DNA of 37,785 nucleotides from the NCBI GenBank assembly GCA_003171215.1, contig PMYN01000137.1, forward strand, positions 96,028 through 133,812, in the 5' to 3' direction. Under the pieces are notes generated by a model, which saw nothing but the letters and a program-made list of their open reading frames with translations, was not told where the DNA came from and did no database searches. A program made the position numbers and the translations under genes. Of the stretch, positions 1-37,785 are shown piece after piece. Position 1 is the first letter of the stretch, and each line of letters begins with the position of its first letter. This DNA is from Gemmatimonadota bacterium. Its GTDB lineage: Bacteria; Gemmatimonadota; Gemmatimonadetes; Gemmatimonadales; Gemmatimonadaceae.

Positions 1-221
1 CCGGCGACGATCACGGCGAAACCGGCCGCGACGAGGCCCACGCGCAGCCAGCGTTCCGGCACCGTCCACCATTCATCCGCTGAGTCGAGACGCGCGTTGA
101 TGCGCTGCTCGAGGCCGGCCCACCAGGATTCATCCGAGGGCGCCGCATAGATCGAGCGCAGTTCGCGCGTCAGGTCGTCATCTCGGACCAATTCAGGTCC
201 GCGGTATTCGTTGGTAGTCAT
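1..221 (-). CDS. Probable anti-sigma factor or membrane partner of the ECF sigma factor (partial)
   Basis: The 5' end of a gene on the minus strand, cut off by the window edge after 73 codons. Its ATG overlaps the stop of the ECF sigma gene as ATGA, a layout typical of translationally coupled sigma/anti-sigma pairs. The visible part is an acidic, Trp-rich N-terminus (WW at residues 33-34 and again at 50-51). It is followed by the start of a hydrophobic segment (LRVGLVAAGFAVIVAG, about residues 58-73) that looks like a membrane helix. No zinc-binding ZAS motif (HxxxCxxC) is seen in this portion. The role as a membrane-bound regulator of the sigma factor is inferred from context. It could instead be an unrelated membrane protein. 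The reading frame is open throughout. Confidence 0.7.
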   Translation of the reverse strand, partial: MTTNEYRGPELVRDDDLTRELRSIYAAPSDESWWAGLEQRINARLDSADEWWTVPERWLRVGLVAAGFAVIVA

Positions 222-823
222 AGTTCGCTCCGTACTGAGCCGAGCACTTCGCGCAGATGCGATCGCGCGTAGTGCAGATCCGATCGCGCGGTCCCCTCGG
301 GAATTCCGAGCGTAACGCCGATCTCCGAGTGCTTGAACCCTTCCACGTCGTGCAACACGATCACCGCGCGCTGCCGCGCGGGCAGCGATTCCAGCGCCTC
401 CTGCAGCCGGCGCCGGAGCTCGCTCGCTTCCGCCGGATCGCGGAACGGCGACGCCACGGTCTCCGGCAACTCGTCCGCATCGCGCACCTTGCGGCGGCGC
501 GTGATGTCGAGCGCCGCGTTGGCGACGATCCGGTGCAGCCACGCGCCGAACGCCTGGTCCGGCAGGAACCGGTGAAGGGCGCGGTACGCATGCAGGAACG
601 CTTCCTGCACGGCGTCCTCCGCGTCCTCGTGATTTACGACGATCGCCCGCGCCACCGCGTATGCACGCCGTTCATGCGTGCGCACCAGCTCGGAAAACGC
701 CTCGCGTTCCCCGCGCTGCGCGGCGAGCACCAGCGCGCGTTCGTCGGCCGGACGTTCAGCCACGACGCGTGCCGTCGCCGGCAGCAGGCCCAGTGACCGT
801 TCCGCTCGCGCAGGCACGGTCAT
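218..823 (-). CDS. ECF-family RNA polymerase sigma factor
   Basis: A 201-residue sigma-70 family protein of the extracytoplasmic function type, which directs RNA polymerase to stress or signal-responsive promoters. Region 2 covers about residues 40-110, with the core-binding stretch DAEDAVQEAFLHAYRAL at 67-83. Region 4 covers about 143-195, with the helix-turn-helix HSEIGVTLGIPEGTARSDL. Regions 1 and 3 are absent, as expected for ECF factors. The N-terminal tail of about 28 residues is slightly long. The start is supported by a GAGG about 8 bases upstream of the ATG. The stop overlaps the ATG of the following membrane protein gene, so the two are probably co-translated. A candidate ECF-type promoter lies just upstream (853-876), which would make the gene autoregulated. 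The ECF subgroup cannot be assigned by eye. Confidence 0.93.
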   Translation of the reverse strand: MTVPARAERSLGLLPATARVVAERPADERALVLAAQRGEREAFSELVRTHERRAYAVARAIVVNHEDAEDAVQEAFLHAYRALHRFLPDQAFGAWLHRIVANAALDITRRRKVRDADELPETVASPFRDPAEASELRRRLQEALESLPARQRAVIVLHDVEGFKHSEIGVTLGIPEGTARSDLHYARSHLREVLGSVRSEL

Positions 824-852
824 TCGATCGCCTCACGTTTCACACTCCAAAT

Positions 853-876
853 ACGGGGCGCTGGATCCGAACGTTG
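853..876 (-). promoter_or_regulatory. Candidate ECF-type autoregulatory promoter with repeated 9-mer
   Basis: On the minus strand the 9-mer CAACGTTCG occurs twice with a 12-base period (plus-strand 880-888 and 868-876). The proximal copy supplies CAAC, followed by 17 bases and then CGT at 853-855. This matches the AAC-N16/17-CGT pattern common in ECF promoters. Transcription would begin about 20 bases upstream of the sigma ATG, leaving room for its GAGG. Assignment is by pattern and position only. Confidence 0.4.
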
Positions 877-909
877 GTGCGAACGTTGACGGCCGGCGGG
901 TAACCGGCA

Positions 910-1512
910 TCACGAGGCGGCGCTGCCGCTCAGCCCCAGCAGGTCCGCGCGCTCCCGCATGGCGCGGATTACCAGCGCGATGTGCGCGTCGAGCTCGACG
1001 CCAAGCTCCGCCGCGCCGCGGAGGACGTCGTCGCGGTTCACGCCGCGAGCGAAGGCCTTGTCCTTCATCTTCTTCCTGACAGATGACGGCTCGAGATCGT
1101 TCACGGAACGCGACGGACGCACCAGCGCACACGCGGTGCATAGCCCCGCCAGTTCGTCCACCGCATACAGCGTTTTCGACATCAGGGTGTCGCGGGCCAC
1201 ACCCGTATAGTCCGCGTGGCCGAGAATGGCCTGGAGCACGTCCTCAGGGTAGCCCGCGGAGCGCAGCATGCGCACGCCCTCGGCCGGATGCTCGGCGTCG
1301 GCGGCATGCGCGGCGTTCGGGAAGCGCTCGTAATCGAAGTCGTGCATGAGCCCCGCGAGGCCCCAGCGCTCGACGTCTTCATTGAAGTGCGCCGCGTATG
1401 CACGCATCGCACCCTCCACCGCGAGCATGTGCTTGCGGAGCGAGTCGCCCGCCGTCCACTCCTGCATCAGGGCGAGGGCGGTGTCGCGAGCGGGGAGCGC
1501 GGTCTCGGCCAA
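910..1512 (-). CDS. HD-domain phosphohydrolase-like protein
   Basis: A 200-residue cytoplasmic protein of the HD superfamily, metal-dependent phosphohydrolases acting on nucleotides or similar phosphoesters. Candidate metal ligands are His28 (SLRKHMLAVE), the His57-Asp58 pair (GLMHDFDYE), His75 (HPAEG), His99 (ILGHADYTG) and Asp119 (YAVDEL). The C-terminal half (VRPSRSVNDLEPSSVRKKMK, then FARGVNRDDV) fits a well-conserved, widely distributed HD subfamily of about 190 residues. No substrate is established for that subfamily as far as I know. The start lies 4 bases from the stop of the secreted protein gene upstream on the same strand, so the two are likely co-transcribed. Confidence 0.88.
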   Translation of the reverse strand: MAETALPARDTALALMQEWTAGDSLRKHMLAVEGAMRAYAAHFNEDVERWGLAGLMHDFDYERFPNAAHAADAEHPAEGVRMLRSAGYPEDVLQAILGHADYTGVARDTLMSKTLYAVDELAGLCTACALVRPSRSVNDLEPSSVRKKMKDKAFARGVNRDDVLRGAAELGVELDAHIALVIRAMRERADLLGLSGSAAS

Positions 1513-1516
1513 GATG

Positions 1517-2119
1517 CTACGGTCTCCCGCCGATGAGCTTCTCGAGATCGCCGTCCTGCTGCGCGAGCAGGTCGGCGGCGGCCTTCTTCTGCGCGTCGGG
1601 AACCACGCCCAGCGCGTCCGTCACGTCCGGCTTGCGCCGCTCGCGCAAGTCGCCCATCAGGGCGCGAAGGTCGCGCATGGATGACTGCATCTTGGCTTGC
1701 TCTGCGGGGGAGACGGCCGGCGCCATGAGCTTCGAGTCGGCGACGCCACCGCGAAGGCCGAATCCCTGCGTCGCGGCATTGTCGCCGATCGGCATCGTCC
1801 ACTTGCGAACCGAGTCGTACGTCGAAAAAAACTGTGCGTTTCGTTCGTTGATCCTCTTCTCGACTGCCTTGAGCTGTGCGACGGTCGAATCGGAGAGCGG
1901 GATCTTCTTCCGCTTGTTGATGAGCAGCGCGGCGGGGTTCAGATCGGCGAGGTCGTGCGACGTCGGGGACCTCGCGCCGGACGACGCGGAGGACGCCCTC
2001 GACGACGAACTCGACGACGAACTCGAAGCGGTATCAATCGATCTCGCGCCCTTGCCCTGGGCAAAAACGGCGGCAGGAATGCAAGCGGCCAGTGCGACCG
2101 CGAAAATACGTGTGCGCAT
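1517..2119 (-). CDS. Secreted poly-serine protein of unknown function, Spy/CpxP-like helical pattern
   Basis: A 200-residue exported protein. Residues 1-20 form a signal peptide (MRTRIFAVALAACIPAAVFA), followed by a low-complexity Ser-rich linker (about 30-50) with a run of nine serines. The rest is charged and helical. Its pattern LSDSTVAQLKAVEKRINERN (75-94) and the later QMSSMRDLRALMGDLRERRK-like stretch recall the LTxxQ-type helical repeats of periplasmic Spy/CpxP chaperone-like proteins. That resemblance is weak and I do not assign the family firmly. The start is chosen from the GGAGGA about 9 bases upstream of the ATG and from the signal peptide. An in-frame extension far upstream overlaps the MFS gene and is rejected. 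The serine run is encoded by a 12-base tandem repeat near 1990-2025. Confidence 0.8.
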   Translation of the reverse strand: MRTRIFAVALAACIPAAVFAQGKGARSIDTASSSSSSSSSRASSASSGARSPTSHDLADLNPAALLINKRKKIPLSDSTVAQLKAVEKRINERNAQFFSTYDSVRKWTMPIGDNAATQGFGLRGGVADSKLMAPAVSPAEQAKMQSSMRDLRALMGDLRERRKPDVTDALGVVPDAQKKAAADLLAQQDGDLEKLIGGRP

Positions 2120-2190
2120 TGCAGTGCGTCCTCCAGACGTGTGTTCGAGCGGGTGGGTTCCCATCACCCCGGAAATTACAACCTCAGGCG

Positions 2191-3753
2191 CTAATGCGCT
2201 TGAACCGTCGCCCGGCTCTTGCCGTGGCGCCAGAACAGCATCAGCGGGATGGCGCAGCAGAGAGCCGCGCCGCTGATCAGGTAGATCCTCGAGAACGCGA
2301 GGACGCTCGCCTGGGCGGTCACCATCCGGTCCATGATCATCAGCGCCTGCTGGTGTGCCACCGCAGGGTTCATTCCCCGCGCGACCATGCCGTTGCTGAT
2401 GAGCTCGAGCCGGGCCTGCGCGTCGGTTCCGATCGTGACGACGTGCTGGGTCAGCTGGCTCTTGGCCTGGAAGGTGAAGCGCGAGAGCATCGTCGCCACG
2501 ATCGCTATGCCCAGCGAGCCGCCCAGCTGTCGCGTGAGGTTGAACATGCCCGTGCCCTGCGCAATCTCTCTCGGCTTCAGCTCCGCCATCGACGCGCTCG
2601 TCAGTGGAATGAAGATGATGCCGAGCGAGATGCCCCGGACGATCAGCGGCCAGAACATGTCGCCGGCGCCGGCGTCGATCGTAAGCCGTGAGAGGCTCCA
2701 CATGCACCACAGGAAGCCGAGCACGCCGGCGGCGATGAGCGGACGCGCGTCGATCTTCGACGCGAACCGGCCGAGCACGGCCATCGTGATCGCCGACGCG
2801 ATCGCGCCCGGCAGGATCACGAGCCCCGTCTGGTTCGCGGTGAATCCGTGCAGTCCCTGCAGGAACACCGGCAGCACGAACACCGAACCGAAGAGCGCGA
2901 ATCCGAGCAGCATGGCCATCGTGACGCCGGTGGCGAGCTGGCGGCTCTTCAGCACCCGGAAATTGATCACGGGTTCCTTCGCGGTAAGTTCGCGCCAGAC
3001 CAGCCCGACGAACGACACGACGGAAATCACCGCCAGTGAGGCCACGAATCGCGACTCGAACCAGTCGTAACGTTCGCCCCGCTCGAGCATCCACTGCAGC
3101 GAGCCCACGCCCGTCGTCAGCAGCCCGATTCCGAGCCAGTCGATGGTCTCCGCTCGCTCCTGGTGCTCGGCGTTGCGCACGTAGCTCCACACCATCAGCC
3201 CGGCGATGAGACCAAGCGGAAGGTTGATGTAGAAGATCCACGGCCATTCCCAGTTGTCGACGATGAATCCGCCGAGCGTGGGGCCGAGCGTAGGGCCCAC
3301 CATGATCCCCACGCCGAACATTGCCTGCCCGATGGCGACTTCCTTCGGCGGGAACGCCTCCCACAGCGTGGACTGCGCGGTGGAGAGCAGTGCACCTCCG
3401 CCGAGCCCCTGCACGACGCGCCAGAGCACGAGCGCCTCGAGCGAGCGCGAGGCGCCGCAGAAGAACGACGCGACGACGAACAGGCCGATCGAGAACGTGA
3501 GATACCGGCGGCGTCCGAAGTACGCGGACAGCCAGCCCGACATCGGGATCACGATGACGTTCGCGACGATGTATCCCGTCGAGACCCACGAGATCTCGTC
3601 GAGCGTCGCGCCGAGATTCCCCATCATGTGGGGAATCGCGACGTTCACGATCGACGTATCGATGAGTTCGAGCATCGCGGCCATCGTGACCGCGATGCCG
3701 ATGAGATACTTGTATCGGTACTTGTCGGCGGACGGATCCGCCGCTGGTGTCAT
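2191..3753 (-). CDS. MFS drug:H+ antiporter, DHA2 (EmrB/QacA) family
   Basis: A 520-residue inner-membrane exporter with the length and hydrophobic pattern expected for 14 transmembrane helices. It shows the family motif ELIDTSIVNVAIPHM in helix 1, GWLSAYFGRRRYL (motif A) after helix 2, and the antiporter motif C GIMVGPTLGPTLGG followed by WPWIFYINLPLG. It would expel drugs or other hydrophobic compounds using the proton gradient. With the HlyD-like adaptor and TolC-like channel upstream in the operon it would form a tripartite pump across both membranes. The start MTPAADPS lies 10 bases after the adaptor stop; a longer reading would overlap that gene and adds no domain. The substrate is unknown. 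Confidence 0.92.
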   Translation of the reverse strand: MTPAADPSADKYRYKYLIGIAVTMAAMLELIDTSIVNVAIPHMMGNLGATLDEISWVSTGYIVANVIVIPMSGWLSAYFGRRRYLTFSIGLFVVASFFCGASRSLEALVLWRVVQGLGGGALLSTAQSTLWEAFPPKEVAIGQAMFGVGIMVGPTLGPTLGGFIVDNWEWPWIFYINLPLGLIAGLMVWSYVRNAEHQERAETIDWLGIGLLTTGVGSLQWMLERGERYDWFESRFVASLAVISVVSFVGLVWRELTAKEPVINFRVLKSRQLATGVTMAMLLGFALFGSVFVLPVFLQGLHGFTANQTGLVILPGAIASAITMAVLGRFASKIDARPLIAAGVLGFLWCMWSLSRLTIDAGAGDMFWPLIVRGISLGIIFIPLTSASMAELKPREIAQGTGMFNLTRQLGGSLGIAIVATMLSRFTFQAKSQLTQHVVTIGTDAQARLELISNGMVARGMNPAVAHQQALMIMDRMVTAQASVLAFSRIYLISGAALCCAIPLMLFWRHGKSRATVQAH

Positions 3754-3763
3754 CACGCCGTGC

Positions 3764-4852
3764 CTACTTCGTCGCGACGTGCGCGGTGACGGACATGCCC
3801 GGACGCAGCGGCCGGTCGGGACCACATCCCTTCGTCACCTGGATGCGCACGGGAACGCGCTGCACGACCTTCGTGAAGTTGCCCGTCGAGTTGTCGGGCG
3901 GCAGGAGCGCGAATTTCGCGCCCGTCGCCGCGCTGAGGCTCTCGACTTTTCCCTCCGCCTCGCAGCCCGGGTACGAGTCCACCTCGATGGCGACGGCCTG
4001 GCCGACCCGAATGTCGGCGAGCTGCGTCTCCTTGAAGTTCGCCGCGATCCAGACGCTCGAGTCCGAGACGAGCGTGAGCAGCGGCTGGCCCGGCTGAACG
4101 AGCTGACCCACCTCGATCTGCTTGCGGCTCACGATGCCCGCGACGGGCGAGACGACCTTCGTGTACGAGAGCTGCAGCGCCGCGTTGTCACGCGTGGCCT
4201 TCGCACTGGCGTAGCGAGCCTGGGCAAATTTCCCGCCAATTTCGGCGTTCGAGAGTTGCGCCGCCGCGCCGCTCGCCTGCCGCTGGAGTGCGGCGAGGTT
4301 CGCGTTCGCCTGGTCGAATGCCGCCTGCGCCGCGTCGAGCTGCAGCTTCGACACGATCTGCTTCGCGGCGAGCTCCTTGTAGCGGGCGAGGTCCGCCGTC
4401 GCCTTCGCCTGCGCGGCCCTGGCGGACTCGATCTGCGCCTGGACCACCTGGCCCTGGCTCGTCGCGCTGCGGATCTGCGCCTCGGCTTGGCCGTCGACTC
4501 CCTTGCCGCCGGCGACGTACGCCGCCGCGGCGAGCTCGGCCTCCGCCTGCGCGAGTCGCACGGCGTACTCGGACGAGTCGATCAGGACGATCGGCTGTCC
4601 GAGCTTCACGTGGTCGTTCTCGTCGACGCCGAGCGTCCGGACGAAGCCGCCCACTTTCGCGAGCACGGGGACGATCGTGCCGTCCACCTGCGCGTTGTCG
4701 GTCGAGACGTGTCCCTGATTGTACAGGATCGTCTTGGCGGCCCAGCCGATGCCAAGCAGCGCCACGACGATGAGGATCGGCAGAACCGGGCTGCGCTTGC
4801 CGCGCGCCGGAGTGTCGGCGGTATCGCTGGCTGGGGAAATGGTGGAGGCCAT
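3764..4852 (-). CDS. HlyD/EmrA-family membrane fusion protein
   Basis: A 362-residue periplasmic adaptor. One membrane anchor sits at about residues 24-44 (LPILIVVALLGIGWAAK). It is followed by the EmrA-type motif HVSTDNAQVDGTIVPV, a first half-lipoyl segment, a long Ala/Gln-rich coiled coil (about 95-215), the second half-lipoyl segment (SYTKVVSPVAGIVSRKQIEV) and a beta-barrel domain. It would link the DHA2 transporter to the outer-membrane channel. The gene lies between the TolC-like gene (51-base gap) and the MFS gene (10-base gap) on the same strand. The exact substrate and symbol cannot be set from sequence, although EmrA is the closest textbook relative. Confidence 0.92.
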   Translation of the reverse strand: MASTISPASDTADTPARGKRSPVLPILIVVALLGIGWAAKTILYNQGHVSTDNAQVDGTIVPVLAKVGGFVRTLGVDENDHVKLGQPIVLIDSSEYAVRLAQAEAELAAAAYVAGGKGVDGQAEAQIRSATSQGQVVQAQIESARAAQAKATADLARYKELAAKQIVSKLQLDAAQAAFDQANANLAALQRQASGAAAQLSNAEIGGKFAQARYASAKATRDNAALQLSYTKVVSPVAGIVSRKQIEVGQLVQPGQPLLTLVSDSSVWIAANFKETQLADIRVGQAVAIEVDSYPGCEAEGKVESLSAATGAKFALLPPDNSTGNFTKVVQRVPVRIQVTKGCGPDRPLRPGMSVTAHVATK

Positions 4853-4903
4853 GGGGTCTCAGTTCTCGAGCGAAAGAGTGTTGTGCCGGGCCGTGTGGCC
4901 GGG

Positions 4904-6277
4904 CTACGGGAGTTCGGTGACGGTGCCCTGCGCACGCGCGAGCGCGACGCGGGCCGACTGGAAGGCGGCGCGGGAATCCACGATCTGGGTGCGCGCCGAG
5001 TTGAGGCTGAGCGACGCGGTGATCACGTCGGCGTTGCCCGCGACGCCGGAGCGGAAGCGGTCGCGCGCCTGCGCGAGCTCCTGCTCGGCGAACCTCAGGT
5101 GCTCCTCGGTCGCGGCGAGCTCTTCGCGAGCCGACATCAGATCGAGCAGCGCGCCGCTCACGTCGATGGCCGCCTGCTCGGTGAGGTCGCGTTTGCGCAC
5201 GCCGAGTTCCCGCACCGCCGCCCGCTGCTCCTCGATGCGTCCCTCGCGGCGGAAGCCGTCGAACATCGGTACCGAGAGCCTGATGCCCCAGTCGTACGTG
5301 CTGACCAGGTGCTGCGTGCTCGAGCTGGTGGGACCCTGATCGATGAACGCGGAGAGTGCCGGCAGCCGCTCGGACTTGATCGATTCGATTTGCCTCTGCG
5401 CGGCCGCAATCTGCGCGTCGGCGGAGCGAAGATCGGCGCGCGATCGCATCGCGCGTTCGGTGGCCTCCAGCTCGGTGGGCAGCGCGCCGTTCGTCGGGAG
5501 CCCGGGCAGTGAATCGGCGAGCGAGATGGGCGCGTTCAGCGGCAGGCCGAGTGCGCGATGCAGGTCGAGGCGCGCGCGGCTGCGCTCGTTGCGCGCCGAG
5601 ATGATCTGCGCGCGCGTCGCCGCGAACTGCGACTGCGCGCGGGTCACGTCGAGCGCAATCCCGACGCCGGCGTTCAGCTGGTCGCGGGCGATCGCGAGCA
5701 GTTCCTCGCTGAGCGTGGAATCCGCCATGCGCGCGGCGAACAGGGCGTCCGCCCGGAGTACGCGCACATAGACGGCGGCTGCCATTCCAGCCGCCAGCTG
5801 CGACTGTGCAGAGGCCTCGTCGCCGTATGCAGCGGAACTCGCGCGCGCGGCCTTCAGCCGTGCGAACGCAGAGGGATCATAGATGTCCTGGCGAACGGTG
5901 CCCCGAATATCGTAGTTGCGAACCGGGCCGAGTACCTGGCCGTTCGGATCGAACAGAAATTTGCCCGTCGCAGGATCGGCGAAGTTGATGCCGAAGCTGG
6001 CGCTGTTGAACGTGCGTTCGCTCTCGATGGCCTCGCCTGAGATGTTCGGAAGGAACGCCGACTTCGCCTGGCGCACGCGCGCCGCCGCCTGATCCGAGCG
6101 AAGGCGCGCGGTCTCGGGGCCGGCGCTCTTTTCCGCCGCGAGCCGTGCCGCGCCGCCGAGCGTGAGCACGAGCGGCTCCTGCGCGAGCGCGGCGCGCGCG
6201 TCGAATGCGAGAGCGATCGCCGCCACGAACGCGAGAGCGATCGCCGGGAAGCGCTTCATGATGGAAATCGTGATCAT
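4904..6277 (-). CDS. TolC-like outer membrane efflux protein
   Basis: A 457-residue outer-membrane factor. A signal peptide covers about residues 1-32 (hydrophobic core FPAIALAFVAAIALAF, cleavage near ALAQ). Two repeats of long alpha-helices and short beta strands follow, for example YVRVLRADALFAARMADSTL and SAREELAATEEHLRFAEQEL. This is the OEP architecture of trimeric export channels. The start chosen overlaps the TetR stop as ATGA, which implies coupling and has GGAG upstream. The alternative start MKRFPAIAL six codons later has no visible ribosome site. It is the outer-membrane part of the adjacent EmrAB-type pump. Confidence 0.92.
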   Translation of the reverse strand: MITISIMKRFPAIALAFVAAIALAFDARAALAQEPLVLTLGGAARLAAEKSAGPETARLRSDQAAARVRQAKSAFLPNISGEAIESERTFNSASFGINFADPATGKFLFDPNGQVLGPVRNYDIRGTVRQDIYDPSAFARLKAARASSAAYGDEASAQSQLAAGMAAAVYVRVLRADALFAARMADSTLSEELLAIARDQLNAGVGIALDVTRAQSQFAATRAQIISARNERSRARLDLHRALGLPLNAPISLADSLPGLPTNGALPTELEATERAMRSRADLRSADAQIAAAQRQIESIKSERLPALSAFIDQGPTSSSTQHLVSTYDWGIRLSVPMFDGFRREGRIEEQRAAVRELGVRKRDLTEQAAIDVSGALLDLMSAREELAATEEHLRFAEQELAQARDRFRSGVAGNADVITASLSLNSARTQIVDSRAAFQSARVALARAQGTVTELP

Positions 6278-6954
6278 GCGTGTGGGGCTCCGGATGCCGG
6301 TACTGCGCGCTGCGGCGTGGCGCGCAGTGCGTGAAGGACGAAATCGGTGATGTTGGCGAGGACGTTCCCGGGCGCGGGCCGATGCTGGGCAGGCGCCGGC
6401 GCCCGCGGACCCGTCCAGAGCACGTGCATCAGGACGAGCGCCTTGATCATCTGCACCGTGGCCTGCGGATCCGTCGGGCGGAACTCGCCGCTCGCGATGC
6501 CCCGGCGAATGATGTCGCCGAGAATTCGGTTCGAGCGGACGACAATTTCTTCCCAGTGGAACGCGGCGAGGTCAGGATACTTGTGGAGTTCGAGCACGAC
6601 GAGCCGGATCCAGCCTTCCGAGTCCTCGAGGCCGAGGCACTCCCACTGGTGGGCGAGATAACACCTCAGCTGATCTTCCGCCGAGCCATCGGACGCGATC
6701 GCCTGGTCGGCGTTCGCGATGGCGGGGCCGACTCTCTGGCGGACTACTTCGCGAAAGAGTTCTTCCTTGCTGGGGAAGTAAAGATAAATGGTTCCCTTGG
6801 ATACGCCGGCACGCGCGGCGATCTCCTCGAGCTTTGCCGCGTCGATTCCATGCTCCGAGAAGACGCTGAGCGCAGCGTCGAGAATCTGCTGCGGGCGCTC
6901 CTCCGGCAGGCGGCGCCAGCGCGGATCGTGTGAAGTGGAGTGCGCAGTCGACAT
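6274..6954 (-). CDS. TetR-family transcriptional repressor of the efflux operon
   Basis: A 226-residue regulator. The N-terminal helix-turn-helix lies at about residues 20-66, with the hallmark KLEEIAARAGVSKGTIYLYF followed by PSKEELFREVV. The remainder is the helical ligand-binding and dimerisation domain. The C-terminal 30 residues are Pro/Ala-rich. It is the first gene of the tolC-emrA-emrB-like operon, and two palindromes of TetR-operator type lie just upstream. Autorepression with induction by a pump substrate is therefore the natural model. No clear ribosome-binding sequence precedes the ATG. Confidence 0.93.
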   Translation of the reverse strand: MSTAHSTSHDPRWRRLPEERPQQILDAALSVFSEHGIDAAKLEEIAARAGVSKGTIYLYFPSKEELFREVVRQRVGPAIANADQAIASDGSAEDQLRCYLAHQWECLGLEDSEGWIRLVVLELHKYPDLAAFHWEEIVVRSNRILGDIIRRGIASGEFRPTDPQATVQMIKALVLMHVLWTGPRAPAPAQHRPAPGNVLANITDFVLHALRATPQRAVPASGAPHA

Positions 6955-6961
6955 GGGTATA

Positions 6962-6979
6962 TGACTGAACGGTCAGTCA
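6962..6979. promoter_or_regulatory. TetR-type operator 1
   Basis: The 18-base dyad TGACTGAACGGTCAGTCA starts 8 bases upstream of the tetR ATG. It is a near-perfect palindrome with one mismatched pair near the centre. It resembles the TGACnnnnnGTCA-type sites bound by many AcrR/TetR repressors. Its position next to the start would block transcription or initiation. Confidence 0.75.
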
Positions 6980-6994
6980 AAAGACGGATATTCA

Positions 6995-7018
6995 AAAGGC
7001 GAGCAGATGCTCGCCTTT
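6995..7018 (-). terminator. Hairpin between the two operators, possible terminator
   Basis: A perfect 10-base-pair stem (AAAGGCGAGC paired with GCTCGCCTTT) around a 4-base loop. On the minus strand the stem ends in a short T run (TTTT). It could end transcription of the small membrane protein gene before tetR. The T tract is short, so attenuation or a structural role in spacing the operators is also possible. Confidence 0.5.
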
Positions 7019-7022
7019 CAAG

Positions 7023-7044
7023 TAACTTACCGGCCAGTCAGTTA
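7023..7044. promoter_or_regulatory. TetR-type operator 2
   Basis: A second imperfect palindrome, 22 bases with outer arms TAACT/AGTTA and a core resembling the first site (CTTACCGGCCAGTCAG). It overlaps the stop codon of the small membrane protein gene. The centres of the two sites are about 63 bases apart, roughly six helical turns, a spacing compatible with cooperative binding. Confidence 0.6.
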
Positions 7045-7233
7045 TGCGTCAAGGGCGTTCGTCGCGCTACCCGAGGATGATGTAGACGCGGCCTTTGCGC
7101 CTTCCGCCCCGGCGTAATGCGCGTTCGTCAGCCGGACGATTGTGACGAGCAGGATGCCGATCACGATCGCGCCGAGAATCAGCCCGCGGAAGGCGGCGGC
7201 GCGGTCTGATTCGTGCGTTTGATGCTCTGACAT
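7042..7233 (-). CDS. Small single-pass membrane protein of unknown function
   Basis: A 63-residue protein with a charged, His-containing N-terminus (MSEHQTHESDRAAAFR) and one membrane helix (about 18-34, LILGAIVIGILLVTIVR). The Ala/Ser/Gly-rich tail carries no recognised motif. The start is set by GAGGAA just upstream of the ATG; a longer in-frame start lacks such a site. It lies 40 bases downstream of the cyclophilin gene on the same strand. I cannot assign a family. Confidence 0.65.
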   Translation of the reverse strand: MSEHQTHESDRAAAFRGLILGAIVIGILLVTIVRLTNAHYAGAEGAKAASTSSSGSATNALDA

Positions 7234-7273
7234 GTCTTTCCTCGCAATAAGTGCAGTGCGGACCTTCAAGAAC

Positions 7274-7735
7274 TCAGGAAACGCGGACCGTGGTCATGGT
7301 GTCGCTCTGCTTGATCTTCTTCATGACGTCGAGCCCGTCCGTGATCTGGCCGAACACGGTGTGCACGCCGTTCAGGTGCTTGGTGTTCTGCTCGCTCAAC
7401 ACCATGAAGAACTGGCTGCCGCCGGTGTCCTTTCCGGCGTGCGCCATGCTCAGCGAGCCGACGGCGTGCTTGCGCGGGTTGCCCGCGGTCTCGCACTTGA
7501 TCATCCAGCCCGGACCGCCCGTACCGATGCGGCGATCGCCGGCCGGCAGGTCACGGGAATAGGGATCGCCGCCCTGCACGACGAAATCCGCGATCACGCG
7601 GTGGAACTTGACTCCGTCATAGAAGCCCGAGTTCGCGAGCTTCTCGAAGTTGGCGACGGTCGCGGGGGCGTCCTTGTCGAACAGCTCGGCCGTGATGGTG
7701 CCGAGGTTGGTTTCGAACTTCGCAGTCTTTGGCAT
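7274..7735 (-). CDS. Cyclophilin-type peptidyl-prolyl cis-trans isomerase
   Basis: A 153-residue protein made of a single cyclophilin domain. It has the active-site motif [15 protein letters not shown] (with the catalytic Arg) and the later [19 protein letters not shown] and HTVFGQI segments. It catalyses proline isomerisation during protein folding. With no signal peptide at the chosen start ([12 protein letters not shown]), it should be cytoplasmic, like PpiB-type enzymes. The start has GGTGG close upstream. A longer start would add 21 residues overlapping the end of nth. It follows nth by 19 bases on the same strand. Confidence 0.93.
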
Positions 7736-7754
7736 ATCCACCAATTCTATCGGG

Positions 7755-8444
7755 TCACGCCGCCGATGGACAGATGCGGCGCAGCACGCAATCGGCACAG
7801 CGCGGCTTCTTCGCGTCGCACACGCGGCGCCCGTGCCAGATGAGCAGGTGCGACAGCAGGGTCCACGACGAGCGCGGGAACAGCGGCATCAGCGCGCGCT
7901 CGATCTTCACGGGGTCGGTCTCGCGGGTGAGCCCGAGCCGCGCGCTGAGCCGCGCCACGTGCGTGTCGACGACGACACCTTCGTTCAGCCCGAATGCGTT
8001 CCCGAGGATCACGTTCGCAGTCTTGCGTCCGACGCCCGGCAGCACGACGAGCTCTTCCATCGTGCGCGGCACCTCGCCGCCATGCCGCGCCACGACGGCC
8101 TTCGCCATTCCGATGACGCTCTTCGCCTTGTTGCGGAAGAATCCCGTGCTCTTGATGAGCGCTTCCACGTCACGCTGATCGGCGGCGGCGAGCGCGAACG
8201 CATCGGGATAGCGCGCGAACAGCGCCGGCGTCACCATGTTCACCCGCTTGTCGGTGCACTGGGCGCTGAGGATGGTGGCGACCGCGAGTTCGAGCGCGTT
8301 GCGATGGCCGAGCTCGCACGTGGCGTCGGGGTAGGCCTTTCGCAGCAGGCGCTCGATGGCGCGCGCCTGCGTCTTCAGCTCGGCTCCCTTGAGGACTCTC
8401 GGGCGCCTGGCGGCCTTCTTTGTTTTCGGAGCCACAGCTTTCAC
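7755..8444 (-). CDS. nth: Endonuclease III (DNA glycosylase/AP lyase)
   Basis: A 229-residue base-excision repair enzyme that removes oxidised pyrimidines and cleaves the abasic site. The helix-hairpin-helix motif [13 protein letters not shown] carries the catalytic Lys141, and the Asp160 in VVDTHV is the second key residue. The C-terminal iron-sulfur cluster loop is complete, with Cys209, 216, 219 and 225 in the C-x6-C-x2-C-x5-C spacing. The N-terminus has a Lys/Arg-rich extension of about 25 residues relative to the E. coli enzyme. The start codon is GTG with no strong ribosome site, so the true start may be slightly later. All active-site and cluster residues are present. Confidence 0.96.
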
Positions 8445-8469
8445 GCGGATGGTGCCGCTCAGTCCGGGG

Positions 8470-8925
8470 TTAATCCTCGACGCCGGCGAACGACGACAGC
8501 CGATCGATCAGCGCGTGGAGCTGCTTCTCGGTGAGGTCGATCTCCTGCGCGGCGCCTTCGACGTCGAGGAGACCGGCCCGCATGGATATCGCGACCTGGT
8601 TCAGGTAGCGGATCTTCGCGAGGATCTCGTCGGTCGCCTTTCGCAGTCCGTGAAAGCGGCGCTTCTCGGAGAGCGCGCGCCGATGGCGTTTGACCAGCTC
8701 ATCCGCCGTGAGGCGCCTCGCAAGCGCGAGTGCCTCATCCTTCGTGCGGCCGGGCAGCGCGCCGCGGTCGGGCAGGCCGAGATCATCCCACGACTCATCG
8801 GCGAACCAGAGGCGCCCCACATACTCCACGCCGTCGAAGCCGACGCGGCACGACACGTTGTAGCGTCGGCCGTCGCTTTCGATCGTCGCGATATGGGGCT
8901 GCGTGATTTCGTCGTAGGTGGACAT
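8470..8925 (-). CDS. Conserved-looking protein of unknown function
   Basis: A 151-residue soluble protein with no family I recognise. The N-terminal half (about 1-60) looks like a small beta domain ([31 protein letters not shown]). The C-terminal half is helical and charged ([20 protein letters not shown], then [18 protein letters not shown]), possibly a coiled coil. A GTG two codons upstream of the chosen ATG is an equally possible start. No ribosome site is evident. It lies 25 bases upstream of nth on the same strand and may be co-transcribed. Base composition matches its neighbours. Confidence 0.7.
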
Positions 8926-8942
8926 TTTCACTATTACAGCTG

Positions 8943-8977
8943 GATGCAGGGTGCGGAAGAGGAATGCGGGATGTTGA
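8943..8977. repeat. Heptamer-like intergenic repeat (RTGCRGR units)
   Basis: A degenerate array with units ATGCAGG, GTGCGGA, a 6-base AGAGGA, ATGCGGG and ATGTTGA between two minus-strand genes. The 17-base stretch 8943-8959 recurs at the very end of the window (37769-37785) with one mismatch, so it is a dispersed repeat rather than chance local periodicity. Confidence 0.55.
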
Positions 8978-8983
8978 AACCCC

Positions 8984-9862
8984 CTACTGCGAACGCAAAA
9001 ACCTCTTCAGAGCTGAGAACAGCTTGGCAGGCTGTTCAACATACGGTACGTGACCGCAGTCATCCAGCGGGCAAAACCCCGCATTCAGCGATTTCGCGAT
9101 GGATTCCGAACTTTCCAGCGGGATGGGATCCTGGCGGCCGTGGACGACGATGGCGGGGCAGTGCACGGCCGCGAGGTCGCTCGTGAGGTCGAAGTCGCCG
9201 AGGCTCTCCCAGATGGATTGCTGCACGCGTCCGGTCACACGGAATGGCGTCAGGTCCGCGGCGCGATTCGGGTCGGCGAAATAGCCGGCGACGCTGAGCT
9301 CGAACGTCCGCTGCCTGTACGCGCCGGGATCGCTCTCCTTGAGGCCGGAAGCCGCGAGTTCGGCGCGAAGCGTCTGAATCGCCGGGCCCGCCTGCCGCCG
9401 CGCGAACTCGGCCTCGAACCGCGCGCGATACAGGCGCGAGACCGGCGCCGGATCGATCAGGGCCAGCCGCGCGGGTGGCGGCGCGATCCGGCCGCCCGCC
9501 GCCTCGCGCGCGTACAGCAGCGCGAGGAGTCCGCCCCACGAATAGCCGATCATCGACAGCGGATCGATGGCGAGTTCCGTGATGACGCGCGCGAGGTCAT
9601 TCACCTGCGTCTTCCACGTCACCGTCGTCGGCACGCTCTCCTTCGATCGCCCGCCACCGCGCTGATCGTAGAAGATCAGCTCGAACTCCGGTGTAAGGGC
9701 GAGCATCTGCGGGAGCAGGTATGCGTGATCCGCGCCCGGTCCCCCGTGCAGCACGAGCAGGCGCGGCGCTCCGGGCGGCCCGTACGCGCACCAGTAGAGC
9801 GGAACGTCCGTCGACTGCGTGAAGCCCTCGGCTCGCGGTGCCGGAATCGCTGCGGGTGCCAC
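8984..9862 (-). CDS. Proline iminopeptidase-like alpha/beta hydrolase (S33 family)
   Basis: A 292-residue alpha/beta hydrolase that would remove N-terminal residues, typically proline, from peptides. Diagnostic motifs are HGGPG at 39-43 (oxyanion hole) and the nucleophile elbow GYSWGG with Ser108. The acid is Asp245 (VVHGRQDPIPLE) and the base is His271 (DCGHVPYVEQP). DQRGGGRS at 66-73 is the conserved strand-loop of this family. There is no signal peptide, so it is cytoplasmic. The start codon is GTG without a ribosome site. The 43-base gap to the amidohydrolase upstream is filled mostly by a heptamer repeat. The context of secreted peptidases nearby fits peptide use. A substrate other than Pro-peptides is possible in S33. 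Confidence 0.88.
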   Translation of the reverse strand: MAPAAIPAPRAEGFTQSTDVPLYWCAYGPPGAPRLLVLHGGPGADHAYLLPQMLALTPEFELIFYDQRGGGRSKESVPTTVTWKTQVNDLARVITELAIDPLSMIGYSWGGLLALLYAREAAGGRIAPPPARLALIDPAPVSRLYRARFEAEFARRQAGPAIQTLRAELAASGLKESDPGAYRQRTFELSVAGYFADPNRAADLTPFRVTGRVQQSIWESLGDFDLTSDLAAVHCPAIVVHGRQDPIPLESSESIAKSLNAGFCPLDDCGHVPYVEQPAKLFSALKRFLRSQ

Positions 9863-9872
9863 GATCGTTACG

Positions 9873-9907
9873 GGTTAGCCGTCTTCGGTCTTCCGTCTTC
9901 CGTCTTC
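9873..9907. repeat. Heptamer tandem repeat (CGTCTTC units)
   Basis: Four consecutive 7-base units at 9880-9907, three CGTCTTC and one GGTCTTC, preceded by the related GGTTAGC. Read on the minus strand the core is AGACGGA, the same core as the array at 18484-18537. The array fills the gap between the amidohydrolase and the hydrolase gene and overlaps the amidohydrolase stop codon. Confidence 0.8.
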
Positions 9908-11270
9908 ATTGCGCCACGTTCGTCTTCACTCCGTCCGGCGCCTTGTACACCACGCCGTTCTTCATGACGAACGATGCGCGCTCCAGCACGGTGATGTCCT
10001 TCAGCGGATCGCCGGGCACCGCGACGACGTCGGCGAATTTTCCAGCCGCGAGGGTGCCGAGCCGGTCGTCCCAGCCGAGCAGCTTCGCGGCGTTCGACGT
10101 GCCGGCGACGATCGACTGCATCGGGGAGAGCCCGCCCCACTGCACCATGAGGGTGAACTCGTGGCCGTTCGTGCCGTGCGCGCCGACACCCGCGTCCGTG
10201 CCGAGCGCGATCTGCACGTTGTACTTCCGCGCGTACTCGCCGGCGTGTCGCATCGCGGCCGCGGCGGCGAGCCCCTTCTCGGCGCGCAGTCCCTTCAGCA
10301 CTCCAGCCTTCGCCGCCTTCTCGACGGCCTCGCCCGCGCTGTACGTCGGAACGAGGAACGTGTGGTGCTCGGCCATGAGCTTCGCTGCCTCGTCGTCGAG
10401 GAACGAGCCGTGCTCGATGCTCGCCACTCCGGCCCGAGTGGCGATCTTGATTCCCTCCGCGCCGTGCGCATGCGCGGCAACCTTGCGCTCGAGCTTGGTG
10501 GCTTCGTCCACCATCGCCTTCAGCTCTTCGTAGGTGTATTGCGGGACGCCCACCGCGTCGCCCTCGGATAGCACGCCGCCGGTCGCGCAGGTCTTGATCA
10601 CGTCGGCGCCGTATTTCGCCTGGTAGCGCACTGCGGCGCGCACCTGCTCGGGCCCGTCGGCGATGCCGGTCTTGAAGTCGCCGTCGAACAGGCCCGGCTT
10701 GTACCCGTTTTCGTCGCAATGGCCGCCGGTGATGCCGATCGAGTGTGCGGCCGTGCGCATGCGCGGGCCCGGAACGTATCCGCCCTCGATCGCGCGGCGC
10801 AGCGAGACATCGTCGAAGTTCGGCGCGCCCACGTTGCGAACGGTCGTGAAGCCGGCCATGAGCGTCTTGCGCGCGTTCGCGACGCCGATGATCGCCGAGA
10901 GGCCGGGCGCGTCCCTCGTCGCCTCCGCATCCTGGCCGGGATCGTTCAGCTCGCGGCCGATGAGATGCACGTGTGCGTCGATGAACCCCGGGAGCAGCGT
11001 GGCGTCGCCGAGATCGACGCGCCGCGCGCCCGCCGGAATCTTCACGTTCGACTCGGCGCCCACCGCGACGATCCTGTCGTCGGTGACCACCACCACGCCG
11101 TTGAGGATCGGCGCTGCGCCGGTGCCGTCGATCACGCGAGCCGCGCGAAGGACCACGGTGCCCGATCCCTTCGCCTCCTGCTGGGCGGCGAGGGTCGCGG
11201 ACGTTGTGGCGAGCATCGCTGCCGCGAAGCCGGCAACGCGGAAAAACGGTGCGGATCGGCGGCTGAGCAT
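9906..11270 (-). CDS. Secreted metal-dependent amidohydrolase (imidazolonepropionase/prolidase-like)
   Basis: A 454-residue amidohydrolase-superfamily enzyme. The signal peptide is about residues 1-30 (FFRVAGFAAAMLATTSATLAAQ). Metal-site residues are His100 and His102 (GFIDAHVHL), Lys226 (ADVIKTCATGG, the likely carboxylated bridging Lys), His267/His269 (AAHAHG), His287 (SIEHGS) and Asp359 (ALGTDAG). This pattern fits the group annotated as imidazolonepropionase-related or Xaa-Pro/Xaa-Arg dipeptidase-like amidohydrolases. A periplasmic peptide- or amide-hydrolysing role is likelier than histidine catabolism. The start is supported by GAGG 7 bases upstream; a start 42 codons earlier has no signal peptide. 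It is divergent from the HEAT-repeat gene. Confidence 0.9.
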   Translation of the reverse strand: MLSRRSAPFFRVAGFAAAMLATTSATLAAQQEAKGSGTVVLRAARVIDGTGAAPILNGVVVVTDDRIVAVGAESNVKIPAGARRVDLGDATLLPGFIDAHVHLIGRELNDPGQDAEATRDAPGLSAIIGVANARKTLMAGFTTVRNVGAPNFDDVSLRRAIEGGYVPGPRMRTAAHSIGITGGHCDENGYKPGLFDGDFKTGIADGPEQVRAAVRYQAKYGADVIKTCATGGVLSEGDAVGVPQYTYEELKAMVDEATKLERKVAAHAHGAEGIKIATRAGVASIEHGSFLDDEAAKLMAEHHTFLVPTYSAGEAVEKAAKAGVLKGLRAEKGLAAAAAMRHAGEYARKYNVQIALGTDAGVGAHGTNGHEFTLMVQWGGLSPMQSIVAGTSNAAKLLGWDDRLGTLAAGKFADVVAVPGDPLKDITVLERASFVMKNGVVYKAPDGVKTNVAQ

Positions 11271-11383
11271 GACTGGCCTCTTCGGGGTGTAGTGAGGAGC
11301 GACGGGAGGGCGTATGTTACGCTGGGGCCACCCGCAGTGGGAGAGGTGCGTTTGAGTGGGCTGGATGATTACTCCGCAGCGTA

Positions 11384-12844
11384 ATGGATAATTCACTAAC
11401 TCTCGCCCGCTACTTCGCGCGCCTGGTCTGGCTGCTGGTCCATGAGGGCCAGTCGGTGAACGACCAGAAGGGAGCGTTGCGTGCCGTGGTCACCGTGTCG
11501 AGAGACTCGTCGGTGCGCCTCGGCAACAATGCCGGGCGCCTGGCCGTGAACGGGCTGGTCATGCCGCAGGCGCTCACCGGCGTGCAGGAACTGGCCGTGC
11601 GGCTCGCCGTCCACAAGATCGAGGAGATCGAGATCGACCAGAGCGCCGCCCCCGCCGAGCTGCTCGCTCTGGCGCGGCTGCTCTCGGTGGAGTCGACGAC
11701 GTCGTCGGACGCCGCCGATTTCGCGCAGAAGCTTTCCGAGCTCGCGGGGAACACCGTCCGCGTGAAGCGCTACGCGGTGACGGAGCCCGCGCCGATGCGC
11801 ACGAGCGACACGCCCGCCGTGGCCGAGGTGGCGCCGGACGAGGTCCAGGGGCGCGTGCCGAGACTGCTCGCGAAGCTGACCGAGCAGCTCGATCCCGTCG
11901 CGACGCATCATCTCCTCGACGAGCTCGCCTTCCTGGCCGAGCAGGCGACGCGCGAGGGGCGAACACCCGACGTGGCGGCGATTCTCAGCCCGCTGCTCGA
12001 CCGCGAGGCCGCAATCACCGATCCCGACGTGCGGCGAGTGTTCCTCGTGACCGTCCGGCGTCTCACGAAGCCGACGATCCTGCGGCCCGTCGCGGTGCTG
12101 CTGGTGACGCACCCCGCCACGTCGTCGCGCACGGAGCGCATCCTCCAGCGCGTCGGGCAGGACGGCGTGGACTCGGTGGTCGATCAGTATGCGAGTTCGC
12201 GGTCCGTGTCGGAGCGGCGGATTTATCGTGAGGTGCTCTCGCGCCTGCCGCTAACCCGTGAAGCATTGGTGCAGATGCTGTCGGATCCGCGCTGGTTCAT
12301 CGTGCGGCGGGCCGCCGAGCTCCTGGGCGAGATGGGAGCGGAAGAGGCCGAACGTCCGCTCGCCGAGCTCCTTCGGCATGACGATGAGCGGGTGCGCAGG
12401 GCGGTGACGCGCGCGCTCTCGCGCATCGAGAGCGCGTTCACGTTCGACGCGGTGGCGCGCGCCGTCGTGGATTCGTCGCCGTCGGTGCGCCTCGAAGCGG
12501 TGGCCGGCCTGGCGTCGCGAAAGGGTGGGCGCGCCGGGGCGCTGCTCGCAAAGGCGATCGACGGCGAGGGCGAGCAGGAGGTGCAGTACGCGATCCTGAG
12601 CGCGCTCGGCCGCGTCGCGACGCCCGAAGCCGTGCAGAAACTGTCGAAGGCGGCCGAAGCCGCGAGCGGCCTGTTCGCCTCGCGAAAGAACATCGGCCTT
12701 CGCGTCGCAGCGGTGCATGCGTTGGGAGAGGCGCGCACGCCCGGCGCGCTGACCGCGCTGCAGGGACTGGTGCACGACAAGGACAAGGACGTGAAGGAAG
12801 CGGTGGCGAAGACGTTGTTGCTCGTGCGCGGCACCGCCGCCTGA
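11384..12844 (+). CDS. HEAT-repeat protein
   Basis: A 486-residue protein with no signal peptide. The N-terminal about 135 residues are a mixed alpha/beta region I do not recognise (ALRAVVTVSRDSSVRLGNNA, LAVNGLVMPQALTGVQELAV). The C-terminal two thirds are HEAT/PBS-lyase-like helical repeats. Examples are RWFIVRRAAELLGEMGAEEA, RPLAELLRHDDERVRRAVTR and ALTALQGLVHDKDKDVKEAV, with the repeating pattern of D, R and A expected of such solenoids. These scaffolds bind other proteins, and the function here is unknown. The start ATG has no obvious ribosome site. It is followed after 46 bases by the TauE/SafE gene on the same strand. Confidence 0.85.
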   Translation: MDNSLTLARYFARLVWLLVHEGQSVNDQKGALRAVVTVSRDSSVRLGNNAGRLAVNGLVMPQALTGVQELAVRLAVHKIEEIEIDQSAAPAELLALARLLSVESTTSSDAADFAQKLSELAGNTVRVKRYAVTEPAPMRTSDTPAVAEVAPDEVQGRVPRLLAKLTEQLDPVATHHLLDELAFLAEQATREGRTPDVAAILSPLLDREAAITDPDVRRVFLVTVRRLTKPTILRPVAVLLVTHPATSSRTERILQRVGQDGVDSVVDQYASSRSVSERRIYREVLSRLPLTREALVQMLSDPRWFIVRRAAELLGEMGAEEAERPLAELLRHDDERVRRAVTRALSRIESAFTFDAVARAVVDSSPSVRLEAVAGLASRKGGRAGALLAKAIDGEGEQEVQYAILSALGRVATPEAVQKLSKAAEAASGLFASRKNIGLRVAAVHALGEARTPGALTALQGLVHDKDKDVKEAVAKTLLLVRGTAA

Positions 12845-12869
12845 CGCCGCTGTCCACCAACCAACGGCT

Positions 12870-12882
12870 ACCTCCAGGAGGT
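12870..12882 (+). promoter_or_regulatory. Shine-Dalgarno inside a small hairpin
   Basis: A strong AGGAGG (12876-12881) lies 9 bases before the GTG start of the TauE/SafE gene. It is embedded in a perfect 5-base-pair stem, ACCTC paired with GAGGT around the 3-base loop CAG. The stem would hide the ribosome site unless opened by a ribosome leaving the upstream gene, so it may tune translation. Confidence 0.4.
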
Positions 12883-12890
12883 CGCAGTCC

Positions 12891-13247
12891 GTGACGCTCT
12901 TCTACCTCGCGACCGGACTGCTCGCCGGCGTGCTCTCGGGAATCTTCGGCATCGGCGGCGGACTCCTCATCGTTCCCGCGCTGATCTTCTTCGCAAAGAT
13001 GACGCAGCGCACCGCGGTCGGAACTTCGCTCGGCGCGCTGCTGCTCCCGGTCGGCGCGCTCGGCGTCTACGCGTACTGGCGCGCGGGCGACGTGAACCTG
13101 AAGGCGGCGGCCTGGATCGCGCTCGGCATGTTCCTCGGCGCCTACGGCGGCGCGACCTTCGCGCAGGTGGTCAGTGAGTCGTTGCTGAAGCGCGTGTTCG
13201 CGGTGCTGCTGGTGATCGTCGCCGGCCGCCTCTGGATGACGAGCTGA
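12891..13247 (+). CDS. Half-length TauE/SafE-family (TSUP) membrane protein
   Basis: A 118-residue membrane protein with about four helices. The N-terminal signature GLLAGVLSGIFGIGGGLLIVPAL is the hallmark of the sulfite/organosulfonate exporter (TauE/SafE, DUF81) family. Its continuation AVGTSLGALLLPVGALGVYAYW and the later GAYGGATFAQ also fit. Typical members are about 250 residues with two such repeats. This protein is one repeat and would have to dimerise. The GTG start has a strong AGGAGG upstream. It ends 6 bases before the convergent amidohydrolase stop. Substrate is unknown. Confidence 0.85.
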   Translation: MTLFYLATGLLAGVLSGIFGIGGGLLIVPALIFFAKMTQRTAVGTSLGALLLPVGALGVYAYWRAGDVNLKAAAWIALGMFLGAYGGATFAQVVSESLLKRVFAVLLVIVAGRLWMTS

Positions 13248-13253
13248 CGCGCA

Positions 13254-14933
13254 TCACTTCGCCTCGTACACCATCTTGCCGCCGACCCAGGTGGAGAGGA
13301 CGCGCGTGGCGAGGATCGTCTCGACCGGTGCACGCATGATGTCCTGGTCGAGCACCACGAAGTCGGCGTACTTGCCGGCTGTGAGCGAGCCGAGGTCGTG
13401 CTCCTGGAACGCGGCGAACGCGGGCCAGATCGTCATCGACTTGAGCGCCTCGTCGCGCGTCATGACCTGCTCGGGCTGCCAGCCGCCCGGCGGATAGTTG
13501 TTCGCGTCCTGTCTCGAGACGGCGGCGTGAAACGAGATGAGAGGGTTCACGCGCTCCACCGGGAAGTCGCTGCCGTTGGGAATCACGATGCCGGTGTTGA
13601 GGAGCGCGCGCCATGGATACGCTTCGACGAGACGCGAGGCACCGAGGCGCGTGCCGACCCAGTACATGTCGCTCGACTGGTGGCTCGCCTGCATCGAAGG
13701 GATGACGCCGAGCTTCGCAAACCGCGGGATGTCGAGATAGTGCAGGTTCTGCGCGTGCTCGATGCGAAAGCGGTGGTCGGCCGTCGGGACGGCGCCGAGC
13801 GCCGCCTCGTACGCGTCGAGCGCGACGCGGTTGCCACGGTCGCCGATCGCGTGAATGCACACCTGGAAGCCGGCGCGCAGCGCGCGCGTCGCGACGTCCT
13901 GCAGGTGCGCCTGGGTCGAGATGAGGAGTCCCGTGTTGCCGGGATCGTCGCTATACGGCTCGAGGAGCGCCGCTCCGCGCGAACCCATCGCGCCGTCGGC
14001 GTAGAGCTTGATGCTGCGGATCCAGAGGGTGCCCCCATACAGGGCGCTCTGCGGCCCGCGAGCGAACGCTCGCGCGACCGCGGCGGAGTCGTCGCTGATC
14101 ATCGCGTAGATGCGCGAGTTGAGTTCGCCCGCGCGGCCGAGTTCCTCGTATATGTCGAGGACACCCTGTCCTTCGCCCGCGTCGTGCACTCCGGTGAGTC
14201 CCCAGCGCTGCGTCTCGGCGATCGCGTTCACGACCTCGCGCTTCAGTTCTTCGCGCGACGGCCTCGGCACCGCGCGCTGCATGATGCCCTGCGCGTTGTC
14301 GACGAACACGCCGCTCGGGCTCCCGTCCGCGTGGTGTTCGATGCGGCCGCCGGCGGGATCCTTCGTCGCGGGTGTGACGCCGGCCGCGTCCATCGCCATC
14401 CGGTTCGCGAGGTTCGCGTGGCCGTCCACGCGCTCGAGCAGCACCGGGTTGTTCGGGACGGCGGCGGTGAGCTTCACGTGCGACGGGAATCTCGTGTCGG
14501 CCCAGCGGTTCTGGTCCCAGCCGCGTCCGGTGACCCACACACCTGGCGCGACGGTCCTCGCCTTTGCCGCGACGCGCGCGATGATCTCGTCGTAGCTCGA
14601 CGCGCCGGTGAGGTCCACGATCGCGAGCGCGGTACCGAGGCCCGAAACGTGGCCGTGCGCATCGACCATGCCGGGGATGACGGTGCGCCCGCCGAGGTCG
14701 AGCACTTGCGTCTGCGGTCCCCTGAGCGCGAGCGCGCCGCGCGCGTCACCGGCGAACGCGACGCGGCCGCCGCGCACCGCGAACGCCTCCACCACGGGAC
14801 GCGAATCGTCCACCGTATAGATGCGGGCGTTGGTGATGATGAGATCGGCGGGCGGCTGCGACGGGGCGGCCTGTCCGGAGAGTCGCGCTGTGGCGAGCGC
14901 GAGAACGAGTGCGGAGCGAAGGGCGTTGGGCAT
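13254..14933 (-). CDS. Secreted amidohydrolase family 3 protein (YtcJ-like)
   Basis: A 559-residue exported enzyme. The signal peptide is MPNALRSALVLALATARLSG, with cleavage near QAA. It begins with the composite-domain signature ADLIITNARIYTVDDSRPVV. The metal-binding VIPGMVDAHGHVSGLG (HxH), RIEHAQNLH and NGSDFPVERVNPL (catalytic Asp) match the amidohydrolase_3 family, which includes N-substituted formamide deformylases and YtcJ. Substrates are poorly known for this family; amides or acylated amino compounds are likely. An ATG three codons upstream is an alternative start, and neither has a ribosome site. It is divergent from the M24 peptidase gene at 15087. Confidence 0.9.
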   Translation of the reverse strand: MPNALRSALVLALATARLSGQAAPSQPPADLIITNARIYTVDDSRPVVEAFAVRGGRVAFAGDARGALALRGPQTQVLDLGGRTVIPGMVDAHGHVSGLGTALAIVDLTGASSYDEIIARVAAKARTVAPGVWVTGRGWDQNRWADTRFPSHVKLTAAVPNNPVLLERVDGHANLANRMAMDAAGVTPATKDPAGGRIEHHADGSPSGVFVDNAQGIMQRAVPRPSREELKREVVNAIAETQRWGLTGVHDAGEGQGVLDIYEELGRAGELNSRIYAMISDDSAAVARAFARGPQSALYGGTLWIRSIKLYADGAMGSRGAALLEPYSDDPGNTGLLISTQAHLQDVATRALRAGFQVCIHAIGDRGNRVALDAYEAALGAVPTADHRFRIEHAQNLHYLDIPRFAKLGVIPSMQASHQSSDMYWVGTRLGASRLVEAYPWRALLNTGIVIPNGSDFPVERVNPLISFHAAVSRQDANNYPPGGWQPEQVMTRDEALKSMTIWPAFAAFQEHDLGSLTAGKYADFVVLDQDIMRAPVETILATRVLSTWVGGKMVYEAK

Positions 14934-15040
14934 GAAGGCCATGAGTGGAGAAGTTGCGTCGAAAACTAGAGCTCGACCAACGAAGGTGAAAGCAATCGTC
15001 CTCACGGCGTTCGCCGCTCAAGCCGTCACAACGTATTTTC

Positions 15041-15054
15041 AGCGGACATCCGCT
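15041..15054. promoter_or_regulatory. Palindrome in the divergent amidohydrolase/M24 promoter region
   Basis: AGCGGA and TCCGCT form a perfect 6-base inverted repeat around CA in the 153-base gap between two divergent exported-enzyme genes. It is centred about 40 bases upstream of the M24 start. It could be an operator, but no regulator is linked to it. Confidence 0.3.
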
Positions 15055-15086
15055 GCGAAAGCCAACGTCAACTCGCCGCCACTCCA

Positions 15087-16553
15087 ATGCTTCGTCCGTC
15101 GCTCCCGCGCATTGCCGCCGTCTTCGTGCTCACCGCGGCCGTCGCCGCCTCGCTCAGCGCACAGATCCCGGCCGCCGAGTTCGCCGCCCGCCGCGACGCG
15201 CTCGCCGCGCGCATCGACAGCGGCGTGGTGGTCGCGTTCGGCGGGCGCACCCTCGTGCAGGACTTCGGGACCTTCTTCCAGCTCCCGGCGTTCCACTATC
15301 TGACGAACTTCGATGAGCCCGACGCCGCGTACGTACTCGTCGCGCGCCACAAGCACGGCGAGAGCACACTCTTCGTCTCCCCGATCAACGCGCGCACGGC
15401 GTTCTATTATGGCCGCCGCGCCGATTCATCGGTGACGCAGCAACGCTACGGAATCCCCGGACGGCCGTTCACATCGCTCGCCGGCGTACTCGACTCGCTC
15501 GCGACCGCCGGCCTCCCGTTCTATACGATGGGCGACTTCGAGGACGCCGACTTCGCGCGCGCGGACTCGCTCACACGCGGACAGCTCTTCATGAAGGCCT
15601 TCGCCGCGAAGCATCCAAGCGCGCAGGTGAAGAGCGCGATGCCGCTGGTCGACCAGCTGCGCGCGCGAAAGTCACCGGCGGAGCTCGCTTTTCTCCAGAA
15701 GGCCGCCGACATCAGCTCCGAGGGGCATCGCGCCGCGATGCTCACGGCGAACCCGTCGCACGAGTACGAACTCCGCGCCGCACTCGAGTACACCTTTACG
15801 AAGCTCGGCGCCGAGCGTTTGGCGTACGGCTCAATTGTCGGATCCGGCGCGAACGGCACGCAGCTCCACTACATGAAAGACACCGATCCGGTGAAACCGG
15901 GAGATCTCGTCGTGATGGACGCGGCGGGCGAGTATCACGGCTACGCCGCGGACATCACGCGCACGATTCCCGTGAGCGGAACGTTCACCCCGGCGCAACG
16001 GCAGATCTACCAGCTCGTCCGGGCGGCGCAGGACGTTGCGGAACGGAACTCGAAGCCGGGCATGTCGGCCCGCGTCGCGCAGGACTCCTCAGTGATCGTG
16101 CGCGCCGCGGGACTGGCGACGCTCGGCCTCATCGAAAGCACCGACGCGACCTTCGATCCGCCCTGGCCGGTGGACTGCACTGCGCAGCCCGCGGCGTGCA
16201 AGCAGTCGAACCTCTGGATGATCCACGGAATTTCCCACGGGCTCGGCCTCGCGGTGCACGATCCGGTTCAGGCCTCGTATGGCGACGGCACCTACAAGGT
16301 CGGCGACGCGTTCACGATCGAGCCCGGGATCTACGTCAGCACGCGCTCGCTCGACGTGCTTCCCGACACGCCGAAGAACCGCGAGTTCGTCGGCAAGGTG
16401 CGTGACGCTGTACGGCGCTACGAGAACACCGGCGTTCGCGTCGAGGACGATTACGTCATCACCGACAAGGGACTCCAGCGGATCAGCACCGCGCCGCGGG
16501 AGATTGACGAGATCGAGGCTCTCATGAAACGTCGGGCGCGCGTGCAGCCGTAA
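15087..16553 (+). CDS. Secreted Xaa-Pro aminopeptidase-like M24 metallopeptidase (copy 1)
   Basis: A 488-residue pita-bread fold peptidase. Residues 1-26 form a signal peptide ending SLSAQ. An aminopeptidase-P N-terminal domain follows (about 30-180). The M24 catalytic domain has all five metal ligands: Asp278 and Asp289 (MDAAGEYHGYAADITRT), His384 (HGISHGLGL), Glu412 (IEPGIYVS) and Glu453 (VRVEDDY). It would remove N-terminal residues next to proline from peptides outside the cytoplasm. A short Cys-containing insertion (VDCTAQPAACK, 362-372) precedes the His motif. It faces the M61 gene convergently (34-base gap), mirroring the second M61/M24 pair at 21308-24509. No ribosome site precedes the ATG. 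Confidence 0.93.
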   Translation: MLRPSLPRIAAVFVLTAAVAASLSAQIPAAEFAARRDALAARIDSGVVVAFGGRTLVQDFGTFFQLPAFHYLTNFDEPDAAYVLVARHKHGESTLFVSPINARTAFYYGRRADSSVTQQRYGIPGRPFTSLAGVLDSLATAGLPFYTMGDFEDADFARADSLTRGQLFMKAFAAKHPSAQVKSAMPLVDQLRARKSPAELAFLQKAADISSEGHRAAMLTANPSHEYELRAALEYTFTKLGAERLAYGSIVGSGANGTQLHYMKDTDPVKPGDLVVMDAAGEYHGYAADITRTIPVSGTFTPAQRQIYQLVRAAQDVAERNSKPGMSARVAQDSSVIVRAAGLATLGLIESTDATFDPPWPVDCTAQPAACKQSNLWMIHGISHGLGLAVHDPVQASYGDGTYKVGDAFTIEPGIYVSTRSLDVLPDTPKNREFVGKVRDAVRRYENTGVRVEDDYVITDKGLQRISTAPREIDEIEALMKRRARVQP

Positions 16554-16587
16554 GCCGGTTCGACGTCGTCTCCAAATTGCGGTGTGA

Positions 16588-18477
16588 CTAAGGCTGCCGC
16601 GTGCTCAGCCACTTCGCGCGGAACGCGAGCTGCTGATCCGTGGGATTGAGCCCCGCGTCCTCGAACGTGACCACCTGCAACGCGGGGTTCTCCGCGATCG
16701 TGACGTTCGCATCGCCCCGGCCGGCGCGCCCCTCGTACGCAATCACCACCCGCTCGCCCGGCTTGTGCGCGGCGATGGCTGCGCGGAAATCGGCTTCGGC
16801 GCTCGTCGCCTTGCCATCCACCGCGATGATCCGGTCGCCGCGCTCGAGGCCCGCGTCGTAGATCGGCGACCCGACGAGCGGATTGGAATTGATCGTGAGC
16901 GTCGGGGCGCCCTGAGTGGGGAGCGCCGGCCTGAACTGAAAATCGCCGATCCAGGGCGCGCCGGACTGCGCTCTGCGAACGAGGATGCCGGCGTTCTCGA
17001 GCAGCTTCGGGTAGTCCGGCAGCTCGTGCCCGGCGATGTAGCGCTTCCAGAAATCCCACGCCCACGCCGAGTCGCCGGATGCGGTCGCGAGCGCGCGCCT
17101 CGCGTCGTCGAGCGTGTACGGAATTTCCGGCTTGCCGTGATTCTTCCACATGGTGCGCATGAAATCGTCGAGCGTCCTGCCGCCGCGCGACCGCAGCGAC
17201 AGATCGATCGCGAGCGCGATCCCGGCACCGTACGTGTAATACGAGATGAAGATGTTTCCGCGATTCTGCGGATCGATCGAGACGGCGGCATCGGTGAACG
17301 GCGCCTGCTGGCTCATGCCGATCGGCCCGAAATACCGGCGCCCCGGCGCGTTGGTTACGGCGTTCACGGTTCCGCTGAGACTGCGCACGAACGCGCTGCC
17401 CTGCGTCACGCCGGACCGCGCCTCGAGCAGCGGGCCATAGTACTGCGTGAACCCTTCCGCGATCCACAGCTCGCCCGAGAGATTCGCGCGATCGTAGTCG
17501 AACGGTTCGAGCGTCGCCGGCCGGATGCGCTTGACGTTCCATGCGTGGAAGAACTCGTGCGCCACCGTACCGAGTTCGCGCAGCGCGCTCGCGCCCATGC
17601 TCGCGCCGCCGGTCACGCTCGTGGAATTGCGATGCTCCATGCCGTCGCCGTTGCAGCTCGGGCGATAGCACGCGACGAACGTGTAGGTGCCGAAGTCGAA
17701 CGCCGGGAATTCTCCGAACACGGCGGCGGCTTCGCGCGCGATCTTCTTCGCCCCCGCCGCGTACTCGTCGACGGTCGCCGCGGGCGCGGGATCGTCCACC
17801 GCCGCGCGGAACGTCAGCGTCTTCCCGCCGCTCGTCTCGGTCCACTCGCGCCATTGGATCGGACCCACGTGCGTCGGACTGTCGAACAGATACTGCATGC
17901 CCGGCGCCGTGAACGTCTCCGGGTTCGACGTCGGAACGAGCTGTGTCGCGATCGTCCACGCCGGATTGGGGCGGTGAATGGTGACGCTGACCGGACGCCG
18001 CTCGAATCCGCGGGCGTAGAGAAACGTGCCCTGCGGCTGGATGTGCGCCTGCACCGCGTCGAATCCGGGATACGTGCCGTCGGCGCGATCGGCGAACAGC
18101 GTGTAGGTCACGGTGACGGTACCATCATGTCCCGCCACGTCCCAGCCGTACGGGTCCGGCCGCGTCACCGCGAGCTCGCGTCCCTTCGAGTCGACGGCCT
18201 TCAGCGAATACACGTTCTTCGCGAACTCGTGCAGCGCGTAGCGGCCCGTGGAGCTGCGCGCCATTCGCGTGTGGAGTGTGCCGGGCGGGACCGCGGTGAA
18301 AACCGCCTTCACCTCGGCTTCGTGGTGCACGATGTTCGGGAACGAGATCTCGTACGCGATCACCGGGCCCTTGTTGCCCTGTTCGACGGGATGGAGTTGC
18401 GCGAACGCGGCGCGCGCCGAGGTGGTCGCTGCGAACGCTGCGAGGGCGAACGCAGCGAGAGTCCTGGTGAATCGCAT
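16588..18477 (-). CDS. Secreted M61 glycyl aminopeptidase-like peptidase with PDZ domain (copy 1)
   Basis: A 629-residue exported zinc peptidase. The signal peptide is residues 1-27 (FALAAFAATTSARAAFAQ). An N-terminal beta-rich domain is followed by the catalytic domain with His307, Glu308 and His311 (VAHEFFHAWNVKRIRP) and third ligand Glu341 (LWIAEGFTQYY). A C-terminal PDZ domain (about 520-600, GSPIYDAGLERGDRIIAVDG) completes the classic M61 layout. M61 enzymes cleave N-terminal glycine and alanine from peptides. The leader contains a heptamer repeat in place of a recognisable ribosome site. It is a distant paralogue of the enzyme at 21308, and the sequences differ widely outside the active site. 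Confidence 0.94.
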   Translation of the reverse strand: MRFTRTLAAFALAAFAATTSARAAFAQLHPVEQGNKGPVIAYEISFPNIVHHEAEVKAVFTAVPPGTLHTRMARSSTGRYALHEFAKNVYSLKAVDSKGRELAVTRPDPYGWDVAGHDGTVTVTYTLFADRADGTYPGFDAVQAHIQPQGTFLYARGFERRPVSVTIHRPNPAWTIATQLVPTSNPETFTAPGMQYLFDSPTHVGPIQWREWTETSGGKTLTFRAAVDDPAPAATVDEYAAGAKKIAREAAAVFGEFPAFDFGTYTFVACYRPSCNGDGMEHRNSTSVTGGASMGASALRELGTVAHEFFHAWNVKRIRPATLEPFDYDRANLSGELWIAEGFTQYYGPLLEARSGVTQGSAFVRSLSGTVNAVTNAPGRRYFGPIGMSQQAPFTDAAVSIDPQNRGNIFISYYTYGAGIALAIDLSLRSRGGRTLDDFMRTMWKNHGKPEIPYTLDDARRALATASGDSAWAWDFWKRYIAGHELPDYPKLLENAGILVRRAQSGAPWIGDFQFRPALPTQGAPTLTINSNPLVGSPIYDAGLERGDRIIAVDGKATSAEADFRAAIAAHKPGERVVIAYEGRAGRGDANVTIAENPALQVVTFEDAGLNPTDQQLAFRAKWLSTRQP

Positions 18478-18483
18478 GTGATT

Positions 18484-18537
18484 GGATGGCAGAGGGCAGA
18501 CGGCGGACGGCGGTTGGGACGTCAGAGGGCGGACGGC
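18484..18537. repeat. Heptamer tandem repeat (RGACGGC units)
   Basis: Seven 7-base units in the 72-base gap between the M61 gene and the small duplicated-domain gene. Four exact-phase RGAnGGC-type units run from 18484 and are followed by GGTTGGG. A 5-base interruption comes next, then two more (AGAGGGC, GGACGGC). The core AGACGG is shared with the array at 9880-9907. It occupies the leader of the M61 gene. Confidence 0.8.
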
Positions 18538-18549
18538 AGCAAACTGTGG

Positions 18550-19092
18550 CTATGACGAGTGCTCGCTCGCCGAGTGGCCCTCGTCGATCGGCGCGGTGTC
18601 GCGCAGGTCTTTCAGGATCTCGATCGCGCCCATGTGCAGCGCGACGTCGCCGAGCACGCGGCCCTCGGGGACGAGCGATGCACGCTGAAGACACATGAAC
18701 TTTCCGGTCTGCGAGCCGATGTAGTCGCTGAGGCGCTGCCGCGCGGCCGCGCTCACGAATCCGTGCACGATCCTGCCGCCGAGGAGGGTGGCTTCCACGT
18801 TGCGCTCCTCGACGCCCGAAGGCTGCGCGGTCGCGATCTGCAAATCGCGGTCCGGGGCCGTCGCCATGATGATGTGTTCGGACTGCACGATGACGTGCCC
18901 GCGCGCCTCGTCGAGCTTCGGGCGGTGCGCCCGCGTGACGTTCATCCAGCCGCCGCGGCGGCCGTTCAGGTACGGAACGAGCGCCTGATCCTCGCCGATG
19001 AGGATGTGGCCTTCGACCATGGTGCCGTCGCGCAGGACCAGGTGGACTCGGCGCGACTGCGCCTGGCGGACTCGGTTCGTAGGAGAGGTCAC
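18550..19092 (-). CDS. Duplicated-domain protein of unknown function, co-translated with the OPT transporter
   Basis: A 180-residue soluble protein, not recognised. The GTG start overlaps the OPT stop as GTGA, so it is probably translated by ribosomes leaving the transporter. It contains an internal duplication. Residues 16-58 (VHLVLRDGTMVEGHILIGED...) align without gaps to residues 99-141 (VEATLLGGRIVHGFVSAAAR...) at an offset of 83, with 12 of 43 positions identical by eye. Each copy is followed by a similar closing strand (HVIVQSEHIIMATA; DVALHMGAIEIL). The pattern suggests two small beta-barrel modules. Strict coupling to a transporter suggests a regulatory or accessory role, which is inference. 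An internal ATG (MVEGHIL) would truncate the first repeat. Confidence 0.75.
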   Translation of the reverse strand: MTSPTNRVRQAQSRRVHLVLRDGTMVEGHILIGEDQALVPYLNGRRGGWMNVTRAHRPKLDEARGHVIVQSEHIIMATAPDRDLQIATAQPSGVEERNVEATLLGGRIVHGFVSAAARQRLSDYIGSQTGKFMCLQRASLVPEGRVLGDVALHMGAIEILKDLRDTAPIDEGHSASEHSS

Positions 19093-21242
19093 AGGTTGGT
19101 TGATGAGGGGCGTCTGGCGACGCGATAGAGTGGCACGGCCAAGAGGAGCACATACATGGCGATCGCGACGATCGCATTCTCCGTGACCGACGTCACGCCG
19201 TCGCCCATCCAGTGCGTGATGCTGATGAAGTCGTCCTTGCGGAGCGCCTGCAACGCGGCGATGCCCACGCCGAGAATCGCGCCGCCCGCGATGAGTCCGG
19301 ACGAGAAGAGCACGCCCGGCCCCGAGTCGCCGGTGTCGGCCTTCTGGCTGGACGCGGCGGAACGGCGCTCGACGAGCCAGCGTACGATGCCGCCCATGAA
19401 GATCGTCGCCGAGGTGGAAATCGGGAGATACGTACCCACCGCGACGGCGAGCGACGGCAGGCCGAGTATCTCCATCACCACCGCGATGAACGCGCCGATG
19501 AGTATCAGGCCCCACGGCAGCTTCTGTGTGAGTATTCCATCGACGACCAGCGCCATGATCTGCGCCTTCGGCGAGTCGAGTTTCTGGACGTGACGGCCGC
19601 TGTAGTCCGTTTCCTCGCGTCCGCCGATGCCGGGATCCACGAAGTAGGCGATCCGGCCGGCGTCGCTCACGAGGTAGCGGCCCGCGGGCGCGTCGCCCGT
19701 GCGCTCGAACAGGTGGCCGACCTTGTACGAGGTGCCGGCGATCGTCATCGGTTCGCTCTCGAAATTCGCAACCTGCACGCCGGGATAGTCGCGCACGACG
19801 ATCGTCGTCTTCGCGTTGTTCAGGAATGCGATCATGCCGCCGATCATGATGGCGGACGTCGTCACGCCGAAGAGCAGGGCGACCTGCTGGCGCATGGGTG
19901 TCGCGCCGACGAGGTAGCCGGTCTTCAAATCCTGCGACGTCGCCGCGCCCACCGCCGCCGCGATGCAGACCACGCCGCCGATCGAGAGCGCGAGCACGCG
20001 ATGCTCGATCCCCGTCCAGCCGACGGCGAGAAAAATCAGCGACGTCATCAGGACCGCCGCGACCGTCATGCCGGAAATCGGATTGGACGACGCGCCGATC
20101 TGGCCGCAGATCCTGCTCGACACCGACACGAACAGGAAAGCAAAAATTACCGCGAGGATCGCGCCGGGAAGGTTGATGCCGATCTGCGGCAGCGTCACCA
20201 TCGCGATCATGAGCGCGACGATTCCACCGACGACATAGATCATCGGAATCTCGCGCTCGGTTCGCTTGACCGACGCGGCGCCCTTGGCTCCGCGAATGTC
20301 GCCGAAGCCCGCGATCATCGCCTGCCAGATCATCGGCATCGCGCGAGCGAGCGAGATGAGTCCCGCCGCGGTGACCGCGCCCGCCCCGATATAAAAGACG
20401 TAGTTCGCGCGCACCTGCATCGGCGACATCGTGTTGATCAGGACCGTTGCGGGGAAGATCGGTGCGGTGAGCCCCGCGCCGAACAGCTTGATCGCGGGGA
20501 TGAGCACGAAGAACGAGAGCACGCCGCCCGCGAAGAGATATCCGCCGACACGCGGTCCGATGATGTAACCGACGCCCGTGAGTTCGGGACTGACCTCGGC
20601 CCGAAATTCTCCGATCAGCTCCGTCTTTCCCGCGGGCAGCATGCGCTGGAAAATCTTCGCGGGCACTTCCGCCCAGAGATGCATGCCGCCGTTGAGAAAC
20701 TTGTAGAGCGCGCCGAGCCCGAAGCCCAGGAACACCGTGCGCGCCTGCACGCCGCGTTCCTCGCCGACGATGAGGACTTCGGCGCACGCCGTGCCCTCGG
20801 GGTACTTCAGCGTGTCGTGCTCCTTCACGATGAGCGACCGCCGCAGCGGGATCATCAGCAGCACGCCGAGAAGCCCGCCGACGATGGAAATGGCAGCGAC
20901 CTTGGACCACGGCAACGCGTAGCCGAGCAGCAGGAGCGCCGGGAGCGTGAAGACGACACCGGCGGCGACCGATTCACCGGCCGAGCCGGTCGTCTGCACG
21001 ATGTTGTTGCGCAGGATCTGCGGCTCGGTGTTTCCCATCGCGCGCGTGATGGCGCGGAAGATCGTGATCGAGAGCACCGCGATGGGGATCGAGGCGCTGA
21101 CGGTGAGCCCGACCTTCAGGGCGAGGTACACGCTCGACGCCGCGAAGACCAGGCCGAGGATGCACCCGAGGACGACTGCGCCGACGGTTATCTCGGTGAG
21201 AGATTTTTCGGCGGCGACGTAGGGCTGATGGGGTGGGCTCAT
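19089..21242 (-). CDS. OPT-family oligopeptide transporter
   Basis: A 717-residue polytopic inner-membrane protein with about 14-16 helices. Family features include the N-terminal LTEITVGAVVLGCILGLVFAASSVYLALKVG-type region, NNIVQTTGSAGES and the KYPEGTACAEVL motif. Bacterial OPT proteins import short peptides or metal-peptide complexes with protons. An apparent soluble insertion of about 90 residues between membrane segments (VVRDYPGVQVANFESEPM... through VQKLDSPKAQ) makes it longer than the bacterial members I know. The ATG start has no ribosome site, and a TTG lies five codons upstream. It sits between two M61 peptidases, fitting uptake of the peptides they release. Confidence 0.93.
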   Translation of the reverse strand: MSPPHQPYVAAEKSLTEITVGAVVLGCILGLVFAASSVYLALKVGLTVSASIPIAVLSITIFRAITRAMGNTEPQILRNNIVQTTGSAGESVAAGVVFTLPALLLLGYALPWSKVAAISIVGGLLGVLLMIPLRRSLIVKEHDTLKYPEGTACAEVLIVGEERGVQARTVFLGFGLGALYKFLNGGMHLWAEVPAKIFQRMLPAGKTELIGEFRAEVSPELTGVGYIIGPRVGGYLFAGGVLSFFVLIPAIKLFGAGLTAPIFPATVLINTMSPMQVRANYVFYIGAGAVTAAGLISLARAMPMIWQAMIAGFGDIRGAKGAASVKRTEREIPMIYVVGGIVALMIAMVTLPQIGINLPGAILAVIFAFLFVSVSSRICGQIGASSNPISGMTVAAVLMTSLIFLAVGWTGIEHRVLALSIGGVVCIAAAVGAATSQDLKTGYLVGATPMRQQVALLFGVTTSAIMIGGMIAFLNNAKTTIVVRDYPGVQVANFESEPMTIAGTSYKVGHLFERTGDAPAGRYLVSDAGRIAYFVDPGIGGREETDYSGRHVQKLDSPKAQIMALVVDGILTQKLPWGLILIGAFIAVVMEILGLPSLAVAVGTYLPISTSATIFMGGIVRWLVERRSAASSQKADTGDSGPGVLFSSGLIAGGAILGVGIAALQALRKDDFISITHWMGDGVTSVTENAIVAIAMYVLLLAVPLYRVARRPSSTNL

Positions 21243-21283
21243 GGCTTGAATATGCAAACGGGCGCCTGAGGTGGTTAGTTAAG

Positions 21284-21311
21284 CCAACTACCAACAACCA
21301 ACGACCAATGA
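21284..21311. repeat. Heptamer tandem repeat (CCAACNA units) spanning a start codon
   Basis: Four exact 7-base units: CCAACTA, CCAACAA, CCAACGA and CCAATGA. The fourth contains the ATG start of the M61 gene. No purine-rich ribosome site exists, so the array itself is the immediate leader. Confidence 0.8.
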
Positions 21312-23122
21312 CTGTCTACCTGCGGTTTGCCGCCATCGCGCTCGTTCCGCTCCTCGTGGGCGCCCAGTCCCGCCCCGCCGCCCCGCGCTCCGCGGCGATC
21401 TCCGACGTCCGCTACGCCGTCACCTTCAAGGCCCTCCAGGGCATCGAGCGCGGCGTCGACGTCTCGATGTCGTTCACCGCAACCGGCAAGGAGCCCGTGC
21501 TCCTCTCGCTCCCGATCTGGACGCCGGGCGACTATGAGGTGAGCTGGTTTGCCCGCAACGTCTCGCGGTTCGCCGCGACCTCGCGCGGCAAGCCGCTCAT
21601 GTGGGACAAGTCCTCTCCGTACACGTGGCGCATCGTCACCGACAATGGCGGGCCCGTCACCGTGGAATTCCACTACAAGGCCGACACCCTCGACAACGCG
21701 CAGAGCTGGGCGCGTGAGGATTTCCTCCTCTTCAACGGGACGAACCTCTTCCTGTATCCCGAGGGACGCGCGCTGGACTTTCCTGCGATCGTCACCGTGC
21801 AGACGGAGGATTCCTGGCGCGTGATCACCGGCATGACCCAGACCGGCGCGCGTACGTGGAGCGCGCCGAGCTATCACGAGCTCGTCGACCATCCGTTCTT
21901 CATCGGGAAATTCGACCTCGACAGCGCGCAGGTCGCCGGCGTGTGGATGCGCTTCTCCTCGTATCCCTCCGGTTCGGTGAAGCCGGCGCAGCGCACCAGG
22001 CTGCTGGAGGAGATGGCGCGCGCGATTCCGACCGAGGTGTCCGTGTTCGCCGACCGTCCGTGGTCGCGATACGACATCATGCAGATCGCCGACTCGTCGT
22101 CCCCGGGCATGAGCGCGCTCGAGCACGAGAACTCGAACGTCGGCGTGATCGGCAGCGGATACACCGGCGAGGATTTCGTGCCCTCGGTGTATGCACACGA
22201 GATCTTCCATTCGTGGAACGTGAAGCGCCTGCGGCCGCTCGACATGTGGCCGTACCGCTACGAGATGATGCAGCCGACGGCCTGGCTCTGGGTGAGCGAG
22301 GGAATCACGGACTACTACGCCGATCTCGCGCTCGTGCGGGGTGGGGTCATCAACGCGACGGCTTTTCTCGGAAAAGCCGAGATGAAGATGGACCATGTCG
22401 ACAAGACCGTGCCGATCGCGCTCACCGACGCGTCGCTCCAGGCGTGGATCCACATGACCGATGGCACGCAGGACATCTATTACGACAAGGGATCGCTCGC
22501 GGGCCTCGCGCTCGACATCATGATCCGCGACGCGAGCGACAACGCCCAGAGCCTCGACGGCGTGATGCGTTCGCTCTATACCACCGACTACAAGACCGGG
22601 AAGGGCTTCACGCCGGCCGAGTGGTGGGCCGCCGTCTCGCGAGTGGCGAAGGGCGCGAACATCGCGGAGTTCAACGAGAAGTACGTCGACGGACGCGAGC
22701 GCTATCCGTGGGACCAATGGCTTGCGAAGGCCGGCTGGCGGCTGCACTCCGACACGCTGCACCAGCCGCGCATGGGCGTGAGTTTCCAGCCGGACAGTGC
22801 CGGCCTGCTCGTCATGCTCGTCGAGCCGGGGAGCATGGCGGCGACCGCGGGTATCAGGCCGGGCGACGTCGTCACGTCGCTCGATGGCGTTCCGACATCG
22901 AATCCCGCGTGGCAGGACTGGCGCCAGAAGTACGCCCTGCGCGAGGGAGCGCCGATCGAAATCAAGGTCGTTCGCGACGGCAGGGGGATCACGCTCAACC
23001 CGCCCGTGAAGTTCGCGACGCTGATCGACCGGAAGCTGGAGGCGGATCCCGCCGCGTCCGACAAGGCGAAGCGGATCCGCGACGGAATCCTCAAGGGAGT
23101 AACGGCAGGGGCGAGGCCCTGA
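21308..23122 (+). CDS. Secreted M61 glycyl aminopeptidase-like peptidase with PDZ domain (copy 2)
   Basis: A 604-residue exported zinc peptidase. The signal peptide is MTVYLRFAAIALVPLLVGAQ. Active-site residues are His297, Glu298 and His301 (YAHEIFHSWNVKRLRPLD) with third ligand Glu331 (LWVSEGITDYYADL). A PDZ domain follows at about 505-580 (LVEPGSMAATAGIRPGDVVT). The start is chosen because it begins the signal peptide. A reading 25 codons longer overlaps the OPT 5' end and has no export signal. The ATG lies inside a heptamer array. It faces the second M24 gene convergently with a 10-base gap, mirroring copy 1. Confidence 0.93.
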   Translation: MTVYLRFAAIALVPLLVGAQSRPAAPRSAAISDVRYAVTFKALQGIERGVDVSMSFTATGKEPVLLSLPIWTPGDYEVSWFARNVSRFAATSRGKPLMWDKSSPYTWRIVTDNGGPVTVEFHYKADTLDNAQSWAREDFLLFNGTNLFLYPEGRALDFPAIVTVQTEDSWRVITGMTQTGARTWSAPSYHELVDHPFFIGKFDLDSAQVAGVWMRFSSYPSGSVKPAQRTRLLEEMARAIPTEVSVFADRPWSRYDIMQIADSSSPGMSALEHENSNVGVIGSGYTGEDFVPSVYAHEIFHSWNVKRLRPLDMWPYRYEMMQPTAWLWVSEGITDYYADLALVRGGVINATAFLGKAEMKMDHVDKTVPIALTDASLQAWIHMTDGTQDIYYDKGSLAGLALDIMIRDASDNAQSLDGVMRSLYTTDYKTGKGFTPAEWWAAVSRVAKGANIAEFNEKYVDGRERYPWDQWLAKAGWRLHSDTLHQPRMGVSFQPDSAGLLVMLVEPGSMAATAGIRPGDVVTSLDGVPTSNPAWQDWRQKYALREGAPIEIKVVRDGRGITLNPPVKFATLIDRKLEADPAASDKAKRIRDGILKGVTAGARP

Positions 23123-23132
23123 CGTCGTTCTG

Positions 23133-24509
23133 TTAAGGCCTGATTTTCTTGTATGACTCGATCAACGCCGAATCTCTCCCGGCAAGCGGCGCGCGCACCG
23201 CCATCTCCCGCTCGATCTCGTCCATCTCGCGCGGCGCGCCCGACGTGATCCGGTCGAATCCGGCCGCCGTGACGATGTAGTCGTCCTCGATCCGCACGCC
23301 GATGTTCGCGTACCTCCGCACCGCCGGCGCGATCTTCGCGAGGAGTTGCGCGTTGCGCGGCGTGTGCGGGATGATGTCGAGCGTGTTCTCGCGCACGTAG
23401 ATCCCCGGCTCGATCGTGAACGCGCTGCCCACACCATAGTGCCCCGTCTTGCCCAGCTGGTCCACGTCGTGCACGTCGAGCCCGATCGGATGGCTCAGCG
23501 CGTGCATGTAGTAGAGGCGGTACTGGAAGCAGTTGTCGCCGCCCATGCAACCGTCGATTTTCGCATCGGCCGACTCGACCAGTCCGAGCCGCGCGAGCCC
23601 CGCCTTGATCACGGCCGTCGCCGAATCGCTCGACGCCTTGACCGGCGCGCCGGCCTTCACTTGCCGTTCGCCGGCCTGCTGCGCGTCGTACACGATCTGA
23701 TAGATCTCGCGCTGCTCCGGCGAATACCTGCCGTTCACCGGCACGGTGCGCGTGAGATCCGCGGAATAGCCGCCGTAGCTCGCGGCCATGTCCATGTTGA
23801 GCACGTCACCCGACTGCATGAAGCGGTCGTTCGCGTTGTAGTGCAGCGTGGTGGAGTTCGGGCCCGAGCCGACGATGGAGCCGTAGGCGGGACCGTCGGC
23901 GCCGTTGCGCCGGAACGTGTATTCGGCACGGGCCTGAATCTCGAACTCGGCCATTCCCGGCGCGATGGCGTGCAGCACGTCCCTGTGCGCCATCGCACTG
24001 ATCTTCGCCGCCGTCCGCAACAATTCCAGCTCGGCCGGCGACTTCGTCCCGCGCAGGTGCGCCACCTGCGCCGTCGCATCCAGCACCTTCAAGCCGGTGT
24101 TCGCCGCCTTGAGCGAATCGATCACCTTGTGCAGCGTCGTCGCGTCGCGTCCCTCGAGGCCGAACTTGTCTCCGACGCCGGCCGCGCCAAGCCGCCTTCC
24201 CGTCCAGACCTCCTGCGAGGGATCCTTCGGCTGCACGAACAGCATCGCGCGGTCATTCCCGCCCTTGTGCACGATCACCAGCGCGGCGTCGGGCTCGAGG
24301 AATCCGGTCAGGTAATTGAACGCATAGTCCTGCGTGAACACGTCGTAGTCGTGTTTCGGTTCCGGCGCCCCCATCACGACGACGATGCCGTTGCCGGGCA
24401 GCTCCGTCGAAAGCGCGGCGCGGCGTGCGGCGTATTCGGTCTGTGTGATCTGCGCGCGGACCGGCGCGGCAGCGCAGAGGAGAAGTGCGAAAACTCGAAG
24501 AATCTTCAA
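23133..24509 (-). CDS. Secreted Xaa-Pro aminopeptidase-like M24 metallopeptidase (copy 2)
   Basis: A 458-residue exported peptidase with signal peptide MKILRVFALLLCAAAPVRAQ. The N-terminal domain contains YAARRAALSTELPGNGIVVV and YLTGFLEPDAALVI, which align with EFAARRDALAARIDSGVVVA and YLTNFDEPDAAYVL of the copy at 15087. All five metal ligands are present: Asp240 and Asp251 (NMDMAASYGGYSADLTRT), His340 (HALSHPIGLDVH), Glu367 (IEPGIYVR) and Glu408 (VRIEDDY). A Cys pair (CMGGDNC, 321-327) sits where copy 1 also has two cysteines, suggesting a conserved disulfide. It would process proline-containing peptides outside the cytoplasm. Confidence 0.93.
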   Translation of the reverse strand: MKILRVFALLLCAAAPVRAQITQTEYAARRAALSTELPGNGIVVVMGAPEPKHDYDVFTQDYAFNYLTGFLEPDAALVIVHKGGNDRAMLFVQPKDPSQEVWTGRRLGAAGVGDKFGLEGRDATTLHKVIDSLKAANTGLKVLDATAQVAHLRGTKSPAELELLRTAAKISAMAHRDVLHAIAPGMAEFEIQARAEYTFRRNGADGPAYGSIVGSGPNSTTLHYNANDRFMQSGDVLNMDMAASYGGYSADLTRTVPVNGRYSPEQREIYQIVYDAQQAGERQVKAGAPVKASSDSATAVIKAGLARLGLVESADAKIDGCMGGDNCFQYRLYYMHALSHPIGLDVHDVDQLGKTGHYGVGSAFTIEPGIYVRENTLDIIPHTPRNAQLLAKIAPAVRRYANIGVRIEDDYIVTAAGFDRITSGAPREMDEIEREMAVRAPLAGRDSALIESYKKIRP

Positions 24510-24613
24510 GCGAACCTCGATGTCTGTTCACGCGGGTTGCATCGGCGACGGCCGACGCCGAATATCAACGGTGACCTCGCAGCGCGCGTAGCACAACATC
24601 GTTCGCCGCGGTT

Positions 24614-24645
24614 CTTCGGGCTTTCGTCGCTTCCTGGTTCTTCTT
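24614..24645. repeat. Degenerate 8-base periodic sequence upstream of the M14 gene
   Basis: Units CTTCGGGC, TTTCGTCG, CTTCCTGG and TTCTTCTT show an 8-base period with consensus near YTTCGTSG. Similar CACGAAGG-type tandem octamers are common between genes in several soil and planctomycete-like phyla. The rest of the 163-base gap (24510-24672) shows nothing I recognise apart from a weak GGAG before the M14 start. Confidence 0.4.
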
Positions 24646-24672
24646 CGACAGCGCTCCACGGAGTCCCCCAAC

Positions 24673-27543
24673 ATGCGCCACCAATTGTACCGCCTTCCGG
24701 CCGGGAAACTCGCCATCACGATGGCGCTGCTGCTGGCCGCCTTCGTGCCCGTGACAATCAGCGCCCAGGTCACGTCGCCGAAGGAGTTCTTCGGCCACAA
24801 TATCGGCGATGACTACTGGCTTCCGAACTACACCCAGTTCCTGGCGTACTGGCAGAAGATCGCGCGACAGTCGCCCCGGGCGCACCTCGACACGATCGGC
24901 TTGAGCGCCGAGGGACGGCCGCAGCTCAGCATGGTGGTCTCCAGCCCCGAGAACATCAGGAATCTCGCGCACTACAAGGACATCGCGAAGAAGCTCGCGT
25001 ACGCGGAGATCAGCGACGCCGAGGCCCACGCGCTCGCCAAGGAAGGGAAGTCGGTGATGTGGATCGACGGCGGGCTCCACGCCAGCGAAGTGCTCGGCGC
25101 GAACCAGCTCATCGAGACGAACTACCAGTTCCTCTCGATGAACGACGAGGAGACGCTCCGGATCCTGAAGGACGTCATCATCGTCTTCGTGCACGCGAAT
25201 CCGGACGGCATGGAGCTCATCGCGAACTGGTACAACGCGGAGCCCGATCCCAAGAAGAAGAACATGAATGTCCCGCGCCTGTACCAGAAGTACATCGGGC
25301 ACGACGACAATCGCGACTTCTACATGTCGAACCAGGACGAGACGACGAACATGAACAAGCGGATGTACCTCGAATGGTACCCGCAGATCGTCTACAACCA
25401 TCACCAGACGGGACCCGCGGGCGCCGTGATGTTCGCGCCGCCCTTCCGCGATCCGGCGAACTATTTCTTCCATCCGGCGATGATCACCGGACTCGACATG
25501 GTCGGCGCCGCGATCAAGAACCGCATGGTGCTCGAGAACAAGCCCGGCGTAGTGGACCGCTCGCTCTCCTCGTACTCCACCTGGTGGAACGGTGGACTCC
25601 GCACCGAGGCGTATTTCCACAACATGATCGGCATCCTCACGGAATCGATCGGCAACCCGACGCCGATGACGATTCCGTTCGTTCCCGAGCGGCTGCTTCG
25701 CTTCGCCGACGAGGTGCTCCCGCTCCAGCCGTTTCAGGAGTGGCACTTCAGGCAGTCGATCGACTACTCGGTGACGGCGAACCGCGCGCTCCTCGACCTG
25801 CTCTCGAAGTATCGTGAAACCTTCCTGTGGAACACCTACAAGATGGGCCGCGATGAGATCCGGTGGGGCAGCGAGGACAACTGGATCGTCACGCCGCACG
25901 TGCTCGCCTACGTCGAGGCGAAGGCCGCGGCGGCCGGCGGCGGACGCGGCGGACGCGGCGGCGGTGCGCCGGCAGGCGCACCGGGCGACCTGAATCCGGA
26001 CATCGCCGCGCAGTTCGGCGGCGGCAGCGCACCCGCCGCGCTCTACGCGGAGTTCAGGAAGCCCGAGATGCGCATGCCGCGCGGCTACATCATCCCGGCG
26101 AACCAGCCCGACTTCCTCACGGCCGAGAAGTTCCTCGTGGCGCTGCAGAAGGTAGGCCTCATCGTGCATCGCGCCAGCGCGCCATTCACGGTGAATGGCA
26201 AGAGCTATCCGGCAGGTTCATATGTGGTGAAGTCGGCGCAGGCGTTCCGTCCGGACGTGCTCGACATGTTCGAACCGCAGGACCATCCGAACGACTTCAA
26301 GTATCCGGGCGCGCCGCCGACCCGTCCGTACGACAACGCGGGGTGGACGCTCGCCTTGCAGATGGGCGTGAAGTTCGACCGCGTGCTCGAAGCGTTCGAC
26401 GGACCGTTCGTGAAGCTCGACCCCCTCAAGGATCGCATCAAGCCGTCTCCGACCACCGTCGCGACGACGGGCGCGGGTTGGACGCTCTCGCCGAAGGTGA
26501 ACGATTCGTACCACGCGCTGAGCCGTCTGTGGGCGGCGGGCGCCGATGTCTACCGTTTGCAGCATTCCGCGACGATCGGTGGCAAGTCGTATCCCGCCGG
26601 CACGATGTACGTGCCTCGGAACGCGAAGAGTACGTCCGTTGCGCAGAAGTCCGCTGCGGACATCGGCGTGGAATTCGAGCCGTCCGGCGATCTCGCCTCG
26701 TCCGGTGAAAAACTGCCGCCGCTTCGCATCGGGCTGTGGGATCGCTTCGGCGGCTCGATGCCGAGCGGGCAGATGCGCTGGCTGATGGAGCAGTACGAGC
26801 TGCCGTTCCGCGTGGTGTATCCGCAGGAACTCGATGCCGGCAATCTTCGCTCGAAGTTCGACGTGCTGATCTTCCCCGAGAGCTCGATTCCGGGAACGGG
26901 CGTCGGGCGCGGCGGTCGTGGCGGCGGAGGTGGCGGCCGCGGCGGCGCGCAAGACACGACCGCGATTCCCGCGGAGTTCCGCTCGTGGATCGGCAACGTG
27001 TCGGTGGATCGCACGCTCCCGAAGCTGAAGGAGTTCCTGCAGCAGGGCGGCCGTATCGTCGCGATCGGACCGTCGTCGATCAACATCGCGCAGCAGCTGG
27101 GGCTGCCGGTCAGCAATCACCTCGTCGAGCGCACGCCGACGGGAACGGCGGGCTCGCCGCTTCCCGCCGAGAAGTACTACGTGCCCGGCTCGCTGCTCGA
27201 AGTGGCGTACGACACCACGCTCGACGCGACGCGCGGGCAGGACTCGCACGGCATCGTGTTCTTCGACAACAGCCCGGTGATGCGGCTCGGGCCGGATGCC
27301 GAGCTGAAGGGCGTGAAGCCGGTGGCGTGGTTCGAGAACGCCACGCCGCTGCGCAGCGGGTGGGCGTGGGGGCAGAACTACCTCGACGGCGGGGTGGTGA
27401 TGGCGGAGGCCAAGTACGGTCAGGGGACCGTGTACCTCTTTGGTCCGGAGATCACCTTCCGGGCGCAGCCGGCGGCGACGTTCAAGCTGCTGTTCAATGC
27501 GATTGTGGGGGGGAGCAAGGTGGACAATCGCATCGTGCCGTAA
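24673..27543 (+). CDS. Large secreted M14-family zinc carboxypeptidase-like protein
   Basis: A 956-residue exported metallopeptidase. The signal peptide is about residues 1-32 (LAITMALLLAAFVPVTISAQ). Zinc ligands are His136 and Glu139 (DGGLHASEV) and one of His243/His244 (YNHHQTG); the catalytic Glu is likely Glu324 (GILTESIGNP). NPDGME (176-181) is another M14-type motif. The C-terminal half is not catalytic and includes two Gly/Arg-rich linkers (about 420-438 and 747-762). They separate beta-rich segments and a glutamine-amidotransferase-like region (FDVLIFPESS, GGRIVAIGPSS). This long architecture is seen in secreted M14 proteins of soil bacteria. It would trim peptides or act on cell-wall peptides. 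GGAG lies about 9 bases before the ATG. Confidence 0.9.
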   Translation: MRHQLYRLPAGKLAITMALLLAAFVPVTISAQVTSPKEFFGHNIGDDYWLPNYTQFLAYWQKIARQSPRAHLDTIGLSAEGRPQLSMVVSSPENIRNLAHYKDIAKKLAYAEISDAEAHALAKEGKSVMWIDGGLHASEVLGANQLIETNYQFLSMNDEETLRILKDVIIVFVHANPDGMELIANWYNAEPDPKKKNMNVPRLYQKYIGHDDNRDFYMSNQDETTNMNKRMYLEWYPQIVYNHHQTGPAGAVMFAPPFRDPANYFFHPAMITGLDMVGAAIKNRMVLENKPGVVDRSLSSYSTWWNGGLRTEAYFHNMIGILTESIGNPTPMTIPFVPERLLRFADEVLPLQPFQEWHFRQSIDYSVTANRALLDLLSKYRETFLWNTYKMGRDEIRWGSEDNWIVTPHVLAYVEAKAAAAGGGRGGRGGGAPAGAPGDLNPDIAAQFGGGSAPAALYAEFRKPEMRMPRGYIIPANQPDFLTAEKFLVALQKVGLIVHRASAPFTVNGKSYPAGSYVVKSAQAFRPDVLDMFEPQDHPNDFKYPGAPPTRPYDNAGWTLALQMGVKFDRVLEAFDGPFVKLDPLKDRIKPSPTTVATTGAGWTLSPKVNDSYHALSRLWAAGADVYRLQHSATIGGKSYPAGTMYVPRNAKSTSVAQKSAADIGVEFEPSGDLASSGEKLPPLRIGLWDRFGGSMPSGQMRWLMEQYELPFRVVYPQELDAGNLRSKFDVLIFPESSIPGTGVGRGGRGGGGGGRGGAQDTTAIPAEFRSWIGNVSVDRTLPKLKEFLQQGGRIVAIGPSSINIAQQLGLPVSNHLVERTPTGTAGSPLPAEKYYVPGSLLEVAYDTTLDATRGQDSHGIVFFDNSPVMRLGPDAELKGVKPVAWFENATPLRSGWAWGQNYLDGGVVMAEAKYGQGTVYLFGPEITFRAQPAATFKLLFNAIVGGSKVDNRIVP

Positions 27544-27571
27544 GACAGCACGCGCACTGCAGACTTAGGAA

Positions 27572-27707
27572 CGAGTTAGCCCGTTTCTGGTTGGTTGGTT
27601 AACAGAAGTAAGAAATTAGCCCTGGCATCGAGCGCGATCGCGCGGCTCACTGCCAGGGCTAATTCTTGCACTTCAGTTAACCAACCAACCAGAAACGGGT
27701 TGACTCG
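27572..27707. repeat. Large nested inverted repeat between convergent genes
   Basis: The outer arms are a perfect 24-base inverted repeat (27580-27603 with 27676-27699), extendable to 32 bases with two mismatches (27572 and 27707 ends). Inside it lies a perfect 14-base inverted repeat (27614-27627 with 27651-27664). Between the two levels 11-12 bases also pair imperfectly. The apex holds the palindrome GCGCGATCGCGC (27632-27643). The whole 136 bases would form one long hairpin. It fills the gap between the M14 stop and the ligase stop. A bidirectional terminator or a small palindromic mobile element are the main options. Confidence 0.9.
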
Positions 27708-27710
27708 CGG

Positions 27711-29255
27711 TTAGATCTTCGCGCCTGTCGAAGCCCAGTACGGCGCACGCAGCTCCCGCTTGAGCGTCTTCCCCGCCGCACTCCGCGGAAACTCCGCCAT
27801 CACCAGCACCTCGCACAGCTGCTGGTACCGCGCCGCCACCCGCGAATTCGCCCACGAGCGCAACTCCTCGGCGCTGACCGAGAACCCTTCGCGGAGTATC
27901 ACCGCTCCGACCGGCGCCTCACCCCACTTGTCGTGCGGCACCCCGAATACCGCCACCTCGCGCACCGCCGGATGCTGCACGAGCACTTCCTCGATGTCCT
28001 TCGGATAGACGTTCACGCCGCCGGAGATGATCAGGTCCTTCTTCCGGTCCACGAGGTGCAGGAATCCGTCGTCGTCCGCGTACCCGAGATCGCCCGTGTG
28101 CAGCCAGCCGTTCACGATCGCCTGAGCGGTGAGATCGGGCCGGCCGTGATATCCCGGCATGAGCATGGGCCCTCGTCCAACGATCTCGCCCACCTCGCCC
28201 GCAGGGAGGTCGCGCCCGTTCTCGCCGACGATGCGCATTTCGTTCATGTACGTCGGGCAGCCGACGGAATCGAGCTTGCGATCGTAATCTTCGCGGTCGA
28301 GGATCGTGATGAACCCCTCGGTCAGTCCGTACAGCTCGTAGAGTGAACCGCGCGCGACGGCGCGCAGCCGCTCCTTGTGCTCGCGGTGCAGCGGCGCGCC
28401 GACGGAGCAGAGCATTTCGATCGAGGAGAGCGCTTCCTTCGTGCACGACGGTTCGTCGAGGATCGCCGCGATCTGCGACGGCACCGTCATGATGTGCGTG
28501 ACGCGCTCCCTCCTGATGGTCTCGATGAATGCGGCCGCGTCGAATTTCTTCATCAGCACGTACTTCGTGCCAAGGAAGAACGCCGGGAAGAACGTCACCA
28601 GCGCGCCGTTGAAGATCAGCGAGCCGGCGTGCATCACCACGCTCTCGGGGCGCATGCGAAACGCCGCCACGAACGTGGTGCAGTACGCCGCGCGGATCGC
28701 GTGCGTATGGACGATTCCCTTGGGCAACCCCGTGGTGCCGCTGCTGTAAATGATGTTGTAGACGTCATCGCCGTCGATGTCCGCGGTGGGCGCGTCGTCG
28801 CTCGCGCCGGAGGTCAGCTCCGAATAGCTGGCGTATCCCGCCTGGTTCGAGGCCTCCGCTCCGGCGGTGAGGATCCACCGGCTCGCGGGAATTCCCGGCA
28901 GCTGTGCCCGCGCCTCCTCGAGCACGGGCACCAGCTCCGCCGTGGACACCACCGCCGCCGCGCCGGCATCGCGCAAGAGCGAGAACAGTCCGCTGCCCCG
29001 AAGCAGCGGACTCAACGGCACGACTATGATGCCGGTCTTCGCCGCCGCCCAATAGAGCTCGATGAGCTCGAGGCAGTTCGGGACCACGAGCGCGACCGCG
29101 TCGCCTTTGCGCAGTCCCAGAGAGAGAAGCGCGTTGGCGGAGCGGTTCACTCGCAGTGAGAACTCCCGCCAGGTGAACCGCTGGCCCTCGAACACGACGC
29201 CCTCGTGATCCGGGCGATAGCGCGCGTGGTGCCCGACGATAGTGCCGAGGTGCAT
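27711..29255 (-). CDS. AMP-dependent acyl/aryl-CoA ligase
   Basis: A 514-residue adenylate-forming enzyme that activates a carboxylic acid to its CoA thioester through an acyl-AMP. Motifs in order are YSSGTTGLPKG at 170-180 (phosphate loop), YELYGLTEG at 306-314, TGDLGY at 387-392, the hinge DRKKDLIISGG at 403-413, and catalytic Lys496 (SAAGKTLKREL). Length and motifs fit medium/long-chain fatty-acid or aryl-CoA ligases; the chain cannot be set from sequence. The ATG lies 2 bases after the stop of the alpha/beta hydrolase gene, so the two form an operon diverging from the lacI-type regulator. Confidence 0.94.
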   Translation of the reverse strand: MHLGTIVGHHARYRPDHEGVVFEGQRFTWREFSLRVNRSANALLSLGLRKGDAVALVVPNCLELIELYWAAAKTGIIVVPLSPLLRGSGLFSLLRDAGAAAVVSTAELVPVLEEARAQLPGIPASRWILTAGAEASNQAGYASYSELTSGASDDAPTADIDGDDVYNIIYSSGTTGLPKGIVHTHAIRAAYCTTFVAAFRMRPESVVMHAGSLIFNGALVTFFPAFFLGTKYVLMKKFDAAAFIETIRRERVTHIMTVPSQIAAILDEPSCTKEALSSIEMLCSVGAPLHREHKERLRAVARGSLYELYGLTEGFITILDREDYDRKLDSVGCPTYMNEMRIVGENGRDLPAGEVGEIVGRGPMLMPGYHGRPDLTAQAIVNGWLHTGDLGYADDDGFLHLVDRKKDLIISGGVNVYPKDIEEVLVQHPAVREVAVFGVPHDKWGEAPVGAVILREGFSVSAEELRSWANSRVAARYQQLCEVLVMAEFPRSAAGKTLKRELRAPYWASTGAKI

Positions 29256-29257
29256 GG

Positions 29258-30067
29258 CTACGCCCCCGCCCGGGCTCGATGGCGGCCCAGAAAGTCCGAT
29301 AGCACGGGGTTCAGCTTTTCCGGCGACTCGATCGGCAGCGCGTGGCGCGAGTCGGCAACGACCCTGACCTGCGCGTTCTTCATGCGGCGTGCCCACCCTT
29401 CTTTCACGGCCACCGGCACGTAGTCCTGGTCGGACGCGACGACCAGCGTCGGCGCGTCGATGCCGCCGATCCGTTCCAGCACGCTCCATCCGATGATCGC
29501 CTCCTGCGAGGCGATGTACGCGCGCTTGTCGTTCGCCGCCATGCGTTCGCGGAACAGCTTCCGCAAATCCTCCTGTTCGGGCTTCGGAAAGAGGCGCTTC
29601 GCGAGCATCTTCCCCATTCCCTTCGGACCGAACACGCGCGAGATGATCCGGCGCAGGCGAAACGCGCGCAACTCGATGCGTGTGCGCGGCACCAGCTCCG
29701 GTCCGCTGTTCACGATCGTGAGGGTCCGGACGCACCTCGGCGAATCGACCGCGAGCTGGAACGCGGTCATCCCGCCCATCGAGAGCCCGACGACGTGCGC
29801 GGGCGCGGCGCCGAGTGAGTCGAGGAGCGAGGCGGCGTCCGCGGCGAACTGGGCGACGCTGAACGGTCCGCCGGGCTTCAGCAGGTCGCGCGACCGGCCG
29901 CTGCCGCGCGCGTCCATTGCGATGACGCGATACGATCCCTTGAGCGCCTCGATTTGGGGCGCCCAGTCGAGCGTGCTCGATCCCAGTCCATGCAGCAGCA
30001 GCACGGGTTCGCCGCTCCCGGCTTCCTCGTAGAACAGCTCGGCGTCGTTCGTTCGCAAGGTCGGCAT
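29258..30067 (-). CDS. Alpha/beta hydrolase (3-oxoadipate enol-lactonase/esterase-like)
   Basis: A 269-residue cytoplasmic alpha/beta hydrolase. LLLHGLGSS (oxyanion region), MDARGSGRS, the nucleophile elbow GLSMGGM with Ser96, Asp215 (ASDQDYVPV) and His242 (DSRHALPIE) form a complete triad. The pattern is closest to enol-lactone hydrolases and carboxylesterases. The start MPTLRTNDAELF begins the domain directly; the longer in-frame reading has no support. A TACAAT -10-like box (30106-30111 on the minus strand) and a GNRA hairpin precede it. It is first in an operon with the CoA ligase, suggesting it releases the acid that the ligase activates. Confidence 0.9.
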   Translation of the reverse strand: MPTLRTNDAELFYEEAGSGEPVLLLHGLGSSTLDWAPQIEALKGSYRVIAMDARGSGRSRDLLKPGGPFSVAQFAADAASLLDSLGAAPAHVVGLSMGGMTAFQLAVDSPRCVRTLTIVNSGPELVPRTRIELRAFRLRRIISRVFGPKGMGKMLAKRLFPKPEQEDLRKLFRERMAANDKRAYIASQEAIIGWSVLERIGGIDAPTLVVASDQDYVPVAVKEGWARRMKNAQVRVVADSRHALPIESPEKLNPVLSDFLGRHRARAGA

Positions 30068-30086
30068 CGATTCGGTCCGTAGGAGC

Positions 30087-30102
30087 CTGCGCTCTCGCGC
30101 AG
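30087..30102 (-). ncRNA. GNRA-capped hairpin in the hydrolase/ligase leader
   Basis: On the minus strand CTGCGC and GCGCAG form a perfect 6-base-pair stem closed by GAGA, a GNRA tetraloop. It lies at or just after the start predicted from the TACAAT box and about 20 bases before the ATG. It could stabilise the mRNA or act in control. It is too small to name as a known riboswitch. Confidence 0.4.
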
Positions 30103-30175
30103 ACCATTGTATTCGTTGCGGCGCCCTGGCGCACCAGTCATGTGCCCGAACAGGCGCCGTGTTGCGGATTTGCCC

Positions 30176-30203
30176 TTGACAACAAAATGCCAATACCTAT
30201 TAT
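30176..30203 (+). promoter_or_regulatory. Sigma-70-like promoter of the lacI-type operon
   Basis: A perfect TTGACA at 30176-30181 is followed after 16 bases by TATTAT at 30198-30203, the most convincing housekeeping promoter in the window. Transcription would begin near 30210, only a few bases before the ATG at 30214. It would thus give a nearly leaderless mRNA and would fix the start of the LacI-family gene. Confidence 0.8.
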
Positions 30204-30226
30204 CACATCGCTAATGCGTATAGGCA
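30188..30226. promoter_or_regulatory. Inverted repeat spanning the lacI-type promoter and start
   Basis: TGCCAATAC (30188-30196) and GTATAGGCA (30218-30226) are inverted repeats matching at 8 of 9 positions, separated by 21 bases. They bracket the -10 box, the predicted start point and the ATG. A dimeric regulator bound here would block the promoter, so autorepression by the LacI-family protein is plausible. The 21-base spacing is wider than in standard LacI operators. Confidence 0.45.
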
Positions 30227-31239
30227 ACAGTCGTGTCACGGCCACCGAGGTGGCAAGGAAGGCCGGGGTGTCGCAACCCACGGTCTCGCTCGTGCTCTCG
30301 CGCAATCCAAAAGCGAGGGTCGCGCCCGCAACTCGAGCGCGCGTCCTCAAGATCGCGCAAGAACTCGGATACCGGCCCAACCGTCTCGCGCAGGGGCTGG
30401 TTCGCCGCCGGTCGTACGCGCTCGGCGTGATCGTGCCCGGCTTCGACAATCCGGTTTACGCCGCTGTCATCTCCGGTGCCGAGAAGGTGGCGGCGCAGGC
30501 GGGATACGCCGTGCTCCTCTGTGAGGCGAAGGGCTCCGAGGTCGTGCAGCACCTCGAGGCGCTGCGCGACCGTCAGATAGATGGCGTGATCATCGCCGGC
30601 ATCGCCGCGTCCACACTTCCTGCGGCCGCGCTCGACGGACTGAACGTCGTCCTCGTCAACCAGCCATCCGAAAAATTCTCGACCGTCGGCAGCGACTCGC
30701 TGAAGGCGGGCACCATCGCCGCCGAACACCTGCTCTCGCTCGGTCATCGCCGCCTCGCGTTCCTCGGTCCCGCTGACGCGATCCCCGCGTTCCGCCTGCG
30801 CGAGCGCGGGTTCGTCACAGCCTTGCGCGGCTCCGGCGTTTCTCTCCCGTCGGAGTTCCTCCATCGTGCCGCGGCAACGGTGGCCGGCGGACTCGCCGGC
30901 ATGCGCGCGTTGCTCGCGCTCTCCGAGCGGCCCACGGCCGTGTTCTGCGCGAACGATCTCATGGCGCTCGGCGCGCACAAGGCCTGTTCGGTTGCCGGAG
31001 TCGGGCTTCCGCGAGATCTCTCGCTGCTCGGATGCGACGATATCGAGATGGCACAGCTCGTCACGCCGGAGCTCTCGACGATTTCGCTGCCGGCGCGCGA
31101 ACTCGGCGCGCGCGCCGTTCGCCTCCTGCTCAAACAGATCGACGCGGACGGCGCGCTGCCGCCCGCCTCGCAATTGCTTGCCGTGAAGCTCGTCGTCCGC
31201 GGAACCATGGGTCAGCACACACCCGCCCAATCCAGGTAG
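30214..31239 (+). CDS. LacI-family transcriptional regulator
   Basis: A 341-residue regulator of the usual family length. The helix-turn-helix is at residues 8-28 (VTATEVARKAGVSQPTVSLVL) and the hinge helix at about 50-62 (ELGYRPNRLAQGL). A periplasmic-binding-protein-like sensor domain follows (ALGVIVPGFDNPVYAAVISG, LVNQPSEKFSTVGSDSLKAG, CANDLMALGAHKA, LLGCDDIEMAQLVTPELSTI). In-frame ATGs at 30142 and 30187 lie upstream of or inside the TTGACA/TATTAT promoter and are rejected. It is the first gene of a seven-gene colinear set; the TonB receptor starts 33 bases downstream. Its ligand is unknown. Confidence 0.94.
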   Translation: MRIGNSRVTATEVARKAGVSQPTVSLVLSRNPKARVAPATRARVLKIAQELGYRPNRLAQGLVRRRSYALGVIVPGFDNPVYAAVISGAEKVAAQAGYAVLLCEAKGSEVVQHLEALRDRQIDGVIIAGIAASTLPAAALDGLNVVLVNQPSEKFSTVGSDSLKAGTIAAEHLLSLGHRRLAFLGPADAIPAFRLRERGFVTALRGSGVSLPSEFLHRAAATVAGGLAGMRALLALSERPTAVFCANDLMALGAHKACSVAGVGLPRDLSLLGCDDIEMAQLVTPELSTISLPARELGARAVRLLLKQIDADGALPPASQLLAVKLVVRGTMGQHTPAQSR

Positions 31240-31272
31240 TCCCCAAGAGCAGACCTTCAGAGGAGGAGTTTG

Positions 31273-33759
31273 ATGATGTTCCGCACGATCCTTGCTCGCG
31301 CGATTCGCGGTGCCGCGATCCTTGCCGCGATTCCGGCACTCGCACTCGCGCAAACCGGACGAATTTCCGGTACGGTGACGGATGGGTCGAAGAATCCAGT
31401 CGCCGGCGCGCAGGTCCTCGTTTCGGCGGTGGGGCTTTCCGCCGAATCCGGCGCCGACGGCAAGTACACGGTGACCGGCGTCCCCGCGGGGACGTACCAG
31501 ATCCAGGTATATCGGCTCGGCTTCAAGGCCAAGACGATGACGGGAGTGACCGTCACGGCCGGACAGAGCGCGAGCCTGCCGATCTCGCTCGAGGCCGCCG
31601 CAGTGCAGCTCGGCGGAGTCGTCGTGTCGGCATCGCGTCGCGTCGAGAAAGTCACCGATGCGCCAGCCGCTATCACGACCATCGACGCGCACGCGCTCGA
31701 GGGCACGGTGGGCAACTCGTTCGCTCCGGCGCTGAAGGGCGTTCCGGGCATTGACTTCATTCAGGTTGGCGTCACCGCGAGCGCCGTGAACGCGCGCGGG
31801 TTCAACTCCTCGTTCAACACCCGGATGCTGCAGACCGAGGACGGCCGCATCGCGACGCTGCCGGAAGCTGGACTTCCCGCGGGCACGCTGACGACGATTC
31901 CGAAGGTCGACATCGCGAGCATCGAAGTGTTGACGGGCCCCGGCTCGGCGCTCTACGGTCCGGACGCGTCGAACGGCGTCATTACGCTCTCGACGAAGGA
32001 CCCGAAGGCGTTTCCAGGATATACGCTCGAACTGTCGGGGGGCACGCGCAGCTTCTACGATGTGCAGGGCCGTTACGCCCACGTCACGTCCGACGGAAAG
32101 TGGGGCTTCAAGTTCAACGGGGAGAAGCAGTCGGCGAACGACTACAACTACGCGCCCTCCTATCAGAACCCGGGCGGTACGACGTTTGCTGCGGTTCCGG
32201 AGAAGGGAACGGACTTCAATACGAATGTCACTCGCGGCAACGGGTTGCTCGCGTACTACTTCGATAACGGCGGCCGGCTCTCAGTCGACGCCGGTGCGAG
32301 CGCGAGCTACGGAATCGGCCAGACCAACGTCGGCCGCAACCAGCTGGTGAACTACGGCTACAAGCACCTCCAGCTCAAGTACACGGGCGCCCGCTGGTTC
32401 GCGCAGGCCTACGAGAACTCCTCGACGGGCGGCGGCACGTTCCAGCTCAACGGTTACACCACGAACTCGTACAGCCATCCCACGATCTCGAACGATTCCG
32501 CGAAGGCGCTCTCGTCGTTCCCGGGTGAAGGCCGCATCATGGCCGCCGAGGTGCAGAACAACTTCTCGCTCGGCATGCTCGAACAGTCGGGGGTCAGGGC
32601 GCTCGACGAAACGCACGTGATCTGGGGCGCGCAGTACCGTCGCGATCGCGTGAGTTCGTACATGCACTGGCTCACCGACCGGGCCACGGGAACCGCGATC
32701 CTGACGGAGCAGAAGGGCGCGTATCTGCAGATCGAGACGCCGTTCTCGGCCATGTTCCGCACCGTGCTCTCGGCGCGCTACGACCAGCCGGACCGGTACG
32801 GTTCGCAGTTCTCGCCGAAGGCGGCGATCCTGTTTTCGCCGGTCGCCGACCAGACGTTCCGCGTCACGTACGGCAAGGCGTTCAAGTCGCCGACGATCCT
32901 GATGACCGATTTCTTCTATCCGAATTTCGCGCCGTACGTCGGCGTGTTCGGCAACACGACCGGTTACGACGTCAAGAACGCCGCGGGCACGGTCACCGCC
33001 TCGTACGGTCCCATCCAGCCGGAGACGAACGACACGTGGGAACTCGGCTACAAGGGTGAGATCAGCAACAAGCTCTTCATCGACCTCACCGCCTACCAGA
33101 CCAGGTACCAGAACTTCCAGAGCCCGCTGAGCATTATCGCGAATCCGTTCCTCGGCACGAACGCGTACAATCACGTCACCGGCGCGAAGGTGACGGACCA
33201 GGCCGGCGGCCCGCAGGTGGTCCTCATCTATTACAACCTCGGCGAGGCGACCATCGGAGGTCTCGACGCGGGCCTCAAGTACTATTTCACCGACAACGTC
33301 TCGGCGTCCGGCAACATCGGCCTCATCAAGGTCGACACGATCAAGACGACGAACCTCGAGGCGACGGCGATCAACAGCACCTCGGCGAAGGCGAATATCG
33401 GCATGGACTTCGCCAACGTCATGCCGAACACGAACGCCGGTTTCTCGATGCGGTATGTGAACCGCTACAGTTTTTTGTCTGGGGTGAACGCAGGAATCAT
33501 CCCTTCGTTCGGTACGCTCGACTTCTCCGCGAGCTACCAGATTCCGCGGACCAACACCCGGATCACGCTGCAGGCACAGAACATCTTCGGGTGCAGCGGC
33601 GGCACGTCCACGCCGCCGGCGACCGGCATTTCGTCCGGCGTGCCGGCGATCTACACGGTCAAGCAGTCGTGCGGCTTCGGCCAGACGCACCAGGAAATGC
33701 TGAACATGCCCGCGATCGGTCCGCTGGTGTTCCTCGGCGTGCGGTGGGACGGGCGCTGA
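31273..33759 (+). CDS. TonB-dependent outer membrane receptor with carboxypeptidase-regulatory-like domain
   Basis: An 828-residue outer-membrane transporter. The signal peptide is about residues 1-27 (AAILAAIPALALAQ). A carboxypeptidase-regulatory-like domain follows at 28-108 (GRISGTVTDGSKNPVAGAQV, GKYTVTGVPAGTYQIQVYRLGF). The plug is at about 115-235 (VEVLTGPGSALYGPDASNGV-type segment), then a beta barrel with alternating aromatic strands. It imports a substrate using TonB energy. A very strong ribosome site (AGGAGGAG, 31261-31268) serves either ATG at 31273 or the one at 31276. Placement behind a LacI-family regulator suggests induction by its own nutrient. There is no iron-uptake context, so an organic substrate is more likely. 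Confidence 0.94.
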   Translation: MMFRTILARAIRGAAILAAIPALALAQTGRISGTVTDGSKNPVAGAQVLVSAVGLSAESGADGKYTVTGVPAGTYQIQVYRLGFKAKTMTGVTVTAGQSASLPISLEAAAVQLGGVVVSASRRVEKVTDAPAAITTIDAHALEGTVGNSFAPALKGVPGIDFIQVGVTASAVNARGFNSSFNTRMLQTEDGRIATLPEAGLPAGTLTTIPKVDIASIEVLTGPGSALYGPDASNGVITLSTKDPKAFPGYTLELSGGTRSFYDVQGRYAHVTSDGKWGFKFNGEKQSANDYNYAPSYQNPGGTTFAAVPEKGTDFNTNVTRGNGLLAYYFDNGGRLSVDAGASASYGIGQTNVGRNQLVNYGYKHLQLKYTGARWFAQAYENSSTGGGTFQLNGYTTNSYSHPTISNDSAKALSSFPGEGRIMAAEVQNNFSLGMLEQSGVRALDETHVIWGAQYRRDRVSSYMHWLTDRATGTAILTEQKGAYLQIETPFSAMFRTVLSARYDQPDRYGSQFSPKAAILFSPVADQTFRVTYGKAFKSPTILMTDFFYPNFAPYVGVFGNTTGYDVKNAAGTVTASYGPIQPETNDTWELGYKGEISNKLFIDLTAYQTRYQNFQSPLSIIANPFLGTNAYNHVTGAKVTDQAGGPQVVLIYYNLGEATIGGLDAGLKYYFTDNVSASGNIGLIKVDTIKTTNLEATAINSTSAKANIGMDFANVMPNTNAGFSMRYVNRYSFLSGVNAGIIPSFGTLDFSASYQIPRTNTRITLQAQNIFGCSGGTSTPPATGISSGVPAIYTVKQSCGFGQTHQEMLNMPAIGPLVFLGVRWDGR

Positions 33760-34664
33760 GCACCTCCCGCTCAGACGAGTTCATCGCCGGCGTCTTCAAG
33801 GACGGCGCCGGCGAGAGGCGGTATAAGCTGTTCCGGCCGTCGGCGGAGAAGATGCCGGCGGCCGGACAGCGCACCTTGGTGGTGGTCCTCCATGGGTGCA
33901 CGCAGGATGCCGACGACATCGCACGCGGTACGCGCTTCAACGAGGCGGCCGCGCGCGATGGATTCGTCGTGTTGTATCCCGAGCAGCCCGAGTCGGCGCA
34001 TCCCCGCAAGTGCTGGAACTGGTACGAGCCGGGACAGATCCGTCGAGGTGCGGGGGAGGCCGCGATCATCGCGAACCTGACGCTGAAGATCGCGCGTGAG
34101 GAGGGGATCGACCTCAGGCACGTGTTTCTCGCGGGGATTTCCGCCGGCGCGGCGATGGCGGCGAACCTCGCCGCCGGGTATCCGGAGGTGTACGCCGCGG
34201 TGGCGTTCCATTCCGGACTTCCGGCGCTCGTCGCGAACGACGTCGCGTCGGCGCTCGCCGTGATGAGCAAGGGACCGGCGGAATCCGACGAACTCGGCGC
34301 GCTCGCGTTCCACGAAATGGGCGCGCATGCTCGCGTGGTGCCCGTCATCGCGTTCCATGGAGTGTCGGACCCGTCGGTATCGGTGCTCAACCTTCGGGCG
34401 ATCGCGCGCCAGTGGGTGGTCGCGAACGCGCTCGCAGCGCGCGCGAAGCCGCCGGAACCGGTGGAGGTCCATCCGGCGGACCCGCGTCTCTCCGGGCTGC
34501 GCTACGTACTTTCCAATGGCACGGTGCTCGCGGAGGCGTGGCGCGTGGAGGGGTTGGCGCACGCGTGGTCCGGTGGATCGGCGGCGGGTTCGTACGCCGA
34601 TCCCGGCGCGCCCGACGCCACCACGATGATGCTCGAGTTTTTCCGCAGCCATCCGCGGCCGTGA
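33744..34664 (+). CDS. PHB-depolymerase/LpqC-family esterase
   Basis: A 306-residue alpha/beta hydrolase of the esterase_PHB family, which includes polyhydroxybutyrate depolymerases and feruloyl-type esterases. It shows VVVLHGCTQDADDIARGTRF (oxyanion region), GFVVLYPEQ, RKCWNWY, the nucleophile elbow GISAGAAM with Ser133, Asp209 (FHGVSDPSVS) and His273 (GLAHAWSGG). No signal peptide is visible at the chosen start, so the enzyme would be cytoplasmic, unlike typical depolymerases. The GTG chosen overlaps the receptor gene by 16 bases; the start is uncertain. It would cleave ester bonds in a substrate brought in by the neighbouring receptor and symporter. Confidence 0.88.
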   Translation: MGRALSTSRSDEFIAGVFKDGAGERRYKLFRPSAEKMPAAGQRTLVVVLHGCTQDADDIARGTRFNEAAARDGFVVLYPEQPESAHPRKCWNWYEPGQIRRGAGEAAIIANLTLKIAREEGIDLRHVFLAGISAGAAMAANLAAGYPEVYAAVAFHSGLPALVANDVASALAVMSKGPAESDELGALAFHEMGAHARVVPVIAFHGVSDPSVSVLNLRAIARQWVVANALAARAKPPEPVEVHPADPRLSGLRYVLSNGTVLAEAWRVEGLAHAWSGGSAAGSYADPGAPDATTMMLEFFRSHPRP

Positions 34665-34689
34665 GCAGCGGACACGAGATGAGGCCATC

Positions 34690-35295
34690 ATGAGAGGAAC
34701 CGCCTTGCACGCCAAAGGCTCGACGTTTCACACCACGGCCGACTTCGTCCGCGCCGAATACGGCGACGCGATGCTCGCGCGCGTGCTCGAGGACCTGAGT
34801 CCCGAGGCTCGCGCGAGCGTGGAGCGCGCGTCGGCCACCGACGAGCTGGACTACGACCTGCTGCAGGAGCTCTGGGCGGCGACCGACGCGATTATCGGAG
34901 CTGCCGATCCAGGCTGGATGGAGCGCGCCGGCGCGTTCTCGATAGGACTGCGCGGCGCGCAGATGTACGGCGGGATACTCCGCAAGAAGGATCCGGCGGA
35001 GTTCCTCACGCAGAGCATCTCGCTGTTCAAGCTCTACTACCATCCGGGCGACATCGAACTGGTGGAGCATGTGCCGGGGCGCGCGGTGCTCCGGCTCGTC
35101 GGCTTCGAGTCGCGCACGCCGCTCTTCTGCCGCCGACAGACCGGCGGCCTCACGAAGGCGATCGAGCTCGCGGGCGGCGACAACGCGACGACGCGGCACG
35201 TCCGCTGCGAGCACGAGGGCGACGCATTTTGCGAATGGGAGCTCACCTGGGGTTCGGCCGACAAGAATCCGCGTGACGTCCCGCGTAGCGCGTAG
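34690..35295 (+). CDS. V4R/heme-NO-binding-like small-molecule sensor protein
   Basis: A 201-residue soluble protein. The N-terminal part (GSTFHTTADFVRAEYGDAML, VLEDLSPEARASVE) resembles the helical start of heme-NO-binding-like and TIGR02265/DUF2378-type proteins. The C-terminal part ends in HVRCEHEGDAFCEWELTW (residues about 169-186), matching the cysteine-containing V4R motif pattern C..G...C.W.V.W. Such domains bind small hydrophobic ligands, heme or metals and usually act as sensors. No output domain is attached here. The ATG has GAGG 7 bases upstream. A sensory or binding role in the operon is inference, and the family assignment is from motif memory. Confidence 0.65.
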   Translation: MRGTALHAKGSTFHTTADFVRAEYGDAMLARVLEDLSPEARASVERASATDELDYDLLQELWAATDAIIGAADPGWMERAGAFSIGLRGAQMYGGILRKKDPAEFLTQSISLFKLYYHPGDIELVEHVPGRAVLRLVGFESRTPLFCRRQTGGLTKAIELAGGDNATTRHVRCEHEGDAFCEWELTWGSADKNPRDVPRSA

Positions 35296-35321
35296 CCGCG
35301 CCCGTGCTCTAAGTTGAGCGC

Positions 35322-35807
35322 GTGCTCAAATCATCCATACTTGGCCTCGTCGTACTCTCGCTGATCGTCGTTGGCACCGGGTACGCCGGCTCGTTTGCGC
35401 CCGGCGGTCCCACCGCGTGGGCCCCCTGGTGCATCTCGACCGGCACCTGCGGTGCGCTGATGTCGCTCATGGCGCTCGGCGCGGTGCGCCGCGGCCGCAT
35501 CGCTCCGGTCCTCCAATGGGTGTTCGCTGGGATGTTTCTCTGGTGCGGCGGCTGCTTCGCGGTGGCCCTCGCACTGCCGGCAAACGAAGGGGCGGGCGGC
35601 ACGCTCCTGTTCGGCTTTCCCCTTCGCTCGACCATCGTGCTTCTCGGCGTGGCCGTGGTGCCGATCCTCGTGTTCCCGCTGGCGTGGGCGCTCACCTTCG
35701 ACTCCTCGATGCTGAGCGAGGACGACTTGCGAAGACTGCGTGAGGCCCAGGCGGCAATGGCCTTGGGGAACAACGCCGGCGGCCGTGCCGACGAGGTTTC
35801 GAAATGA
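35322..35807 (+). CDS. Small four-helix membrane protein paired with the symporter
   Basis: A 161-residue membrane protein with four hydrophobic helices (about 3-25, 38-55, 63-85, 104-125) and a charged C-terminal tail. The conserved-looking WAPWCISTGTCGALM and FAGMFLWCGGC carry four cysteines. The start is GTG. Its stop overlaps the ATG of the sodium:solute symporter as ATGA, so the two are co-translated. Small membrane partners are known for some sodium symporters (PanF/YhdT, ActP/YjcH), but I see no clear match to those families. An accessory subunit role is inference. Confidence 0.7.
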   Translation: MLKSSILGLVVLSLIVVGTGYAGSFAPGGPTAWAPWCISTGTCGALMSLMALGAVRRGRIAPVLQWVFAGMFLWCGGCFAVALALPANEGAGGTLLFGFPLRSTIVLLGVAVVPILVFPLAWALTFDSSMLSEDDLRRLREAQAAMALGNNAGGRADEVSK

Positions 35808-37306
35808 TCGCGCTGCTTCAAGCGTCGCTGCCGCGAATGACGCAGCCGCTGATCGTGACGATCGCGCTCCTGTACTTCGCGGTCGTCGCGGTGATCGCCA
35901 CGTGGGCCACGCGGAGAACCAAGAACGAGCGGGACTTCTTCGTCGCGGGCGCCGGCGTCGGCCTGTGGACGCTGGCGATCGCCAAGATGGCTGCGTCCCT
36001 GTCTGGATTCTCATTCGTCGGGGGACCGGGGCTCGTCTACACGATCGGCCTGGCCGGAGTGTTCATCATTCTCCCGGGCGCGCTCTCGAATGCACTCGGT
36101 GCGTGGGTGCTCGCGAAGAAGATGCGCCTGCTCGGCGAAGCTCGCGGACTGCTGACGGTCCCGGCCGCGATCGGTGCGCGGTACCGCTCGCCGGCCGCCC
36201 AGGGGCTCGCCGCGGTTGGAATCCTCATCGCCGTCATCGGCTACATGGCGACCAACCTGCTCGCGCTCGGCATCGTGATCGAAGCCATCTTCGGTACGTC
36301 GCTCGCCGCGGGTATCTGGATCGGCACGGCGGTCATTCTCGCGTACTCGGTGGCCGGCGGCATCCTCGCCGGGATCTTCACGGACGTGTTCCAGGGATCG
36401 GTGATGGCGGTCTCGTCGCTGATGGTTGTTGCGTTCGCGCTCAAGGCGGGCGGCGGGCTGACGCACATCTCGCAGACCATCATGCAGGCCGATGCGAAGT
36501 TCCTCGGACCCTGGGGCAACGCGGGGCCCATAACGGCGCTCTCGTTCTTTTTCGTGTTCAGCGTCGGATCGCTCGGCCAGCCGAACGTCATCCACAAGTT
36601 CTACATGCTGAAGAATCCGCGGCAGCTCAAGTGGTACCTGCTGCTCATGTCCGTCGCCCTGCTCATGGCGCAGCTGATCTACATCGCGATCGGCGTCGTG
36701 GTCAAGGCGCTCGTCACGCAGGGTTCGCTGGCTCCGCTCGCGAAGGCGGATCAGGCCACGCCGATGTTCCTCCTGCACGCCGCGCCGGTGCTCGTGGCCG
36801 GCCTCGTCTTCTCCGGCGTCGCCGCGGCGATCATGGCCACGGTGAACTCCTTCATGAACGCGGGCGCCGCGGCGCTCACGCTCGACATTCCGACGGCCTT
36901 CGGACGGAAGCTGAGCGACGAGCTGCTGTGGGGACGCATCACCACCATCGTGCTCGCGGTCATCGCGGCCGGCGTCGCGCAGGTGTCCGGAACGCTCGTC
37001 GCCTTTCTCGGCATTTTCGGATGGGGACTCTTCGCGTCGACGATCGCCCCGGCACTCGCGGTCGGGCTCAACTGGGAGGGCGCGACGAAGGCCGGTGCGA
37101 TCGCGTCCATCTGCACTGGGCTCGGGCTCACGCTCGTGGGCGGGACCCTCGGCTACTTCAAGATCATCAAGCTGCCGACCGGCGTGGACGTCGCCTCGCT
37201 CTCGCTGATCACGTCGCTGCTCGTGTTCTTCGCGGTCTCGTGGATCACGCGCCGGAACGCCGCGAGCGAGCTCGACGCCGACATCCAACTCGTGATGGAG
37301 GCATGA
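35804..37306 (+). CDS. Sodium:solute symporter (SSS) family transporter
   Basis: A 500-residue inner-membrane protein with about 13 helices. Family signs are RRTKNERDFFVAGAGVGLWT near the N-terminus, then GFSFVGGPGLVYTIGLAG. The sodium-symporter core YSVAGGILAGIFTDVFQGSVM follows, and later VASGVAAAIMATVNSFMNAG-like residues. SSS proteins couple Na+ entry to uptake of sugars, amino acids, carboxylates or vitamins. Substrate is not readable. It overlaps the preceding small membrane protein (ATGA) and the following hydratase (ATGA). That places it in a translationally coupled trio, which favours a carboxylate-like substrate. Confidence 0.93.
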   Translation: MIALLQASLPRMTQPLIVTIALLYFAVVAVIATWATRRTKNERDFFVAGAGVGLWTLAIAKMAASLSGFSFVGGPGLVYTIGLAGVFIILPGALSNALGAWVLAKKMRLLGEARGLLTVPAAIGARYRSPAAQGLAAVGILIAVIGYMATNLLALGIVIEAIFGTSLAAGIWIGTAVILAYSVAGGILAGIFTDVFQGSVMAVSSLMVVAFALKAGGGLTHISQTIMQADAKFLGPWGNAGPITALSFFFVFSVGSLGQPNVIHKFYMLKNPRQLKWYLLLMSVALLMAQLIYIAIGVVVKALVTQGSLAPLAKADQATPMFLLHAAPVLVAGLVFSGVAAAIMATVNSFMNAGAAALTLDIPTAFGRKLSDELLWGRITTIVLAVIAAGVAQVSGTLVAFLGIFGWGLFASTIAPALAVGLNWEGATKAGAIASICTGLGLTLVGGTLGYFKIIKLPTGVDVASLSLITSLLVFFAVSWITRRNAASELDADIQLVMEA

Positions 37307-37716
37307 CGATGCGATTCGCCGATCTCCAGGTCGGGCAGTCCGCCGAGCGGACGAAGTTGATGACGGAATCCCTCATCAACGCCTACGCGGAACTCACGGG
37401 CGATTTCAGTCCCGTGCACATCGATGAGGCCGCGGCAGCGAAGACGCGCTTCGGCACCCGCATCGCGCACGGCATGCTCTCGGTCAGCTTTCTCTCGGCG
37501 CTGATCGGAATGGACTTGCCGGGCCCCGGCACCATCTGGGTCGCGCAGGCGCTGAAATTCAAGCAGGCCGTAAAGCTTGGCGACACCATCACCTGGCGCG
37601 TGGAAGTCCTCGAATTGTTTCCCGAGAAGAAACGCGCGAGACTGTCAACCGTATGCCGCAACCAGCGCGGTGAGATTGTGATCGAGGGTGAAGGTACGAT
37701 CCTGCTCCTGGAATAG
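37303..37716 (+). CDS. MaoC-like (R)-specific enoyl-CoA hydratase
   Basis: A 137-residue single hot-dog domain. The hydratase-2 motif is clear: YAELTGDFSPVHIDEAAA with Asp34 and His39 as catalytic dyad, then TRFGTRIAHGML. Enzymes of this form hydrate trans-2-enoyl-CoA to (R)-3-hydroxyacyl-CoA, as PhaJ does. Its ATG overlaps the symporter stop as ATGA. The second ATG (MRFADLQVGQ) is an alternative start. Together with the esterase and the divergent CoA ligase it suggests metabolism of an acyl-CoA derived from the imported compound. The 69 bases after it hold only a short repeat. Confidence 0.92.
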   Translation: MTMRFADLQVGQSAERTKLMTESLINAYAELTGDFSPVHIDEAAAAKTRFGTRIAHGMLSVSFLSALIGMDLPGPGTIWVAQALKFKQAVKLGDTITWRVEVLELFPEKKRARLSTVCRNQRGEIVIEGEGTILLLE

Positions 37717-37768
37717 ACTGGTCGTCAGGAAGAGGCGAGTGGCGAGATGGATGCGGGATTCTCGACCC

Positions 37769-37785
37769 GATGCAGAGTGCGGAAG
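37769..37785. repeat. Second copy of the dispersed intergenic repeat
   Basis: GATGCAGAGTGCGGAAG matches 8943-8959 at 16 of 17 positions and again shows 7-base units (ATGCAGA, GTGCGGA). It is cut by the window end, so its full extent is unknown. Confidence 0.6.

Follow-up and report, generated by a model that had tools for sequence, protein, structure and literature searches.

Long nested palindromes in conserved gene-end slots of Gemmatimonadaceae genomes: candidate bidirectional terminators with exchanged sequences

The DNA analysed here is a 37,785-nucleotide stretch (hereafter the window) of a Gemmatimonadota genome of the family Gemmatimonadaceae (assembly GCA_003171215.1, contig PMYN01000137.1, positions 96,028 to 133,812). 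It contains a long nested palindrome between two convergent genes. We conclude that this palindrome is probably a bidirectional terminator, one member of a lineage-specific, dispersed family that occupies fixed slots at gene ends and whose members are repeatedly overwritten by palindromes of the same genome. The comparisons described below establish the family itself, its position bias, the conservation of its slots, the turnover of sequence within them and the joint change of the two arms.

A nested palindrome between convergent genes

The palindrome covers 136 bases (27572-27707), and was delimited by inverted-repeat search, folding and family search. A sequence-only reading had described it as a nested inverted repeat with a perfect 24-base outer arm, a perfect 14-base inner arm and a 12-base palindromic cap, and all of these parts were found where that reading placed them. 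The two outer arms are each 38 nt long (27572-27609 and 27670-27707, + strand) and 92% complementary, with the perfect 24-base match at 27580-27603 and 27676-27699. The inner arms match perfectly over 14 bases (27614-27627 and 27651-27664) and at their full extent span 20 nt with 90% complementarity (27614-27633 and 27645-27664). They form a GC-rich hairpin (27614-27664) that is the probable terminator stem for both strands, with the cap, GCGCGATCGCGC, at 27632-27643. A T-rich stretch lies 3′ of the inner stem on each strand, as judged from the sequence and from the T profile of the family: TAATTCTTGCACTTC for transcripts of the + strand gene (27660-27674) and TAATTTCTTACTTC for those of the - strand gene (27605-27618). 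The sequence-only reading had noted that U tracts are lacking on either side; this is correct outside the 136 bases, but not inside them, where the T-rich stretches follow the inner stem on both strands. These tails are weak in the window copy, for which a scan for canonical terminators reported none.

The element folds far more stably than its composition would predict. DNA folding of positions 27560-27720 gave -63.6 kcal/mol, compared with -19.4 +/- 3.2 for shuffled sequences (z -13.7; 0 of 200 shuffles as good), and RNA folding of 27572-27707 gave z-scores of -16.5 for the + strand and -14.8 for the - strand. Folded alone as RNA, the inner hairpin reaches about -38 kcal/mol on either strand. 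The GC content at the palindrome is about 53%, as against 65-70% in its surroundings. An Rfam search of the window returned no match at gathering score, and we therefore rejected identity with a known structured RNA.

The flanking genes face each other, as had been claimed. Upstream is a Peptidase_M14 (zinc carboxypeptidase) gene (24673-27543, + strand; identified by gene call, domain and orthologues), the 3′ end of which constitutes the slot; on the other side is a gene for an AMP-binding enzyme (27711-29255, - strand; gene call and domain). The peptidase stop codon is separated from the palindrome by 28 bases, and the palindrome from the stop codon of the AMP-binding enzyme gene by 3 bases.

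A dispersed family restricted to one lineage

The sequence-only reading had proposed a search for further copies of the arms, and this search recovered at least 15 copies in the same genome, G000 (22 matches counting both strands). Among 17 further genomes of the genus, three (G002, G010 and G014) also carry the family, which we call F1; it was found in none of 43 genomes that represent different genera of the same family and order. Matches to a pattern derived from the arms were confined to metagenome-assembled genomes (MAGs) of Gemmatimonadota when 84,980 species genomes were searched. A covariance model of F1, built from 14 copies and applied to 150 candidates per genome, gave at least 45 matches in G000, 52 in G002, 24 in G010 and 93 in G014, with sites usually matched on both strands, and a single marginal match in each of G008 and G011. 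Copy numbers of F1 are lower bounds; 81 copies were excised for study.

F1 elements are approximately 80-160 bp long, begin and end with CGAGT...ACTCG (consensus termini AACnGCGAGTnAAC...GTTnACTCGCnGTT), and have an outer arm, usually combined with an inner core (AATTnGCCCTGGC...GCCAGGGCnAATT). Arms and cores act in part as separate modules: some copies keep the outer arms and have no GC-rich core. Compensatory change that kept the pairing was seen at 17 of the 39 consensus pairs in the covariance alignment. Every genome with F1 is a draft assembly, and several are MAGs; the agreement of slots between independent assemblies makes an artefact of assembly unlikely. A peptidase tree, most of which was unresolved, is not proof that the carrying genomes form a single clade. 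Searches of phages and plasmids found no F1 copies, and we rejected a phage or plasmid origin on these grounds. In one place in G014 (C25), a pair of F1 palindromes flanks a single gene (L135:7736-7885 and L135:8823-8956, about 940 bp apart). The literature searched contained no account of elements of this kind from Gemmatimonadota.

F1 elements sit at gene 3′ ends and resemble two-way terminators

Genes were called with a simple codon-usage caller, and both neighbours were called for 77 F1 copies. Convergent contexts accounted for 41 of these, tandem contexts for 33 and divergent contexts for only 3, where random intergenic placement would give approximately 4.5, 52.4 and 20.0, respectively. 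The nearest stop codon was at most 20 bp away in 68 of 74 copies (median 5), and between tandem genes the element sits tight against the stop codon of the upstream gene. Across 98 tails of the family, the T-rich tail that follows the inner stem on both strands has a mean of 4.7 T in 8. Judged by its sequence, a stem with such tails is built like an intrinsic terminator for both directions, set within longer arms. F1 shares with bidirectional intrinsic (Rho-independent) terminators a site between convergent genes or just after a stop codon, a GC-rich stem, and flanks that are A-rich on the 5′ side and, as a family average, T-rich on the 3′ side; a GC-rich stem-loop directly past stop codons, by which intrinsic terminators are recognised, is present in F1. 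A survey found stem-loops clustered at the 3′ ends of genes in every bacterium that it covered (PMC1590033). Unlike intrinsic terminators, however, F1 elements are 3-5 times longer, are nested in outer arms, form a multicopy family and are swapped between slots. For some copies the terminator reading comes solely from position, because those copies have no GC-rich core.

We compared the same peptidase slot across relatives. In eight genomes of the genus that do not carry F1 in strength (G001, G003, G004, G005, G006, G008, G009 and G012), an ordinary GC-rich stem-loop lies about 15-45 bp past the peptidase orthologue. In G014 the peptidase is followed, 29 bp past its stop codon, by an F1 palindrome with different arms, and the next gene is not the same. 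No palindrome was found downstream of the orthologue in G002, and the element is therefore not essential there. We conclude from these comparisons that the slot belongs to the 3′ end of the gene rather than to the gene pair. The sequence-only reading had offered three options for the palindrome, namely a bidirectional terminator, a MITE-like element, and a double-stranded RNA or processing signal. Stop-codon position, convergent bias, the T-tailed GC-rich stem and the hairpins of relatives suggest that the first of these is the best supported.

The third option would have a stable 3′-end structure, cut by RNase III or protecting the transcript from exonucleases, in place of a terminator, although the two could coexist. 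A read-through transcript of either strand would fold into a very long, near-continuous stem, and the location at gene 3′ ends is as such a role would require. The stems nonetheless show no strand-specific pairing preference: copies between tandem genes contain 54 G-U and 44 A-C oppositions, which is not a clear difference. We accordingly rejected RNA-level selection expressed as an excess of G-U over A-C, and regard a double-stranded RNA structure in place of a terminator as improbable.

Slots are shared between species while the palindromes in them differ

Comparison of flanking sequences identified approximately 22 shared slots, each common to two to four genomes. Within them, the palindromes often bear little resemblance to each other. 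Between G000 and G010, one slot (C124 and C73) has flanks that are 96% and 96% identical and palindromes that are 48% identical; in a second (C158 and C37) the values are 88% and 96% for the flanks and 60% for the palindromes, and in a third (C31 and C106) they are 83% and 94%, and 59%. Palindrome identity is 97% in one shared slot. Copies in orthologous slots are hardly more alike than random pairs drawn across the same two genomes (0.63 versus 0.60 for G000-G014, 0.56 versus 0.55 for G010-G014, and 0.69 versus 0.62 for G002-G014), save for the closest pair, G000-G010, in which orthologues average 0.71 (range 0.48 to 0.97) and random pairs 0.56. Conversely, the nearest relative of a copy lies in its own genome for 59 of 81 copies, compared with a mean of 26 and a maximum of 42 when genome labels were shuffled.

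The arms fall into dialects that follow the genome. Most copies in G000, including that of the window, are of type A (GTTTCTTGTTGGTTGG); nearly all in G014 are of B types (GTTAACCACTAACTGTTGGTCGG and a variant); half of those in G010 are of type C (AATCGGTCGTTGGTCGTTGG); and G002 has B and A. Ascertainment may account for part of this pattern, as the initial search of G000 used an A-type element from that genome. Locating orthologous sites by their flanks alone gave the same picture. The left and right arms carry the same dialect in 71 of 81 copies. A few copies are chimeras, in which an A arm stands opposite a B arm; one such element (L186:2001-2112 in G000:C46) is 97% conserved in its orthologue (L173:1400-1511 in G010:C222). 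The sequence-only reading had raised gene conversion between arms, and this suggestion was a good one: the arms change jointly, and copies resemble those of the same genome more than their orthologues.

Flank-based location also revealed other fates of a slot. The L174 and L185 slots hold a different palindrome type in each lineage, and the L178 and L183 slots have apparent deletions in G010, with remnants of the ends left. Empty sites in relatives, which the sequence-only reading had suggested looking for, are represented by the L182 slot, which is occupied in G000, whereas G002 and G014 have a compact site with no element; no target-site duplication is visible there by inspection.

Other palindrome families and swaps between families

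A de novo census of palindromes in approximately 400 kb from each of G000, G014 and G006 showed that F1 is not alone. The G000 and G014 samples contain many long nested palindromes, up to 430 bp, in at least nine sequence families, and in many of them quasi-repetitive arms enclose a GC-rich hairpin. By contrast, hairpins of 39-72 bp are all that the sample from G006, a member of the same genus, contains. Among convergent intergenic regions of at least 100 bp, a long palindrome is present in 15 of 17 in G014, 6 of 11 in G000 and 1 of 6 in G006. When the genus was searched, two of these families were restricted to genomes that carry F1: F2 to G000, G010 and G014, and F3 to G000, G010, G014 and G002. 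One F3 palindrome (G000:C95:87263-87506, L191) has its interior inverted in the G010:C126 orthologue (L250), with flanks that are 94% identical.

Some slots hold members of different families in different species. In one, G000 and G010 have F2 where G002 has F1, with flanks 87% and 92% identical; in another, F2 in G000 corresponds to F1 in G002 and to a plain GC-rich hairpin in G006; in a third, F3 in G000 corresponds to F1 in G002. The slots with F2 or F3 in G000 and F1 in G002 are at G000:C127:105376-105540 (L200; L149 in G002), G000:C95:70117-70298 (L190; L159) and G000:C95:133859-134126 (L193; L156). Another slot with a palindrome in G000 holds in G006 a GC-rich hairpin with A and T tracts. 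An SbcD-like gene was found in all 18 genomes, palindrome-bearing or not, with nearly all scores below the curated cut-off, and we rejected loss of SbcCD as the cause of palindrome persistence.

Comparison with mobile elements and known repeats

These swaps bear on the possibility that F1 is a non-autonomous mobile palindrome, similar to a MITE or REPIN, which some enzyme targets to terminators and for which any function is absent or secondary. A dispersed, multicopy family with subfamilies would be expected of such an element, as would precise swaps that leave the flanks intact even across families, and a slot such as L182, with an element in G000 but none in G002 or G014. However, the Y1_Tnp domain is absent from the four carrying genomes, no target-site duplication is visible at the empty site, phages and plasmids are without copies, and many slots are common to several species, which is hard to achieve by independent insertion. 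The MITE-like option of the sequence-only reading is thus borne out as regards copy number and subfamilies, but not as regards the slots, which are mostly common to species, a Y1/RAYT transposase or target-site duplication, neither of which was seen, or the near-confinement to gene 3′ ends, and we consider a mobile palindrome of this kind unlikely.

REP, BIME and REPIN sequences resemble F1 in that they, too, are palindromes scattered outside genes, with copies that are alike within a genome (PMC3116915, PMC3733652). Known REPs, however, are 20-40 bp palindromes with a GTAG or CGTC tag and are associated with RAYT transposases, whereas F1 is 80-160 bp, has ends of the form CGAGT...ACTCG and has no Y1_Tnp, such that F1 does not qualify as a REP or REPIN. 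A search for RAYT (Y1_Tnp, PF01797) found none in G000, G002, G010 or G014, and a RAYT/Y1 transposase was rejected as the mover. The terminators of Neisseriaceae that contain DNA uptake sequences (DUS) are, like F1, repeated inverted pairs with species dialects (PMC3630211); unlike DUS, F1 has tens of copies rather than many hundreds, long arms, and no short genome-wide motif. A search for over-represented 12-mers found none in 396 kb of G000 and, in 400 kb of G014, only a 12-mer of the arm (17 counts per strand). With no short motif strongly over-represented in either sample, identity with an uptake sequence (DUS or USS) was rejected. Integron attC sites were rejected by inspection, since the bases just beyond the ends of F1 are not complementary, as R boxes (RYYYAAC...GTTRRRY) would be, and belong to the flanking genes; F1 copies are also dispersed, unlike the cassette arrays of integrons. 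F1 is similar to the intergenic stem-loop families of a systematic survey of 40 genomes, which are likewise repeated and have no assigned function (PMC2267715). Taken together, these comparisons suggest that F1 functions like a bidirectional intrinsic terminator, with DUS-like dialects and REP-like dispersal, and yet is distinct from both.

A model for the turnover of slot occupants

From these patterns we infer termination, selection on termination, and a copying mechanism. The inner GC-rich hairpin with its T-rich tails would stop RNA polymerase arriving from either converging gene, and this inner stop signal would be nested within the long outer arms. Selection for defined transcript ends would keep the slot without selecting the particular palindrome, which could then be overwritten, repeatedly, by copies spreading in that genome. 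The joint change of the arms would follow from copying of the entire unit, or from correction of one arm on the template of the other. In other systems, template switching has been documented to create and repair perfect stems and to invert spacers (PMC8794818, PMC8604942). Within a family, copying could take the form of conversion by way of blocks that the copies have in common, as suggested by the existence of A/B chimeras. Swaps between unrelated families cannot be explained in this way. A more tentative proposal, which we put forward as possible but doubtful, is that hairpin DNA homes to terminators and that slot occupants are swapped even across unrelated families; terminators would then be replaceable cassettes at fixed gene-end slots, with a sequence set by the genome and not by the gene.

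Alternatively, spacer palindromes that have no function might be enlarged and perfected by replication slippage and template switching in hairpins. The quasi-repetitive arms and inverted interiors would be natural products of such events, as would perfect stems, which template switching is known to make and mend (PMC8794818), but a mutational by-product leaves unexplained the bias to 3′ ends, the shared slots and the presence of one arm sequence at dozens of loci. We regard this as very improbable, and favour terminators with exchangeable occupants.

Terminators are usually viewed as evolving in place; here, the site is kept and whole hairpins, in some cases unrelated ones, replace each other in species that are still up to 96% identical in the adjacent genes. 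This makes it possible to test by what means bacterial chromosomes retain and perfect long palindromes, and how compensatory changes arise simultaneously along a whole stem. The families also offer a natural collection of 80-430 bp palindromes whose host genomes retain an SbcD-like gene.

Two further observations come from the census. Runs of N at G000:C83:56005-56078 and 96182-96258 were scored as perfect palindromes, and were excluded as artefacts. Families F3 and F5 include giant nested palindromes, which at 320-430 bp greatly exceed the element of the window in length and have purine-rich, quasi-repetitive arms, at L201:879-1308 (G000:C127:120879-121308), L218:78-424 (G014:C13:220078-220424) and L195:2742-3063 (G000:C127).
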